NCBI GenBank assembly: GCA_029977845.1
Contig: JAPOKC010000010.1
Span: 1-64,000 of the forward strand
Origin: Mycobacteriaceae bacterium
GTDB taxonomy: Bacteria; Actinomycetota; Actinomycetes; Mycobacteriales; Mycobacteriaceae
Direction: 5' to 3'
DNA length: 64,000 nucleotides
The position numbers and the translations under genes were made by a program. Every line of letters begins with the position of its first letter. Position 1 is the first letter of the stretch. The notes under the pieces are model-generated. The model saw nothing but the letters and a program-made list of their open reading frames with translations, searched no databases and was not told the origin of the DNA. Positions 1 through 64,000 of this stretch are shown here, piece by piece.

Positions 1-1946
1 TCCAGCCCCTTGGCCACTTCCCAGCTGTCCGGCATGCCGTCGGCATCGGTATCGGTCGGGGCCGCCGGCGCGGCCCCGGAGTAAGCCGGCAACAACGCAT
101 CCCCGGCCGGGTTGGTGTTCCGCGGCGCGGTAGCGATGGTGTTGGTCGCCACCGATTGGAGTAGTCGGGTGTCCATCGGATCCCGCGGCCACGCGCCGGC
201 GATGTTCAGCAGCGTGGCCTGCAGCAGATCGGTGGGGGTGTAGGTGATCGCCGGGAACGGAAACCGCGTCGGCATCTTCTGCGCCACCTGGGCTCCGGTA
301 TTCGACCCGGCCGCGGTGAAGTCGTTGCAGCAGTAAAACAGCTGATAGTCCGACAGGCTCGGATAGAGGTTCATCTTGTTGCCGCTGACGTAAAGCTGGT
401 TGGTCGGGTTGCGCATGATCTGGTCGTCGAACATTGCGTACGGGAAGCCGGACCGGACGTGGAAGAGATTGTTGACCGCGTTGATCTTCCAGTAGATCGG
501 GTAGGGGTCGCCGGCGCCGTTGGTGACGACACCGGTACTCGGCGCCAGCGCGACGAAGAAGTTCGGATCCCAATACAGATTGTTCGACAACTCGAGGTTC
601 ATCGTCGAGTTGGCCGCGGCAAGGGATTCGCGACTGCCCTCGGGTAGCCGCCCTTCGATGCGGTCGAAGATGTTGTGGTGCAGCGAGATGTTGTTCAGCC
701 CGAACCCGTAGGCGGGGTTGGAGTAGTTCATCAGGATGCCGCCGTAGAACGAATGCCCGCCCAGGGTCTCGGCCAGCAGTGTGTTCTGCACCGTGATGTC
801 GTGGGAGTAGGAGAACTCGATGGCTTCGTCGGTGGCGTTGCCGATCGAGACATGGTCGACGATTCCGTTGCGGGTGTAGCGGATTCGCAATCCATCGTCA
901 CTGGGACCGTCCTGCCCTGGACGCAGACGCACGAACTGCAGGATCCAGTTTTCGGCGAAGTCGACCGGGGCCTGAACGGCCTGGTCCTGATACGGGCTCT
1001 CGTCGGTCACCAGACCACGGATGGTGATACCACCCGGCGAGGTTTGGCCGGCGATGGTGACATCACCATTGGTCAGGTGGATCTGGGTGTTGATCACTCC
1101 ACTGACCTTGAACAGGATGTAGCGGGCGCCGGGCTGATCGATGGCCCACTGCAGCGACCCGGGACCGTTGGCGTTGAGGTTCGTGACATAGATGACGCTT
1201 CCGCCGCGTCCGCCGGTGGCGTACGCGCCGAATCCTTCGGCACCGGGGAACGCGGCCAGACCGGTGGGTGTCCCTGACCCGCCCGGATCGGTTCCCCCCG
1301 ATGAGGTGGAGAACGGGGCGACCGTGACATTGACGGTCCGTACGGTGGTGTGGCCGGCGCTTCCGAGCAGCCCGAAGGTCAGTAGGTTCAGCAATCCGCC
1401 TAGTCCGTGCAGATGGAATCCGCTGCCGGCGTCACTGGCCGCGACACTGAACGAATCGGTGGCGCCGGTGGCCGCAACCGTCGGATCCGGGGTGTAGCTG
1501 TACCCGCCGTCGTCAGCCACGACGACGGTGCCGTGCGCGGGTAGGGCGGTGACGGTATAGCTCAGGACATCGCTGTCGTCGTCCGATGCGTTCAACCGTC
1601 CGGTCACCACACCATCAGAAGCCTGTGCTGTCTGCATCGGGCTCAGCGTCGGCGTCTGGTTGTTCAGCAGGGCCGCCCAACCGGTGCTGGCCGCGGCGGC
1701 GGTCCGGTTCGTGGCGCGGGCAACTGCCCGGGGCTGTCGTGATGCGGCCCGAACGGCACGGCGGGTGGAGAGACCGGCCGGCGCAACAGTGCGGTGCGCA
1801 CCCGCCCGCGGGGAGGCCGCATTCACCGCATCTGACGCTCCGGTGTCCGCGGCGGCCATACCCGTTCCGCCCACCAGCACAGCCGCGCCGAGGCCCACGG
1901 CCGCGGCGAGCGGCCCCAGACGCCCCACCAGTGGACCGGCGGCCAT
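1..1946 (-). CDS. Secreted pectate lyase-like protein with N-terminal signal peptide and cadherin/VCBS-like domain; 3' end truncated by window start
   Basis: Reverse strand reads open from ATG at 1944-1946 to position 1 in the segments I translated: MAAGPLVGRLGPLAAAVGLGAAVLVGGTGMAAADTG..., then NQTPTLSPMQTAQASDG...DSFSVAASDAGSGFHLHGLGGLL, then AFPGAEGFGAYATGGRGGSVIYVTNLNANGPGSLQWAI..., ending PTDTDADGMPDSWEVAKGL at the edge. Not in the ORF track because the stop is outside the window. Confidence 0.85.
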   Translation of the reverse strand, partial: MAAGPLVGRLGPLAAAVGLGAAVLVGGTGMAAADTGASDAVNAASPRAGAHRTVAPAGLSTRRAVRAASRQPRAVARATNRTAAAASTGWAALLNNQTPTLSPMQTAQASDGVVTGRLNASDDDSDVLSYTVTALPAHGTVVVADDGGYSYTPDPTVAATGATDSFSVAASDAGSGFHLHGLGGLLNLLTFGLLGSAGHTTVRTVNVTVAPFSTSSGGTDPGGSGTPTGLAAFPGAEGFGAYATGGRGGSVIYVTNLNANGPGSLQWAIDQPGARYILFKVSGVINTQIHLTNGDVTIAGQTSPGGITIRGLVTDESPYQDQAVQAPVDFAENWILQFVRLRPGQDGPSDDGLRIRYTRNGIVDHVSIGNATDEAIEFSYSHDITVQNTLLAETLGGHSFYGGILMNYSNPAYGFGLNNISLHHNIFDRIEGRLPEGSRESLAAANSTMNLELSNNLYWDPNFFVALAPSTGVVTNGAGDPYPIYWKINAVNNLFHVRSGFPYAMFDDQIMRNPTNQLYVSGNKMNLYPSLSDYQLFYCCNDFTAAGSNTGAQVAQKMPTRFPFPAITYTPTDLLQATLLNIAGAWPRDPMDTRLLQSVATNTIATAPRNTNPAGDALLPAYSGAAPAAPTDTDADGMPDSWEVAKGL

Positions 1947-2133
1947 AGTGCCTCCCGCACAGATTCGACCGTTTGATTCGATCACGGCCGCCCCGGAGCC
2001 AGCAATAGCCAATGGCCTCATTCGCAAAGGACCTTCGGCACAGCGGAACAAGGAAAAACCTGTGATTCGCCGCTGCTAGCTATTACCGTCACTCCAAACG
2101 GCGAACTTCTTCTACCGAACGGGGATCGGAAAC

Positions 2134-3675
2134 ATGACGACGATCAAACAGGTTTGCTTGGGTGTCGCGGTCGCCGGTGCGGTCGCCGGCGGCGGCTCCG
2201 CGATCGCCACCGCGGTGGCATACGCCGACACCACCGACTCGGCCGCTGCGACAGGATCGGCGGTCAATGCCGGTCCGGTTTCGCACGCACGGGCCCGGAC
2301 CAAGGCCGCGAAACCCGCTGCCGCCGCGCCACAACGCAACCGGAAGGCGAGCCCCGCTTCGACCGCAGCCACAAAGCGCCCAACGCTGCGCGGCCGCGCC
2401 GCGGTTGCCGCCATCACCGCCTCGGTGACGGCCGATCCGCCGGTGCACGTGCTGCTGATCGGCACCGACGGCACCAACCTCAGCAAGGTCCTCGCTGATC
2501 CGGCCAACACCGGGTTCACCAACCTGATGGCCCAGAGCGTCACCGGCGCAGCGACCATCGTCGGGCACACCACCATCTCCGGCCCGTCGTGGTCGACGAT
2601 CATGACCGGCGCGTGGGACAGCAAGACCGGAGTGATCAACAACATCTTCAACCCGGCGCCGTATGAGAGCTGGCCCACCGCCTTCAATCTGCTGGAGTAC
2701 ACCAAGCCCGATATCGACACGGCCTACATCGGGGACTGGGCCTACATCAATGAGATGGCCGACGCAGGCGGCTATCCGGTCGACCAGAACTTCTACTACG
2801 GATTCACCACCAGTTGGGCCGACACCGACACCGAGGTGGTCAACAAGACCATCGACCTGATCAACGGCGCGGCGACCGACACCTCGTCGTTCATGTTCTC
2901 CTACCAGGTGCAGGTCGACGAGGCCGGTCACACCTACGGCGGCGGCTCACCGGAGTACGCCCAGGCGGTCACCAATGTCAGCAACAACATCCAGCAGATC
3001 ATGGATGCGGTGACGGCGCGTGAACTTGCGACCGGTGAGGACTGGACGGTGATCGTCACCACCGACCACGGCCATCAGCAATCGCTCGGCTTCGGCCACG
3101 GCTTCCAATCCCCCGATGAGACATCCACATTCGTGATCTTCGACCTGGCGGGAGACAGCGCCAACGACGGCAAGCAGAACCTGAACTATTCGACCACCGA
3201 CATCACGCCGACGATCGTGAGTCTCTTCGGGGTACCGCAGCGCTCCGACTTCGACGGTGTGCCGATGAACACCAGTGCGGGCGTTCTGAACAGCATCGTG
3301 ACCCCGGTCAATCTCACGCAGGCACTGAACGACGCGGTGGGCATGTACGGCTATCCGAACATCGGCACCGATATCGCCCTCGGCGTCCGGACCATCTTCG
3401 CCTCCGTTCCCTATTTCATTGACGGGGCGGTCAACGCGGTCACCGCACAACTGCAGTCGATCGTGAACCAGGACATCTTCCTCATCAGCGCGTTGGCCGG
3501 GTTCACCGAACTCGCCGTCCAGTTCGTCGGTGACGGTCTGGTCGCGGTGACCCAGGCACTGGCCCGGGTGGTCGCAAACCTGACCGGTGCGGGCGTCATC
3601 GCTCCGACCGATCCTCCGCTGCCGACGCCGCCGGCCGGCGCGCTTCCTCTGCTGCCGGTCGCCGCGCTGGTCTGA
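2134..3675 (+). CDS. Secreted alkaline phosphatase / nucleotide pyrophosphatase family protein
   Basis: 513 aa; signal peptide-like N-terminus, Ala/Lys/Pro-rich linker, then VHVLLIGTDGTNLSKVL...GPSWSTIMTGAWDSKTG...VIVTTDHGHQQSLGFGHG typical of type I phosphodiesterases. Confidence 0.85.
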   Translation: MTTIKQVCLGVAVAGAVAGGGSAIATAVAYADTTDSAAATGSAVNAGPVSHARARTKAAKPAAAAPQRNRKASPASTAATKRPTLRGRAAVAAITASVTADPPVHVLLIGTDGTNLSKVLADPANTGFTNLMAQSVTGAATIVGHTTISGPSWSTIMTGAWDSKTGVINNIFNPAPYESWPTAFNLLEYTKPDIDTAYIGDWAYINEMADAGGYPVDQNFYYGFTTSWADTDTEVVNKTIDLINGAATDTSSFMFSYQVQVDEAGHTYGGGSPEYAQAVTNVSNNIQQIMDAVTARELATGEDWTVIVTTDHGHQQSLGFGHGFQSPDETSTFVIFDLAGDSANDGKQNLNYSTTDITPTIVSLFGVPQRSDFDGVPMNTSAGVLNSIVTPVNLTQALNDAVGMYGYPNIGTDIALGVRTIFASVPYFIDGAVNAVTAQLQSIVNQDIFLISALAGFTELAVQFVGDGLVAVTQALARVVANLTGAGVIAPTDPPLPTPPAGALPLLPVAALV

Positions 3676-3736
3676 CCGGGCGCGGTTATTTGCCAACCGG
3701 CTGACGACGGCCGGTTGTCCCCCTAGCCTCACCTCT

Positions 3737-5896
3737 ATGGATAACGCCACTGGAATCGGTCGTGTCGGAGCGTTAGCGGTAGCCCTGGGTATCGGAATGG
3801 CGGTGGTGAGTTCGCCTGGCCTGGCGCACGCGGATTCCACCGATGGGGGCTCACCGGCCACCGCTGCGCGATCCGGCGCGGGTGGCGCCGCCCAGAGTGC
3901 CCCGCCCCGCGCTCGTCGGCAGCCACAGGCCAGCCCCCGGCAGGCAGCCTCGGTCATCGGTAAGTCCTCGGCGCCGGCGACCGCCGGCCACACGGCCCGT
4001 CTACCGCGGGGCCTGATCGCAGACACCGCGGCTCCCTCGCTCGCAGTAGCGGTCGGTCCAGGCGCGTCAGCACTCGCCTCGACAGCAACCGCACCGGCGG
4101 CGGTTGCGTCCGCGACGACCCAGGACCCGGTGGTCGCGATCACGCACGCCGTCACCGCGACGGTGGCGCAATTCCTGGACTCCGTACTGAGCCCGCTGGC
4201 CAACGGTGGCCCGCTCAGCCCGACCGGATCACCGTTGCTGTGGACCGCGCTGGCCTGGGCCCGACGGGAGCTCGGCGAACCCGGTCCCGGCACGCCTACC
4301 GCCGCGGTCACCACGACCAGCCTGACGATGAGTGGGAACCTCCTGATCAACGGCGGCGCCGAGTCCGGCGATCCGTCGTTGTCGGGCAACGCCTCGGTAA
4401 GCATTCCGGGCTGGACGGTGACCGGTACGCCGACGGTGATCCGGTACGGAACCCCGCGCAACATGTGGCCGGTCGGCCTTAGCTCGCCGACGCCGAACCT
4501 GCCCGCGTTCATGGGCTTTCCGACCACCAGCAGCGGGGCGGGTGACACCCAGTTCTTCGGCGGCGGAAACGTCGCGACGTCAACGCTGACCCAGACCGTC
4601 GCCCTCACCAGACCATCGGCCGCCGGCGAGACCTATGACCTCAGCGCCCAACTCGGCGGCTGGCTGATCAACCCCGGCGCGGCCTCGGTCACGGTGAACT
4701 TCCTCGACTCCAACAGGCTCTACCTGGGTACCGCCTCGATCGGGCCGGTCAACCTGTTCGACCGGTTCTTCCAGACCACATTGCTGGATCGCAGCGTCAC
4801 CGGGACCCTACCCACCGGCACCCAGTACGCGCAGGTAACGGTGAACCTCAGGGCGTGGACCCCGATCCTGCCTGGCCTCAACGCCGACTACAACTCGGCC
4901 TTCGCCGACAACATCTCGTTCACCGTCAGCGATCCGACCCAGACAGCGGGCACACTGGCGCCGCCGGTCTCGACTGTCGGCTCACTGGACCACGTCTACA
5001 TGGTCTACATGGAGAACAAGGGCTACAACGACATCGTCGGCAGCCCGAATGCGCCCTTCCTGAACAGCTTGATCAACAACTTCGGTTTCGCCGACAACTA
5101 CTATGCGCTGACTCACGGCAGCCTGCCGAACTACTACCCGATCGTCGGCGGCAACGACGACGGAAAGACCTACAACTGCGCCACGACGTGCATCGACGCC
5201 TCGACCACGCTGGTCTCCAACATCGACGACGCCGGATTGACCTGGCGCTCCTACGCCCAGGGCCTGGTCGCCGGTGCGGATCCACTGGTGAGCAGCGGCG
5301 ACTACGCCTTCGACGAGACGGCCTTCCCGGCGTTCAGCTACGTCGCCGACAACCCGGACCCGAACTACGCCGCGGACCACATCCTGCCGTTGGAGCAGAT
5401 GGCCATCGACCTCCAGTCCGCTTCGACCGCACCGAACTTCGCCTGGTTCGCCGCTGACGAGGACTCCAACGGGGAGGGCCCGGTCACCTTCCCGGTCGGC
5501 ATGCTGAAGTTCGCCCTCAGCCAGATCGGCCCCCACCACCAGTACAACGTGCCGGCCCTGGATCAGTACCTCTCGGAGACGGTGCCGGTGATCACCGGTT
5601 CGGCGGTCTGGCAGGACCCGGCCGAGAAGTCAGTGCTGGTGGTCACCTTCGACGAGGACAACAACAACACGTCGCTGGGCTTCGGCAACGAGGGCAACCA
5701 CGTCGTCACCGTCGTCATCCCGTCGCCGGGCGCCATCGCCGGCGGCATGCTGTCGGGCCACTTCGTCGACAGCACGCATTACGACCACTACAGCCTGCTG
5801 CGGATGATCGAGGACTCCCTCGGCCTGCCCACGCTGACCAACAACGACAAGTACGCCGTCCCGATGAACGGCTTCTGGGGCAGCACCCTGGTGTAG
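3737..5896 (+). CDS. Secreted phosphoesterase family protein (acid phosphatase / phospholipase C-like) with N-terminal beta-rich domain
   Basis: Start placed at ATG 3737 (MDNATGIGRVGALAVALGIGMAVVSSPGLAHA signal peptide), inside the longer ORF. C-terminal half LDHVYMVYMENKGYNDIVGSPNAPFLNSLINNFGFADNYYALTHGSLPNYYPIVGG is phosphoesterase-like; internal NLLINGGAESGDPSLSG...IPGWTVTG resembles DUF642/galactose-binding-like modules. Confidence 0.85.
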   Translation: MDNATGIGRVGALAVALGIGMAVVSSPGLAHADSTDGGSPATAARSGAGGAAQSAPPRARRQPQASPRQAASVIGKSSAPATAGHTARLPRGLIADTAAPSLAVAVGPGASALASTATAPAAVASATTQDPVVAITHAVTATVAQFLDSVLSPLANGGPLSPTGSPLLWTALAWARRELGEPGPGTPTAAVTTTSLTMSGNLLINGGAESGDPSLSGNASVSIPGWTVTGTPTVIRYGTPRNMWPVGLSSPTPNLPAFMGFPTTSSGAGDTQFFGGGNVATSTLTQTVALTRPSAAGETYDLSAQLGGWLINPGAASVTVNFLDSNRLYLGTASIGPVNLFDRFFQTTLLDRSVTGTLPTGTQYAQVTVNLRAWTPILPGLNADYNSAFADNISFTVSDPTQTAGTLAPPVSTVGSLDHVYMVYMENKGYNDIVGSPNAPFLNSLINNFGFADNYYALTHGSLPNYYPIVGGNDDGKTYNCATTCIDASTTLVSNIDDAGLTWRSYAQGLVAGADPLVSSGDYAFDETAFPAFSYVADNPDPNYAADHILPLEQMAIDLQSASTAPNFAWFAADEDSNGEGPVTFPVGMLKFALSQIGPHHQYNVPALDQYLSETVPVITGSAVWQDPAEKSVLVVTFDEDNNNTSLGFGNEGNHVVTVVIPSPGAIAGGMLSGHFVDSTHYDHYSLLRMIEDSLGLPTLTNNDKYAVPMNGFWGSTLV

Positions 5897-5906
5897 AACT
5901 GAGCGC

Positions 5907-6776
5907 GTGGGCACCTACGCGGTCACCGGTTCCGCATCGGGGATGGGCAGTGCCGTCGTCGAACGGCTGCGCACCCTCGGGAACACCGTCATCCGCGTCG
6001 ACATCAAGGACGCCGACGTCGCCGCCGACCTGTCCACGCCGGAGGGCCGGCGGTCCGCCGCGAGCGAGGTCCTGACCGCCTGCGGCGGACGACTCGACGG
6101 TGCAGTGCTCGCCGCAGGCCTCGGCCCGACGCCCGGAGCACAGCGACTCATCACCGAGGTCAACTACTTCGGGGTGGTGGAACTGCTGCAGGCGTGGCGG
6201 TCGGCACTGGCCGCCGCCGGATCGGCGAAAGTCGTGGTGTTCTCGAGCAACTCGACCACCACCATCCCGGCGGTCCCACGCCGCGCGGTGCGCGCACTGC
6301 TGGCCGGCGATGCCGACAAGGCGCTGCGGTCCTATCGGATCTTCGGTCGCAATGCCCCGCCGATGGCCTACGGCGCGTCCAAGATCGCGGTCAGCCACTG
6401 GGTGCGACGCAATGCGGTGACCCGCGAGTGGGCCGGTGCCGGAATCCGGCTCAACGCCATCGCGCCGGGCGCGATCATGACGCCCATGCTCGAACGCCAG
6501 CTGGCCACGCCTGCCGAGGCGAAGAACATCCACCAGTTTCCCGTGCCGATCGGCGGGTTCGGGGATCCGGGTGCGCTGGCCGACTGGGTGGTGTTCATGC
6601 TGTCCGACTCGGCGGACTTCCTCTGTGGCAGTATCGTTTTCGTCGACGGTGGATCCGACGCCTACTTCCGGCCGGATGACTGGCCGCGGCCCCTCCCAGT
6701 CTGGCGGGTGCCGTCCTACCTGAAGCGCACCCGGCAATTCAGGCCTTTCAACACCAACCCCGAAGGGAACCGATGA
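5907..6776 (+). CDS. SDR family oxidoreductase
   Basis: GTG start; GSASGMGSAVVERL nucleotide-binding motif, YGASKIAVSHWV (YxxxK), IAPGAIMTPML. Confidence 0.9.
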   Translation: MGTYAVTGSASGMGSAVVERLRTLGNTVIRVDIKDADVAADLSTPEGRRSAASEVLTACGGRLDGAVLAAGLGPTPGAQRLITEVNYFGVVELLQAWRSALAAAGSAKVVVFSSNSTTTIPAVPRRAVRALLAGDADKALRSYRIFGRNAPPMAYGASKIAVSHWVRRNAVTREWAGAGIRLNAIAPGAIMTPMLERQLATPAEAKNIHQFPVPIGGFGDPGALADWVVFMLSDSADFLCGSIVFVDGGSDAYFRPDDWPRPLPVWRVPSYLKRTRQFRPFNTNPEGNR

Positions 6777-7240
6777 TGAACCGTCGCACAGCTGTACTGG
6801 CAGCACTGACGATCGCTGCGGCGTCGCTCGCGGGATGCTCCGGCAAGAGCGAGACACCCCAGTCTCAGGAGTCGAAGTCTCAGGGGCCGCAGACCACCAC
6901 GATCCAGATCTCCTATGACGATCTGTTGACCCAGAAGCAGATCAGCCGCAGTGTGAAACTGCCCGTCGGCGACTTCCTCCAGGTCAGTCTGGGCTCCAAC
7001 GCCTCCACCGGCTACGAGTGGGAGGACAAGATGCTGATCTCGGACCCGAAGGTGATCGTGCAGACCGGCCACGAGAACATCGCGCCGGCCACCGGCCAGC
7101 CAGGGGCACCCGGTAGCGAGGTGTGGATGCTGCAGACCACCCAGCGTGGCCAGACCACGGTCTCCACCACCTATGGCAGGCCCTGGCCGGGCGGGGAGAA
7201 GGACACCTGGGTGTTCACCGTCAACGTCGAGGTCGACTGA
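6773..7240 (+). CDS. Lipoprotein with chagasin-like (inhibitor family I42) domain
   Basis: Lipobox SLAGCSG; GSNASTGYEWE...GAPGSEVWMLQTTQRGQTTVSTTYGRPW matches I42 loop signatures; 4-bp overlap with the upstream SDR. Confidence 0.75.
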   Translation: MMNRRTAVLAALTIAAASLAGCSGKSETPQSQESKSQGPQTTTIQISYDDLLTQKQISRSVKLPVGDFLQVSLGSNASTGYEWEDKMLISDPKVIVQTGHENIAPATGQPGAPGSEVWMLQTTQRGQTTVSTTYGRPWPGGEKDTWVFTVNVEVD

Positions 7241-7292
7241 CACCCGCGAGTCACTCGCGTCACTTGTGTCACTGAGTGCGTACCCTGGTCCT

Positions 7293-7811
7293 ATGTCCCG
7301 TCCGCTGAGGGCCGCAGTCGCGGCCGTGTGGCTGGTGGCCGCCGGCGCGGCGGCCTCCGGATGCACGTCCACCGTCGACGGGGTGGCCAGTTGCCCCGGT
7401 TGCGGACCGGGGACCGAACCGGAGTTCCCGATCTCCCCGACGATGCCGACCCAGATGCCGCCGTCCGGCGAGGGGGTCCTGGAACCCACCGAGACCGGCT
7501 TTGTCTACATCGAGACCAAGTCCGGCAAGACGCGGTGCCAGATCTCGACGGACTCGGTCGGCTGTGAATCCGACTTCACCGACCCGCCGACCGTCGAGGG
7601 CCAGCCCGCCACCGGGGTGGAGGTCTCCGCGAGTGGTGAACACACCTGGCACGCCGGAAACCTGGGCGCGATACCGACCACCACCATCGACTACGCCACC
7701 TACTACGCACTCGACTGGACCATCGAAGCCGATTCCGCCGGCACCAGGTTCACCAACGACGGCACGGGTCATGGCATGTCCATCAGCACCGAAGGCGTCG
7801 AGTTCTTCTGA
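7293..7811 (+). CDS. Putative lipoprotein of unknown function
   Basis: ATG at 7293: MSRPLRAAVAAVWLVAAGAAASGCTSTVDG (lipobox ASGC). Confidence 0.7.
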   Translation: MSRPLRAAVAAVWLVAAGAAASGCTSTVDGVASCPGCGPGTEPEFPISPTMPTQMPPSGEGVLEPTETGFVYIETKSGKTRCQISTDSVGCESDFTDPPTVEGQPATGVEVSASGEHTWHAGNLGAIPTTTIDYATYYALDWTIEADSAGTRFTNDGTGHGMSISTEGVEFF

Positions 7812-7832
7812 GGAACGCCTAGGCTGAGATCC

Positions 7833-8768
7833 ATGGATTTCCGGGTCTTCGTCGAACCTCAGCAGGGTGCCACCTACAACGATCAGCTCTCCGTAGCCAA
7901 AGCCGCTGAAGCGCTTGGTTTTTCAGCGTTCTTCCGGTCAGATCACTACCTGGCGATGAACGTCGAGGGTCTGCCCGGGCCCACCGATTCCTGGATCACC
8001 CTGGCCGGCCTGGCCCGGGAGACCTCGACGATCCGGCTCGGCACCCTGGTGACGTCGGCGACCTTCCGCCATCCCGGACCGCTGGCGATATCGGTGGCCG
8101 AAGTCGACGCGATGAGCGACGGACGCGTCGAGTTCGGTATCGGAGCCGGGTGGTTCGAAGACGAACACCGGGCTTACGCCATCCCCTTCCCGAGCCTCGG
8201 TGAACGTTTCACCCGATTCGAGGAGCAACTGGAGATCATCACCGGACTGTGGACCGCGCCGGGAACCTTCGATTACACGGGCGCCTACTACACCGTCTCT
8301 GATTCGCCGGCCCTGCCCAAGCCGGTGCAGCGTCCCCATCCGCCGATCATCATCGGCGGCGGTGGCGCCAAGCGCACTCCGGCTCTGGCGGCCCGCTTCG
8401 CCGCGGAGTTCAACGTCGCGTTCGTCGGCCTGGATTTCCTGACCACCCAGTTCGCAAGGGTGCGGGCCGCCGCCGAACGGATCGGCCGCCCAGCCGACGA
8501 CATCACCTACTCGGCGGCATTCGTGGTGTGCGCCGGGCGCAATGAGGCCGAGATCGCCAGCCGGGCCGGGGCGATCAGGCGCGAGGTCGACGAACTGCGG
8601 CAGAACACGCCCCTGGTCGGCACACCGTCGGAGATCGTCGATCGTCTGGCGCCGTTCGCCGAGGCCGGCGTCCAGCGGGTTTACCTACAGGTTCTCGACC
8701 TCGCCGACCTCGGCCATCTGGAAGTGTTCGCAGCCGAGGTCATGCCTCAGTTCCAGCGATCCCACTAG
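7833..8768 (+). CDS. LLM class F420-dependent oxidoreductase
   Basis: 311 aa; MDFRVFVEPQQGATYNDQLSVAKAAEALGFSAFFRSDHYL...GIGAGWFEDEH...PIIIGGGG. Confidence 0.9.
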   Translation: MDFRVFVEPQQGATYNDQLSVAKAAEALGFSAFFRSDHYLAMNVEGLPGPTDSWITLAGLARETSTIRLGTLVTSATFRHPGPLAISVAEVDAMSDGRVEFGIGAGWFEDEHRAYAIPFPSLGERFTRFEEQLEIITGLWTAPGTFDYTGAYYTVSDSPALPKPVQRPHPPIIIGGGGAKRTPALAARFAAEFNVAFVGLDFLTTQFARVRAAAERIGRPADDITYSAAFVVCAGRNEAEIASRAGAIRREVDELRQNTPLVGTPSEIVDRLAPFAEAGVQRVYLQVLDLADLGHLEVFAAEVMPQFQRSH

Positions 8769-8779
8769 GATCGCAACGC

Positions 8780-9376
8780 GTGGCGAACGAACCGAAGGAT
8801 TACTCCGAAAGCGACCCCACGCAGTACGCCAACTACGGCGGCAGCGGTGAGGCGTACAGCGAGTACACCGGTCCGAGCTACGCCGAGCCCGCGGGCTACG
8901 GCCAGGCTCCGGCGCCGATCCCGCCGAAGCGGCCGTGGAACCAGAATCCCCTCGCGCTGGTGGCGCTCGGCGTGCTGAGCGCCGTGATCCTGGCCCTGCT
9001 GGTCTACGCGGTGGTCAAATTCACCAACTCCGGCACCTCGAGTCCGTCGGGCACCAGCACGGCGACCTCGACCACTGCGGCCACCCCGACCGAATCCGGC
9101 ACGAGCGGATCCGTGGCACCGGCGCCGGCTCCGACCACCGAGACGATCACCGAGTCGCCCACGCATACCGAGACCGTCACCACCACCGTTACTCCCCCGA
9201 CGACGACCACGACCACCACCGCGGCTCCGGTCACCACGACCACCCAGGCGCCGTCGACCACCACAACGATCAGCACCTCGGTCACCACCATCACAGAGAC
9301 CACCACCAAACCGTTCTGGCCGACGCTGCCGACGCTCAAGCCGCCGACACTGCTCCAGCCGCCGAGCCAGGGATGA
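8780..9376 (+). CDS. Single-pass membrane protein with long Thr-rich C-terminal tail
   Basis: GTG start; Tyr/Gly/Pro-rich N-terminus, one TM (NPLALVALGVLSAVILALLVYAVVKF), then Thr/Ser/Pro-rich tail. Confidence 0.75.
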   Translation: MANEPKDYSESDPTQYANYGGSGEAYSEYTGPSYAEPAGYGQAPAPIPPKRPWNQNPLALVALGVLSAVILALLVYAVVKFTNSGTSSPSGTSTATSTTAATPTESGTSGSVAPAPAPTTETITESPTHTETVTTTVTPPTTTTTTTAAPVTTTTQAPSTTTTISTSVTTITETTTKPFWPTLPTLKPPTLLQPPSQG

Positions 9377-9383
9377 GCCCGAA

Positions 9384-10718
<1,335 letters not shown>

Positions 10719-10766
10719 GGCAGCCTATCTAGAGTCGCTGCGGCACCTGATGCCACTATCGACACC

Positions 10767-13610
10767 ATGGATACCCACACGCTCGTCCGGTTGGTCATCG
10801 GCCTGGCCATGACCGCGATCGTCGGAGTGCTCGCCGTAAAGCGGGTGCTGTGGCTGACCAAGCTGATCGGTTCCGGTCAGCCGACCGCCGACGAGCGTGG
10901 CCGCAAGAACCACCTCGGGGAGCGGATCGGTAACCAGGTCAAAGAGGTATTCGGTCAGACCCGGCTGCTGCGCTGGTCGATTCCGGGTGTCGCGCACTTC
11001 TTCACCATGTGGGGCTTCTTCATCCTGGCCTCGGTCTACCTCGAGGCCTACGGGGTGTTGTTCGACCCCAAGTTCCACATCCCGATCATCGGCACCTGGG
11101 ACGTCCTCGGCTTCCTGCAGGACTTCTTCGCGGTCGCCGTGCTGCTGGGCATCGTCACCTTCGCGATCATCCGGCTGCGCTCCGAACCGAAGGAATACGG
11201 TCGCGCATCGCGCTTCTACGGCTCACACACCGGCGGCGCCTGGCTGATCCTGTTCATGATCTTCAACGTCATCTGGACCTACGCCCTTTTCCGCGGCGCG
11301 GCGGTGGCCAACGGCAATCTGCCCTACGGCAAGGGGGCGTTCTTCTCCCATGCGATGGGTGCGTTGCTGGAACCCCTGGGGCACAACGCCACCGAGATCA
11401 TCGAGTCGGTGGCACTGCTGCTGCACATCGGCGTCATGCTGGTGTTCCTGCTGATCGTGTTGCACTCCAAGCACCTTCACATCGGCCTGGCCCCGCTGAA
11501 CGTCACGTTCAAACGGCTACCCAATGCCCTGGGGCCGCTGCTGCCGATGGAATCCAAGGGCACCTACATCAACTTCGAGGATCCCGCCGAGGACTCGGTG
11601 TTCGGCCGCGGCAAGATCGAGGACTTCACCTGGAAGGGCTACCTCGACTTCACCACCTGCACCGAGTGCGGTCGCTGCCAGTCGCAGTGCCCGGCGTGGA
11701 ACACCGCAAAACCGTTGTCCCCCAAGATCCTCATCATGAATCTGCGCGATCACATGTTCGCCAAGGCTCCCTACATCTTCGGCGAGACTGATACCGCCAC
11801 CGAAACCCTCGCCGACACCGAGGGCGGCCTGGAACTCAAGCACGACGAAGACCACCACGTTCCGGAGTCCGGTTTCGAACGCGTTCCCGCCAAATCACCC
11901 CTGCAGGCCACCCGGCCGCTGGTCGGTGATGCCGCCGCGCTCGGCGTGATCGATCCCGACGTACTGTGGTCGTGCACCACCTGCGGCGCCTGCGTCGAGC
12001 AGTGTCCAGTGGACATCGAGCACATCGACCACATCGTCGACATGCGCCGCTATCAGGTGATGATGGAGTCGGAGTTCCCCAGCGAACTCGCCGGTCTCTA
12101 CAAGAACCTGGAGACCAAGGGCAACCCCTGGGGCCAGAACGCCAAGGAACGCACCACCTGGATCGACGAGGTGAGCTTCGATGTGCCGGTCTACGGCAAG
12201 GACGTCGAGAGCTTCGCCGGCTTCGAGTACCTGTTCTGGGTCGGCTGCGCGGGTGCCCTGGACGACCGCGCCAAGAAGACCACCAAGGCCGTCGCCGAAC
12301 TGCTCGCCGCGGCCGGAGTGAAGTTCTTGGTCCTCGGCGATGGGGAGACCTGCACCGGTGACTCCGCCCGACGCTCCGGCAACGAATTCCTGTTCCAGCA
12401 GTTGGCATCTCAGAACGTCGAGACCCTCAACGACCTCTTCGACGGGGTCGAGAAGGTGAACCGCAAGGTCGTGGTCACCTGCCCGCACTGCTTCAACACT
12501 CTGGGCCGGGAGTACCCCCAGGTCGGCGGTGACTACACCGTGGTTCACCACACCCAGTTGCTGAACCGGCTGGTGCGCGACAAGAAGCTGATCCCGGTGC
12601 AGAGCGCTGGCGGCTCCAACGGCTCGGCCGGAACGCTCACCTATCACGATCCGTGCTACCTGGGCCGGCACAACAAGGTCTACGAGGCGCCCCGCGAGCT
12701 GATCGGCGCTGCCGGAGCGACGCTGACCGAGATGCCTCGGCATGCCGAACGCGGTTTCTGCTGCGGTGCCGGCGGTGCGCGGATGTGGATGGAGGAACAC
12801 CTCGGTGAGCGCATCAACCACAACCGCGTCGACGAGGCACTGACACTCGACGCCACCACGATCGCGACCGGCTGCCCGTTCTGCCGCGTCATGCTCACCG
12901 ATGGTGTGGGCGACCGCGGCAAGGCCGAGGAGGTCGAGGTTGTCGACGTGGCTCAGCTGCTGCTCGGCTCATTGGACCGCGGCGCGCTGACTCTGCCGGA
13001 GAAGGGCACTGCGGCCAAGTTCGCCGCCGCCTCAGCGCCGGCGGTCAAACCGGCCGCGCCGAAAGCCGAACCTGAGGCTGAACCCGCACCGGCCGCACCT
13101 ACCGCATCCGCGGCGGCTGCGCCGGCGGCACCTGCTGCCCCGGCCAAGGGTCTGGGCATCGCGGCCGGCGCCAAGCGTCCGGGCGTCAAGACGGCGGCTC
13201 CGGCAGCTGAAGCCGCTCCGGCAGCACCGGCTGCGCAAGCACCTGCTGTACCGGCAAAGGGACTGGGCATGGCCGCCGGCGCCAAGCGTCCGGGCGCGAA
13301 GAGTGCCGCACCGGCTGAGCCCGCCTCAGCACCGGTCGCAGCATCCGCGGCACCGACTGCACCGGCCGCTGAGCCGGCCGTCAAAGGTCTGGGTATGGCC
13401 GCGGGCGCCAAGCGTCCGGGCGCCAAGACAGCGACTCCGGCCGCTGAACCCGCGCCGGCAGCAGCGACTGTCGCGCCCGCCACTGAACCCGCGGCCGAAG
13501 CTCCCGCAGCTGCCGAGTCAGCGCCCGCCGCTGCCGCGGACGACGCCCCGCCGGTCAAGGGTCTGGGCATGGCCAAGGGCGCTCGCCCGCCGGGTAAGCG
13601 CGACCAGTAG
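10767..13610 (+). CDS. Membrane-associated iron-sulfur binding reductase (heterodisulfide reductase-like; Rv0338c-type)
   Basis: 947 aa; N-terminal TM helices, CTECGRCQSQCP and CTTCGACVEQCP [4Fe-4S] motifs, CCG domains (CPHCFNTLGREYP, HDPCYLGRHN, CCGAGGARMWMEE), Ala/Pro tail with GLGxAAGAKRPG repeats. Confidence 0.92.
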   Translation: MDTHTLVRLVIGLAMTAIVGVLAVKRVLWLTKLIGSGQPTADERGRKNHLGERIGNQVKEVFGQTRLLRWSIPGVAHFFTMWGFFILASVYLEAYGVLFDPKFHIPIIGTWDVLGFLQDFFAVAVLLGIVTFAIIRLRSEPKEYGRASRFYGSHTGGAWLILFMIFNVIWTYALFRGAAVANGNLPYGKGAFFSHAMGALLEPLGHNATEIIESVALLLHIGVMLVFLLIVLHSKHLHIGLAPLNVTFKRLPNALGPLLPMESKGTYINFEDPAEDSVFGRGKIEDFTWKGYLDFTTCTECGRCQSQCPAWNTAKPLSPKILIMNLRDHMFAKAPYIFGETDTATETLADTEGGLELKHDEDHHVPESGFERVPAKSPLQATRPLVGDAAALGVIDPDVLWSCTTCGACVEQCPVDIEHIDHIVDMRRYQVMMESEFPSELAGLYKNLETKGNPWGQNAKERTTWIDEVSFDVPVYGKDVESFAGFEYLFWVGCAGALDDRAKKTTKAVAELLAAAGVKFLVLGDGETCTGDSARRSGNEFLFQQLASQNVETLNDLFDGVEKVNRKVVVTCPHCFNTLGREYPQVGGDYTVVHHTQLLNRLVRDKKLIPVQSAGGSNGSAGTLTYHDPCYLGRHNKVYEAPRELIGAAGATLTEMPRHAERGFCCGAGGARMWMEEHLGERINHNRVDEALTLDATTIATGCPFCRVMLTDGVGDRGKAEEVEVVDVAQLLLGSLDRGALTLPEKGTAAKFAAASAPAVKPAAPKAEPEAEPAPAAPTASAAAAPAAPAAPAKGLGIAAGAKRPGVKTAAPAAEAAPAAPAAQAPAVPAKGLGMAAGAKRPGAKSAAPAEPASAPVAASAAPTAPAAEPAVKGLGMAAGAKRPGAKTATPAAEPAPAAATVAPATEPAAEAPAAAESAPAAAADDAPPVKGLGMAKGARPPGKRDQ

Positions 13611-13616
13611 GGGCTG

Positions 13617-14027
13617 CTAGCCGACCTTGGTGAGCTGGATCGGCGCCTGGGTGACCTGACCACCCGGGCATTCGCCGTTGGAGTCGGCGATGACCGTGCC
13701 GGCCAGCGTGTTGTTGTCGATCGCGTAGCGGATCACGATGTCGGCGAAGTTGCCATTCGCGCAGATCGCGCCCTGCGGCACGATGACGTTGTAGGTCCAG
13801 GTGCCGTTGTGCAGGGTGGCCACTGCGGTCCAGCCGCGGTTGCTGACCAGGCTTGCCGTGCAACCCTCGGTGTCGCAGGCGGGAATGGCGGTCACGTAGA
13901 ACTGATCCGATCCGCCGACGACGGAGTAACGGCCGGCGAGGTCAGCCTGGGCCAAGCCCGCTGTGGCGACCGCAGCGCCCGCCGCGAGTCCGGCGGCCGT
14001 CAGCGCACGTGTGAATGACCGGTTCAT
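13617..14027 (-). CDS. Small secreted protein of unknown function
   Basis: 136 aa with signal peptide MNRSFTRALTAAGLAAGAAVATAGLAQA; paired Cys. Confidence 0.75.
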   Translation of the reverse strand: MNRSFTRALTAAGLAAGAAVATAGLAQADLAGRYSVVGGSDQFYVTAIPACDTEGCTASLVSNRGWTAVATLHNGTWTYNVIVPQGAICANGNFADIVIRYAIDNNTLAGTVIADSNGECPGGQVTQAPIQLTKVG

Positions 14028-14170
14028 TGTCTTCTAAGCCTCCTGTGAAACTGATGTGGCCATCTAACAGGCTTTTTGCCCGGAAAATCCCGTCCGTGTC
14101 CGGCATGTATCGAAACCGAGTGCGAGCTGTGACTGGAAAAAGGTTTGCACCGGCGTGGGAGAATCGGGGG

Positions 14171-15436
14171 GTGAGTACCAATCAGCTGCCGTGGCAGGGC
14201 ACCAGCGCGCACCGGCGGCCGCGCACGTTCGCGCAGTCGACCAAACTGCAGGACGTCCTCTACGAGATCCGTGGCCCGGTGCACGACCACGCCGCCCGGC
14301 TGGAGGCTGAGGGCCACCGCATCCTCAAGCTCAACATCGGCAATCCGGCCCCGTTCGGTTTCGAGGCGCCCGACGTGATCATGCGCGACATGATCCAGGC
14401 TCTGCCCAACGCCCAGGGCTATTCCGATTCCAAAGGGATCCTCTCGGCGCGCCGCGCGGTTGTCACGCGTTACGAACTCGTCGACGGGTTCCCCCGTTTC
14501 GACGTCGACTCGGTATTCCTGGGCAACGGTGTGTCCGAACTCATCACCATGACACTGCAGGCCCTGCTGGACAACGGCGATCAGGTGCTCATCCCGGCGC
14601 CGGACTATCCGCTGTGGACCGCGGCGACAGCACTGGCCGGCGGAACCCCGGTGCACTACCTGTGCGATGAGACCAACGGCTGGCAGCCCGACCTGGCCGA
14701 CCTGGAGTCGAAGATCACCCCGAAGACCAAGGCCATAGTGGTGATCAATCCGAACAACCCCACCGGCGCCGTGTACGGCCGGGAAGTGTTGCAGCAGATG
14801 ACCGATCTGGCCCGCAAGCATGATCTGCTGCTACTGGCCGACGAGATCTACGACAAGATCCTCTACGACGACGCGACCCACGTTTCGCTGGCCTCCGTAG
14901 CACCTGACCTACTGTGCTTGACTTTTAACGGCCTGTCCAAGGCATACCGGGTCGCCGGGTATCGCTCAGGCTGGCTGGTGATCACCGGACCGACCGAGCA
15001 TGCGACGAGTTTCATCGAGGGCATCAGCCTGCTGGCCAATATGCGACTGTGCCCGAACGTGCCCGCCCAACATGCGATTCAGGTCGCACTCGGCGGACAT
15101 CAGAGCATCGATGATCTGGTCCTTCCCGGCGGCCGACTGCTCGAGCAACGCGATGTGGCGTGGTCGAAGCTCAACGAGATCCCCGGGGTCTCCTGTGTGA
15201 AGCCACAGGGCGCGCTGTACGCCTTCCCTCGGCTCGATCCGGAGGTTCACGACATCGTCGATGACGAGAAGCTGGTGCTGGACCTTCTGCTCGACGAGAA
15301 GATCCTGCTCACTCAGGGCACCGGCTTCAACTGGCCGGCGCCGGATCACCTGCGGATCGTGACCCTGCCATGGGCCCGCGATCTGTCCAATGCCATCGAG
15401 AGGCTGGGCAACTTCCTGGCGAGCTACCGCCAGTAA
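14171..15436 (+). CDS. aspC: PLP-dependent aminotransferase (AspC/AlaA-like; Rv0337c-type)
   Basis: GTG start at 14171; VVINPNNPTGAVYGREVL, LTFNGLSKAYRVAGYRSGW. Confidence 0.9.
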   Translation: MSTNQLPWQGTSAHRRPRTFAQSTKLQDVLYEIRGPVHDHAARLEAEGHRILKLNIGNPAPFGFEAPDVIMRDMIQALPNAQGYSDSKGILSARRAVVTRYELVDGFPRFDVDSVFLGNGVSELITMTLQALLDNGDQVLIPAPDYPLWTAATALAGGTPVHYLCDETNGWQPDLADLESKITPKTKAIVVINPNNPTGAVYGREVLQQMTDLARKHDLLLLADEIYDKILYDDATHVSLASVAPDLLCLTFNGLSKAYRVAGYRSGWLVITGPTEHATSFIEGISLLANMRLCPNVPAQHAIQVALGGHQSIDDLVLPGGRLLEQRDVAWSKLNEIPGVSCVKPQGALYAFPRLDPEVHDIVDDEKLVLDLLLDEKILLTQGTGFNWPAPDHLRIVTLPWARDLSNAIERLGNFLASYRQ

Positions 15437-15442
15437 TCGACA

Positions 15443-16696
15443 GTGCCGCACTCACATTCGCACGCCGTCAGACCGGCGCCGCTCAGTCCGCTGATGGCGC
15501 GACTGGTGGTCGCGACGCTGGCAACGATCGGCCTGGCGATGGTCGTCGGCGCGGTCGTACTGTGGCCATCGGCGAAGAAGGTCGACATCCCACTGCCGTT
15601 CCAGAACGCGGTGGGCGGCGCGGTCACCACCGAACGTGGTCATGTGCAGTCGACGTCCCTGGCCGACTGCGGCAGTCCGTCGGCCGGTCAGGTGATCACC
15701 GGAAGTCCCGCGGCGGGACCGCCCGGCGGCGCCGAATGCGTGCAGGCGATGGTGCGGATCGACACCGGACCCAACAACGGTGCGGCCACCCTGTTGGAGA
15801 TTTCACCCGGCCCGGGACAGCCGCCTCTGATGGCGGGTGACTCGATCCGGATCTTCCGCCAGGTCGATCAGCGGGGCGCCACCAGTTACGGCTTCTACGA
15901 CTATGATCGCGGTGTGCCCCTGGCCCTGCTGGCGGCACTCTTCGCGATAGTGATCGTGGCGGTCGCACGCTGGCGCGGCCTGCGGGCACTGGTCGGCATC
16001 GGTGTCGCCTTCGGCGTTCTGGTGGTGTTCCTGCTGCCGGCACTGCGCGACGGCGCCCCGGCGGTTCCCGCCGCTCTGGTCGCCTCCACGGCAATTCTGT
16101 TCGCCGTCATCTATCTGGCCCATGGTGTGAGCCTGCGGACCAGCGCGGCGCTGCTGGGCACCTTGACCGCGATGCTGCTGTCGGCTTTCTTGTCATGGGG
16201 CGCAATCGAACTCACCCACCTGACCGGGTTGTCCCAGGAGCAGAACATCGAAGTCGCCGCCTATATGGGCAACGTGTCGATCAAGGGCTTGCTGCTGGCC
16301 GGCTTCATCATCGGCTCACTCGGCGTGCTCAACGACGTCACGATCACCCAGGCCTCCGCGGTCTTCGAGCTCGCCCACTTGAGCCACGGGAACCGTAGGG
16401 AGATCTTCCTTCGCGGTATGCGGGTCGGCAGTGACCATATCGCCAGCACCGTCTACACCCTGGTGCTCGCCTACGCCGGCAGTTCGCTTCCGCTGCTGTT
16501 GTTGTTCAGCGTCGCCAACCGCTCACTGGCCGACGTGCTCACCAGTGAGGGCGTCGCGATCGAGATAGCGCGCTCGGCCGTCGGAGGTATCGCCCTGGCA
16601 CTGGCGGTGCCGCTCACCACGGCGGTGGCCGCAGTTCTGGCGACCCCTAGCACCGCTCCAGAAGCGCCAGCAGATACTGGCCATAGCCCGACTTGA
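15443..16696 (+). CDS. YibE/F family multipass membrane protein
   Basis: 417 aa; GTG start; membrane helices and [42 protein letters not shown]. Confidence 0.88.
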
Positions 16697-17513
16697 GCTG
16701 AGTCTGCGCACGCTCGGCCAGTTGGCCGTCGTCGATGAATCCCGACCGCCAGGCGATCTCCTCGGGACAGCACACCTTCAGTCCCTGCCTGGCCTCGATG
16801 GTGCGCACGAAGTTTCCCGCCTCCAGAAGCGAATCGCAGGTCCCGGTGTCCAGCCAGGCGGTGCCGCGCGGCAGCACCTCGACCAGTAACCGGCCGCGGC
16901 TGAGATAGGTGCGATTGATATCGGTGATCTCCAGCTCGCCCCGGGCGCTGGGCCGCAGCGAGCGGGCGATCTCGATGACCTCGTTGTCGTAGAAGTACAG
17001 CCCGGGCACCGCGTAGTTGGACTTCGGCGTCGCCGGTTTCTCCTCCACCGCCAAAACCGTTCCATCCGAGGAGAATTCGACGACACCGTACTCCGACGGG
17101 TTGGCCACCCAGTGGGCGAAGATGGCACCGCCGTCAACGTCGTTGAAACGCTTGAGGTTGGTGCCGACACCAGGACCGTAGAAGATGTTGTCACCAAGGA
17201 TCAGCGCCACCGGCCCGGAGCCGATGTGACCCGCCCCGATCAGGAAGGCCTGCGCGAGACCCTCCGGCCGTTCCTGCACGGCATGGGTGATGCTGATACC
17301 GAACTGTGAACCGTCACCGAGAAGCCGTGCGAAGCCTGCGCTGTCCTCCGGTGTGGAGATGACCAGGATGTCCCGTATCCCGGCCATCATCAGGGTCGAC
17401 AGCGGGTAGTAGATCAACGGCTTGTCGTACACGGGCAGCAACTGCTTGCTGACACCCTGGGTGATCGGATAGAGCCGGGTGCCCGATCCGCCGGCCAGGA
17501 TGATCCCCCGCAT
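16647..17513 (-). CDS. rmlA: Glucose-1-phosphate thymidylyltransferase
   Basis: [53 protein letters not shown]; full-length signature. Confidence 0.96.
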
Positions 17514-17518
17514 GATGG

Positions 17519-17893
17519 TCAGGCCTGGAGGTCTTCGTCAGCCAATTCGGTGGCGGCCAGTGCGGTGGGCAGGTCCGGATGGCGGAATGCCGACGTGACG
17601 TGATCGCGCACCACCCGGAACGCCGAGGCCGCGGTGACGATGGTGCCCGGATCGTTGTGGCCGGTGATCCGTTCCTCGACGACCACCACGCCGTCGCGGT
17701 AGTAGATCTCACCGACCTCGATGGAGGCGTGCGAGCGTTGCGCCCAGTCCCGCAGGGCGGCATGCCCCTGCGCGGCGCCGTGCGAGTCACCGATCTCGAT
17801 GTCATCGCTCGACAGTGCGGCCAGCGTGTCGAGGTCCCCGCTGCTGAGGGCGTCATGCCAGGCCAGAACGGTCGCGATCTCCGAAGTGCTCAT
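17519..17893 (-). CDS. NTF2/SnoaL-like fold protein (Rv0333-type)
   Basis: ATG at 17893: [35 protein letters not shown]... Confidence 0.8.
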
Positions 17894-17913
17894 GATGGCC
17901 CAAACTACCGCAG

Positions 17914-18672
17914 CTAGAACGGCGTGCGGGCCAGCCAGGTGTCCCACACGGCCTGATCACCGAACACCTCGAGGCCGAGCTCGGCGGCATCCGCCCGCCG
18001 GACGACGGCCAGCAGCAGGTCGCGGGCCGGACCGCGCAGGGCGACGGTGGCTTTGGCGTGCTCATGATCGAAGGCGATGCCGTCCGGACGGCCCAGGATG
18101 GTCCACTCGCCGGCGGCACCGAGGCCGGGATCGGTGGCGTGCAGATGCAGCGACAGTCCCTCGGCCAGCGGCCGGTCGCCACCGGCCGGTCCCTCCGCGT
18201 TGGCGCGGATCACGGTGCGCTCCAGATATTCGGTGATGCCGTCGGCGGCGATATCGGGTGCGATCGTGAATTCGGCGCCCAGTGCCAGCGCCGCGTCGGC
18301 GCGGTGCACCGCGGTCTCATGAAGACGACGCCGGATCCACCATTGCGCTGGGCGCGGGCCGAGGAAGGTCCACACATTCGTCTGCGCGCCGGTTCGCTGG
18401 ACTGCGTCCAGCAGCAGACCGGGTCCGTCGAGCAGCCATTCGATCTCGCCGCCCTGCGGCGGTTTGCCGCCTGCGACGGTGCGCGGATCGATGGCATCGG
18501 CGGACTGCTCGGCGACGATCTGGGCACACCACCGGTCCCCGCGACCGAGGTGACGCATCAACTGTTCGACGCTCCACTCCGGGCAGGTCGGTACCTGAAT
18601 CGACATGTCCGCGCCACGCATGAGCTCGGCGAAGGCTGCGTTCTCGGCGATCAACGCCGCTGCGGTATCCAC
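17914..18672 (-). CDS. Maleylpyruvate isomerase family / mycothiol-dependent enzyme-like protein (Rv0332-type)
   Basis: GTG at 18672; VPTCPEWSVEQLMRHLGRGDRWCAQIV and RRRLHETAVHRADAALALG are DinB/mycothiol-dependent MPI features. Confidence 0.82.
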   Translation of the reverse strand: MDTAAALIAENAAFAELMRGADMSIQVPTCPEWSVEQLMRHLGRGDRWCAQIVAEQSADAIDPRTVAGGKPPQGGEIEWLLDGPGLLLDAVQRTGAQTNVWTFLGPRPAQWWIRRRLHETAVHRADAALALGAEFTIAPDIAADGITEYLERTVIRANAEGPAGGDRPLAEGLSLHLHATDPGLGAAGEWTILGRPDGIAFDHEHAKATVALRGPARDLLLAVVRRADAAELGLEVFGDQAVWDTWLARTPF

Positions 18673-18682
18673 CCCGGCGACG

Positions 18683-20095
18683 TTATCCGAACGGCGACCA
18701 GTCCGGCCAGAGCGGATTGCGGTGCTCACCACGATCCTGACCCGACCAGCCGGGCGGGAGCACTGCGGACGGGTTCGACGGAGTAGGAAGTGACTGGGCC
18801 GGAATGGGATTCGTTCCCGGCATCTGGAAGATCGACGGCAACTGCGGCCCGCGCAGCCAGGGCGGGATGATCGGGGCGACGGCCGGCGGAGCGGGAGGAA
18901 CGGGTGCAGGTGCGACCGGTTCGGGAGCCGGTGCCGCCGGGGCGGTGACCACCACCGGCGCCTGCGGCGCCGGGGTGACATAGACGGTGCGCGGTGCAAC
19001 CTGGACGACGGGCACCGGGGCCTGAATGGTCTGCGGGGCGGGTGCGGGCGCCGGCGCCGGATCGGCCGCGGCGGGCGGCGGGGCGGCAGGCAGGCCGGCA
19101 TCAGGTCGCTGATCCCCCGCGGGCCTGATGCTCACGGCAAGTGAGACACCAAGGGCGACAACACCCACCACGAAAACCGCTCCGAGTGCGCTGCCGACGA
19201 GCAGGAAACGATCCTGGTCCGGCGCTTCGGCAAGCTCCTCGCTCTCGGCGTCGAGCAGATCGGCAAGATCGTCGTCGGAGACAGCGCTGTACCCCAGCGG
19301 AGTCATGTAACCGGCCGGCGCCATCTGAGTCGGTCCGGCCGCGGTGTCGCTGCCGTCCGGCGAGCGGAGTCCGATGGTCTGGGCTTCGTAGCGCGGAGTG
19401 CGGACGGATGCCAGCGCCGCTCCGCGGGCGAGAGCGGAGTCCGCATCCTGCGGGGCATGCACCGGAAGGGACGTCCGACCGGCTATCCGGGACCGGAGCT
19501 CCTCGGTGCCGGAATCGCCGAGTCCGGAGCCCACCACGAAGATGGCCGCCGGCGGCGCGGCGAGCGAATCCAGGCCCTCGATCATGTCCGGCGCTGTCTC
19601 GGTGTCACCGCTGCGGACCTTCACCACCGCGCCGTCGGCCGTCCGCACGACAGCCAAGGTGGCGCTGTCGCCCTCCACGAAGACCAGGGCGGTTCGCTCG
19701 CAGCCGACCGCCGGCCCGATCGCCTGCGCCAGGGCACTGGCCGCGTGCAATTCGGAGACCAGGACCACGTCCTCGATCCCGTTCTTGCGCAGTGCGTCAC
19801 GCAGGAGCGCGGCGGCATCGTGGTCGGTCCAGGCGACTCCGGTGGCCACCAGCCGGTGGCCGCCCTCGGCGACGCTCTCCCGGGTGCCCACGATCGCGGC
19901 GACCACCCGATCGGCAGCGAACGTGGCACCGGCACCGACCTCGAAGGTGCTGTGGTCGACCGTGACTCCGTCGGCCTTTTCGCCCTCCACCAGAACCAGG
20001 CGCGCGGCTGTCGGTGTCATCGACACACCGAGCACGACCTCCACTGCACCCCCTGAGAATCCATTCGCTTGATGAACCGCCGACACCCGGTTCAT
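18683..20095 (-). CDS. Actin/Hsp70-like domain membrane protein with Pro-rich C-terminus (DUF7159-like)
   Basis: 470 aa; VEVVLGVSMTPTAARLVLVEGEKADGVTVDHSTFEVG, central ATPase-like fold, TM FLLVGSALGAVFVVGVVALGVSLAV, PAPAPAP-rich tail. Confidence 0.75.
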   Translation of the reverse strand: MNRVSAVHQANGFSGGAVEVVLGVSMTPTAARLVLVEGEKADGVTVDHSTFEVGAGATFAADRVVAAIVGTRESVAEGGHRLVATGVAWTDHDAAALLRDALRKNGIEDVVLVSELHAASALAQAIGPAVGCERTALVFVEGDSATLAVVRTADGAVVKVRSGDTETAPDMIEGLDSLAAPPAAIFVVGSGLGDSGTEELRSRIAGRTSLPVHAPQDADSALARGAALASVRTPRYEAQTIGLRSPDGSDTAAGPTQMAPAGYMTPLGYSAVSDDDLADLLDAESEELAEAPDQDRFLLVGSALGAVFVVGVVALGVSLAVSIRPAGDQRPDAGLPAAPPPAAADPAPAPAPAPQTIQAPVPVVQVAPRTVYVTPAPQAPVVVTAPAAPAPEPVAPAPVPPAPPAVAPIIPPWLRGPQLPSIFQMPGTNPIPAQSLPTPSNPSAVLPPGWSGQDRGEHRNPLWPDWSPFG

Positions 20096-20132
20096 CGCGC
20101 AAACCCCAAACCACGTTACATCGCGATACCGG

Positions 20133-20705
20133 TTAGCTGGAGCGGATGAAATTCAGGTAGGACCGCGACGGGGTGGGACCGCGCTGACCCTGGTACTTCG
20201 AGCCCACCGAGGAGCTCCCGTAGGGGTGTTCGGCCGGGCTGGTCAGCCGCAGCAGACATAGCTGGCCGATCTTCATCCCCGGCCACAGGGTGATCGGCAG
20301 GTTGGCCACGTTGGACAGTTCCAGGGTGATGTGACCGGAGAAGCCCGGGTCGATGAAGCCCGCGGTGGAGTGGGTCAGCAGGCCCAGCCGGCCCAGTGAG
20401 GACTTGCCCTCGAGCCGGCCGGCCAGGTCGTCGGGCAGGGTGCAGGCCTCCAGGGTGGATCCCAGGACGAACTCGCCGGGGTGCAGGACGAAGGGCTCAC
20501 TCTCGGCCGGCTGGACCAAGCTGGTCAGCTCGTCCTGCTGAAGAGCCGGATCGATATGGGTGTAGCGGGTGTTGTTGAACACCCGGAACAGGTTGTCCAG
20601 CCGGACGTCCACGCTGGACGGCTGAACCAGGGTGTCGTCGAAGGGGTCGATGCCCAGGCGTCCGGTGGCGATCTCGGCCCGGATGTCACGATCGGAGAGC
20701 AGCAC
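20133..20705 (-). CDS. dcd: dCTP deaminase
   Basis: [43 protein letters not shown]...[34 protein letters not shown]. Confidence 0.97.
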
Positions 20706-20744
20706 CCGAGCAGCGTATAGCGATTGCTATCGTTGGCTTGCCAC

Positions 20745-20815
20745 GCCGATGTAGTTCAATGGCAGAACATCAGCTTCCCAAGCTGAATACGCGGGTTCGA
20801 TTCCCGTCATCGGCT
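20745..20815 (+). tRNA. tRNA-Gly (anticodon CCC)
   Basis: Acceptor GCCGATG/CATCGGC, anticodon arm TCAGC-TTCCCAA-GCTGA (CCC), T-arm GCGGGTTCGATTCCCGT; no encoded CCA. Confidence 0.93.
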
Positions 20816-21814
20816 CCGATTTCCGAGAGTTCCGCACCCCCGGCGGGCGGCGAAGAACTCCGCGGCACGGGCGATGGAATCTTCCACGGGTTCGGGGTGC
20901 CAATCCAGTTCCCGTTCGGCCTTGCCGTGATCCAGCGGCGACATCAGTTCCGCCATGCTCAACCCGGCCACGGTGAAGGGCAGATCGCGCCCCAGGAGCC
21001 GCGCCGCGAGGTCGTTGGTTCTGGATGCGACACGCAGCAGTGGCAGTGGAAGTTTGATCCACGGCACTCTCACTGCGGCCGCACGGGCAGCGATCGCGAA
21101 CACCTCGCGGGTACTCAGGTACCGATCGGAGACGATGTAGCGCTCCCCCACCCGGCCGCACTGCGCAGCCAGAATCATTGCCCGGGCCGCGTCTTCGATC
21201 CCGACGACCTCCGCAGACCAGTCGAAGTAGAACGGGAACCGTCCCGCCGCCACCAGTGCGAGCATCGACCCGTGCGGTGTCGGCGCCCAGTCGCCCGGGC
21301 CGTAGGTCGTCGAGATGCACAATGCGACCGCCGGCAGCGACTTGTCCCGGACGTACCGCATGACCATGTCCTCGGCAGCCACCCGTGATGCGATGTAGGC
21401 GCCGCCCTGGTCCCAGTTGTGCGGATCCTCTTCGCTCACCGGAAGGCCGTCACTGATGGCGAGCGTGCCCGTGGTGCTGGTGAAGACGAATTTCCTCAGC
21501 CCGGCCGAAGAGGCGGCGTCGAGCACGTGCCGCAGGCCCTCGACGTTGGTGGCGAACAGCGGAGCCGGATCCCGCAGCCACATCCGCGCGTCGACGACGC
21601 AGTGGTAGACGACGTCGCACCCCGCCATGGCCGCTTGCAAAGCTTCGTCGTCGAACACGTCGCCGTAGCACCGTTCGACCGCGAGATCGTCGATACCTAC
21701 CGTGGAACTGGTGCGGCGCAGCATCACGCGCACATCGGCGCCGCCGGCAGCCAGTTGACGGGTGACGTGCGAACCGAGGAATCCGCTGGCCCCGATGACC
21801 AGACTCTTCGGCAC
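20807..21814 (-). CDS. NAD(P)-dependent epimerase/dehydratase family protein
   Basis: MPKSLVIGASGFLGSHVTRQLAAGGADVRVMLRRTSS... Rossmann GxxGxxG; 335 aa. Confidence 0.9.
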   Translation of the reverse strand: MPKSLVIGASGFLGSHVTRQLAAGGADVRVMLRRTSSTVGIDDLAVERCYGDVFDDEALQAAMAGCDVVYHCVVDARMWLRDPAPLFATNVEGLRHVLDAASSAGLRKFVFTSTTGTLAISDGLPVSEEDPHNWDQGGAYIASRVAAEDMVMRYVRDKSLPAVALCISTTYGPGDWAPTPHGSMLALVAAGRFPFYFDWSAEVVGIEDAARAMILAAQCGRVGERYIVSDRYLSTREVFAIAARAAAVRVPWIKLPLPLLRVASRTNDLAARLLGRDLPFTVAGLSMAELMSPLDHGKAERELDWHPEPVEDSIARAAEFFAARRGCGTLGNRSR

Positions 21815-22557
21815 TACAGCGTGCTGAGAATCTGGTTCATCGTGTCGATCTCCTTCTGCTGGCTCTCGATGATCGACTTGGACAACGCGATCGCGTCGGC
21901 GTTCTGCCCATTCTTGATCTCGTCCTGCGCCATGGTGATCGCACCCTGGTGATGGGTGATCATCCCGGTGAGGAACAACTTGCTCGCCGCAACCCCTTCG
22001 GCATTCTTCAGCGCCTCCATCTCGGCGGCCGACATCATCCCCATACCGGACATCATGGGCATGTCACCCATGCCACCCATACCCGGTATCGCGGGAGTGG
22101 TTGTCGCGCTTGGTAATTCGGAACCGTGCATACCGTCGTGACCGGGCATTGCCGACGTGCTCGGCATGCCGCTCATGCCGGGCATTCCGCCCATCCCCGG
22201 CATCATCGGGGTTCCCCACTGGGTCAGCCACCCCTGCATCTGCTCGATCTCGGGGGCTTGGGCGGCCTTGATCTGCGTGGCCAACTCGACCACCCGCGGG
22301 TCGATGCCCTGCTTGCCCAGGATCATGTCGCTCATCTCCACGGCCTGCTGGTGATGCGGGATCATGTGGTGGGCGAACATCACGTCGGACCGGTTGTGGG
22401 CGGCCGCGGGGGCCACCGACGCGCTGGTGGACGTCGGCGCACTCGTCGCCGGGGTGTCCTTGGCCGCGTCTTTCGTCGCCGAACACCCACCGAGCGCGGC
22501 GGCCACCGCGAACGTCGCCAAACCTGCCGTCAGAGCTTTCATCATGCTGTCCATCAT
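21814..22557 (-). CDS. DUF305 domain lipoprotein with Met/Gly-rich insert
   Basis: Lipobox ALGGCSA; MFAHHMIPHHQQAVEMSDMIL and ITHHQGAITMAQDEIKNG DUF305 signatures; central MMPGMGGMPGMSGMP...MPMMSGMGMM. Confidence 0.88.
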   Translation of the reverse strand: MMDSMMKALTAGLATFAVAAALGGCSATKDAAKDTPATSAPTSTSASVAPAAAHNRSDVMFAHHMIPHHQQAVEMSDMILGKQGIDPRVVELATQIKAAQAPEIEQMQGWLTQWGTPMMPGMGGMPGMSGMPSTSAMPGHDGMHGSELPSATTTPAIPGMGGMGDMPMMSGMGMMSAAEMEALKNAEGVAASKLFLTGMITHHQGAITMAQDEIKNGQNADAIALSKSIIESQQKEIDTMNQILSTL

Positions 22558-22594
22558 GGCCGGTTCCTACCCGCAAGGTTGCGGAGCCAAACAA

Positions 22595-22613
22595 TTAGGG
22601 TAGGCTTACCTCT
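22595..22613 (+). promoter_or_regulatory. Putative IdeR iron box
   Basis: TTAGGGTAGGCTTACCTCT vs recalled consensus TTAGGTTAGGCTAACCTAA (15/19), immediately 5' of the iron permease ATG (22614). Confidence 0.75.
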
Positions 22614-23477
22614 ATGTCTGATGTCTCCGCACAACTACTGGGCAGCGGCCTGATCGGACTTCGAGAGGGCCTGGAGGCCGGCATCGTGGTCATGGTCCTG
22701 GTCGCCTTCCTGGTCAAGACGGGGCGGCGCGACGCCCTGAAGTGGGTCTGGCTCGGCGTCGCCGGAGCGGTCGCCGTCACGGTCGGGGTGTTCCTGGGCA
22801 TCCGGTACGGCGCCTACCGATTGACGGACTTGACCGCCGAGGCGATCGCGGGGATCGCCTCGCTGGTGGCAGTCGCCATCGTGACGTCGATGGTGCTGTG
22901 GATGCACCACGCCGCCGCAGGACTCTCCGGAGACCTGCGAGCCGGGATGAGCAGGGCACTCGAGACCGGAGCGCCGGCGGTGCTGCTGCTGTCGTTCCTG
23001 GCCGTCGGACGTGAAGGCGCCGAGACGGCACTGTTCATGGTCGGCTACGCCGAAGCCAAGACGTCCTGGCCGCTGCTCGGCCTCATCGTCGGCACGGCGA
23101 CCGCGGCCGTGATCGCCTGGGCGATGTACGCCGGCGCGATCCGGATCGACCTGGCGAAGTTCTTCCGCTACACCGGCGTCTTCCTCATCGTGGTGGCCGC
23201 CGGAATTCTGTCCTACGGCCTCGGCGCACTGCAGACCGTCGGCTGGCTGCCAGGTCACCAGCTCCGCGCCTTCGACATCAGCGCGGCGATGGACTGGGGA
23301 TCCTGGTACGGCCAGGTGTTGCAGGGCGTCCTCAACATCGACCCGGCCCCGACAGTGCTGCAACTCACCGGGTGGCTGGTCTATCTCGCCGTCGTGCTGC
23401 CGTTGTTCCTCCGGCCGAGTCCGGCACCCGCCCGGCTGCGGGCCACCGCAAACCCAACCGAAAGGTCCATCGCATGA
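22614..23477 (+). CDS. efeU: FTR1/EfeU family iron permease
   Basis: LIGLREGLEAGIV and AVGREGAETALFMVGY (two REGxE-type motifs), multiple TMs. Confidence 0.92.
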   Translation: MSDVSAQLLGSGLIGLREGLEAGIVVMVLVAFLVKTGRRDALKWVWLGVAGAVAVTVGVFLGIRYGAYRLTDLTAEAIAGIASLVAVAIVTSMVLWMHHAAAGLSGDLRAGMSRALETGAPAVLLLSFLAVGREGAETALFMVGYAEAKTSWPLLGLIVGTATAAVIAWAMYAGAIRIDLAKFFRYTGVFLIVVAAGILSYGLGALQTVGWLPGHQLRAFDISAAMDWGSWYGQVLQGVLNIDPAPTVLQLTGWLVYLAVVLPLFLRPSPAPARLRATANPTERSIA

Positions 23478-23860
23478 CCAGGATGACGGGCGCCGCGTTG
23501 GCATTCCTGACGGCGATCTCATTGGCCGGTTGCGCACAGTCCGAGAAGACTCCCGCGGTCGGAAGCGGGACTGCGGCATCGGAGATCACCGTCGAGGCGT
23601 CCGACACCGGGTGCACGTTATCGGCCACCCAGACCCAGACTGGTCCGCACACGTTCGTGATCACCAACACCGGGACCAAGGTCACCGAGTTCTACGTCTA
23701 CGGTCAGGGCCAGCAGGTGCTCGCCGAGGCCGAGAACATCTCCCCGGGACTGCAACGCCGGCTTGAGGTCCGTTTCGACCAGCCCGGCAACTATCAGACC
23801 GCCTGCAAGCCCGGCATGGCTGGGGACGGCATCCGCGCAAACCTGATCGTCAGCCGGTAG
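23474..23860 (+). CDS. Stand-alone cupredoxin-domain (EfeO N-terminal-like) lipoprotein
   Basis: ATG at 23474 overlapping efeU stop; lipobox SLAGCAQ; ITVEASDTGCTLSATQTQTGPHTFVITNTGTKVTEFYVYG...NYQTACKPGM. Confidence 0.82.
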   Translation: MTRMTGAALAFLTAISLAGCAQSEKTPAVGSGTAASEITVEASDTGCTLSATQTQTGPHTFVITNTGTKVTEFYVYGQGQQVLAEAENISPGLQRRLEVRFDQPGNYQTACKPGMAGDGIRANLIVSR

Positions 23861-23985
23861 AAAACCGCGGTCAGGGCGTTGCTCAGCGGCTCGATTCGGT
23901 AACCCTCAGCTAACTCGTCTTAGCGCCCCGGACTCTGAGGATGTACCGTTGCGGGCAAGTCATCGCCGAATTTTGGAGTTTGCTG

Positions 23986-25710
23986 ATGTGGGTCGTCAAG
24001 AACGGTGCCCGAGTGTGGGCAGCTGCGTTCGCGCTCGGCCTTTCGCTGGCAGGCCCGGGACTCGCGGTCGCTGCGGCCGACGAGACCGACGGCGCTGCCG
24101 CCGGCGTCCAGAGCCAGACCGACACCGAGTTCTCCACGTCGACCTCGACGTCGACCTCCCCGTCTACTCAAGTACGTTCACGGCGCCCGGGGGCCGCCGC
24201 GGCCCAGTCCCCGACCCGGATCGCCCGCGCCGCGACTCCTGCCTCCGGCAACCACACCGAGGCCCGAACGGCGGCCAAACCCGCACAGTCCCGACGGGTC
24301 AACATCGGTCCTAAGACGGCAGCGCCCGCCGGCATCGACCCGCAGGCGTCCGCCGCCGACGCGGTGACGACTGCCGCGGCAGCCGACGCACCGGTCGAGA
24401 TCGCGCCGGCCCCGACTCCCCTGCGTGTCACCGCAAAACCCGTTGCCGCCCTCAGCATCGCCGGCGCCGCGGCGACCGCATCGGCCAGCGATCCGCTTTC
24501 AGCGCTGCTGTCGCCGATTCAGTCCTTCGTCGAGGGCATCGGGCTGCTCATCCGCCGCACCTTCTTCAACCAGGCCCCCACGGTCAACCCGGTGCAACTG
24601 ACCGGAAAGGACGCCGGACTGATCACCGGCACGGTGGGCGCGGTCGACCCCGAGGGTGACCCGATCATCTACAGCGTTTCCAGTTCGCCGAGATACGGCA
24701 GCGCCACCGTCGATGCCGAGGGCAACTACACCTACACGCCAGGCGCGAGTTTCACCGGCCGGGACAGCTTCACCGTCGCCGCCACCGACACCGGTTTCCA
24801 TATCAACCTGCTCGACCTGTTCCGTCCGGCCAGCACCGAGGCCTATCTCCAGATCGCTCAGGGCGTCACAGCAGGCAACCTCACCTTCACCTTCATCTAC
24901 GGGCGCGGTTCGCAGTACTGGAGTCAGGCGGCCCGCGCGGCCCTGCAGGCCTCGGCCGAACAGCTGGCCACCTACTTCGTTGTCGACTCGCCGGTGAACG
25001 TCACCTTCGATGTCACCGCAGAGAACTCGCCGTTCTCCGGAACGCTGGCCTCCTCCGGCAGCGATCTGGTCAGCAGCGATCCCGGCTTCTACGACACCGT
25101 GGTCCAGCAGAAGATCCTCACCGGCGTCGACGCGAACGGCTCGGCCGCCGACGGCACCATCGACTGGAACTTCGGCCAGCCCTGGGCGTACGGCAGCTCG
25201 GTCGACTACAGCCAGTACGACTTCACCTCGACCGCGCTGCACGAACTGCTGCACGCATTCGGATTCCTGTCCAACGTCGACGAGCCCGCGTGGAACTCCT
25301 CCAACCGCACCTGGACGATCTTCGACACCTACATGGTGACCCAGAACGGCACCCAGGTGATCCCCAGCACCTACCGGTGGAACTCGGTCTACAACACCAA
25401 TCTCACCGGCGGCAACGGCGGGCTGTACTTCGGCGGACCCAACGCCGTCGCGGTCTACGGCGGTCTCGTGCCGCTCTACACACCGAATCCATGGGAGCCG
25501 GGAAGCTCGGTCTCCCACTTGGACGACAGCACCTTCACGGGACGCAACACCCAGCTGATGAATGCGATATCCGACACTGGTCGGGGCATTCGCGTGGTCA
25601 GCCCCGTCGAGCTGGCCATCCTGCAGGACATCGGCTACACCGTCAACACCTCGGCGTCGACGTTCCTCATCCTCGGTTTCGGGTTGATCCGCCGCCGGCG
25701 TCGCAAATAG
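23986..25710 (+). CDS. Secreted zinc metalloprotease-like protein with cadherin-like domain
   Basis: ATG at 23986 proposed (MWVVKNGARVWAAAFALGLSLAGPGLAVA); domain NQAPTVNPVQLTGKDAG...DSFTVAATDTGFHINLLDLF; HELLHAFGF zinc motif. Confidence 0.78.
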   Translation: MWVVKNGARVWAAAFALGLSLAGPGLAVAAADETDGAAAGVQSQTDTEFSTSTSTSTSPSTQVRSRRPGAAAAQSPTRIARAATPASGNHTEARTAAKPAQSRRVNIGPKTAAPAGIDPQASAADAVTTAAAADAPVEIAPAPTPLRVTAKPVAALSIAGAAATASASDPLSALLSPIQSFVEGIGLLIRRTFFNQAPTVNPVQLTGKDAGLITGTVGAVDPEGDPIIYSVSSSPRYGSATVDAEGNYTYTPGASFTGRDSFTVAATDTGFHINLLDLFRPASTEAYLQIAQGVTAGNLTFTFIYGRGSQYWSQAARAALQASAEQLATYFVVDSPVNVTFDVTAENSPFSGTLASSGSDLVSSDPGFYDTVVQQKILTGVDANGSAADGTIDWNFGQPWAYGSSVDYSQYDFTSTALHELLHAFGFLSNVDEPAWNSSNRTWTIFDTYMVTQNGTQVIPSTYRWNSVYNTNLTGGNGGLYFGGPNAVAVYGGLVPLYTPNPWEPGSSVSHLDDSTFTGRNTQLMNAISDTGRGIRVVSPVELAILQDIGYTVNTSASTFLILGFGLIRRRRRK

Positions 25711-25720
25711 CGAAAACCGT

Positions 25721-26347
25721 TCAGCGACCGGTCAACTGGTCGATCAGGTTGTAGCTCTCGGGATCGTCGGGCAGCACACCGGCGAAGCCCTCCAGGAAGA
25801 TGATCGCCACCACGTTGGCGGCGACGACGGCGATGAACAGCCAGATGATCGCCGTCGAGATGTTCCACGCGGCACTACCGGAGACAGGCGCCGCCGGGAT
25901 GCCCTTGGGCATCAGCATCAGCATCACACCGACGTAGATCATCACGATGCTGAAGGTCACGAAGGCCCAGGTATAGAGGTGGAGTCGCAGGAATGGCTCG
26001 CCGTAACCGGGATCGCCGGGCAGGATGTGCAGTTCGATCTGACGCACCGACACCGCCGCACCGGCGAGTACACCGAGCAGTCCCATGCCGAGGCCCTGCG
26101 CATAGCGTGCGACGGTCAGCGTGCCGCAGCGGGCCTGCATGATGACGAACAGCGCCCCGACCGTGGCCAGTATCATCCCGTAGCGCTGCAGCATGCACAG
26201 CGGGCAGGGGAACTCGCCCTTGACGAACTGGATGAAGAACGCACTGCACATCACCACGGTGTAGGCCATCACCCAGGCGTGCAGACCCCAGAAGGTGATG
26301 AACCCCCAGATGCCACCCGGCTTGGCGGCCTGATCCTGCTCCGCCAT
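25721..26347 (-). CDS. DsbB-like disulfide bond formation protein
   Basis: Start MAEQDQAAKPGG at 26347; four-TM protein with EFPCPLCMLQRYGM (CxxC). Confidence 0.88.
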   Translation of the reverse strand: MAEQDQAAKPGGIWGFITFWGLHAWVMAYTVVMCSAFFIQFVKGEFPCPLCMLQRYGMILATVGALFVIMQARCGTLTVARYAQGLGMGLLGVLAGAAVSVRQIELHILPGDPGYGEPFLRLHLYTWAFVTFSIVMIYVGVMLMLMPKGIPAAPVSGSAAWNISTAIIWLFIAVVAANVVAIIFLEGFAGVLPDDPESYNLIDQLTGR

Positions 26348-26505
26348 CAGAAGCTCAGATCCAGATGGGAGGTGACGTGATAGTTGAAGAGTCCGATCAT
26401 GGCGATCACACCGATCGCCCAGAGGCTGAGGATCAAGCCGCGCTTGGCGCCCCGCCAGACCAAGAGAACGATCACCAGCAGCAGGATCATGATGAGAATG
26501 TCCAC
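26347..26505 (-). CDS. 52-aa small membrane protein upstream of and overlapping DsbB (possibly DUF5993-like)
   Basis: GTG at 26505: VDILIMILLLVIVLLVWRGAKRGLILSLWAIGVIAMIGLFNYHVTSHLDLSF*; TGA shares its A with the DsbB ATG (TGATG). Below ORF-track cutoff. Confidence 0.7.
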   Translation of the reverse strand: MDILIMILLLVIVLLVWRGAKRGLILSLWAIGVIAMIGLFNYHVTSHLDLSF

Positions 26506-26545
26506 GCCCGAACATTAGGACGTGGCCGAGCCTTGCGGAGGCTGT

Positions 26546-27418
26546 TTAGCCCGGGAAGATCCGCACCCAGTCGACGAGCAGTTCAGCCGGATAGTTGCCC
26601 GGCCGGGGGTCTCGTCCGCCCGAGCCGCCGACCGCCAGATTGAGCACAGGTCGCAGTTCGTAACCCGGGTCGTTGAACGGCCAGCCCTCGATCGAACCGG
26701 CCGGCACCTCCCAGTACGGCCTCATCCCCGGCTTGTAGTCCTGCCAGAAGTACATTCCGAAGTTGTTCCAGGTCACCCGCCAGGTGTGCCACAGGCTGTC
26801 CACCGGGAAGTTGCACGTGGCGTGTGACGTGCCGTCCAGAGTGGCGTGCACGGTGGTTCCCGACGGCCAGTCCTGATTGCCGTACCACTCGATGAGGTCG
26901 ACCTCACCACCGCGCTCCGGGTTGTCGTTGAGGAGCCACCAGGCCGGCCAGGCGCCCGGGGTGAGGCAGTTGAACTTCACCCGTGCCTCGAAGGTGTTGT
27001 TGATGCCGGCCCCGAAGTTGGCCACCACCTTGCCGCTGGTGTATCGGCCGTCGCCATCGCGGGTGGCGCGGATGACCAGATTCGAATTGCCGTCGAGGAA
27101 GACGTGCTCGCGGTCATCCCGATACTGGCCCATGTTCTCCGGGCGGTCCCAGAAAACGGGGTTCTTGATGACCTCGCGGAACTGCGCGACGCTCCAGCGC
27201 GCGGGGTCGGGAGCCGACCCAGCCGGCCCGTTGAACTCGTCGCCGAGGAACTGCGGGGCAGCCGCCTCCGGCGCCGGCGGCATTGCCGGGGGAAGCGGGA
27301 CCTCGGGAACCGGGAGATCCGGACCAGGGTCGGCACCGGCCTCAGGCGTGGGGATCGCCACCGCGGCGACGCCTAAACCGGCCATCAACATCGCACTGCG
27401 ACGGTCGAAGTCGGGCAT
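26546..27418 (-). CDS. Glycoside hydrolase family 16 protein (Rv0315-type)
   Basis: ATG at 27418; twin-Arg-like N-terminus MPDFDRRSAMLMAGLGV; catalytic GEVDLIEW (ExDxxE). Confidence 0.9.
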   Translation of the reverse strand: MPDFDRRSAMLMAGLGVAAVAIPTPEAGADPGPDLPVPEVPLPPAMPPAPEAAAPQFLGDEFNGPAGSAPDPARWSVAQFREVIKNPVFWDRPENMGQYRDDREHVFLDGNSNLVIRATRDGDGRYTSGKVVANFGAGINNTFEARVKFNCLTPGAWPAWWLLNDNPERGGEVDLIEWYGNQDWPSGTTVHATLDGTSHATCNFPVDSLWHTWRVTWNNFGMYFWQDYKPGMRPYWEVPAGSIEGWPFNDPGYELRPVLNLAVGGSGGRDPRPGNYPAELLVDWVRIFPG

Positions 27419-27625
27419 AGCTACCCACTGTAAGGTCCGGCAGTCTCCTGGCACGATCCGGGTGCCGGAAAAGTGACCGAAAGCCTGTGCGGGCGAAGAC
27501 CGGAAACCACAGTTCATCATGCTGAACGCCGATAGATTGCATTTGCTGGAAAATCTCTGTTTAGCTTGGTCGGCGGCGTTTCGCGCCGCAGGTGCCGCGC
27601 CGCAGTTGGCAAAAGGGGAGAACCG

Positions 27626-28831
27626 GTGGGCGAAGACGTACTCGGAATCGTGCGGTCTGCCGCGACCGGGTTCGCGGCCGGGGCAACCACCCTGGCGCTG
27701 TGTACGGCGGTCACCTCCGGCCCTGCCGTCCAGTTGACCACCAGCACGGTGCTGGTGATGGGCGGTACCTACAACGGCACCGCACTGGCACCCCCGATGC
27801 AGCAGTTCCTGGGCGGAGACCCGTGGTACCCGAACCCGGACCTCGACCCGTTCCGGCCCGTGGGCAGCTTCGGGGGCGGCTACCTCGACACCGCCAACAA
27901 TCCGGCCTCCCCGTATTTCGGGTGGGATTTCGTCCCGGTCACCTGGCCGGCCGATGTCTGGCCGCTTTTCCTGGGGAGAACGCCCTACGAGTCGTCCCAG
28001 GAGCAGGGACTGAAGAATATCGCCGGAACTCTGGAATCGACGCTGAGCATGCTGGGATCCGGCGAAAAGGTGGTGGCCGTCGGCTATTCGTCGAGCGCCA
28101 ACGTCATGGTCCGTGAGATGCGGGCACTGCAGGGGCAGCCCGGCGGCGCGCCGGCCACCGACCGGGTGCAGTTCCTCCTACTGGGCAACCCCAACCGGCC
28201 GAACGGCGGGATCCTGCAACGGTTCGCCGGGCTGTACATCCCGTTCGTCGACATCCCACTCGACGGGTCGACTCCGACCGACACGCCCTACGCCACGACC
28301 GATGTCAGCTGGGAATACGACTTCTTCTCCGACTTCCCGACCTACCCGGTCAATCTGCTGGCCGTGATGAACGCGTTCCTGACCGGATCGATCGTGCACG
28401 GGAACTACTTCCCCGCCGACATCAACGGCCCACGCGCGCTGCCGGACACCACCGTCGGAAACATCACCTACATCACCCTCAAGACGCCGCACCTGCCGCT
28501 GCTGATGCCGTTGTACGACATCGGTTTTCCCGAACCACTGCTCGACCTGGTCGAACCGGCGCTGACGGTCATGGTCGACTGGGGCTACGACCGTTCCGCC
28601 GGACCGGGCACCCCGACCGCTGCCGGGTTGCTGCCACGCATCGATCCAGCCACCGCGGCGATGCAACTCGTCGACGCGATCGGCCGGGGCGTGCAGAACT
28701 TGATCTCCGACCTCGTGCCGGCTGGACAGGCCCGATCGCGCGGCCCGGCGCGAACCACGACGGCGGCTGCCACCCGACGGGGATCCGATCACCGAAAGCT
28801 GACGGTTACCGCGCCAAAATCTCGGCGCTGA
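27626..28831 (+). CDS. PE-PPE domain (alpha/beta hydrolase-like) secreted protein
   Basis: GTG at 27626 preceded by GGGGAG; VLVMGGTYNGTALAPPMQQFLGGDPWYPNP...VVAVGYSSSANVMVREM...RVQFLLLGNPNRPNGGILQRF. Confidence 0.85.
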   Translation: MGEDVLGIVRSAATGFAAGATTLALCTAVTSGPAVQLTTSTVLVMGGTYNGTALAPPMQQFLGGDPWYPNPDLDPFRPVGSFGGGYLDTANNPASPYFGWDFVPVTWPADVWPLFLGRTPYESSQEQGLKNIAGTLESTLSMLGSGEKVVAVGYSSSANVMVREMRALQGQPGGAPATDRVQFLLLGNPNRPNGGILQRFAGLYIPFVDIPLDGSTPTDTPYATTDVSWEYDFFSDFPTYPVNLLAVMNAFLTGSIVHGNYFPADINGPRALPDTTVGNITYITLKTPHLPLLMPLYDIGFPEPLLDLVEPALTVMVDWGYDRSAGPGTPTAAGLLPRIDPATAAMQLVDAIGRGVQNLISDLVPAGQARSRGPARTTTAAATRRGSDHRKLTVTAPKSRR

Positions 28832-28930
28832 GGCACAGTGATCTCTCCGAATCTCGTTGTTGAGGAGAGCCATTGGCACGGTTCGTGGCGGGAGACGAGC
28901 ATCTGGTGGCCTACCACCACCAGTGAGTGA

Positions 28931-29347
28931 TCAGTCGGTCGCGTCCGCTTCCTCGGCCGGCTCGTCCAAACTCGCATCCAGAACGCTGACATCGATGCCG
29001 TAGGGCAGGAACCGCACACTGCGACTGGTATCGGTGTTGTGCTTGTTGGCCCGCAGTGCGTCGAGTTCGGTCTTGTAGACCTGCTCGACGTGGGCCTTAC
29101 CGTCCCCGTCGGAGATGTAGATCGCCCACACCCCGTCGCCGGCCTCTCCGGCGGTCTCCGGTTGCGGGCGCGGCCTCGAAGTCCGCTGACCGGGCTTCGT
29201 GAATTGATCGAACAGCATCCCGAAACCGGCACCCTGCCCAGAGGAATTGAGCAATTTGCCGAACGCGTCACGCAGGCCTTCGCCCGTCTCGCGCACGACT
29301 CGGTCGAATTCCTCGGGATCGATGCCGAACGGCCCGTTGTTGTCCAT
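28931..29347 (-). CDS. Conserved hypothetical protein (Rv0313-type)
   Basis: 138 aa; MDNNGPFGIDPEEFDRVVRETGEGLRDAFGKLL... Confidence 0.75.
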   Translation of the reverse strand: MDNNGPFGIDPEEFDRVVRETGEGLRDAFGKLLNSSGQGAGFGMLFDQFTKPGQRTSRPRPQPETAGEAGDGVWAIYISDGDGKAHVEQVYKTELDALRANKHNTDTSRSVRFLPYGIDVSVLDASLDEPAEEADATD

Positions 29348-29403
29348 GCCAGCCAGTGTGCGCCGGGTTTGCTGATCCGTCGATACGCCGGTGGCGAAAC
29401 TCC

Positions 29404-30624
29404 CTAGACGGGGGTCAGTGGCAGCGAGCGCCTCGGCTGGAATTCGAACTGCGCGCCGTGGCTGAACTTGGTCACCTGCACCTCCGGCGACTCCGGCAGA
29501 GCTTGCTCGACGGTCTCGAATTCCGCGGTCCAGTCGGTGTCGGTTCCGCTCACCCGCACCACCAGATACGGGTCGACGGCAGTGGCGATCGCCTGCAACG
29601 GGGCCGTCGATGCCGGCGAACAGAGCGAGATCCAGGCGCCATCGTCATGGGCCGGCGAGGGATGCACATGCAAACGGCCGCCGGTGATCTCCGAGACCAC
29701 GTAGCCGGCCGGGTTGAACAGCGGATGCAGGTCGAGCACGGCGGCCAGCCCGGTCTCATCCGCAGACAGGTTGAGCGCGCGACGGATCCTGGCCGCCGCC
29801 ACCCCGGCGATGCCGGTGAGCTGTTTGGTGCCGATGTCGGTTGCCTGATCGTCGTCGACGGCCCGCGCCCGCACGGCGATACCGAAGGAGAGGTTGAGCA
29901 GGTGCATCTGCAGGCACACCTCATCAGCCATCCGGACCAGTGCCGAATGCGAATAGGCGGCGAAGTCGAAATCGCTCAACAGGGGCCCGGCGTAATCCGA
30001 CCGGCCGTCATCCTCCGAGTCGATGTCGTCCAGCGGCCAGGTCGCGGCCTTGGTCCGCGCGACGATCTCCAGCGCCGGGATGCCGACCGCGTCGGGGTGG
30101 GACTCGTCGATGATGACCGTCCACGCGCAGTGCGGATGACGGTCGGCGGGCGTGCGCGGCGGACGGTGGATGGGACGGACCTGAGCCTTGGGATTGGTCG
30201 CGATCGCCGTTGCGTCGAAGGTTGGATCCTCGATGTCGTGGCACATGCCCTTGACGTAGTCCGGGCCCATCGGTTCGACGTCGAGCAGAGCCCCGCAGTG
30301 GTCCAGATGGAACTCGCCGTGCCAGCGGTCGTGGACGGTGAAGCGGAAATCCATGAACTGCGGCGGGGCGCCGATATCGAGCTGAAGGCCCTTGAAGATC
30401 GTGACCACGTCATCACCGGAGTACTTCAGCGCCTGCTGCATCCGCCTGGTGTAGATCGGGCTGGACCCGGCCCATTCCTCGATGGCGATCTGCAGCATCT
30501 CCTCGCGGCCGAAAGCCGAGATGCACCACGCCATTCCGGACCGGTCGATCATCTGACCGATGAGAAGCAATTCGGGGACGAGCACGGCCAGTTCGGAGCG
30601 GGACAGATGGGAATAACGGCTCAC
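29404..30624 (-). CDS. Conserved hypothetical protein (Rv0311-type)
   Basis: GTG at 30624: VSRYSHLSRSELAVLVPELLLIGQMIDRSGMAWCISAFGREEM... Confidence 0.8.
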   Translation of the reverse strand: MSRYSHLSRSELAVLVPELLLIGQMIDRSGMAWCISAFGREEMLQIAIEEWAGSSPIYTRRMQQALKYSGDDVVTIFKGLQLDIGAPPQFMDFRFTVHDRWHGEFHLDHCGALLDVEPMGPDYVKGMCHDIEDPTFDATAIATNPKAQVRPIHRPPRTPADRHPHCAWTVIIDESHPDAVGIPALEIVARTKAATWPLDDIDSEDDGRSDYAGPLLSDFDFAAYSHSALVRMADEVCLQMHLLNLSFGIAVRARAVDDDQATDIGTKQLTGIAGVAAARIRRALNLSADETGLAAVLDLHPLFNPAGYVVSEITGGRLHVHPSPAHDDGAWISLCSPASTAPLQAIATAVDPYLVVRVSGTDTDWTAEFETVEQALPESPEVQVTKFSHGAQFEFQPRRSLPLTPV

Positions 30625-30665
30625 CTTTGCGAACCTAGTAGAGCCGGGCACCGGGTTGTGTTGCA

Positions 30666-31142
30666 ATGTCGAACATGGCTGATCTGGAGACCATCGAGGC
30701 GATCAAACGTGTCAAGTACCGCTACCTGCGGGCGCTGGACACCAAACACTGGGACGACTTCGCCGACACCCTGACCGAGGACATCGTCGGCGCGTACGGA
30801 TCGTCCCTGGGCAAGGAGCACCGCTTCGACAACCGGAAGGATCTGGTCGAGTTCATGCGGACCTCGATGCCGGCGACCGTCTTCACTGAGCACCGGGTGA
30901 CCCATCCGGAGATCACCGTGCTCGACGAGGATCAGGCCGAGGGGATCTGGTATCTGCAGGACCGTGTCATCGTGCCGGAGTTCAATTTCATGCTGTTCGG
31001 CGCCGCGTTCTATCGGGATAGCTACCGCAAGACCGAGGACGGCTGGCGGATCTGCGCCACCGGATACCAGCGGACCTATGAAGTGACGCAGTCGGTGGAG
31101 GGAACCAACTTCAAGCTCACCCCGGGTTCCGCGCTCGCCTGA
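30666..31142 (+). CDS. NTF2/SnoaL-like family protein (Rv0310c-type)
   Basis: 158 aa; EAIKRVKYRYLRALDTKHWDDFADTLTEDI...GWRICATGYQRTYE. Confidence 0.87.
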   Translation: MSNMADLETIEAIKRVKYRYLRALDTKHWDDFADTLTEDIVGAYGSSLGKEHRFDNRKDLVEFMRTSMPATVFTEHRVTHPEITVLDEDQAEGIWYLQDRVIVPEFNFMLFGAAFYRDSYRKTEDGWRICATGYQRTYEVTQSVEGTNFKLTPGSALA

Positions 31143-31799
31143 CTACTGGGCGATGGCGATCACCGCGCCGGGCTGTAGCCACGCAATGATCTTGACCAGG
31201 GTGGCGTCGTCAAGGGCGACGCAGCCCGCGGTGGGTGCGCCGTTGGTGGTGTGCACGAAGAACGCACCACCGTGGCCCGGGATGCGCTCCTTGTTCACAC
31301 CCATCACCAAGGCGTGCGCATAGGCCGGGATGTAGAGGTTCTCGGTACCACTGGCCGGGGAGGTGTCGAACGGGCAGTCGGCCTTCTTGCACACCTGCAT
31401 GGTGTTGTAGGTCGGACCGTCGGCGGACCACCAGTAGTCCGGGGTCGTCTGGTAGTACTTCAGGCCCCCGCCCGGACTGGGTTGGGTGCCGAAGGCGAAA
31501 TCGAGTGAGTAGACGCCCATCGGGGTGGCCGGGACATTGTCGCGGGCTTCGGGTGCCAGTCCGGCTGAACCGAGGTGGACGCCGATACCGGTGCCCACCG
31601 GCTGCCAACCCGCAGGACCGCGCTGCCAGACGTCCATCTTCCCGGCCGAGCCTCCGGTGCCGACGACGGAGAGCACCTGCGTCGCGCTGCCGACCTGTGC
31701 ATCGAACCAAGGGGTCACCGCCCCAATCGGGGGCGCCGCAGCCAGCGCTAGCGCGACCGCGGCCAGGAGCCCACCGAGTATCCGACGCATGGAAGTCAT
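31143..31799 (-). CDS. L,D-transpeptidase (YkuD) family secreted protein (Rv0309-type)
   Basis: Signal peptide MTSMRRILGGLLAAVALALAAAPPIGA; catalytic region FFVHTTNGAPTAGCVALDD. Start inferred from the ORF frame. Confidence 0.85.
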   Translation of the reverse strand: MTSMRRILGGLLAAVALALAAAPPIGAVTPWFDAQVGSATQVLSVVGTGGSAGKMDVWQRGPAGWQPVGTGIGVHLGSAGLAPEARDNVPATPMGVYSLDFAFGTQPSPGGGLKYYQTTPDYWWSADGPTYNTMQVCKKADCPFDTSPASGTENLYIPAYAHALVMGVNKERIPGHGGAFFVHTTNGAPTAGCVALDDATLVKIIAWLQPGAVIAIAQ

Positions 31800-31857
31800 C
31801 GTCGCACGCGCCGAGGTGAATACCGCCGCGACGCAAGCACACCTAGCATCGCCGGTC

Positions 31858-32478
31858 ATGAGCGACCTCCCCGGCGGCCGGTGGGCAGCGCTGCTGGTGG
31901 GCCGGCACTGGCCCGGTTCCCCCGCGCTGGCCGCCGTGTCAGCGGCCGCGGCCTCCCGGCGCGCGGTGAGCGCCTCGTTCGACGGTTATGCCGACACGTT
32001 GCGATCGGTCGCCGGCACCGTGCTGTCCGACCAGGAGGGCGCCACCGCCACCGCCGTACGGAAATCCTTCCTCGACGGCGCAGAGCATGCCCGCGGTGTC
32101 GCCGAGCGCAACGACGCCAAGCAGGAAGCCCTGAGCCAGGCTCGCCGTTGCGCATCGGAACTGCGTTGCGCTCTCGCCGAGATCGCCGAACGGGGCGCCC
32201 GGCAGATCGATGCGATCATCGCCGGGACGGGGTCCGGTTCGGAGAAGACGGCCGGGATCCTGGCGGTGGTGTCCGCATCGCATGCCGAGGCCGACACCAG
32301 AACGGCGTTGTGCCTGGGCGACGTCTACGGCCACATCCAATCCGTGCTGGACAGCTGCGGGCAACAGATCTCCGCGCGGCAGTTCGCACATGCGCAGGGT
32401 GTGACACCCCAGACCCCGCACCGGATGCCGGCATCGGATCTCGAATACCGCGTGCGCAATCTGTTGGATCTGCAATGA
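31858..32478 (+). CDS. Helical hypothetical protein, possible type VII secretion-associated
   Basis: 206 aa from ATG 31858 (MSDLPGGRWAALLVGRHWPGSPALAAVSAAAASRRAVSASFDGYADTL...). Confidence 0.65.
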   Translation: MSDLPGGRWAALLVGRHWPGSPALAAVSAAAASRRAVSASFDGYADTLRSVAGTVLSDQEGATATAVRKSFLDGAEHARGVAERNDAKQEALSQARRCASELRCALAEIAERGARQIDAIIAGTGSGSEKTAGILAVVSASHAEADTRTALCLGDVYGHIQSVLDSCGQQISARQFAHAQGVTPQTPHRMPASDLEYRVRNLLDLQ

Positions 32479-33329
32479 GCGATGACCGCCTCAACGCCGC
32501 ACCGGATGCGTATCTGCATGCGGCCGCGGCGAACTCCGCACCGCCACCGGTTCTCTCCGATCCACTCGCCGACGGTGCAACGCCCGTCGAGCAGCTGCTG
32601 CGGATTCTCGGCCTGGCCGCCAACTCCGATGACCCCGGGGACATGACGGCCAGCGCCGAGGGTTACGCGCAACGCGATGCCTGGACCACCACGGCCGCCA
32701 CCGCGTTCCCCGGTCAGGACGGCGCAGCGGCCGGTCAGATCGCCTCCGGTGTCGCCGGAGCGCTCGCGGCCATCCTGGCACCGTTGACGCAACTGCCGCA
32801 GCAATTCACCCAGGGCGCACAGCAGATGGTTCGGACCGCGGCGTCATTGACCGGCCAGGACGAGCCCACCGATCCGATCACCGATCCGATCACCGACGCC
32901 GTGCAGGATCCCGGTGCCGACGCCGTTGATCTCGACATGGCAGCCGACCCCATGACAGCGTCCCCGGCCCCCGGCGTCACCGCCCCGAGTGCTGCGCTCT
33001 CGCCGGCGGTGATTCCGTCGCCGGGCACCCACCCGTCGGCCGCGTCGGCAACCTCGGCCCCGGCCCGGGTTCAGGGGAACCTCAAAACCGCGACACCGGC
33101 GGCGCCGCCGGTGATGACCGGAATGCCGCTGATGCCGCCAGCCGGACTGGGCAATACAGGGTTGAGCACCACCGATTCGAAGACCGACACGAAGCGGGTC
33201 GCCCCGCCGCCGGTGCACAACGGGGCGGGGGTGCAGGGCCGGATGGGGGTCGCCGGACCGGTGATCAGCACCCGGATCGAGGACAAACCGGTCGCGGTAC
33301 GGCGCGCACCGGCCGCCGAACCCCGATAA
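32475..33329 (+). CDS. Ala/Pro-rich hypothetical protein, possible type VII secretion substrate or partner
   Basis: 284 aa from ATG 32475, 4-bp overlap with upstream; TPVEQLLRILGLA..., YAQRD (YxxxD-like), Pro-rich C-terminus. Confidence 0.65.
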   Translation: MSDDRLNAAPDAYLHAAAANSAPPPVLSDPLADGATPVEQLLRILGLAANSDDPGDMTASAEGYAQRDAWTTTAATAFPGQDGAAAGQIASGVAGALAAILAPLTQLPQQFTQGAQQMVRTAASLTGQDEPTDPITDPITDAVQDPGADAVDLDMAADPMTASPAPGVTAPSAALSPAVIPSPGTHPSAASATSAPARVQGNLKTATPAAPPVMTGMPLMPPAGLGNTGLSTTDSKTDTKRVAPPPVHNGAGVQGRMGVAGPVISTRIEDKPVAVRRAPAAEPR

Positions 33330-33330
33330 C

Positions 33331-34248
33331 TCAGACCAGCGGACGGCCGGTGCGGATCCGCCAGTTCAGATCGTGCAGCAGGACGTTGAACGGGAACGCC
33401 CGCACGAACGGCGGAGCGATGTTGTTCGCCACCCGGATGGTCCGCATCAACCGGTCGAACTCACGCTGCTTTCTCGCGTTCCACTCCAGGTGCATCTCAT
33501 CACGGAACTTCTGCGGCAGGAACCCGGTGGTGATCAGCAGTCCGGTCGCCTCGCTGCGGGTCTGCAGGGCAGCCGGCAACCGGACTCCACGCATCCGCGA
33601 GGCCGCGATCGGAAGAAGATAATCGCGCACCGCGTCGTCGATATGCACCTTGGCCAGCGACTCCTGCCAATACGCGTCAAAGGCCACCCGGTCCGCGGGC
33701 CACATCTCGGCCGGCATCTGCAGCGTAGTCCCGAGTGCCATCCCGTCCCGGTAGTGCTGATCGGCGGTCTCCTCGTCCATCTCCCCCACGAACATGCGGT
33801 AGACGTCGACACCGCCCTTGTAGAGACACGCAGCCACCCACAACTGCAGATCCCGGTCGAACGCGTTGTACGAGACCGGGCTCTCCTCGGTGGAAAAGAC
33901 TTGGGCGTGAGAGCGATTCACCGCCCGGCGATAGGCCTTCTTCTGCTCGTCGGTTCCCCGGGTGGCCACCGCCAGATAGGTGAATGTCGTCCGTGCCCGT
34001 TTGACCGGATGACGATCGACACGTCCGCTCTCGACCCTGCTCTCCATCACCCCGTAACCCACACCCGGGCGACCGAGTTGCATGATCACGTTGGCCGGAC
34101 CGGCAAGCAGGGCGACTCCCATCAGTCCGTCGTCGAATCCCGCACCGCGCGGCAGCCAACGCGGGCGTATTCGTTCACTCGCGCCACACGATTCACTGAC
34201 CGGTCGCTCGACCACATTGACGGAAGGGTTGACAGTCATCGATTTCAT
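33331..34248 (-). CDS. Oxygenase MpaB family / DUF2236 protein
   Basis: ATG at 34248; GLMGVALLAGPANVIMQLGRPGVGYGV...RHPVKRARTTFTYLAVATRGT...VNRSHAQV. Confidence 0.88.
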   Translation of the reverse strand: MKSMTVNPSVNVVERPVSESCGASERIRPRWLPRGAGFDDGLMGVALLAGPANVIMQLGRPGVGYGVMESRVESGRVDRHPVKRARTTFTYLAVATRGTDEQKKAYRRAVNRSHAQVFSTEESPVSYNAFDRDLQLWVAACLYKGGVDVYRMFVGEMDEETADQHYRDGMALGTTLQMPAEMWPADRVAFDAYWQESLAKVHIDDAVRDYLLPIAASRMRGVRLPAALQTRSEATGLLITTGFLPQKFRDEMHLEWNARKQREFDRLMRTIRVANNIAPPFVRAFPFNVLLHDLNWRIRTGRPLV

Positions 34249-34267
34249 TGTGGTCGGCACACAGATG

Positions 34268-34290
34268 GTGTCAAGATATCGCTGTGACAC
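34268..34290. promoter_or_regulatory. Inverted repeat, candidate TetR operator
   Basis: GTGTCA-AGATATCGCTG-TGACAC between divergent MpaB-like and TetR genes, overlapping the TetR GTG start. Confidence 0.6.
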
Positions 34291-34904
34291 AGGCGCGACC
34301 TTATGCCGGCGTTGATGCCGCTGATCGCTTGGCCGGACGTCGCGCCCGACTACTGGAGGCTGGTCTGGAACTTCTCGCCGGAACTGTGCAACCGACGGAG
34401 TTGACGGTGCGCGGCGTCTGCCAGGAAGCCGGAGTGGCCACCCGTTACTTCTACGAAAGCTTTCCGGACAAAGACGAATTCGTCGGCGCCGTGTGCGACT
34501 GGGTGATCGCCCAGTTGGCTGCAACGACTCAGGCCGCCGTGACCGCGGCACTCCCCGCCGAACGCACCCGTGCGGGCCTGGCCAACATCGTGAGCACCAT
34601 CGAGGCAGATCCCCGCCTGGGCCGCCTGATGTTCGGCGCACAGGTGTCCAACGCGGCCGTCATCCGCAAGCGCCGGGAATCGGAAGCGTTCTTCGCCATC
34701 CTGTCGGGCCGGCACGTCGAAACCCTGTTGCACCGGCCCGCCAATGCCCGGATCAAGGCGGTGTCCCACTTCGTGGTCGGCGGCGTGACCCAGGCGATCA
34801 GCGCCTGGCTGACCGGAGACGTGGACCTGACACCGGAGGACCTGGTCGATCAGCTCAGCGAGATCGTCAACGCGCTCGGCGAACCGCGGCTGTTCCGGGA
34901 CTGA
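34284..34904 (+). CDS. TetR/AcrR family transcriptional regulator
   Basis: GTG at 34284; LTVRGVCQEAGVATRYFYESFPDKDEFVGAVCDW HTH. Confidence 0.9.
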   Translation: MTQARPYAGVDAADRLAGRRARLLEAGLELLAGTVQPTELTVRGVCQEAGVATRYFYESFPDKDEFVGAVCDWVIAQLAATTQAAVTAALPAERTRAGLANIVSTIEADPRLGRLMFGAQVSNAAVIRKRRESEAFFAILSGRHVETLLHRPANARIKAVSHFVVGGVTQAISAWLTGDVDLTPEDLVDQLSEIVNALGEPRLFRD

Positions 34905-34907
34905 TCG

Positions 34908-35489
34908 CTACCGGGCCACCGTATTGCGTGGCCGCCGATCCGCGGCGGTCCTGGGCACGGCCGGGGTGTCGGCCTCGGTGAACGTCTTGGTCCAGCACGC
35001 GAACTCCAGCAGGATGCCGTCCGGGTCGGTGAAATAGAAGGACCGGACGTACACCCCGGGTTGCATCCGCGGTGCCACCTGATGCGGACTGTCGTCGTGA
35101 TTGAGCACCGGCCCGACCCGGACCCCCTTGTCCTTCAGACGCTGCCGGTACTCATCGAACTTCTCCTCGGGAACGTGGAAGGCGAGATGATTCATCGAAC
35201 CGACCGCGGTGACGATATCGCCGACACCGGGCAGTGCCGCGGGCACGGTCTCGCCCGTTTCGCCGTCAGGGGCGTCGGCGAACCAGAAGAAGGCCACGCA
35301 GTCACCGTTTCCGGCATCGAAGAAGAAGTGCTGGCCCTGCCCACCGGGCATATCCAGCGATTTGATCAGCGGCATGCCGAGCACGCCGCTGTAGAAGTCC
35401 ACGGTCCGCGCCATGTCCGAACACACCAGAGCCACGTGGTTGATCCCGCCGAGTTCGAACTCACGGTTGGGGAAGTCCGGCTTGACCAT
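34908..35489 (-). CDS. VOC (glyoxalase/dioxygenase) family protein
   Basis: GINHVALVCSDMARTVDFYSGVLGMPLIKSLD...PDGILLEFACW. Confidence 0.9.
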   Translation of the reverse strand: MVKPDFPNREFELGGINHVALVCSDMARTVDFYSGVLGMPLIKSLDMPGGQGQHFFFDAGNGDCVAFFWFADAPDGETGETVPAALPGVGDIVTAVGSMNHLAFHVPEEKFDEYRQRLKDKGVRVGPVLNHDDSPHQVAPRMQPGVYVRSFYFTDPDGILLEFACWTKTFTEADTPAVPRTAADRRPRNTVAR

Positions 35490-35536
35490 GGCCCGATTCT
35501 AGGCGCGCGACGCCGAGGCGTTTATCGTCTCCTACC

Positions 35537-36616
35537 ATGCCGGCACCGCGAGTCGTCCGCGAGTTCGTCGGACTTGCCTCTCCCACCGCGCCCCGTGCCG
35601 GGGCCGGCGGTCACCCGTGTCAGGGTCTCTATCACCGCCGCGAGGGCGAAAGCCCGAGGATCGCGGTGATCGCCACGCACTATCAGATCGACTTCTCCGA
35701 GCACTACATCGCCGAGTACCTCGCGGCCCGGGGCATCGGTTTCCTCGGATGGAACACCCGCTTCCGGGGCTTCGAGAGCAGTTTCGTGCTCGATCACGCC
35801 CTGATCGACATCGGCGTGGGTATGCGTTGGCTTCGCGAGTCCCACGGGGTGGAGACCATTGTGCTGCTGGGCAATTCCGGCGGCGGCTCCTTGATGGCCG
35901 CCTACCAGTCCCGGGCGATAGACTCCGATGACCTGATCGCCGCCGACGGCTACATCTCCAGCGCCGCCCACCCGGGACGCCCCGATGTGCTGACCGCCTG
36001 GATGGACGGCGCCGTCATCGACGAGAACGACCCCGTCGCCGGCGATCCCGACCTCGATCTGTTCGACGAGCGCAACGGTCCGCCGTTCTCCGCCGATTTC
36101 GTGGCCCGCTACCGCGCCGCCCAGGTCGCGCGCAATCAGCGGATCACCGACTGGGCGCGCGACGAACTCGTCCGGGTCCGCGCCGCCGGGTTCTCCGACC
36201 GGCCGTTCACCGTGATGCGCACCTGGGCCGACCCGCGGATGGTCGATGCCACCCTGGAGCCCACCGGACGCGAGCCCAATATGTGCTACGCCGGAGTCCC
36301 CGTCCACGCCAACCGCTCACCCCGGGGTATCGCCGCGGCCTGCACCCTGCGCAACTGGCTGGGCATGTGGAGTCTGGAGACGGCTCAGACCCGGGCCGAG
36401 CCGTACCTGGCGCGGATCACCTGTCCCGCACTGGTGATCAACGCCGACCGTGACACCGGGGTGTTCCCCTCCGACGCGGCCCGGATCACCGCGGCGCTGG
36501 CGAGCACAGATCTGACCTCGTGCACGATCGACACCGATCACTACTTCACCACGCCCGGGGCCCGCGACGAGCAGGCCGACGTGATCGCAGGCTGGGTCGG
36601 CGACCGATGGCCGTGA
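35537..36616 (+). CDS. Alpha/beta hydrolase
   Basis: 359 aa; VLLGNSGGGSLMAAYQ nucleophile elbow-like GNSGG; C-terminal LVINADRDTGVFP. Confidence 0.85.
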   Translation: MPAPRVVREFVGLASPTAPRAGAGGHPCQGLYHRREGESPRIAVIATHYQIDFSEHYIAEYLAARGIGFLGWNTRFRGFESSFVLDHALIDIGVGMRWLRESHGVETIVLLGNSGGGSLMAAYQSRAIDSDDLIAADGYISSAAHPGRPDVLTAWMDGAVIDENDPVAGDPDLDLFDERNGPPFSADFVARYRAAQVARNQRITDWARDELVRVRAAGFSDRPFTVMRTWADPRMVDATLEPTGREPNMCYAGVPVHANRSPRGIAAACTLRNWLGMWSLETAQTRAEPYLARITCPALVINADRDTGVFPSDAARITAALASTDLTSCTIDTDHYFTTPGARDEQADVIAGWVGDRWP

Positions 36617-37572
36617 AGGTGCTCGCCCACTTCCTGCCCGGCGACACCGTGCTGGAGATCGTTGGGCCGCATACGGATTGGCTCGATATCCGCTGGTGCC
36701 ACGAGGAGGACGACCAGACACTACATCGCGAGCTGCCCTGGGCGGATGTGGTGTGGCATGTGCTGCGTCCCTTGTCCGACACGGATCTGCGCCGCGGCAC
36801 CCGGCTGCGTCTGGTGCACAAACTGGGTGCCGGCGTGAACACCATCGATGTCGACACCGCCACCGAATCCGGTATCGCGGTGGCCAATATGCCGGGCGCC
36901 AACGCCGCCTCGGCTGCCGAGGGCACGGTCCTGCTGATGCTGGCGGCGATGCGACGGCTGCTGGAGTTGGATGGCGCAACCCGCGCCGGACGAGGCTGGC
37001 CCACCGACTCGACACTCGGCGAGACCGTCCGTGATATCGGGGAGTGCACGGTGGGCCTGATCGGCTACGGCAACATCGCCCGCCGGGTGGAGACGATCGT
37101 CGCCGCGATGGGCGCGAACGTCCTGCACACCAGTACCCGCGACGACGGAACTCCGGGCTGGCGTCGACTGGCCGATCTGCTTTCCGCCAGTGACATCGTC
37201 AGTCTGCACCTGCCGCTGACCCAGGACAGCGACAAGCTGATCGACCGGGCGGCGCTGGCGCTGATGAAGCCGGGGGCGTTGCTGGTGAACACTTCACGCG
37301 GCGGTGTGGTCGATGAGGCGGCGCTGATCGAGGCATTGCGTTCCGGCCGGCTGGCCGCCGCCGGACTGGACGTCTTCGCATGCGAACCGGTGGCAGCCGA
37401 TAACCCGTTGCTGAACATGGAGAACGTGGTGTTGACCCCACATGTGGTCTGGTTCACCCGGGACACCATGCGCCGCTATCTCGAGCAGGCAGTGGACAAC
37501 TGCCGACGCCTGCGCGACGGTGAGGATCTGGTCAACGTCGTCAACGGAAAGCAGGGTGTTCGCCTTGAGTGA
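36607..37572 (+). CDS. D-isomer specific 2-hydroxyacid dehydrogenase
   Basis: ATG 36607; CTVGLIGYGNIARRVETIVAAMG; GALLVNTSRGGVVDEAALIEAL; LDVFACEPVAADNPLLNMENVVLTPH. Confidence 0.93.
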   Translation: MAVKVLAHFLPGDTVLEIVGPHTDWLDIRWCHEEDDQTLHRELPWADVVWHVLRPLSDTDLRRGTRLRLVHKLGAGVNTIDVDTATESGIAVANMPGANAASAAEGTVLLMLAAMRRLLELDGATRAGRGWPTDSTLGETVRDIGECTVGLIGYGNIARRVETIVAAMGANVLHTSTRDDGTPGWRRLADLLSASDIVSLHLPLTQDSDKLIDRAALALMKPGALLVNTSRGGVVDEAALIEALRSGRLAAAGLDVFACEPVAADNPLLNMENVVLTPHVVWFTRDTMRRYLEQAVDNCRRLRDGEDLVNVVNGKQGVRLE

Positions 37573-38896
37573 GCAGGCCCTGGCCGGGCACGCACTGGAA
37601 GTCCGCACATTGCGCCGGGTGACCATCCGGTTGGTGCCGATCCTCATGACGCTGTACTTCGTCAACTACCTCGATCGCACCAACCTGGGCATCGCCAAAG
37701 CCCAACTGAGCGCCGATCTGCAACTGTCGGCGACCATGTTCGGTCTCGCCTCGGGCATCTTCTTCATCGGTTACGTCCTGGTCGAGGTGCCGTCGAACCT
37801 GGCGCTGGTCCGCTTCGGCGCTCGGCGCTGGCTGGCCCGAATCGCAGTCTCCTGGGGAGTCGTCGCAGTTGCGATCGCCTTCGCTCCGAACGCCGGATCG
37901 CTTTTGGCATTGCGGTTCCTGCTCGGCATCGCCGAGGCCGGCCTGTTCCCCGGTGTGATCTTCTACCTCGGCCACTGGTTCCCGGCTGCCTATCGGGCCC
38001 GGATCGTCGGGGTCTTCATGCTCGCCGTTCCGCTGGCCTCCGCCATCGGAACACCGTTGGCGGCGTGGCTGATTCAGGCCGGGCACGGCCTCTTCGGGCT
38101 GGCCGGGTGGCGGTTCATGATGATCTGTGTCGGAGCGCCGGCGGTGATCCTCGGCATCATTTGTTGGTTCTACCTCACCGACAGGCCCGCCGACGCGCAC
38201 TGGCTGCCGGACGACGAACGGCGCTGGCTCACCGAGGTGCTGGCGGCCGAGGAACATCAGATCACGCAGACCTACCACTTCCCGTTGCGCCGGGCGCTGA
38301 CCAGTCCGCGGGTGTGGGCACTGGCGGTCGTCTACTTCGGCGTCGCCTACGGCCTTTATGCGCTGGCGTTCTTCCTGCCGACGATCATCGCCGGCTTCAA
38401 GCAGACCTTCGACGTCTCACTGTCCATCATCGAGGTGGGACTGATCACCGCGGTCCCCTACCTGTTCGCGACGGTGTCGATGTTCCTGTGGTCCCGGCAT
38501 GCCGACCGTGTCCGCGAGCATGTGTGGCACGTCGCACTGCCTCTTCTGCTGGGCGGCTTGGCGATTCCTGTCGCGCTGTACATGCGTCATCCAGTCGCGG
38601 TGATGGTCCCGGTGACCATCGCCGCGGTGGGTATCTACAGCGCCCTGCCGATCTTCTGGGCGCTGCCGTCACGGTTCCTCACCGGCGCGGCCGCCGCCGG
38701 CGGGATCGGGCTGATCAACTCGTTCGGCAACATCGGCGGTTTCGCCGCACCGTACGCCACCGGTGCGCTGTCCGATCTGACCGGCAGCAACCGGGCCGCC
38801 ATGTGGGCGGTGGGAGTGATCATGGTGGTCTGCGCGGCATTGGTGGTCGCACTGAGGGCCACGCCGGCGCCCGATCGCGAGGCTCTCAACGGGTAG
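37565..38896 (+). CDS. MFS transporter, anion:cation symporter (ACS)-like
   Basis: TTG 37565 start proposed; LMTLYFVNYLDRTNLGIAKAQLSADLQLSATMFGLASGIFFIGYVLVEVPSNLAL. Confidence 0.9.
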   Translation: MSEQALAGHALEVRTLRRVTIRLVPILMTLYFVNYLDRTNLGIAKAQLSADLQLSATMFGLASGIFFIGYVLVEVPSNLALVRFGARRWLARIAVSWGVVAVAIAFAPNAGSLLALRFLLGIAEAGLFPGVIFYLGHWFPAAYRARIVGVFMLAVPLASAIGTPLAAWLIQAGHGLFGLAGWRFMMICVGAPAVILGIICWFYLTDRPADAHWLPDDERRWLTEVLAAEEHQITQTYHFPLRRALTSPRVWALAVVYFGVAYGLYALAFFLPTIIAGFKQTFDVSLSIIEVGLITAVPYLFATVSMFLWSRHADRVREHVWHVALPLLLGGLAIPVALYMRHPVAVMVPVTIAAVGIYSALPIFWALPSRFLTGAAAAGGIGLINSFGNIGGFAAPYATGALSDLTGSNRAAMWAVGVIMVVCAALVVALRATPAPDREALNG

Positions 38897-38908
38897 TACC
38901 CTCGGTCG

Positions 38909-41080
38909 ATGCCCATCGCGATCGAGTCCGAACACGTCGAACTGGCCGAGTCGGTGAAATCCCTGCTGAAAAAGGTGGTCCCGGCGGAGGTCCTGCACGC
39001 CGCACTGGAAGGCCCGGTCGAGAATCCGCCGGTCTACTGGCGGGGTGCCGTCGAGCAGGGGTTACACGGTCTGCATCTGTCCGAGAAGGTGGACGGCCAG
39101 GGCGCCGGACTGCTGGAACTGGCGGTCGTGATCGCGGAGTTCGGTTATGCCGCCGCGCCCGGCCCGTTCGTTCCCTCGGTGATCGCCGCGGCGCTCATCT
39201 CGGCGCACGACCCGGGTTCGGAGGTGTTGCGCGGGTTCGCCTCCGGGGAGACCATCGCCGCCTACGCACTGGATTCCGATCTCACCGCCGACCGGCACGG
39301 CGAGCGACTGGTGATCCGCGGCGAGGCACGTTCGGTACCGGCCGCCGCGCAGGCCGACGTCCTGGTGCTGCCGGTCGCCATCGACGGCGGCGTCGAGTGG
39401 GCGGTTATCGACGCCTCCGCATGCGAGATCGAACAGCTGCGCTCGGTGGATTTATTGCGACCGGTCGCCCATGTGCGGGCCAACGCCATCGAGATCCGCG
39501 CCGACGCACTGCTGTCGAATCTGTCCCAGGCCGTGGGACGGGCGGTCATCTCCACACTGCTGTCCGCCGAGGCCGTCGGAATCGCGCGGTGGGCCACCGA
39601 CACCGCCTCGGCCTACGCCAAGATCCGCGAGCAGTTCGGCCGGCCGATCGGTCAGTTCCAGGCCATCAAACACAAGTGCGCCGGGATGATCGCGACCACC
39701 GAACGGGCCACCGCCGCGGTGTGGGACGCTGCCCGCGCCCTGGACGAGGGCACCGACTACGAGTTCGCCGCGGCGGTCGCCGCGACACTGGCTCCGGTCG
39801 CCGCGCAGCACTGCGCACAAGACTGCATCCAGGTGCACGGAGGTATCGGTTTCACCTGGGAACACGACACCAACATCTACTACCGGCGCACACTGGCGCT
39901 GGTGGCGGCGTTCGGCCGGGCCGGCGAGTACGCCCAGCGGGTGTTCGACACGGCGACGACCACGGGTATGCGGGCGATCAACATCACCCTTGACCCGGCC
40001 AGCGAGAAATTGCGCGCTGAGATCCGCGCCGAGGTCGATGCTCTGAAGGCCATGCCGCGCGAGGAACGGACCGTCGCCATCGCCGAGGCCGGCTGGGTGC
40101 AGCCACACCTGCCCAGGCCGTGGGGACGGGAGGCGAAACCGATCGAGCAGATCCTGATCGCCCAGGAGTTCTCGGCCGGACGTGTGAAGCGCCCCAACAT
40201 GGGTATCGCCGCCTGGCTGATCCCCTCGATCGTCACCTACGGCACTGAGGAGCAGAAGCAGCGCTTCCTGCCGCCGACGTTCCGCGGCGAACTGATCTGG
40301 TGCCAGCTGTTCTCCGAACCCGGCGCCGGTTCGGACCTTGCCAGCCTGACCACCAAGGCCACCAAGGTCGACGGCGGCTGGCGGATCACCGGACAGAAGA
40401 TCTGGACCACCGCCGCACAGTTCTCCCAATGGGGCGCGCTACTGGCCAGGACGGATCCCGATGCGCCGAAGCACAACGGCATCAGCTACTTCCTGCTCGA
40501 TATGAAGAGCCCAGGCGTAGAAGTCAAGCCACTGCGCGAGCTGACCGGCAACGCGTTGTTCAACACAGTGTTCATCGACGACGTCTTCGTGCCCGATGAG
40601 ATGGTGCTCGGTCAGGTGAACCAGGGCTGGGAGGTCAGCCGTAACACCCTTACCGCGGAGCGGGTCTCGATCGGCAGCGACGAACCCGGCTTCCTGCCGA
40701 ACCTCAACCGCTTCGTCGAGTTCGTCAGCGAGGGCCACTTCGATCAGGTCGGCCACCATCGGGCAGGGGAATTGATCGCCGAGGGACACGCCGCCAAGCT
40801 GCTGAACTTGCGCTCAACACTGCTCACGCTGGCCGGCGGTGACGCGATGCCGTCGGCCGCCATTTCCAAACTGCTCTCGATGCGCACCGGACAGGGTTAC
40901 GCCGAGTTCGCGGTCTCCTCGTTCGGGACCGACGGAGCCATCTGGGAGCAAGACTCCCTCGAAGGAAAATGGGCGGAGTTCCTGCTCGCCAGCCGGGCCA
41001 CCACGATCTACGGTGGCACGTCGGAGGTTCAGCTCAACATCATCGCCGAACGTCTGCTCGGACTGCCCCGCGATCCCTAG
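38909..41080 (+). CDS. Fused double acyl-CoA dehydrogenase (two ACAD domains)
   Basis: 723 aa; N-half has VHGGIGFTWEHDTNIYYRR; C-half has CQLFSEPGAGSDLASLTTKA...GQKIWTTAAQFSQWG...TTIYGGTSEVQLNIIAERLLGLPRDP. Confidence 0.92.
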   Translation: MPIAIESEHVELAESVKSLLKKVVPAEVLHAALEGPVENPPVYWRGAVEQGLHGLHLSEKVDGQGAGLLELAVVIAEFGYAAAPGPFVPSVIAAALISAHDPGSEVLRGFASGETIAAYALDSDLTADRHGERLVIRGEARSVPAAAQADVLVLPVAIDGGVEWAVIDASACEIEQLRSVDLLRPVAHVRANAIEIRADALLSNLSQAVGRAVISTLLSAEAVGIARWATDTASAYAKIREQFGRPIGQFQAIKHKCAGMIATTERATAAVWDAARALDEGTDYEFAAAVAATLAPVAAQHCAQDCIQVHGGIGFTWEHDTNIYYRRTLALVAAFGRAGEYAQRVFDTATTTGMRAINITLDPASEKLRAEIRAEVDALKAMPREERTVAIAEAGWVQPHLPRPWGREAKPIEQILIAQEFSAGRVKRPNMGIAAWLIPSIVTYGTEEQKQRFLPPTFRGELIWCQLFSEPGAGSDLASLTTKATKVDGGWRITGQKIWTTAAQFSQWGALLARTDPDAPKHNGISYFLLDMKSPGVEVKPLRELTGNALFNTVFIDDVFVPDEMVLGQVNQGWEVSRNTLTAERVSIGSDEPGFLPNLNRFVEFVSEGHFDQVGHHRAGELIAEGHAAKLLNLRSTLLTLAGGDAMPSAAISKLLSMRTGQGYAEFAVSSFGTDGAIWEQDSLEGKWAEFLLASRATTIYGGTSEVQLNIIAERLLGLPRDP

Positions 41081-41163
41081 CCGACACCTCCCGAACGTGG
41101 GCGCTGTGTACGCCGATCCCCTGTGACCCGTACATGAGCCCCTCGCTCGCGGGACGGGACCGA

Positions 41164-42840
41164 CTACTTCACCTCGATCTGGCGCAACTCACGCTTGAGG
41201 ATCTTGCCGGTCGGGTTGCGCGGCAGTTCGGTCATGAAGATCACCTCGCGCGGAACCTTGTAGCGCGCGAGGTGGTCGCGGACGTAGTCCTTGATCGTCT
41301 CTTCGGTGAGCTCCACACCGTCCTTGGGTACGACGAAGGCGCGCAGTCGCGCCCCGAAATCCTTGTCCTCCACACCGATTGCTGTCGCCTCGATGACGTC
41401 GGGATGCCCGCTGATGAGATCCTCGACTTCGGCCGGGAAGACGTTCTCGCCGCCGGAGACGATCATCTCGTCGTCGCGGCCGCTGACGTAGAGCAGCCCG
41501 TCGGGGTCGAGATGGCCGACGTCTCCCGAGGACATCAGCCCGTCGATGATCTCCTTGCCGCCGCCGCCGGTGTACCCCTCGAACGGGAAGAAGTTGCCGA
41601 CGAAGATCCGGCCCACCTGCCCGCGCGGCACCTCATTGCCGTGCTCGTCGAGGATCTTGACCTTGACTCCCTTGACCAGTGGACCGACCGTAGCCGGGTT
41701 CTTCGCCAGATCCTGCGGCCGGGCGATCGACACGAACGCGATCTCCGTTGAGCCGTAGAGGTTGTAGACCACCGGTCCGATGTCCTTCAGCGTCCGGCTG
41801 GCCAGTTCGGCACCGAGTTGCGAGCCCGAGACGAAGACGATTCGCAACGACGACAGGTCGGGTTTGGGATTCATGGTCTCGCACACGTCGAGCATCCGTG
41901 ACAGCATCACCGGCACCACCACGACGGCCGTCACCTTGTACCTGGCGACATCCTCGAGCACCTCGGCCGGCTTGAACCGGCGGTGCAGCACCAGCGTGGA
42001 GCCCAGCGTCATCGCGATGGTGGCGTGCAGATAGCCCAGCGCGTGGAACATCGGCGAGGGCAGTGCGGTCACCTCACCGGACTTGAACGGGACGCTGGAC
42101 AGCACCCCGCCCAGCGGTGCCAGGGTGGGCGGTGCGTGGCGATTGGCGCCCTTGGGCGTCCCGGTGGTTCCGCTGGTGAGGATGATGATCGACGAGCGTT
42201 TGGTCGCCTTGGGGGCGGGTTCGCGGCTGCTGCGATCGATCAGTTCGGCCAGCGTCTCGTCGGTGCTCTTCGACGGCTCCGGGCTGTCCGGATTGGTGGC
42301 CAATGCCCGCAGCATGCCCAGCGACGGGTCGGCCATCTTCACCGCGTCGGCGTACTCGTCGTCGTAGATGATCACCCGAGCGCCCTCGCGCTCGGAGACG
42401 TCGCGGATCTGGGGTCCGGAGAACTCGGTGTTGAGCATGATGGTGCGGGCACCCACGCGGGCGCAGGCGTAGTTGGCGATCAGAAACCAGCGGTGGTTGC
42501 GCGCCAGGATCGCCACTCCGTCGCCGCCGGTGACGCCCATCGCCAGCAGTCCGTTGGCGGCCGCGTTGACGGCGTTGTCCAGTTCGGCGTAGGTCATCGA
42601 CCCCTCATCGTCGATGAGGGCAAGACGGTGCGGGGTGCGCCGGGCGTTCAGTGCCGGGATCATGCCGACTTCGCCCCACCGGCGCATGTCGGCGACCATC
42701 GCGGCCAGGTTCTGCGGAGGTTCCAGGCCGAACGCCCCTGAGGCGATCATCTTCTGCAGGTAATGCAGTTCGGCCGATCCGCGTTCAGCGAGTTGCTGCA
42801 CTTTCGCCAGTGCCTGTGCGCCCAGATCCGAGAGGCTCAT
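41164..42840 (-). CDS. fadD2: Acyl-CoA synthetase (FadD2-like)
   Basis: ATG 42840; AMP-binding SIIILTSGTTGTPKGANR; YGSTEIAF; PRNPTGKILKRELRQIEVK. Confidence 0.88.
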   Translation of the reverse strand: MSLSDLGAQALAKVQQLAERGSAELHYLQKMIASGAFGLEPPQNLAAMVADMRRWGEVGMIPALNARRTPHRLALIDDEGSMTYAELDNAVNAAANGLLAMGVTGGDGVAILARNHRWFLIANYACARVGARTIMLNTEFSGPQIRDVSEREGARVIIYDDEYADAVKMADPSLGMLRALATNPDSPEPSKSTDETLAELIDRSSREPAPKATKRSSIIILTSGTTGTPKGANRHAPPTLAPLGGVLSSVPFKSGEVTALPSPMFHALGYLHATIAMTLGSTLVLHRRFKPAEVLEDVARYKVTAVVVVPVMLSRMLDVCETMNPKPDLSSLRIVFVSGSQLGAELASRTLKDIGPVVYNLYGSTEIAFVSIARPQDLAKNPATVGPLVKGVKVKILDEHGNEVPRGQVGRIFVGNFFPFEGYTGGGGKEIIDGLMSSGDVGHLDPDGLLYVSGRDDEMIVSGGENVFPAEVEDLISGHPDVIEATAIGVEDKDFGARLRAFVVPKDGVELTEETIKDYVRDHLARYKVPREVIFMTELPRNPTGKILKRELRQIEVK

Positions 42841-42870
42841 GAACCGAGCGTAGGTGACTATTCTGGTCCG

Positions 42871-43320
42871 GTGGCATCGATAAGCCGGACCCGTACCGTC
42901 GCCGCACCCGCCGCGGCCGTGTGGGATGTGCTGGCCGACTTCGGTTCGATCAGCTCCTGGGCCGACAACGTCGACCATTCCTGCCTGTTGCAGCACGGTG
43001 ACGACCCGGCCGCGGTAGGCACCACACGCCGGGTGCAGGTGGGCCGCGACACCCTGGTCGAGCGGATAACCGACAGTTCCGCCCCGACCTCGCTGCGCTA
43101 TGCGATCGAGGGCCTGCCCCGGCAACTGGGCCGGGTGGCCAACCGCTGGACGGTGACGCCGTTCGGTGAAAGCACCGCTGTCACCCTCACCACCACCGTG
43201 GACATCGCCGACAACCCGCTGGGACGCATCGCCGAGAAGGCGGCATGCAGGTTCATGGCCCGGCAGTCCGACACCATGCTCGCCGGACTAGCGCAACGAG
43301 TGGAGGAATCACATGAGTGA
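42871..43320 (+). CDS. SRPBCC family protein
   Basis: GTG 42871; ASISRTRTVAAPAAAVWDVLADFGSISSWADNVDHS. Confidence 0.88.
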   Translation: MASISRTRTVAAPAAAVWDVLADFGSISSWADNVDHSCLLQHGDDPAAVGTTRRVQVGRDTLVERITDSSAPTSLRYAIEGLPRQLGRVANRWTVTPFGESTAVTLTTTVDIADNPLGRIAEKAACRFMARQSDTMLAGLAQRVEESHE

Positions 43321-45055
43321 GCGTCCCGACATCGTGATCATCATGACCGACGAGGAACGGGCCATCCCGCCGTATGAGACCGATGACGTGCGCGCCTGGC
43401 GTGAGCGTGTGCTGGTCGGCCGGCGCTGGTTCGACGAGAACGGCGTGAACTTCGTGCGGCACTACACCGGTTCACTGGCCTGTGTGCCGAGCCGCCCGAC
43501 GATATTCACCGGGCAGTACCCGGATCTGCACGGAGTCACTCAGACCGATGGACTCGGCAAGACTGCGGAGGACTCCCGGATGCGCTGGCTGCGCAGCGGC
43601 GAGGTCCCGACGCTCGGAAACTGGTTCACCGCAGCCGGTTACGACACCCACTACGACGGCAAGTGGCACATCTCGCACGCCGACCTCATCGACCCGTCGA
43701 CCGGTAAGCCGTTGTCCACCAACGACGATGACGGTGTGGCGGACCCGGCGGCGGTGCTGCGCTATCTGGACGCCGACCTGCTGGCCCCCTACGGCTTCTC
43801 CGGCTGGGTCGGCCCGGAACCACACGGCGCGGGCCTGGCCAACAGCGGCGTGCGGCGCGACCCGCTGACCGCGCAACGGGTGGTGGCCTGGCTCACCGAC
43901 CGTTATGCGCGCCGCCGCGCCGGTGATCCCGATGCGCTGCGTCCCTTCCTGCTGGTGGCCAGCTTCGTCAACCCGCACGACATCGTGCTCTTCCCGACCT
44001 GGGCGCTGCGCAGTCCGGTGAAATCCTCGCCGGCCGATCCGCCGCACATCCCGCCGGCTCCGACCGCAGACGAAGACCTGCGCACCAAGCCGGCCGCCCA
44101 GATCGCCTTCCGGGAGACCTATTACTCCGGATACGGTCCCAGCCCGGCAGTCGAGGCGAGCTACCGGCTCTACGCTCAGCGTTATCGGGACCTCTACTAC
44201 CAATTGCACGCCGAGGTCGACTCCCCCATCGATCTGGTTCGGCGCGCGGTCACCGATGGCGGCTCACGAAATGCGGTCCTGGTTCGCACATCCGATCACG
44301 GCGACCTGCTCGGCGCACACGGCGGCCTGCACCAGAAGTGGTTCAACCTCTACGACGAGGCCACCCGGGTGCCGTTCACCATCGTCCGGATCGGCGAACA
44401 CCCCACCACGGCCCGGACTGTCGACGCACCCACCTCGCACGTCGATCTGGTGCCGACATTGCTCGGCGCGGCCGGAGTCGACGTCGAAGCAGTGGGCGCA
44501 CAGCTTCGCGAGACCTTCACCGAGGTCCATCCGCTACCCGGCCGCAATCTCATGCCGGTCGTCGACGGTGGCCCGGCCGAGCTTGATCGCGCGGTCTACC
44601 TGATGACCCGTGACAACGTGCTCGAGGGCGATTCCGGTGCCTCCGCCCTGGGCCGTCAGCTGAAGGCGACCTCGAATCCGCCTGTGCCACTGCGGATCCG
44701 GCTCCCGGCGCACACCGCTGGTAATTTCGAGGGCTTGGTCGTCGAAGTCGACCGGCATCTGTGGAAGCTGGTCCGCAGCTTCGATGATCCTGCGACCTGG
44801 ACCGAACCGGGTGTTCGGCAGCTGGCCGCCAACGGTCCGGGCGGCCACACTTACCGGACCACCCCGCTGGATGACCAGTGGGAGCTCTACGACCTGACCG
44901 ACGACGGATGCGAAGCGGTCAACCGATGGACCGATCCCGACCTGCATGAGTTGCGCGGATACCTGCGGATGCGGCTCAAAGAGGTTCGGGCGAGTTCAGT
45001 TCCCGAGCGCAACAATCCGTGGCCGTACGCGGCCCGCAGATCCGGTCACCGGTGA
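43313..45055 (+). CDS. Sulfatase
   Basis: 580 aa; RPDIVIIMTDEERA, SLACVPSRPTIFTGQYPDLHG (CxPSR), SDHGDLLGAHGGLHQKW. Confidence 0.94.
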   Translation: MSERPDIVIIMTDEERAIPPYETDDVRAWRERVLVGRRWFDENGVNFVRHYTGSLACVPSRPTIFTGQYPDLHGVTQTDGLGKTAEDSRMRWLRSGEVPTLGNWFTAAGYDTHYDGKWHISHADLIDPSTGKPLSTNDDDGVADPAAVLRYLDADLLAPYGFSGWVGPEPHGAGLANSGVRRDPLTAQRVVAWLTDRYARRRAGDPDALRPFLLVASFVNPHDIVLFPTWALRSPVKSSPADPPHIPPAPTADEDLRTKPAAQIAFRETYYSGYGPSPAVEASYRLYAQRYRDLYYQLHAEVDSPIDLVRRAVTDGGSRNAVLVRTSDHGDLLGAHGGLHQKWFNLYDEATRVPFTIVRIGEHPTTARTVDAPTSHVDLVPTLLGAAGVDVEAVGAQLRETFTEVHPLPGRNLMPVVDGGPAELDRAVYLMTRDNVLEGDSGASALGRQLKATSNPPVPLRIRLPAHTAGNFEGLVVEVDRHLWKLVRSFDDPATWTEPGVRQLAANGPGGHTYRTTPLDDQWELYDLTDDGCEAVNRWTDPDLHELRGYLRMRLKEVRASSVPERNNPWPYAARRSGHR

Positions 45056-45882
45056 CCGAGAGCGCCGCTCAGCAACTGTTGGCGGCGATCGAACAGCGCC
45101 TCAGTGGTGACAGCGCGGCGGATCTGGACTCCGCGCTGTCGGCGTTCCGGCATCGCGCCACCGAGTTCGTCCGCCGCTATCACCGGCTGGACATCGACCG
45201 CGAGGTGGGATCGCTGGACACACCGGTGCTCTTCGTGGCCAACCACGGCTTCGGCGGGATCTTCGATCTCAACGTGCTGGCCGCATTCGCCGCCCTGGAA
45301 GACCTCCAGCTCGATCGGCCGGTGACCTTCCTGACCCACCAACTCGCCTGGACGCTGGGCGTCGGCCCGCTGATCGAACATCTCGGCGCCCGCCCCGCCA
45401 GCGAGGAGAGCGCGACGGAGGCCTTCGCCGACGGCCACCACGTGGTGGTCTTCCCGGGCGGCGATATCGACGCCGGCAAGTCGTGGTTGCAGCGCAACGA
45501 GATCGTGTTCGGCGGACGCACCGGCTTCGCGCGGCTGGCCATCGAACAGAGCGTGCCGATCGTGCCGATGGTCACCGCGGGCGCCGGTGAATCCCTGCTC
45601 GTACTCTCCGACGGCAAGCCGCTGGCGAAGGCGCTGCGGCTGGACAAACTGTTGCGGGTCAAGGCCTTTCCGGTCAGCGTCTCCGTGCCGTGGGGTCTCA
45701 ACGTCGGGATGGTCGGCATGGTCCCCTACCTTCCGCTGCCCACCAAGATGGCGACCCGGGTATTGCCCGCGATGACCCCGGAACCCGGCGAGGGTCATGA
45801 GGGTTTCGCAACCAGGGTTCGACAGACGATGCAGGATGCCTTGACCGGGATGACCGCGCACCGGCGACCCGTGCTGGGCTGA
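45052..45882 (+). CDS. PlsC-like lysophospholipid acyltransferase
   Basis: GTG 45052 overlapping sulfatase stop; VLFVANHGFGGIFDLNVL (degenerate NHxxxxD), VVFPGGDIDAGKSW. Confidence 0.82.
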   Translation: MTESAAQQLLAAIEQRLSGDSAADLDSALSAFRHRATEFVRRYHRLDIDREVGSLDTPVLFVANHGFGGIFDLNVLAAFAALEDLQLDRPVTFLTHQLAWTLGVGPLIEHLGARPASEESATEAFADGHHVVVFPGGDIDAGKSWLQRNEIVFGGRTGFARLAIEQSVPIVPMVTAGAGESLLVLSDGKPLAKALRLDKLLRVKAFPVSVSVPWGLNVGMVGMVPYLPLPTKMATRVLPAMTPEPGEGHEGFATRVRQTMQDALTGMTAHRRPVLG

Positions 45883-45928
45883 ACTCACCAGCCGATGTCC
45901 ACATCTTGACTGATCCATCCGTCGCATG

Positions 45929-45942
45929 TGACGATTTCGTCA
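45929..45942. promoter_or_regulatory. Perfect palindrome TGACGATTTCGTCA (site 1)
   Basis: Lies 17 bp after a TTGACT hexamer and 21 bp before the ATG at 45964; identical to site 3. Confidence 0.8.
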
Positions 45943-45963
45943 ACATCAACGTGAAGGCTGGCG

Positions 45964-47094
45964 ATGAGCGAGATCGTGGAGGCCCACAAGGGGCTGCACA
46001 GCGAGCAGGGGGCACTACCCGGGGAGCATCCGGGGCGCTCCCGCAATCCGGTGATCAAGGTGGTCGATCTGGCCTGGCTGGAGTTCGACAAGCCGGACCT
46101 CGACAGCGCAGAGGCCTTCGCCCACGCCTTCGGGTTCCAGACCGCTGCCAAGGACGCCGGCGAAATAAGGCTGCGCGGTACTGATGCGAACGCGCCGTGC
46201 GTGATCATCCGCCGCGGGGCCCAGTCCCGGTTCCGCGGTTTCGCGTTCCGCGCCGGAGACGAGGCCGACCTGATGCGCCTGGCCGCCAAGACCGGCACAT
46301 CCCCCGTCGCACTCCCCGACAGCATCGGCGGTGCGGCGGTCAATCTGGTCGACCCCAGCGGCACTGCGGTCGCGGTGGTCTCAGGTGTCGATGAACTACC
46401 CGCCCTGCCCGGTCAGCAACCGCATGTCTTCAATTTCGGCGAGCAGATCAATCGGGCGAACGCGACGCAGCGGCCACCCCGCTGTCCGGCACGGATCGAA
46501 CGACTCGGCCATGTCGTGCTCTCGTCGACGAAGTACATCGAGAGCCTCAACTGGTATCTCGAGCACTTCGGGCTGATCGTCAGCGACTTCCAGTACTACG
46601 CCGGTCAGCGTGAGCGCGGTCCGACGATGAGTTTCATCCGGTGTGATCGGGGCGCCACCCCGAGTGATCACCACACCCTGGCGATGACGCTGGGACCGGC
46701 CAACCGCTACGTGCATTCGGCCTATCAGATCAGCGATCTCGACGCACTTGCCGCCGGTGGGGAGTATCTGCGCGAACGTGGCTACTTCCGGTCCTGGGGC
46801 ATCGGACGGCACATCCAGGGCAGCCAGATCTTCGACTACTGGCGAGATCCGGACGGTTTCATGGTCGAGCACTACGCCGACGGCGACATGTTCGACAACA
46901 CCGTCGAGACCGGTTGGGCGCCGTTCACCGCCTCCGGTCTGGCGCAGTGGGGTCCGCCCGCGACGAAGGACTTCCTGGGGATCGATCCCAAACACGCGCG
47001 CGAGGAACTCGGCGCGCTCGCGACCGCCCTGCGGGAGCGCAACGAGTTCGACGTCAAACGTTTGATCGGATTGTTGAAGGTGGCCCGCTCATGA
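45964..47094 (+). CDS. Two-domain VOC / extradiol dioxygenase-like protein
   Basis: 376 aa; second domain ERLGHVVLSSTKYIESLNWYLEHFGLIVSD, DHHTLAMTLG, GFMVEHYADGD consistent with an H-H-E metal triad. Confidence 0.88.
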   Translation: MSEIVEAHKGLHSEQGALPGEHPGRSRNPVIKVVDLAWLEFDKPDLDSAEAFAHAFGFQTAAKDAGEIRLRGTDANAPCVIIRRGAQSRFRGFAFRAGDEADLMRLAAKTGTSPVALPDSIGGAAVNLVDPSGTAVAVVSGVDELPALPGQQPHVFNFGEQINRANATQRPPRCPARIERLGHVVLSSTKYIESLNWYLEHFGLIVSDFQYYAGQRERGPTMSFIRCDRGATPSDHHTLAMTLGPANRYVHSAYQISDLDALAAGGEYLRERGYFRSWGIGRHIQGSQIFDYWRDPDGFMVEHYADGDMFDNTVETGWAPFTASGLAQWGPPATKDFLGIDPKHAREELGALATALRERNEFDVKRLIGLLKVARS

Positions 47095-48023
47095 CGATTT
47101 CGGTACTGCGCACGACCGATGGCTGGTGGGTGCAGACTCCCGACGGCGCCCTGAAGGTACAGACCTCGGCCACCACCACCGCTGCCCTCCTCGCCGACCG
47201 CTCGGCGCTCGAGACCGCGACCGGGCCGGCGGTTCCCGTCGAGAGCCTGTCGCTGCTGTCCCCGGTGACCAGGCCGTGCCGAGTCATCGCCCAGATGACC
47301 AACTTCGCCTCGCACGTCAAGGACGCGGGCCTGGATCCCAAGTCCATTCCACTGACCTTCTTCCGCAAGTCCTCGGCATCGATCAGCGGTCCGTTCGATC
47401 CGATCGTCAAACCCGCCCATGTGCGCCTACTCGACTACGAAGTGGAGATCGGCTTGGTGATCGGTCGCGATATCCCTGCCGGCACAACGATTTCTGAGCA
47501 GGATCTTCCCGGCGTCATCGCCGGACTGGTGATCACCGATGACGTCTCGGCCCGGGATATCCAGTTACCGCAGACACAGTTCTACGAGGCGAAGTCCTAT
47601 CCGAGTTTCACCCCGGTCGGTCCGGCACTGGTGCTGCTCGACACGGCCGAACTCGCCAGGTTCGGTCAACTGCGCCTGCGGTTGAGCGTCAACGGCGAAC
47701 AGCGTCAGAACGCCGTCGTCGACGGTGACATGATGTACGGGCCGCTGAAGGCACTGCAGTCACTGATCCGGTTCCAGGACCTGTCCGCCGGCGATCTGAT
47801 CCTGACCGGCACTCCGGTCGGCACTGCGCTCAGCGCCCCGCCCAAGCCCGTCGAGATCATCTCGCGCCTGCTGCCACCGGCGGTGAAATGGAAGGCGTTC
47901 TTCAAGGCTCAGGCGAGCAATCCCAAGTACCTCAAGAACGGCGACGTGGTCGAGGCGTCGGTCCGCACCGACGACGGCGCGATCGACCTCGGCACCCAGC
48001 GGATGACGGTGAAGTACGCGTAA
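47091..48023 (+). CDS. Fumarylacetoacetate hydrolase family protein
   Basis: ATG 47091, 4-bp overlap; LLDYEVEIGLVIGRDIPAGTTIS...VITDDVSARDIQL...LSAGDLILTGTPVGTAL. Confidence 0.92.
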   Translation: MTISVLRTTDGWWVQTPDGALKVQTSATTTAALLADRSALETATGPAVPVESLSLLSPVTRPCRVIAQMTNFASHVKDAGLDPKSIPLTFFRKSSASISGPFDPIVKPAHVRLLDYEVEIGLVIGRDIPAGTTISEQDLPGVIAGLVITDDVSARDIQLPQTQFYEAKSYPSFTPVGPALVLLDTAELARFGQLRLRLSVNGEQRQNAVVDGDMMYGPLKALQSLIRFQDLSAGDLILTGTPVGTALSAPPKPVEIISRLLPPAVKWKAFFKAQASNPKYLKNGDVVEASVRTDDGAIDLGTQRMTVKYA

Positions 48024-48028
48024 ATGCG

Positions 48029-48658
48029 CTAAATACTCGGAAGCGGCCGGATGCAGACCCGGTGGGCATCCCTGGCCGACATCCCGAACATCCGCAGCAG
48101 ATCCTCGGTGACCGCGTCCGTGGTCGCACCGTCCTCGCGATTGGCGTCCCGTTGCAGCAGCGTTCCCAGGCCGAGCAGGATGCCGCTGGCCACCGCCAGT
48201 GCGAGTTCGGGATCCTCGACGGTGAACCGGCCCGCCGCTATCGCCGCCTTGATATCCCGCAGCGCGCGCGGCGCCAGGCCGCGATCCGAGGTCACCAGCG
48301 CCGCCCAATTGGCCAACAGAATGCTGCTCTCCTGAGGGCGGCGCCGGAAGAACCGTCCGGTCAGCCGGAAGCTCGCGGCGAAGGTCTCCGCCGGATCATC
48401 CATACCGATGGTCAGCGCGTCCAGCAGTTCGCCGTAGGAGTCCAGCACATCGGCGACCGCCGCCTCGAAGAGCTGTTCCTTGCTGTCGAAGTGGTTGTAG
48501 AAGGAGCCCATTCCGACGTCGGCGAGTTGAGTGATCTCCAGGACGGGAACGTTGAGCCGGCCCTCGACGATCAGCTGCTGAGCGGCCTTGATCAGCGCGG
48601 AACGCGTTCGTTGCTTACGGCGCTCCAGTCGATTGACCGGTTCCTCGGCCTCTCCCAT
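48029..48658 (-). CDS. TetR family transcriptional regulator
   Basis: ATG 48658 MGEAEEPVNRLERRKQRTRSALIKAAQQL...ITQLADVGMGSFYNHFDSKEQLFEAAV. Confidence 0.9.
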   Translation of the reverse strand: MGEAEEPVNRLERRKQRTRSALIKAAQQLIVEGRLNVPVLEITQLADVGMGSFYNHFDSKEQLFEAAVADVLDSYGELLDALTIGMDDPAETFAASFRLTGRFFRRRPQESSILLANWAALVTSDRGLAPRALRDIKAAIAAGRFTVEDPELALAVASGILLGLGTLLQRDANREDGATTDAVTEDLLRMFGMSARDAHRVCIRPLPSI

Positions 48659-48678
48659 ATCGCGAACTCTATCAGTTC

Positions 48679-48692
48679 TGATGATTTCCTCA
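48679..48692. promoter_or_regulatory. Degenerate palindrome TGATGATTTCCTCA (site 2)
   Basis: 12/14 match to TGACGATTTCGTCA, just upstream of the TetR start. Confidence 0.55.
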
Positions 48693-48722
48693 GAAACTCT
48701 TGACGCCCGCACCGCAAGCATG

Positions 48723-48736
48723 TGACGATTTCGTCA
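48723..48736. promoter_or_regulatory. Perfect palindrome TGACGATTTCGTCA (site 3)
   Basis: Identical to site 1 including flank GCATG (19-bp identity); 17 bp after TTGACG. Confidence 0.8.
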
Positions 48737-48752
48737 GTCACGAGGAGGGTGG

Positions 48753-50252
48753 GTGAGCGAGAACAAGCCGGCCGTGGTGATCATCGGCGCCGGGCCCACC
48801 GGTGTCACCGCGGCCACCCTGCTCGCCCAATACGGGATCGCCACCACGGTTCTGGACCGTTGGCCCGGTGTCTACCCCCAACCGCGGGCCGTGCATCTCG
48901 ACGACGAAGTCCACCGGATCCTGGCACGCCTCGGCATCGGCGAGGAGTTCGCGGCGATCTCCCGGCCCGCGCTCGGTCTTCGTCTGATCGACCCGAAGAT
49001 GCGGGTGCTCGCCGAGTTCCACCGCGACCCCAACCAGCGCCGCAACGGGTATCCGTCGGCCAACATGTTCGACCAACCCGTCCTGGAGGGATTGTTACGG
49101 GACAACCTGGCTCGTTACCCGCGAGTCAACCTGTGCGGGAACGTCGAAGTCACCGATGTCGCGAGTTCGGGCGGACGGACCCGGATCACCTTCACCGATC
49201 GCAATGACCGCACAGAGCAGTTCCTGGACGCCGACTATCTGCTCGGCTGCGACGGGGCCAACAGTCTGGTCCGCGATCGGATCGGCGCGACAATGAAGGA
49301 CCTGCGCTTCGAACAACGCTGGCTGGTGATCGACGTGGCCAGCGAGTGCGAACTCGAACAGTGGGACGGTGTGCACCAGTTGTGCGACTCGGCCCGCGCC
49401 GGAACGTTCATGCGGATCGGTCCGAACCGGTATCGGTGGGAGTTCCGGTTGCTCGACGGCGAGAAGGCCGAGGACTTCCGCGACCTCGCTGCACTGAGTC
49501 CACTCATCGCCCCGTGGACCTCGCGCGTCGATGAGAGCCAACTGGAGATCTTCCGTGTCACCGAGTACACCTTCCGAGCCAAGATCGCCGACCACTGGCG
49601 CAGCGGCAACACGTTCCTGCTCGGCGATGCCGCCCATCTGACTCCGCCGTTCGTCGGCCAGGGCCTGTGCGCGGGACTGCGGGATGCGATGAACCTGTCC
49701 TGGAAACTGGTCGGGGTGATCAACGGCACCCTGGATCCCGCCATGCTGGACACCTACGAGCAGGAGCGTAAGCCGCACGCGCACAGCATGATCGGCCTCG
49801 CACTGATGGTGGGCCGGGCGATGACATCGGGCGGCCGGATCGGCGATATGTTGCGCGGCCTCATCGTGCCTCGGATGCATCTGCTGCCGGGATTGCGCAA
49901 ACGAGTGCTGGACTCCCAGACTCCCCCGCTGTCGCGGGGCCCGCTGGTGCAGGACGCGGGCAAGCTCACCGGGACGCTGTGCCCGAACCCGCCGACGCCC
50001 GACGGGCGACTGCTCGATGACGTTCTCGGCGGCGGATTCGCGATCGTCACCTGCCAACAGCCTTCGGCCGCGGAACTACGTGCAGCGCAGGACCGGGGAG
50101 CGTCGGTCTACGTCACCGATCCCGACGGCGAACTCGGCCAGTGGCTTCTCGGGGGCAGGGTCACCGCGGCGATCGTCCGGCCGGACCGCACGGTGATGCG
50201 CGCCGGTCGGGATCTGTCCGCGCTGTGCGAGTCGATTCCGTCATTGCGGTGA
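48753..50252 (+). CDS. FAD-dependent 3-(3-hydroxyphenyl)propionate hydroxylase-like monooxygenase (MhpA-like)
   Basis: VVIIGAGPTGVTAATLLAQYGIATTVLDR; FLLGDAAHLTPPFVGQGLCAGLRDAMNLSWKL. Confidence 0.92.
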   Translation: MSENKPAVVIIGAGPTGVTAATLLAQYGIATTVLDRWPGVYPQPRAVHLDDEVHRILARLGIGEEFAAISRPALGLRLIDPKMRVLAEFHRDPNQRRNGYPSANMFDQPVLEGLLRDNLARYPRVNLCGNVEVTDVASSGGRTRITFTDRNDRTEQFLDADYLLGCDGANSLVRDRIGATMKDLRFEQRWLVIDVASECELEQWDGVHQLCDSARAGTFMRIGPNRYRWEFRLLDGEKAEDFRDLAALSPLIAPWTSRVDESQLEIFRVTEYTFRAKIADHWRSGNTFLLGDAAHLTPPFVGQGLCAGLRDAMNLSWKLVGVINGTLDPAMLDTYEQERKPHAHSMIGLALMVGRAMTSGGRIGDMLRGLIVPRMHLLPGLRKRVLDSQTPPLSRGPLVQDAGKLTGTLCPNPPTPDGRLLDDVLGGGFAIVTCQQPSAAELRAAQDRGASVYVTDPDGELGQWLLGGRVTAAIVRPDRTVMRAGRDLSALCESIPSLR

Positions 50253-51272
50253 GATGAGCCGGGTGATCCCCCGCATCACCATCTTCTTCGCCGCGTTGCG
50301 CGCGGCCGTGACGGGTGAGGATGCCGGCAGCGCCGGAACCGACCCGAAATGGGGAAACAGTCTTAGCGCGTTGGAGCGGTTGATCGCCTCGCGCTGCGAC
50401 TCGTCCATACCGCGGTAGCCGTCCAATCCGGCGGCGAACAACAGGCCTGCCGCGGCCGGAGCGAACGGGAAGTCTGATCCGAAGGTGATGTGCCCCGGCT
50501 TGGCGAAGGCCAGTAGCGTCGGCAGTGCGGCCGCGCTGGAGGACAGTGCGGTGTCGAAGTAGAAACTCGAGAACTCGTCGAGGATATCGGCGAGACTGCG
50601 GCGGGTGTCGGCCATGATCGCCACCGCCATCCGATGCGCGGCGTAGGGAACGAACCCGCCGGCATGGGCGAGGATGAATCTGATGTTCGGAAAGCGCTGC
50701 CGGATCCCGTTGCGCACCAACAGGTATGCGGCTCGGGTGGTGTCCAGCAGGAAGTCCGCGGCAAACGGTGGCACACCGGCAACAGATGGTCCCGGCAGAT
50801 CGGCCGGATGGACGAACACCACTGCCGCACGATCGTCGAGTACGGCGAACAGATCGTCCTGACCGTCCTGGCCGAGATAGGTCCCGCCGTTGTTGGCCAG
50901 CAGCACGACTCCGTCGGCCCGCAGTTCGTCAAGTGCGCGGACGGTCTCGGTGACCGACTCGGCGATGTGCGGCATCGGAACGGTGGCGAAGAACCCGAAG
51001 CGATCCGGGTGCGCGATGGCCAGGACTGCGCCGTAGTCGTTGAGATCACGCGCCAGGGCGTGGGCGTCTGCGTGGTGGGGCAGGAATGTCGTTCCCGGGG
51101 TGGAGACCGACAGAATCGCCGTGGCGACATTGAGTTCGGCCATCGCCTCCAGCGCGATCTCCGGACTCCACTCGGGCAGCGCCCGGCCGCCGGACTCGGC
51201 GATCCCCGCTTTGGTCAACTGCGCACGGTAATCCGGCGGGATGAGGTGCGCATGGGTGTCGATCCGGGTCAT
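50241..51272 (-). CDS. Amidohydrolase (ACMSD-like, Amidohydro_2)
   Basis: MTRIDTHAHLIPPDY (HxH); FILAHAGGFVPYAAHRM; FGSDFPFAP. Confidence 0.92.
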   Translation of the reverse strand: MTRIDTHAHLIPPDYRAQLTKAGIAESGGRALPEWSPEIALEAMAELNVATAILSVSTPGTTFLPHHADAHALARDLNDYGAVLAIAHPDRFGFFATVPMPHIAESVTETVRALDELRADGVVLLANNGGTYLGQDGQDDLFAVLDDRAAVVFVHPADLPGPSVAGVPPFAADFLLDTTRAAYLLVRNGIRQRFPNIRFILAHAGGFVPYAAHRMAVAIMADTRRSLADILDEFSSFYFDTALSSSAAALPTLLAFAKPGHITFGSDFPFAPAAAGLLFAAGLDGYRGMDESQREAINRSNALRLFPHFGSVPALPASSPVTAARNAAKKMVMRGITRLISPQ

Positions 51273-51337
51273 GGTTCTGATCTTGTCAGTGATCGCCGAC
51301 AGTAACGCCGTTTGACCTCCCCGATTAAGCTCCCTGT

Positions 51338-52531
51338 ATGACGACCACCGCCGCGCCTGTCAAGAAGGACATCTACTCCCCGCTCGAGTTGTTCGATATC
51401 GATCGTCTGCTCGATGAGGACGAGCGCGATATCGCCGCCACTGTGCGCAGGTTCGTCGACACCCGGCTGAAGCCGAACGTGGAGGGTTGGTTCGAGTCGG
51501 CTTCACTGCCCAGGGAACTGGCCAAGGAGTTCGGCGCCTTGGGTGTGATGGGTATGCATCTGGAGGGCTACGGCTGCGCGGGCACCAACGCCGTCTCCTA
51601 CGGGTTGGCCTGTATGGAGTTGGAGGCCGGCGACAGCGGATTCCGCAGCTTCGTCTCGGTGCAGGGCTCGCTGTCGATGTACTCGATCTACCGCTTCGGT
51701 TCTGAGGAGCAGAAGCAGGAGTGGCTGCCCCGGCTGGCCTCCGGCGATGCGATCGGCTGCTTCGGACTGACCGAGGCCGACTTCGGCTCGAACCCGGCCG
51801 GGATGCGCACCCGTGCACGCCGCGACGGCAGCGACTGGGTTCTCAACGGCACCAAGATGTGGATCACCAACGGCAACCTCGCCGACCTGGCCACCGTCTG
51901 GGCGCAGACCGACGACGGCATCCGCGGTTTCCTGGTGCCGACCGACACCCCCGGCTTCACCGCCAACAAAATTCACAAGAAGCTCTCGCTGCGCGCCTCG
52001 GTCACCTCGGAACTGGTGCTGGACAACGTCCGGCTGCCGGCTGAAGCTCAACTGCCCGAGGCACGCGGCCTCGGCGGCCCGCTGTCCTGCCTCAACGAGG
52101 CACGGTTCGGCATCGTCTTCGGTGTGATGGGCGCAGCCCGCGATGCGCTGGAGACCACCATCGCCTACACCCAGAACCGCGATGTGTTCGACCGCCCGCT
52201 GTCGAGCTACCAGCTCACCCAGGAGAAGCTGGCCAACATGACCCTGGAGCTGGGCAAGGGTGTGCTGCTGGCGATCCACCTCGGCCGGATCAAGGACGCC
52301 GAAGGTGTGGCACCCGAGCAGGTCAGCCTCGGTAAGCTCAACAACGCGCGAGAAGCACTGGCGATCGCCCGCGAGTGCCGCACCCTGCTGGGCGGCTCCG
52401 GCATCACCCTGGAGTACTCACCGCTGCGCCACGCCAACAACCTGGAATCGGTGCTGACCTACGAGGGCACCTCCGAGATGCACATGCTCTCCATCGGCAA
52501 GGCGCTGACCGGCCACGCGGCCTTCCGCTGA
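51338..52531 (+). CDS. Acyl-CoA dehydrogenase (glutaryl-CoA dehydrogenase-like; FadE7-type)
   Basis: 397 aa; CFGLTEADFGSNPAGMRTRA; LNGTKMWITNGNLADLATVWAQTDD; YEGTSEMHMLSIGKALTG. Confidence 0.92.
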   Translation: MTTTAAPVKKDIYSPLELFDIDRLLDEDERDIAATVRRFVDTRLKPNVEGWFESASLPRELAKEFGALGVMGMHLEGYGCAGTNAVSYGLACMELEAGDSGFRSFVSVQGSLSMYSIYRFGSEEQKQEWLPRLASGDAIGCFGLTEADFGSNPAGMRTRARRDGSDWVLNGTKMWITNGNLADLATVWAQTDDGIRGFLVPTDTPGFTANKIHKKLSLRASVTSELVLDNVRLPAEAQLPEARGLGGPLSCLNEARFGIVFGVMGAARDALETTIAYTQNRDVFDRPLSSYQLTQEKLANMTLELGKGVLLAIHLGRIKDAEGVAPEQVSLGKLNNAREALAIARECRTLLGGSGITLEYSPLRHANNLESVLTYEGTSEMHMLSIGKALTGHAAFR

Positions 52532-52532
52532 C

Positions 52533-53999
52533 ATGCCGCCTCAGATAGCACCGCTGCATCAGCTCATCGCAGGACAATGGCGCCCCGGTACCGGTGAGGC
52601 CTTCCAGAGCATCAACCCCACCAGGCCCGACGAGGTTGTCGCCGAGGGACTTTCGGCAACATCGCCTGACGTCGATGAGGCCATCGGCGCCGCACGCCGC
52701 GCCCTACGCGGATGGTCGGGCACCACAATGCACCAGCGCGGGGCGGTGCTGGCCGCCGCCGCTGCCGTCATCGAACGCAATGCCGCCGCCTGGGGACTGG
52801 AACTGGCCACCGAAGAGGGCAAGACCAAGGCCGAGGGAATCGGTGAGGTGCAGCGCGCCGCACAGATCCTGCGGTACTACGCCGGCGAGGGCGACCGACA
52901 GGCCGGCGAGGTCTACGCCTCCCCGCGCGCCGGCGAACAGATCCTGGTGACCCGTAAACCGATCGGTGTCGTCGCGGTGATCACCCCGTTCAACTTCCCG
53001 ATCGCCATACCGGCGTGGAAGATCGCCCCGGCCTTGATCTACGGCAACACCGTGGTGTGGAAACCCGCAAGTTACGTTCCGTTGCTGGCATTGCGACTCG
53101 CGCAGGCCCTGACCGAGGCCGGACTGCCGGCCGGCGTGCTCAACCTGGTGATCGGCAACTCCGCGGTGGGCGACGCGATGGTCAACCACGACGGCATCGA
53201 TGCGATCACGTTCACCGGTTCCACCGGGGTGGGACGACGCATCGCCGCCGCGGCCGCAGCCCGCGGTGTTCCCATGCAGGCCGAGATGGGCGGCAAGAAC
53301 GCCGCAGTGGTCCTCGACGACGCCGACTTCGATCTCGCCGTCGATCAGGTGATGCTCGGCGCGTTCCGGTCCACCGGACAGAAGTGCACCGCCACATCGC
53401 GGTTGATCCTCACCGAGGGAATCGCAGACCGGTTCCTGGCCGCACTCACGGCGCGGGCCGACACCCTGACGGTCGGAGATCCGACATCCGACGGCACCGA
53501 GATGGGCCCGGTGGTCAGCGACTCGGCGCAGGGCAGCATCGTCGCCGGTATCGACGGCGCCAAGACACACGGGGCCGCTGTGCTGGCCGGCGGCGGCCGC
53601 TACAGCGACGGACCGCTGTCAGAGGGCTTCTTCGTCGCACCGACCATCGTCGAACTCTCCGGCCCGGCGAAGGTCTGGACCGAAGAACTCTTCGGCCCGG
53701 TGCTTGCCGTGCGCCGCGCTGCCGACGCCGAACAGGCCTTCACACTGGCCAACGACAGCGAGTTCGGCCTGTCCGCTGCGGTGTTCACCCAGGACCTCAC
53801 CCGAGCGCTTCAGGCCATGGAACACGTTGACGTCGGTGTGCTGCACATCAATTCCGAATCCGCGGGCGCCGACCCGCACGTCCCGTTCGGCGGCGCCAAG
53901 AAGAGCGGACTCGGACCCAAGGAACAGGGCAGCGCCGCACGCGAGTTCTTCACCCACACCACCACGGTTTATCTGCGCGGCGGCACAGCGCGGGATTGA
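52533..53999 (+). CDS. Aldehyde dehydrogenase family protein
   Basis: ITPFNFPIAIPAWKIAPALIYGNTVVWKPA; FTGSTGVGRRIA; GQKCTATSRLIL; EELFGPVLAV. Confidence 0.95.
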   Translation: MPPQIAPLHQLIAGQWRPGTGEAFQSINPTRPDEVVAEGLSATSPDVDEAIGAARRALRGWSGTTMHQRGAVLAAAAAVIERNAAAWGLELATEEGKTKAEGIGEVQRAAQILRYYAGEGDRQAGEVYASPRAGEQILVTRKPIGVVAVITPFNFPIAIPAWKIAPALIYGNTVVWKPASYVPLLALRLAQALTEAGLPAGVLNLVIGNSAVGDAMVNHDGIDAITFTGSTGVGRRIAAAAAARGVPMQAEMGGKNAAVVLDDADFDLAVDQVMLGAFRSTGQKCTATSRLILTEGIADRFLAALTARADTLTVGDPTSDGTEMGPVVSDSAQGSIVAGIDGAKTHGAAVLAGGGRYSDGPLSEGFFVAPTIVELSGPAKVWTEELFGPVLAVRRAADAEQAFTLANDSEFGLSAAVFTQDLTRALQAMEHVDVGVLHINSESAGADPHVPFGGAKKSGLGPKEQGSAAREFFTHTTTVYLRGGTARD

Positions 54000-54011
54000 T
54001 GTGGGATCGGT

Positions 54012-54347
54012 TCAGATGACGGCGCCGATTGAACCGTCGTCGCGAATCACCGGCTTCCCGGCCGCCCGCCACGCCATCATCCCGCCGGTGAGGTTGTAGA
54101 CCTGCACTCCGCTGCCGGCGATCCGGCTGGCGGCCTTGCGGGAACGCGCCCCTGAACGGCACACGGCGACAACGGTTTTATCGAAATCAAAACCCCCGGC
54201 GATGACTTCCGCCAGCCGCAGATGCACGGCGCCCGGCGCGTGGCCGGCGGCCCATTCGTCATCCTCGCGGACATCGAGCAGGACGGCACCGGAACCATCG
54301 AGGAGTTGGGCCGCGGCCCCGGGATCGATGTCGTGGATGCTGTTCAT
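54012..54347 (-). CDS. Single-domain rhodanese-like protein
   Basis: 111 aa; VLLDVREDDEWAAGHAPGAVHL; active-site loop CRSGARS. Confidence 0.95.
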   Translation of the reverse strand: MNSIHDIDPGAAAQLLDGSGAVLLDVREDDEWAAGHAPGAVHLRLAEVIAGGFDFDKTVVAVCRSGARSRKAASRIAGSGVQVYNLTGGMMAWRAAGKPVIRDDGSIGAVI

Positions 54348-54358
54348 ACCCTCAGTTT

Positions 54359-54376
54359 AATACCCTATGGGGTATT
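54359..54376. promoter_or_regulatory. Palindrome AATACCCTATGGGGTATT, candidate CsoR/CstR-family operator
   Basis: 8 of 9 base pairs symmetric; 11 bp upstream of the rhodanese start codon. Confidence 0.7.
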
Positions 54377-54417
54377 CCGTCGAACCGTGGAGCTGTCGGC
54401 TGCATCACACGATTCCG

Positions 54418-55872
54418 CTAATGCACGCCCTCCATCAGCGCGCTGATGCGCGGAGCCAGCGTCCAGACCGCAAGCCCGACGACGATGGCCGCGCCGCCGA
54501 GGATGCCGAAGTAGGTGAACTCGTGATCGGCGTCGTAGTAGCGGGCCAACACTCCCGACATCGCGGTGCCCAGCCCGACCGAGAAGAAGTAGAGCGCCAT
54601 CATCTGGGACCGGAATGCGTTGGGCGCCAACTGCGTGGTGACCGACAGCCCGATAGGTGAGAGCAGCAGTTCGGACACCGCGAACGCCGCCATGATGGCC
54701 ACCACCACAAGGACCGGCACCGTTCGCCCCGAACCTCCGGCCGTCGGCAGGAACAACAGGAAAGCACACCCCATCCCGATCACCCCATAGGCGAACTTGC
54801 GTGGGGTGGTCGGCGCACGACGGCCGAGTGTGGTCCACATCACCGCGAACAACGGCGACAGCAGAATGATCCACACCGGTTCGATGGACCCGATCCAACT
54901 CGACGGTGCCGTCCAGCCGAAGATGCTCCAGTTGATCCGCTCGTCGGAGTAGACCGCCAGCACGGTGAAGATCTGCTGGAACAGCGACCAGAACACCGCG
55001 TTGGCGACGAACAACGGAATGAAGGCGCGAACCCGGGTCCGTTCCAGTCCACTGACCCGCGAACTGGTGAGCATCGTGACGAAGTAGACAAGCGACGCGA
55101 TGATGATCAGCACGGTGGTCACCTGGGACAAGTTGGACAGCTTCACCACGCCGGTGGCGAACCCGACCGCGATCGCACCCAGCACACCGGCGGCGACGGC
55201 AAACGCCCGCCAGAAGGCCTGGCGCGACAATGGATGCGGCACGGTGCGCCCGTGGTCGCCGAGGTTGCCGCGGAACAGCACGTACTGAGTCAGGCCCAAC
55301 GCCATACCGATCGCGGCCGCCCCGAACCCGTAGTGGAATCCGAGCTGGGTCTGCAGCAGTCCGGTGATCAGCGGGCCGACGAACGCGCCGATGTTGATGC
55401 CGAGATAGAACAGCGTAAACCCGCCGTCGCGACGGGGATCTCCCTCGTCGTAGAGGGTGCCCAGCAATGACGAGGCGTTGGCCTTGAGCGCACCGGACCC
55501 CAGGGCGATGAGAACCGTGCCCACCGCCACACCGATCAGACCCGGCAGGACGGCCAGCGAGACGTGCCCGCACATCACCACCACCCCGCCGTAGAAGACG
55601 GTCCGTTCCATACCGAGCACCCGGTCGGCCACCCAGCCGCCCAGCACGGTGGACAGGTACACCAAACCGCCGTACGCGCCGACGATCCCGGTCGCGGTCG
55701 ACCTGGGCAGGCCGAGCCCGCCTTCGCTCAGGGTGTAGTAGAGGTAGTAGCCCAGGATGGTGAGCATCCCGTAGAACGAGAACCGCTCCCACAATTCGAC
55801 GCCGAACAGGTTCACCAGGCCGACGGGGTGGCCGAACCGGGTGCGAGGGGCAGCTTGAGTCACCTGGGTCAC
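54418..55872 (-). CDS. Peptide MFS transporter (POT/PTR family)
   Basis: 484 aa; LFGVELWERFSFYGMLTILGYYLYYT (ExxERF), NASSLLGTLYDEGDPRRDGGFTLFYLGINIGAFVGPLI. Confidence 0.95.
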   Translation of the reverse strand: MTQVTQAAPRTRFGHPVGLVNLFGVELWERFSFYGMLTILGYYLYYTLSEGGLGLPRSTATGIVGAYGGLVYLSTVLGGWVADRVLGMERTVFYGGVVVMCGHVSLAVLPGLIGVAVGTVLIALGSGALKANASSLLGTLYDEGDPRRDGGFTLFYLGINIGAFVGPLITGLLQTQLGFHYGFGAAAIGMALGLTQYVLFRGNLGDHGRTVPHPLSRQAFWRAFAVAAGVLGAIAVGFATGVVKLSNLSQVTTVLIIIASLVYFVTMLTSSRVSGLERTRVRAFIPLFVANAVFWSLFQQIFTVLAVYSDERINWSIFGWTAPSSWIGSIEPVWIILLSPLFAVMWTTLGRRAPTTPRKFAYGVIGMGCAFLLFLPTAGGSGRTVPVLVVVAIMAAFAVSELLLSPIGLSVTTQLAPNAFRSQMMALYFFSVGLGTAMSGVLARYYDADHEFTYFGILGGAAIVVGLAVWTLAPRISALMEGVH

Positions 55873-55904
55873 CCTAGACTTCGCGGGGTGAGAGTGGCTT
55901 CCGT

Positions 55905-56339
55905 ATGAAAGTAGCGGCGATCCATCTGGCCCCGGGAAGCCGGCTGCCGATGCGGGCCACCGACGCGGTAGAGGCGGAGGCGGGAAAGGGTCTGGTCGGC
56001 GATCGCTACCACGGGAGCCGCCACCGTCAGGTCACCATCCAGTCGCGCGAGGCCCTCGAGGTGACCGCCGAGAAACTCGGATACCCGTTCGACTCCGGGG
56101 CGACCCGGCGCAACATCACCGTGGACAGCGGAGACATCCCGACCACTCCCGGAGCGCGCATCCGCATCGGCCAGGTGGAACTCGAGGTGGTGCGGGTCGC
56201 CGCACCCTGCCGGCTGATGGAGGACAGCGTCGGGCCCGGTGCAGCGGCGGCCCTGCGCGGACGTGCCGGGTCGGCCTGTCGGGTCCTGACCTCGGGCACG
56301 ATCCGGGTCGGCGACACCGTCGAGGGACTCGACAGATGA
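55905..56339 (+). CDS. MOSC domain-containing protein
   Basis: 144 aa; GDRYHGSRHRQVTIQSREALEV...RRNITVDSGD...VRVAAPCRLMED. Confidence 0.9.
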   Translation: MKVAAIHLAPGSRLPMRATDAVEAEAGKGLVGDRYHGSRHRQVTIQSREALEVTAEKLGYPFDSGATRRNITVDSGDIPTTPGARIRIGQVELEVVRVAAPCRLMEDSVGPGAAAALRGRAGSACRVLTSGTIRVGDTVEGLDR

Positions 56340-56391
56340 ACACCGTCGAGGGACTCGACAGATGAACACCGTCGAGTTGCTCAATACATGA
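56314..56391 (+). repeat. 26-bp tandem repeat: two perfect copies plus one degenerate
   Basis: ACACCGTCGAGGGACTCGACAGATGA at 56314-56339 and 56340-56365; ACACCGTCGAGTTGCTCAATACATGA at 56366-56391. Confidence 0.95.
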
Positions 56392-56984
56392 ATTCCGCAC
56401 TGCTGGGATTCGCGGTCTCGCTGAGTCTGATCGTCGCCATCGGCGCACAGAATGCTTTCGTGCTGCGGCAGGGTATCCGCAACGAGTACGTGCTGCCCGT
56501 CGTGATCCTCTGTGCTGCATCGGATCTCGCGCTGATTATCGCCGGGGTCGCCGGAGTCGGCGCGCTGGTCACCAGTCATCCGCAGCTGATGACGATCGCA
56601 CGATACGGCGGTGCGGCATTCCTGATCGGTTACGGGCTGCTGGCTGCGCGGCGGGCGATGCGGCCCGCTGTGATGACGCCGAGTGCTGATGGACCGGCGC
56701 GGCTGTCCGCGGTGCTATCCACTTGCCTGGCGCTGACCTTCCTGAACCCGCACGTCTACCTCGACACCGTCGTGCTGCTCGGGACGCTCGCCAACCAGCA
56801 GGGCGGGGGCCGCTGGATGTTCGCCGCCGGTGCCGCCGTCGCCAGCGCAACCTGGTTCTTCGGTCTGGGATTCGGAGCGCGGCGACTGGCCGGTCTGTTC
56901 GCCACACCCCGAACCTGGCGGGTGCTCGACGGTCTGATCGCGGTGACCATGATCGCCCTGGGTTTCTCACTGGCCGCCACATAG
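56388..56984 (+). CDS. LysE/ArgO family amino-acid exporter
   Basis: 198 aa; [20 protein letters not shown]...[20 protein letters not shown]. Confidence 0.94.
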
Positions 56985-56994
56985 GATTTCCGCC

Positions 56995-57960
56995 GTGTAC
57001 AACCGGCGCGAGTTCCTCGGACTCGCCGGCGCGGGAGCCCTTGCCGCATGCGCCCGCAACGGCACGGGTGGCGGTTCGGGCGGCAAGGCCGTCATCAAGC
57101 ACGTCTTCGGCGAGACGACCGTGCCGGCACCCCCGACCCGGGTAGTCAGCGCCGGACTTACCGAACAGGACGACCTGCTCGCGGTGGGGGTCGTCCCGAT
57201 CGCCGTCACCAACTGGTTCGGTGATCAGCCCTGGGGTGTGTGGCCGTGGGCACAACCGAAGTTGGGCGCCGCGAAACCCGCTCTGCTCAACCTGGACAAC
57301 GGAATTCAGGTCGACAAGATCGCCGGGCTCAAGCCGGATCTGATCGTGGCGATCAACGCCGGCCTGGACGCCGACACCTACCAGAAGCTGTCTGCGATAG
57401 CGCCGACCATCGCCCAGTCCGGCGGTGACGCGTTCTTCGAACCCTGGAAGGACCAAGCGCGGTCGGTGGCCCGGGCGGTGTTCAAGTCCGACGAGATGGC
57501 CAGGCTGATCGACACCGTCGAGGCCGGATTCATCTCGGCCGGTCAGGCAAACCCCGCGTTCGCGAATAAGACGGCCGTCCTGCTCTCGGGTGCGTTCGCC
57601 GGCGACGCCATCACAGCCACGGTGGACGGCTGGCGCACCGAATTCCTCACCGCCATGGGGTTGGGGATCCCGGACAGCCTCAAGGGCCTGGCCGGTAGCG
57701 ACGGTCATGCGGTCATCCCGCGCGCCGAACTCGCCACTGCCCTGCAGAGCGCCGACGTGCTGATCTGGGCCACCGAGAGCGATGCGGCGCAGGCCGCCCT
57801 GCTGGCCGACCCGACGATCGCGACCCTGCGAAACACCAGTCTCGACCGCAATGTGTTCACCGGTAGGGACCTCGCCGCCGCCATCGACTTCGCCTCGCCG
57901 CTGTCCTATCCGCTGGTGGCCGCCCAGCTGCCACCGATGCTGGCCCGCGCCCTAGGCTGA
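56995..57960 (+). CDS. Iron-siderophore ABC transporter substrate-binding lipoprotein (FecB-like; Rv0265c-type)
   Basis: GTG start; Tat/lipobox MYNRREFLGLAGAGALAACARNG; TRVVSAGLTEQDDLLAVGVVPIAVTNWFGDQPWG. Confidence 0.9.
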   Translation: MYNRREFLGLAGAGALAACARNGTGGGSGGKAVIKHVFGETTVPAPPTRVVSAGLTEQDDLLAVGVVPIAVTNWFGDQPWGVWPWAQPKLGAAKPALLNLDNGIQVDKIAGLKPDLIVAINAGLDADTYQKLSAIAPTIAQSGGDAFFEPWKDQARSVARAVFKSDEMARLIDTVEAGFISAGQANPAFANKTAVLLSGAFAGDAITATVDGWRTEFLTAMGLGIPDSLKGLAGSDGHAVIPRAELATALQSADVLIWATESDAAQAALLADPTIATLRNTSLDRNVFTGRDLAAAIDFASPLSYPLVAAQLPPMLARALG

Positions 57961-57964
57961 CGAC

Positions 57965-58630
57965 GTGACCCCGCCCGGTTTCGCGCAGGTCGGTAGCCGC
58001 TTCTACCCGGTACTGGTCGCCGTCTTCACCGCCCTGGTGATCATCTCCAATGTCGCCGCCACAAAGGGCGTAGCCTTCGGGCCGGTCATCACCGACGGCG
58101 GATTCATCGTCTTCCCACTCACCTACATCATCGGCGACGTGCTCGCCGAGGTGTACGGATTTCCGGCCGCCCGGCGCGCGATCATGCTCGGCTTTCTGAT
58201 GAATGGCCTTGCCGCACTGGCGTTCTGGGTGACCGTCTACCTTCCGGCGGCCGACTTCTACCCCAACCAGGAACACTTCGCCAACGTCGTCGGGGCCTAC
58301 ACCCAATTGATCGTGGCCGGCCTGGCGGGGTTCATCGTCGGACAGACGATCAACGCGTGGACGGTGGTGAAGATCAAGGAGCGCACCAAGGAGAAGCACC
58401 TGTGGGCCCGACTGGTCGGTTCCACCTTCGCCGGCCAACTCGGCGACACCCTGGTCTTCTGCGCGATCGCCGCACACGCGATCGGTATCTCGACGCTGTC
58501 CGACTTCGCCACGTACACCGCACTCGGCTGGCTGTACAAGACCGCTGTGGAGGTGGTCTTCCTGCCGGTCACCTACCGGCTGATCGCCTACATCAAGCGA
58601 CACGAGCCGACGTACACCCCGCTGGTCTGA
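57965..58630 (+). CDS. Queuosine precursor transporter (YhhQ/VUT family)
   Basis: 221 aa; [53 protein letters not shown]. Confidence 0.9.
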
Positions 58631-59253
58631 TGGAGATCCGGGACTATGGCGACCGGGCACTGTTGGTCGAATGCGGTTCCGGTGACGAGGTTCTCGCCCT
58701 CGCCGCGGCACTGCGCGATCAGGATTTCGCCGGGATCATCGACATCGTTCCCGGGGCGCGCACCGTTCTGGTGACGGTGAGCGGCACCGACCGGCAGGCT
58801 GCCCTTCGGACCCATCTCGCCGAAACCGTGCTCGAGAGTCCCACCGAACTCAGCGTGCCGGACAGTGCTGATGTGGTGATCGACGTCGTCTACGACGGAG
58901 CCGATCTGTCCGATGTCGCACGGCTGACCGGCATGAGCGTCGGTGAGGTCATCGCCGCCCACACGGCCACCCCGTGGCGGGTCGGATTCGGTGGATTCGC
59001 ACCCGGTTTCGCCTACCTCGTAGGCGGCGATCCGCGACTGCGGGTGCCGAGGCGGTCCGAGCCGCGCACCCGTGTTCCGGCCGGATCGGTGGCCCTGGCC
59101 GGCGAGTACAGCGGGGTGTACCCACGGGAATCGCCGGGCGGTTGGCAGCTGATCGGCCGCACCGACGCGGTGCTGTGGGACGCCCAACGCCCGCAGCCGG
59201 CGCTGCTGACACCGGGTATGTGGGTGCGGTTCCGAGAGGTGGGGCAGCCGTGA
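58630..59253 (+). CDS. pxpB: 5-oxoprolinase subunit B family (allophanate hydrolase subunit 1-like; Rv0264c-type)
   Basis: ATG 58630; [61 protein letters not shown]. Confidence 0.92.
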
Positions 59254-60119
59254 CGCTTCTCGAGGTGCTGCGGACCGGCCCGTTGGCGTTGATCGAGGAT
59301 CTCGGCCGGCCGGGGCTGGCCCATATCGGCGTCACCCGGTCCGGGGCTGCCGACCGCAGAGCGCATCTGCTCGCCAACCGATTGGTGGCCAATCCCGCCG
59401 GCCACGCCACCATCGAGATCACCCTCGGCGGTTTCGCAGCCCGAATTCTCGAAGGCAGCGTCGACCTAGCTGTCACCGGTGCGGACGCTCAGCCGAGCGT
59501 CGATGGTGTTGCGTTCGGCTGCAACAGCATTCGCCGGGTCCACGCGGGGCAGGTGATCGCACTGGGCAGCCCATCGTCAGGAACTCGAAGCTATCTTGCG
59601 CTACGCGGCGGTATCGCCGTCCCGCCGGTGTTGGGTTCGCGCAGCTACGACACCTTGTCGGCGATCGGGCCGGCGCCATTGCACGCGGGGGATCTGCTGC
59701 CGCTCGGCGATCCTTCGACCGAATTCCCTGAAGTGGACATCGCGCCGGTCGCCCCGATCGGCCCGGGGCCGGTTGAACTCAGAGTGATTCCCGGTCCCCG
59801 GGGCGACTGGTTCGACGATCCCGAGGCGCTGGTTCGCGCCGAGTGGACTACTTCCGAGCGCAGCGACCGCGTCGGGGTGCGGCTTGCCGGACCGGCGCTG
59901 ACCCACCGTCATCCGGAACGACAGCTGCCCAGCGAGGGGACCACCCGGGGTGCTATCCAGGTGCCCCCGAACGGGCAACCCGTAATTCTCGGACCGGACC
60001 ATCCGGTCACCGGCGGTTATCCGGTCGTCGGGGTCGTGACCGACGCCGACACCGACCTGCTGGCCCAATTACGACCGGGCCAGCACGTCCGGATACGTTG
60101 GGCCCGGCGTACTCTGTGA
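59250..60119 (+). CDS. pxpC: 5-oxoprolinase subunit C / biotin-dependent carboxyltransferase-like (Rv0263c-type)
   Basis: GTG 59250, 4-bp overlap; [35 protein letters not shown]...[11 protein letters not shown]...[19 protein letters not shown]. Confidence 0.92.
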
Positions 60120-60154
60120 CGTACGACACCTTGAGGGTTCACGAGGGAGGTCAG

Positions 60155-60451
60155 ATGTCCAGAGCCAGCGAACTCGCCGAGTTGCATCACCTGATCGGCG
60201 GCATGCGCAGTTGCGTGGCAGCACTTCAGGCGCACTACGGAAACGGTCCGGCCATGCGGCGGGTGATCCTCGACACCGAACGCATCCTCGCCGACCTCGA
60301 ACTGCTGGATATGGACGCCCGCGAGCTAGAGATCGCCCCGCACGAGGTGGCGGCCTCGATCGAGAAGATCCCCGTCCCCGACACCCCGTATGACCGGGAG
60401 TTCTGGCGCGACGTCGACGACGAGGGCGTCGGCGGCAGTTTCAAGGACTGA
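60155..60451 (+). CDS. Conserved hypothetical protein (Rv0250c-type)
   Basis: 98 aa from ATG 60155: MSRASELAELHHLIGGMRSCVAALQAHYGNGPAMRRV... Confidence 0.82.
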   Translation: MSRASELAELHHLIGGMRSCVAALQAHYGNGPAMRRVILDTERILADLELLDMDARELEIAPHEVAASIEKIPVPDTPYDREFWRDVDDEGVGGSFKD

Positions 60452-60580
60452 GTCACCGCAAACGCCAGGGCCCTTTCGGGGCGCGATGTGGCGCTGATTA
60501 CAGAGCGTCGACCCCCTTTGATTCCGCCACAATGACCTGGGTAACCTTCATTTTCAGATCAGTGTGAAGGGGACCATTTC

Positions 60581-61405
60581 ATGAGCGCACCCGCTGCGAA
60601 CCGGCGTACCGGAGTCTTCTCACCCGGCCGGGCCCAAATCCCACAGAAGACTCTGCGCACCGACAACTGGCTCAAGTCACCGATCGTGACCGACCTCGGC
60701 TTCGCCGCATTCCTCATCTACGCAACGGTCCGGGCGTTCCAGCGGGACCACTTCTTCGTGGAGAAGTACCACTACCTGACGCCCTTCTACTCGCCCTGTC
60801 TGTCGGTCAACTGCGGCAAGGCCAGCGAGTTCTGGCCGCAGATCCTGCCCGCCAACGGGTTGTTCTCACTGCTCCCCTACGCACTGCTGTCGCTGCCGTT
60901 CCTGCTGCTGTTCCGGCTCACCTGCTACTACTACCGTGGCGCCTACTACCGCTCGGTCTGGCAGTCGCCGACCGCCTGCGCGGTGGCCGAACCGCACGCC
61001 ACCTACACCGGCGAGACACGTTTCCCGCTCATCCTGCAGAACCTGCACCGCTACTTCTTCTACATCGCCGCACTGATCTCGGTGATCAACACCTGGGACG
61101 CCATCGCGGCCATGCGCTCCGGTGAGGGATTCGGGTTCGGCCTCGGCAACGTCATCCTCTGGGTCAACGTGATCCTGCTGTGGACCTACACGGTCTCCTG
61201 CCACTCCTGCCGGCACGTGATGGGCGGGCGGCTCAAGCACTTCTCCAAGCACCCGGTGCGCTACAAGTTGTGGACCGAGATCAGCAAGCTCAACGTCCAC
61301 CACAAGAAGTTCGCCTGGATCACCCTGGGCACGCTGATGTTCACCGACTTCTACATCATGCTGGTGGCCAGCGGAGTGATCTCCGACCTCAGATTCATCG
61401 GTTAA
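60581..61405 (+). CDS. Succinate dehydrogenase membrane anchor subunit (Rv0249c-type)
   Basis: 274 aa multipass membrane protein immediately upstream of SdhA-type flavoprotein; His-rich helices. Confidence 0.9.
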   Translation: MSAPAANRRTGVFSPGRAQIPQKTLRTDNWLKSPIVTDLGFAAFLIYATVRAFQRDHFFVEKYHYLTPFYSPCLSVNCGKASEFWPQILPANGLFSLLPYALLSLPFLLLFRLTCYYYRGAYYRSVWQSPTACAVAEPHATYTGETRFPLILQNLHRYFFYIAALISVINTWDAIAAMRSGEGFGFGLGNVILWVNVILLWTYTVSCHSCRHVMGGRLKHFSKHPVRYKLWTEISKLNVHHKKFAWITLGTLMFTDFYIMLVASGVISDLRFIG

Positions 61406-61432
61406 CCGCCCAACATTCAAGTGAGGACATAA

Positions 61433-63364
61433 ATGGTTGACGTCGAGCGGCATCAATACGACGTGGTCGTGATCGGCGCCGGTGGCTCGGGTCTGCGCGC
61501 GGTGATTGAGGCACGCGAGGCCGGTCTGCGGGTGGCGGTCGTGACCAAGTCACTATTCGGCAAGGCACACACGGTGATGGCCGAGGGCGGCTGCGCCGCG
61601 GCGATGGGCAACGCCAATCCCAAGGACAACTGGAAGGTCCACTTCGCCGACACCATGCGCGGCGGCAAGTTCCTCAACAACTGGCGGATGGCCGAACTGC
61701 ACGCCCAGGAGGCCCCGGCCCGGGTATGGGAGTTGGAGACCTACGGCGCACTGTTCGACCGGACCAAGGACGGACGGATCAGCCAGCGCAACTTCGGCGG
61801 ACACACCTACCCGCGGCTGGCCCACGTCGGCGACCGCACCGGCCTGGAGATCATCCGCACCCTGCAGCAGAAGATCGTCTCGCTGCAGCAGGAGGACAAG
61901 GCCGAGTTCGGTGACTACGAGGCGCGGATCAAGATCTTCCACGAGTGCGCGATCACCGAGCTCATCAAAGACGGCGACCGGATCGCCGGTGCGTTCGGCT
62001 ACTGGCGCGAGACCGGCAAGTTCATCCTGTTCGAGGCGCCGGCGATCGTGCTGGCCACCGGCGGTATCGGCAAGTCCTTCAAGGTGTCGTCGAACTCCTG
62101 GGAGTACACCGGCGACGGTCACGCCCTGGCGATGCGGGCGGGCGCCGGCCTGATCAACATGGAGTTCATCCAGTTCCACCCGACCGGCATGGTCTGGCCG
62201 CTGTCGGTCAAGGGCATCCTGGTCACCGAAGGTGTGCGCGGCGACGGTGGTGTCCTGAAGAACTCCGAGGGCAAACGCTTCATGTTCGACTACATCCCTT
62301 CGGTGTTCAAGGGTCAGTACGCCGAGACCGAAGCGGAAGCCGACCAGTGGCTCGCCGAACAGCAGGGATCAGGCGACGGCACTGCTCGCCGAACCCCTGA
62401 TCTGCTGCCCCGCGACGAGGTGGCGCGCGCCATCAACACCGAGGTCAAGGCGGGCCGCGGCACCCCGCACGGCGGTGTCTACCTCGACATCGCCTCGCGT
62501 ATGACGCCCGAGGAGATCAAGAAGCGCCTGCCGTCGATGTACCACCAGTTCCTGGAGCTGGCCGAGGTCGACATCACCAAGGACGAGATGGAGGTCGGAC
62601 CGACTTGCCACTACGTCATGGGCGGTATCGAGGTAGATCCCGACACCGGCGCCGCTGCCACCCCGGGCCTGTTCGCCGCGGGCGAGTGCTCCGGCGGTAT
62701 GCACGGCTCCAACCGTCTCGGCGGGAACTCACTGTCGGACCTGTTGGTGTTCGGCCGTCGTGCCGGGATGGGCGCCGCGAACTACGTGCGCGGGCTGTCG
62801 GCCCGTCCCCAGGTGTCGGAGGCCGCGGTCGACGAAGCGGCCGCGATCGCGCTGACCCCGTTCAACGGACCGCAGGGGCAGGCGAAGCCGGAGAACCCCT
62901 ACACCCTGCACGCCGAACTTCAGCAGACGATGAACGACCTGGTCGGCATCATCCGCACCGGCGAGGAGATGCAGGAAGCACTGAACCGGATCGAGGAGTA
63001 CAAGGTCCGCTTCCGCAATATCGAGTCCGACGGTAAGCGCGAGTTCAACCCCGGCTGGCACCTGGCCATGGATATGCGCAACATGCTGCTTGTCAGCGAG
63101 TGCATCGCCAAGTCCGCATTGACCCGCACCGAGAGCCGGGGTGGCCACACCCGTGACGACCACCCGAAGATGGACTCCGACTGGCGCCGGGCACTGGTGG
63201 TCTGCCGCACAGAGGGCAACGACCCGGTCATGCCAGAGGTCCGCGCGACCCGGGAGATCCAGCCGGCCATGCGGGAGGATCTGCTGGAGATCTTCGAGCT
63301 CGAGGAACTCGGCAAGTACTTCACTGACGAAGAGCTCGCGCAACATCCGGGACGGAAGGGCTGA
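61433..63364 (+). CDS. sdhA: Succinate dehydrogenase / fumarate reductase flavoprotein subunit (Rv0248c-type)
   Basis: 643 aa; VVIGAGGSGLRAVIEAREAGLRVAVVTKSLFGKAHTVMAEGG; GGHTYPRLAHVGDRTG; NRLGGNSLSDLLVFGRRAG. Confidence 0.96.
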   Translation: MVDVERHQYDVVVIGAGGSGLRAVIEAREAGLRVAVVTKSLFGKAHTVMAEGGCAAAMGNANPKDNWKVHFADTMRGGKFLNNWRMAELHAQEAPARVWELETYGALFDRTKDGRISQRNFGGHTYPRLAHVGDRTGLEIIRTLQQKIVSLQQEDKAEFGDYEARIKIFHECAITELIKDGDRIAGAFGYWRETGKFILFEAPAIVLATGGIGKSFKVSSNSWEYTGDGHALAMRAGAGLINMEFIQFHPTGMVWPLSVKGILVTEGVRGDGGVLKNSEGKRFMFDYIPSVFKGQYAETEAEADQWLAEQQGSGDGTARRTPDLLPRDEVARAINTEVKAGRGTPHGGVYLDIASRMTPEEIKKRLPSMYHQFLELAEVDITKDEMEVGPTCHYVMGGIEVDPDTGAAATPGLFAAGECSGGMHGSNRLGGNSLSDLLVFGRRAGMGAANYVRGLSARPQVSEAAVDEAAAIALTPFNGPQGQAKPENPYTLHAELQQTMNDLVGIIRTGEEMQEALNRIEEYKVRFRNIESDGKREFNPGWHLAMDMRNMLLVSECIAKSALTRTESRGGHTRDDHPKMDSDWRRALVVCRTEGNDPVMPEVRATREIQPAMREDLLEIFELEELGKYFTDEELAQHPGRKG

Positions 63365-63365
63365 G

Positions 63366-64000
63366 ATGAGCTACCAGGCGAAACTGCGGGTGTGGCGCGG
63401 CGACGACGACGGCGGCGAACTGCGCGACTACGAGGTCGGTGTCAACGAGGGCGAGGTCGTCCTCGACATCGTCCACCGGTTGCAGGCCGAGCAGACCCCG
63501 GACCTCGCGGTGCGCTGGAACTGCAAGGCCGGCAAGTGCGGATCGTGCTCGGCGGAGATCAACGGCCGCCCGCGGCTGATGTGCATGACCCGGATGTCGA
63601 CCTTCGATCCGGCCGAGACCGTCACCATCACCCCGCTGCGCACCTTCCCGGTGATCCGCGACCTGGTGACCGATGTCTCGTTCAACTACGAGAAGGCCCG
63701 CCAGATCCCGTCGTTCACACCGCCGAAGGATTTACAACCCGGTGAGTACCGGATGGCCCAGGAGGACGTCGAGCGCAGCCAAGAGTTCCGCAAGTGCATC
63801 GAATGCTTCCTGTGCAACAACGTCTGCCACACCATCCGCGACCACGAGGAGAACAAGAAGTCCTTCGCCGGTCCGCGCTACCTGATGCGCACCGCGGAGT
63901 TGGACATGCATCCGCTGGACACCCTGGATCGTCAGCACATGGCCCAGGAGGAGTTCGGTCTGGGCTTCTGCAACATCAACAAGTGCTGCACCGAGGTGTG
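63366..64000 (+). CDS. sdhB: Succinate dehydrogenase iron-sulfur subunit (Rv0247c-type), truncated at window end
   Basis: ATG 63366; WNCKAGKCGSCSAEINGRPRLMC and CIECFLCNNVCHT Fe-S motifs; open to position 64000. Confidence 0.95.
   Translation, partial: MSYQAKLRVWRGDDDGGELRDYEVGVNEGEVVLDIVHRLQAEQTPDLAVRWNCKAGKCGSCSAEINGRPRLMCMTRMSTFDPAETVTITPLRTFPVIRDLVTDVSFNYEKARQIPSFTPPKDLQPGEYRMAQEDVERSQEFRKCIECFLCNNVCHTIRDHEENKKSFAGPRYLMRTAELDMHPLDTLDRQHMAQEEFGLGFCNINKCCTEV

Follow-up and report, generated by a model that had tools for sequence, protein, structure and literature searches.

Two catabolic promoters and the start region of a tetR gene in this DNA carry copies of one inverted repeat, to which the RolR-like TetR repressor encoded beside them very probably binds. 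The repressor would occlude the -10 element of both catabolic promoters, repress its own gene and be released by a phenolic compound; this whole explanation is given a probability of about 0.9. The switch probably serves the breakdown of phenolic, resorcinol-like compounds. The window, that is, the whole 64-kb stretch analysed, belongs to a 2.79-Mb draft genome that is 73% complete. The features concerned are as follows.

45906 to 45911, + strand: -35 hexamer TTGACT of the VOC-FAH promoter, ending 17 bp before the repeat
45929 to 45942, + strand: predicted operator TGACGATTTCGTCA of the VOC-FAH promoter, overlapping the proposed -10 GACGAT (45930-45935)
45964 to 47094, + strand: VOC-superfamily extradiol-dioxygenase-like protein, 376 aa (Pfam Glyoxalase; PDB 3b59, E 2e-13)
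47091 to 48023, + strand: fumarylacetoacetate-hydrolase-family protein (FAH), 310 aa (PF01557, E 9e-43)
48029 to 48658, - strand: RolR-type TetR, predicted repressor, 209 aa (TetR_N and TetR_C_40; ATG at 48656-48658)
48666 to 48671, - strand: proposed tetR -10 TAGAGT, preceded by TGA, as judged from the sequence
48672 to 48692, - strand: predicted tetR-side operator TGAGGAAATCATCA-GAAC-TGA, made up of the 14-bp repeat (48679-48692) and a half-site (48672-48674)
48700 to 48705, + strand: -35 hexamer TTGACG of the hydroxylase promoter, ending 17 bp before the repeat
48723 to 48736, + strand: predicted operator TGACGATTTCGTCA of the hydroxylase promoter, overlapping the proposed -10 GACGAT (48724-48729)
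48753 to 50252, + strand: MhpA-like FAD-dependent aromatic hydroxylase, 499 aa (NCBIfam NF004829; FAD_binding_3)

The repeat and the promoters that carry it

As the initial annotation had stated, the sequence GCATGTGACGATTTCGTCA is present in identical copies at 45924-45942 and 48718-48736 of the window. Its core, TGACGA-TT-TCGTCA, is a 6+2+6 inverted repeat. The description of this core as a perfect 14-bp palindrome has to be corrected: the 6-bp arms are perfect inverted repeats, the TT centre is not self-complementary (the opposite strand reads TGACGAAATCGTCA) and breaks the symmetry, and the palindrome score is 12/14. The exact 14-mer is expected about 1e-4 times in the 64-kb window and about 0.004 times in the draft genome. 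The proposed check of its genome-wide frequency gave two copies in the draft, each at one of the two local promoters, so the motif is not a frequent one; zero-mismatch fits to the full promoter-operator pattern were also confined to these promoters. The draft is incomplete and may therefore lack further TetR proteins or sites. Matches with up to 3 mismatches numbered 20 in the window, against 4.9 expected and a maximum of 13 in 100 shuffles. Contig C71 has a copy with a single mismatch, placed midway along a long open reading frame and lacking a -35 element; it is probably due to chance. The 2-mismatch copy at 47092-47105 (ATGACGATTTCGGTA) overlaps the FAH start codon and was treated as chance.

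The annotated TTGACT and TTGACG hexamers do end 17 bp before the repeat at both sites. Among orthologues the catabolic promoter consensus is cTTGACtGA-N8-tCGTATG-TGACGATTTCGTCA, and the repeat begins exactly 23 bp after the start of TTGAC at 74/84 VOC promoters, 12/17 hydroxylase promoters and 17/18 promoters of unlinked genes, the last set having been chosen for TTGAC within the upstream 30 bp. We infer that GACGAT inside the repeat is the -10 element of the catabolic promoters, because it fits the xANNNT pattern, is preceded by TGT and leaves an 18-bp spacer. With TTGAC 23 bp upstream in most promoters, the repeat would cover this proposed element.

The third copy, annotated as TGATGATTTCCTCA at 48679-48692 just upstream of the divergent TetR start, was also found, and its surroundings are organised differently. 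The tetR-side layout is TGA-N8-TCA-N4-TGA, whereas the catabolic-side sites keep just TGA-N8-TCA. Orthologues keep the third TGA half-site (48672-48674 here, four bases past the repeat) at 94-98% on the tetR side and do not conserve it at their catabolic-side sites. In 71 of 75 two-site intergenic regions the tetR-side repeat lies 42-46 bp from the catabolic-side site (about 44 bp in the window), and TANNNT peaks 17 nt past the tetR-side operator in orthologues (33/105). That a copy lies beside the tetR start speaks for autoregulation.

Conservation and co-occurrence with the TetR gene

A search for the TetR gave 80 loci in a genome-contig collection and hits in 31 of 61 sampled relatives. In nearly all loci with a placeable target, either the tetR-divergent gene or a separate VOC gene, the arms of the repeat are matched at 12/12, 11/12 or 10/12 positions within about 100 bp upstream of that target. 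The site precedes orthologous ring-cleavage and hydroxylase genes in Mycobacteriaceae, Nocardiaceae and Pseudonocardiaceae, the conserved promoter sites including those of Antrihabitans, Amycolatopsis and Kutzneria, from other families of the order. Comparison of orthologous promoters, suggested as a check on the initial annotation, thus revealed a motif conserved with fixed -35 spacing. In a distant relative (L221), both arms are changed symmetrically (TGATGATGTCATCA). At five loci (L060, L064, L123, L127, L136) the repeat is retained beside the tetR start, though no VOC, FAH or hydroxylase gene was found in the fetched locus.

In the genus, the exact 14-mer is present in 158 of 294 genomes, against one genome for a reversed-pattern control, and the TetR (at E 1e-50) in 198. 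Site and TetR occur together in 147 genomes, the site alone in 11, TetR alone in 51 and neither in 85 (odds ratio 22, p = 1.7e-25, with counts that ignore phylogeny). Six of the 11 genomes with the site alone were examined; their seven sites are all in apparent coding sequence, and none has TTGAC at promoter spacing. Of the 198 genomes with TetR, 51 are without the exact 14-mer; variants differing at 1-2 bases were seen in several of the ones that were examined. Two genomes have a VOC gene with no site upstream of it; one (G022) has no TetR at E 1e-50 and the other (G204) only a distant one (E 1e-51).

The window has a split arrangement, with the hydroxylase gene divergent from tetR and the FAH-VOC genes convergent with it under their own promoter. 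On the TetR tree, a quick tree with support by SH-aLRT only, split rows form one supported group (24 rows and two whose fetched locus lacks the enzymes). This group is nested within rows that have tetR divergent from VOC-FAH-hydroxylase. By this tree the split operon would have arisen once. The two halves of the split operon have one promoter-operator module in common, except in some split rows with a single site in the tetR-hydroxylase gap. A locus on a contig titled as a Bifidobacterium breve MAG (L065), with a TetR 75% identical to that of the window, falls in the mycobacterial split clade and looks misassigned.

A RolR-type regulator and the proposed switch

The window TetR has a TetR_N helix-turn-helix (PF00440, 6e-8, residues 23-67) and is the sole PF21306 protein in the 73% complete draft. 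Its best PDB match is RolR (3aqs/3aqt, E 1e-30, 35% identity), the resorcinol repressor of Corynebacterium glutamicum, in which D94, R145, R148 and D149 hold resorcinol (PMC3086911). The motif, contact-residue and pocket criteria used here are those of the RolR subfamily proposed in the same study (PMC3086911). The recognition-region motif IxxxAxxGxGxFYxxF is present in the window TetR as ITQLADVGMGSFYNHF. All four polar contact residues (RolR numbering) are also present, and each is kept in at least 106 of 108 TetR homologues. In the hydrophobic pocket F107 and L142 are kept, and L111, L114 and F172 are replaced by F, T and S respectively; these three positions are not conserved among the 108 homologues. 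The inducer may differ from resorcinol, since the pocket differs at these positions.

The C. glutamicum operator rolO consists of TGAAC-N4-GTTCA plus TTCAT-N2-ATGAA, and RolR represses there by a roadblock at +66 to +94 (PMC9210681). The two systems share the TetR_C_40 domain, the helix-turn-helix motif, the four polar inducer-contact residues, a repressor gene adjoining the aromatic-catabolism genes under its control (control being predicted here) and, at the tetR-side site, a layout of TGA-N8-TCA plus TCA-N4-TGA. In the original study the rolO repeats reportedly overlap, which would give the same TGA-N8-TCA-N4-TGA layout as the tetR-side site. At the locus of a RolR homologue of 48% identity, a flavin-hydroxylase-like gene is preceded by tandem TGA-N8-TCA repeats at a spacing of 18 bp. 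The differences lie in the inner bases (TGACGA here, TGAAC in C. glutamicum), in the position over a proposed -10 instead of a downstream roadblock, in the several operators per genome and in the extradiol VOC and FAH enzymes found here. Bidirectional TetR-family operators are also similar, with a repressor divergent from its targets, an operator for each promoter and autoregulation (predicted in the present case), whereas here the module also occurs before a split-off operon and before unlinked P450 genes.

In the proposed mechanism, TetR dimers would occupy TGACGATTTCGTCA over the -10 elements of the VOC-FAH and hydroxylase promoters in the absence of inducer, and RNA polymerase would be blocked. 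TetR bound at the TGA-N8-TCA-N4-TGA site beside its own start would lead to self-repression. A phenolic inducer, probably resorcinol-like, would release TetR, upon which the hydroxylase, the ring-cleaving dioxygenase and the hydrolase would be made together.

Binding of the repeat by a different regulator, the adjacent TetR being incidental, could be considered in view of the large number of TetR proteins in mycobacterial genomes and the incompleteness of the draft. It is improbable, as the site co-occurs with TetR of the window type and the VOC genes of G022 and G204 have none; a copy stays beside the tetR start in L060, L064, L123 and L136, where no catabolic genes were found in the fetched locus; and the operator geometry is RolR-like, next to the only PF21306 protein of the draft. 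The TetR could instead be an activator or a dual regulator at these promoters. That is very unlikely, given that an overlap with the proposed -10 puts the site where binding would repress, and that RolR, the closest characterised relative, is a repressor. The fixed TTGAC spacing of the catabolic-side repeat at the -10 would also be expected of a conserved core-promoter motif (-35 and extended -10) that is no operator. However, the dyad symmetry exceeds what a promoter needs, the repeat is found again beside tetR, where the TTGAC-N18 arrangement is missing, the exact 14-mer is nowhere else in the draft genome, and the L221 sites vary symmetrically on both arms, which leaves a pure promoter motif with hardly any likelihood. 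An operator for the RolR-type TetR is the reading favoured by these comparisons.

The proposed wider regulon and its pathway

Forty loci with sites outside the listed TetR places were fetched. The site is located just upstream of a cytochrome P450 gene in 17 of them, all in TetR-bearing genomes. In three loci it is upstream of a divergent zinc alcohol dehydrogenase gene, one of the three being shared with a P450, and in one it precedes an AMP-binding ligase. The local autoregulated TetR circuit put forward in the initial annotation is supported by the co-occurrence and, as to autoregulation, by the copy beside tetR. Two of the outcomes named as refuting it, a motif frequent across the genome and one not conserved before orthologues, did not occur. 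The circuit is not strictly local in the genus, in view of the 17 loci with unlinked P450 genes. Some unlinked P450 promoters (L161, L168, L169, L170, L172, L183) have two repeats about 43-44 bp apart; this is the spacing of the two sites at tetR, and it would keep both on one face of the DNA.

The P450 that was tested resembles CYP199 (E ~1e-76). The best match of the dehydrogenase is a formaldehyde-dehydrogenase model, far below the cut-off of that model. The hydroxylase scores 605 bits against NF004829, above the curated cut-off of 390, while the matches of the VOC protein to HpaD, BphC and HsaC are weak and all below the equivalog cut-offs (best 51 bits vs 321). Beside the VOC operon, 41164-45882 holds genes for a FadD2-like ligase, an SRPBCC protein, a sulfatase and an acyltransferase, and several split-type relatives retain parts of this block. 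At 38909-41080, a 723-aa open reading frame resembles two tandem acyl-CoA dehydrogenases when its translation is inspected by eye.

The enzyme set would suit a route like that of orcinol catabolism, in which a resorcinol-type ring is hydroxylated, the ring is opened by extradiol cleavage and the cleavage product is hydrolysed. Literature searches on the orcinol pathway gave nothing specific, and those on alkylresorcinol, hydroxyquinol and extradiol terms gave no paper on such a cluster. 'Pathway VIII' of Rhodococcus jostii RHA1 has a hydroxylase, an extradiol dioxygenase and a hydrolase in one cluster (PMC6498646). It resembles the present locus in these three enzyme classes, the comparison being by class, and differs, as described, in having acyl-CoA dehydrogenase and AsnC regulator neighbours and no TetR (PMC6498646).

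A more specific and doubtful proposal is that of an undescribed mycobacterial regulon, defined by the operator, for the catabolism of methoxylated or alkylated resorcinol-type phenols. In it the CYP199-like P450 would O-demethylate the substrate, the formaldehyde-dehydrogenase-like enzyme would clear the formaldehyde, and ring opening would fall to the hydroxylase, the VOC dioxygenase and the FAH hydrolase. O-demethylation is a guess here, because the P450 is just CYP199-like and the dehydrogenase match is far below its cut-off. If true, such a regulon would suggest an inducer and a substrate class for an orphan aromatic pathway.

The operator sequence was not found in the literature searched, most subscription papers being outside that search. 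The repeat is very probably an operator of a RolR-type TetR regulon, one of a known kind and apparently new to that literature. The signature TTGAC-N18-TGACGATTTCGTCA predicts members of one catabolic regulon across mycobacteria and ties unlinked P450 genes to the ring-cleavage pathway, and the likeness to RolR points to resorcinol-like compounds as candidate inducers for the enzyme set.
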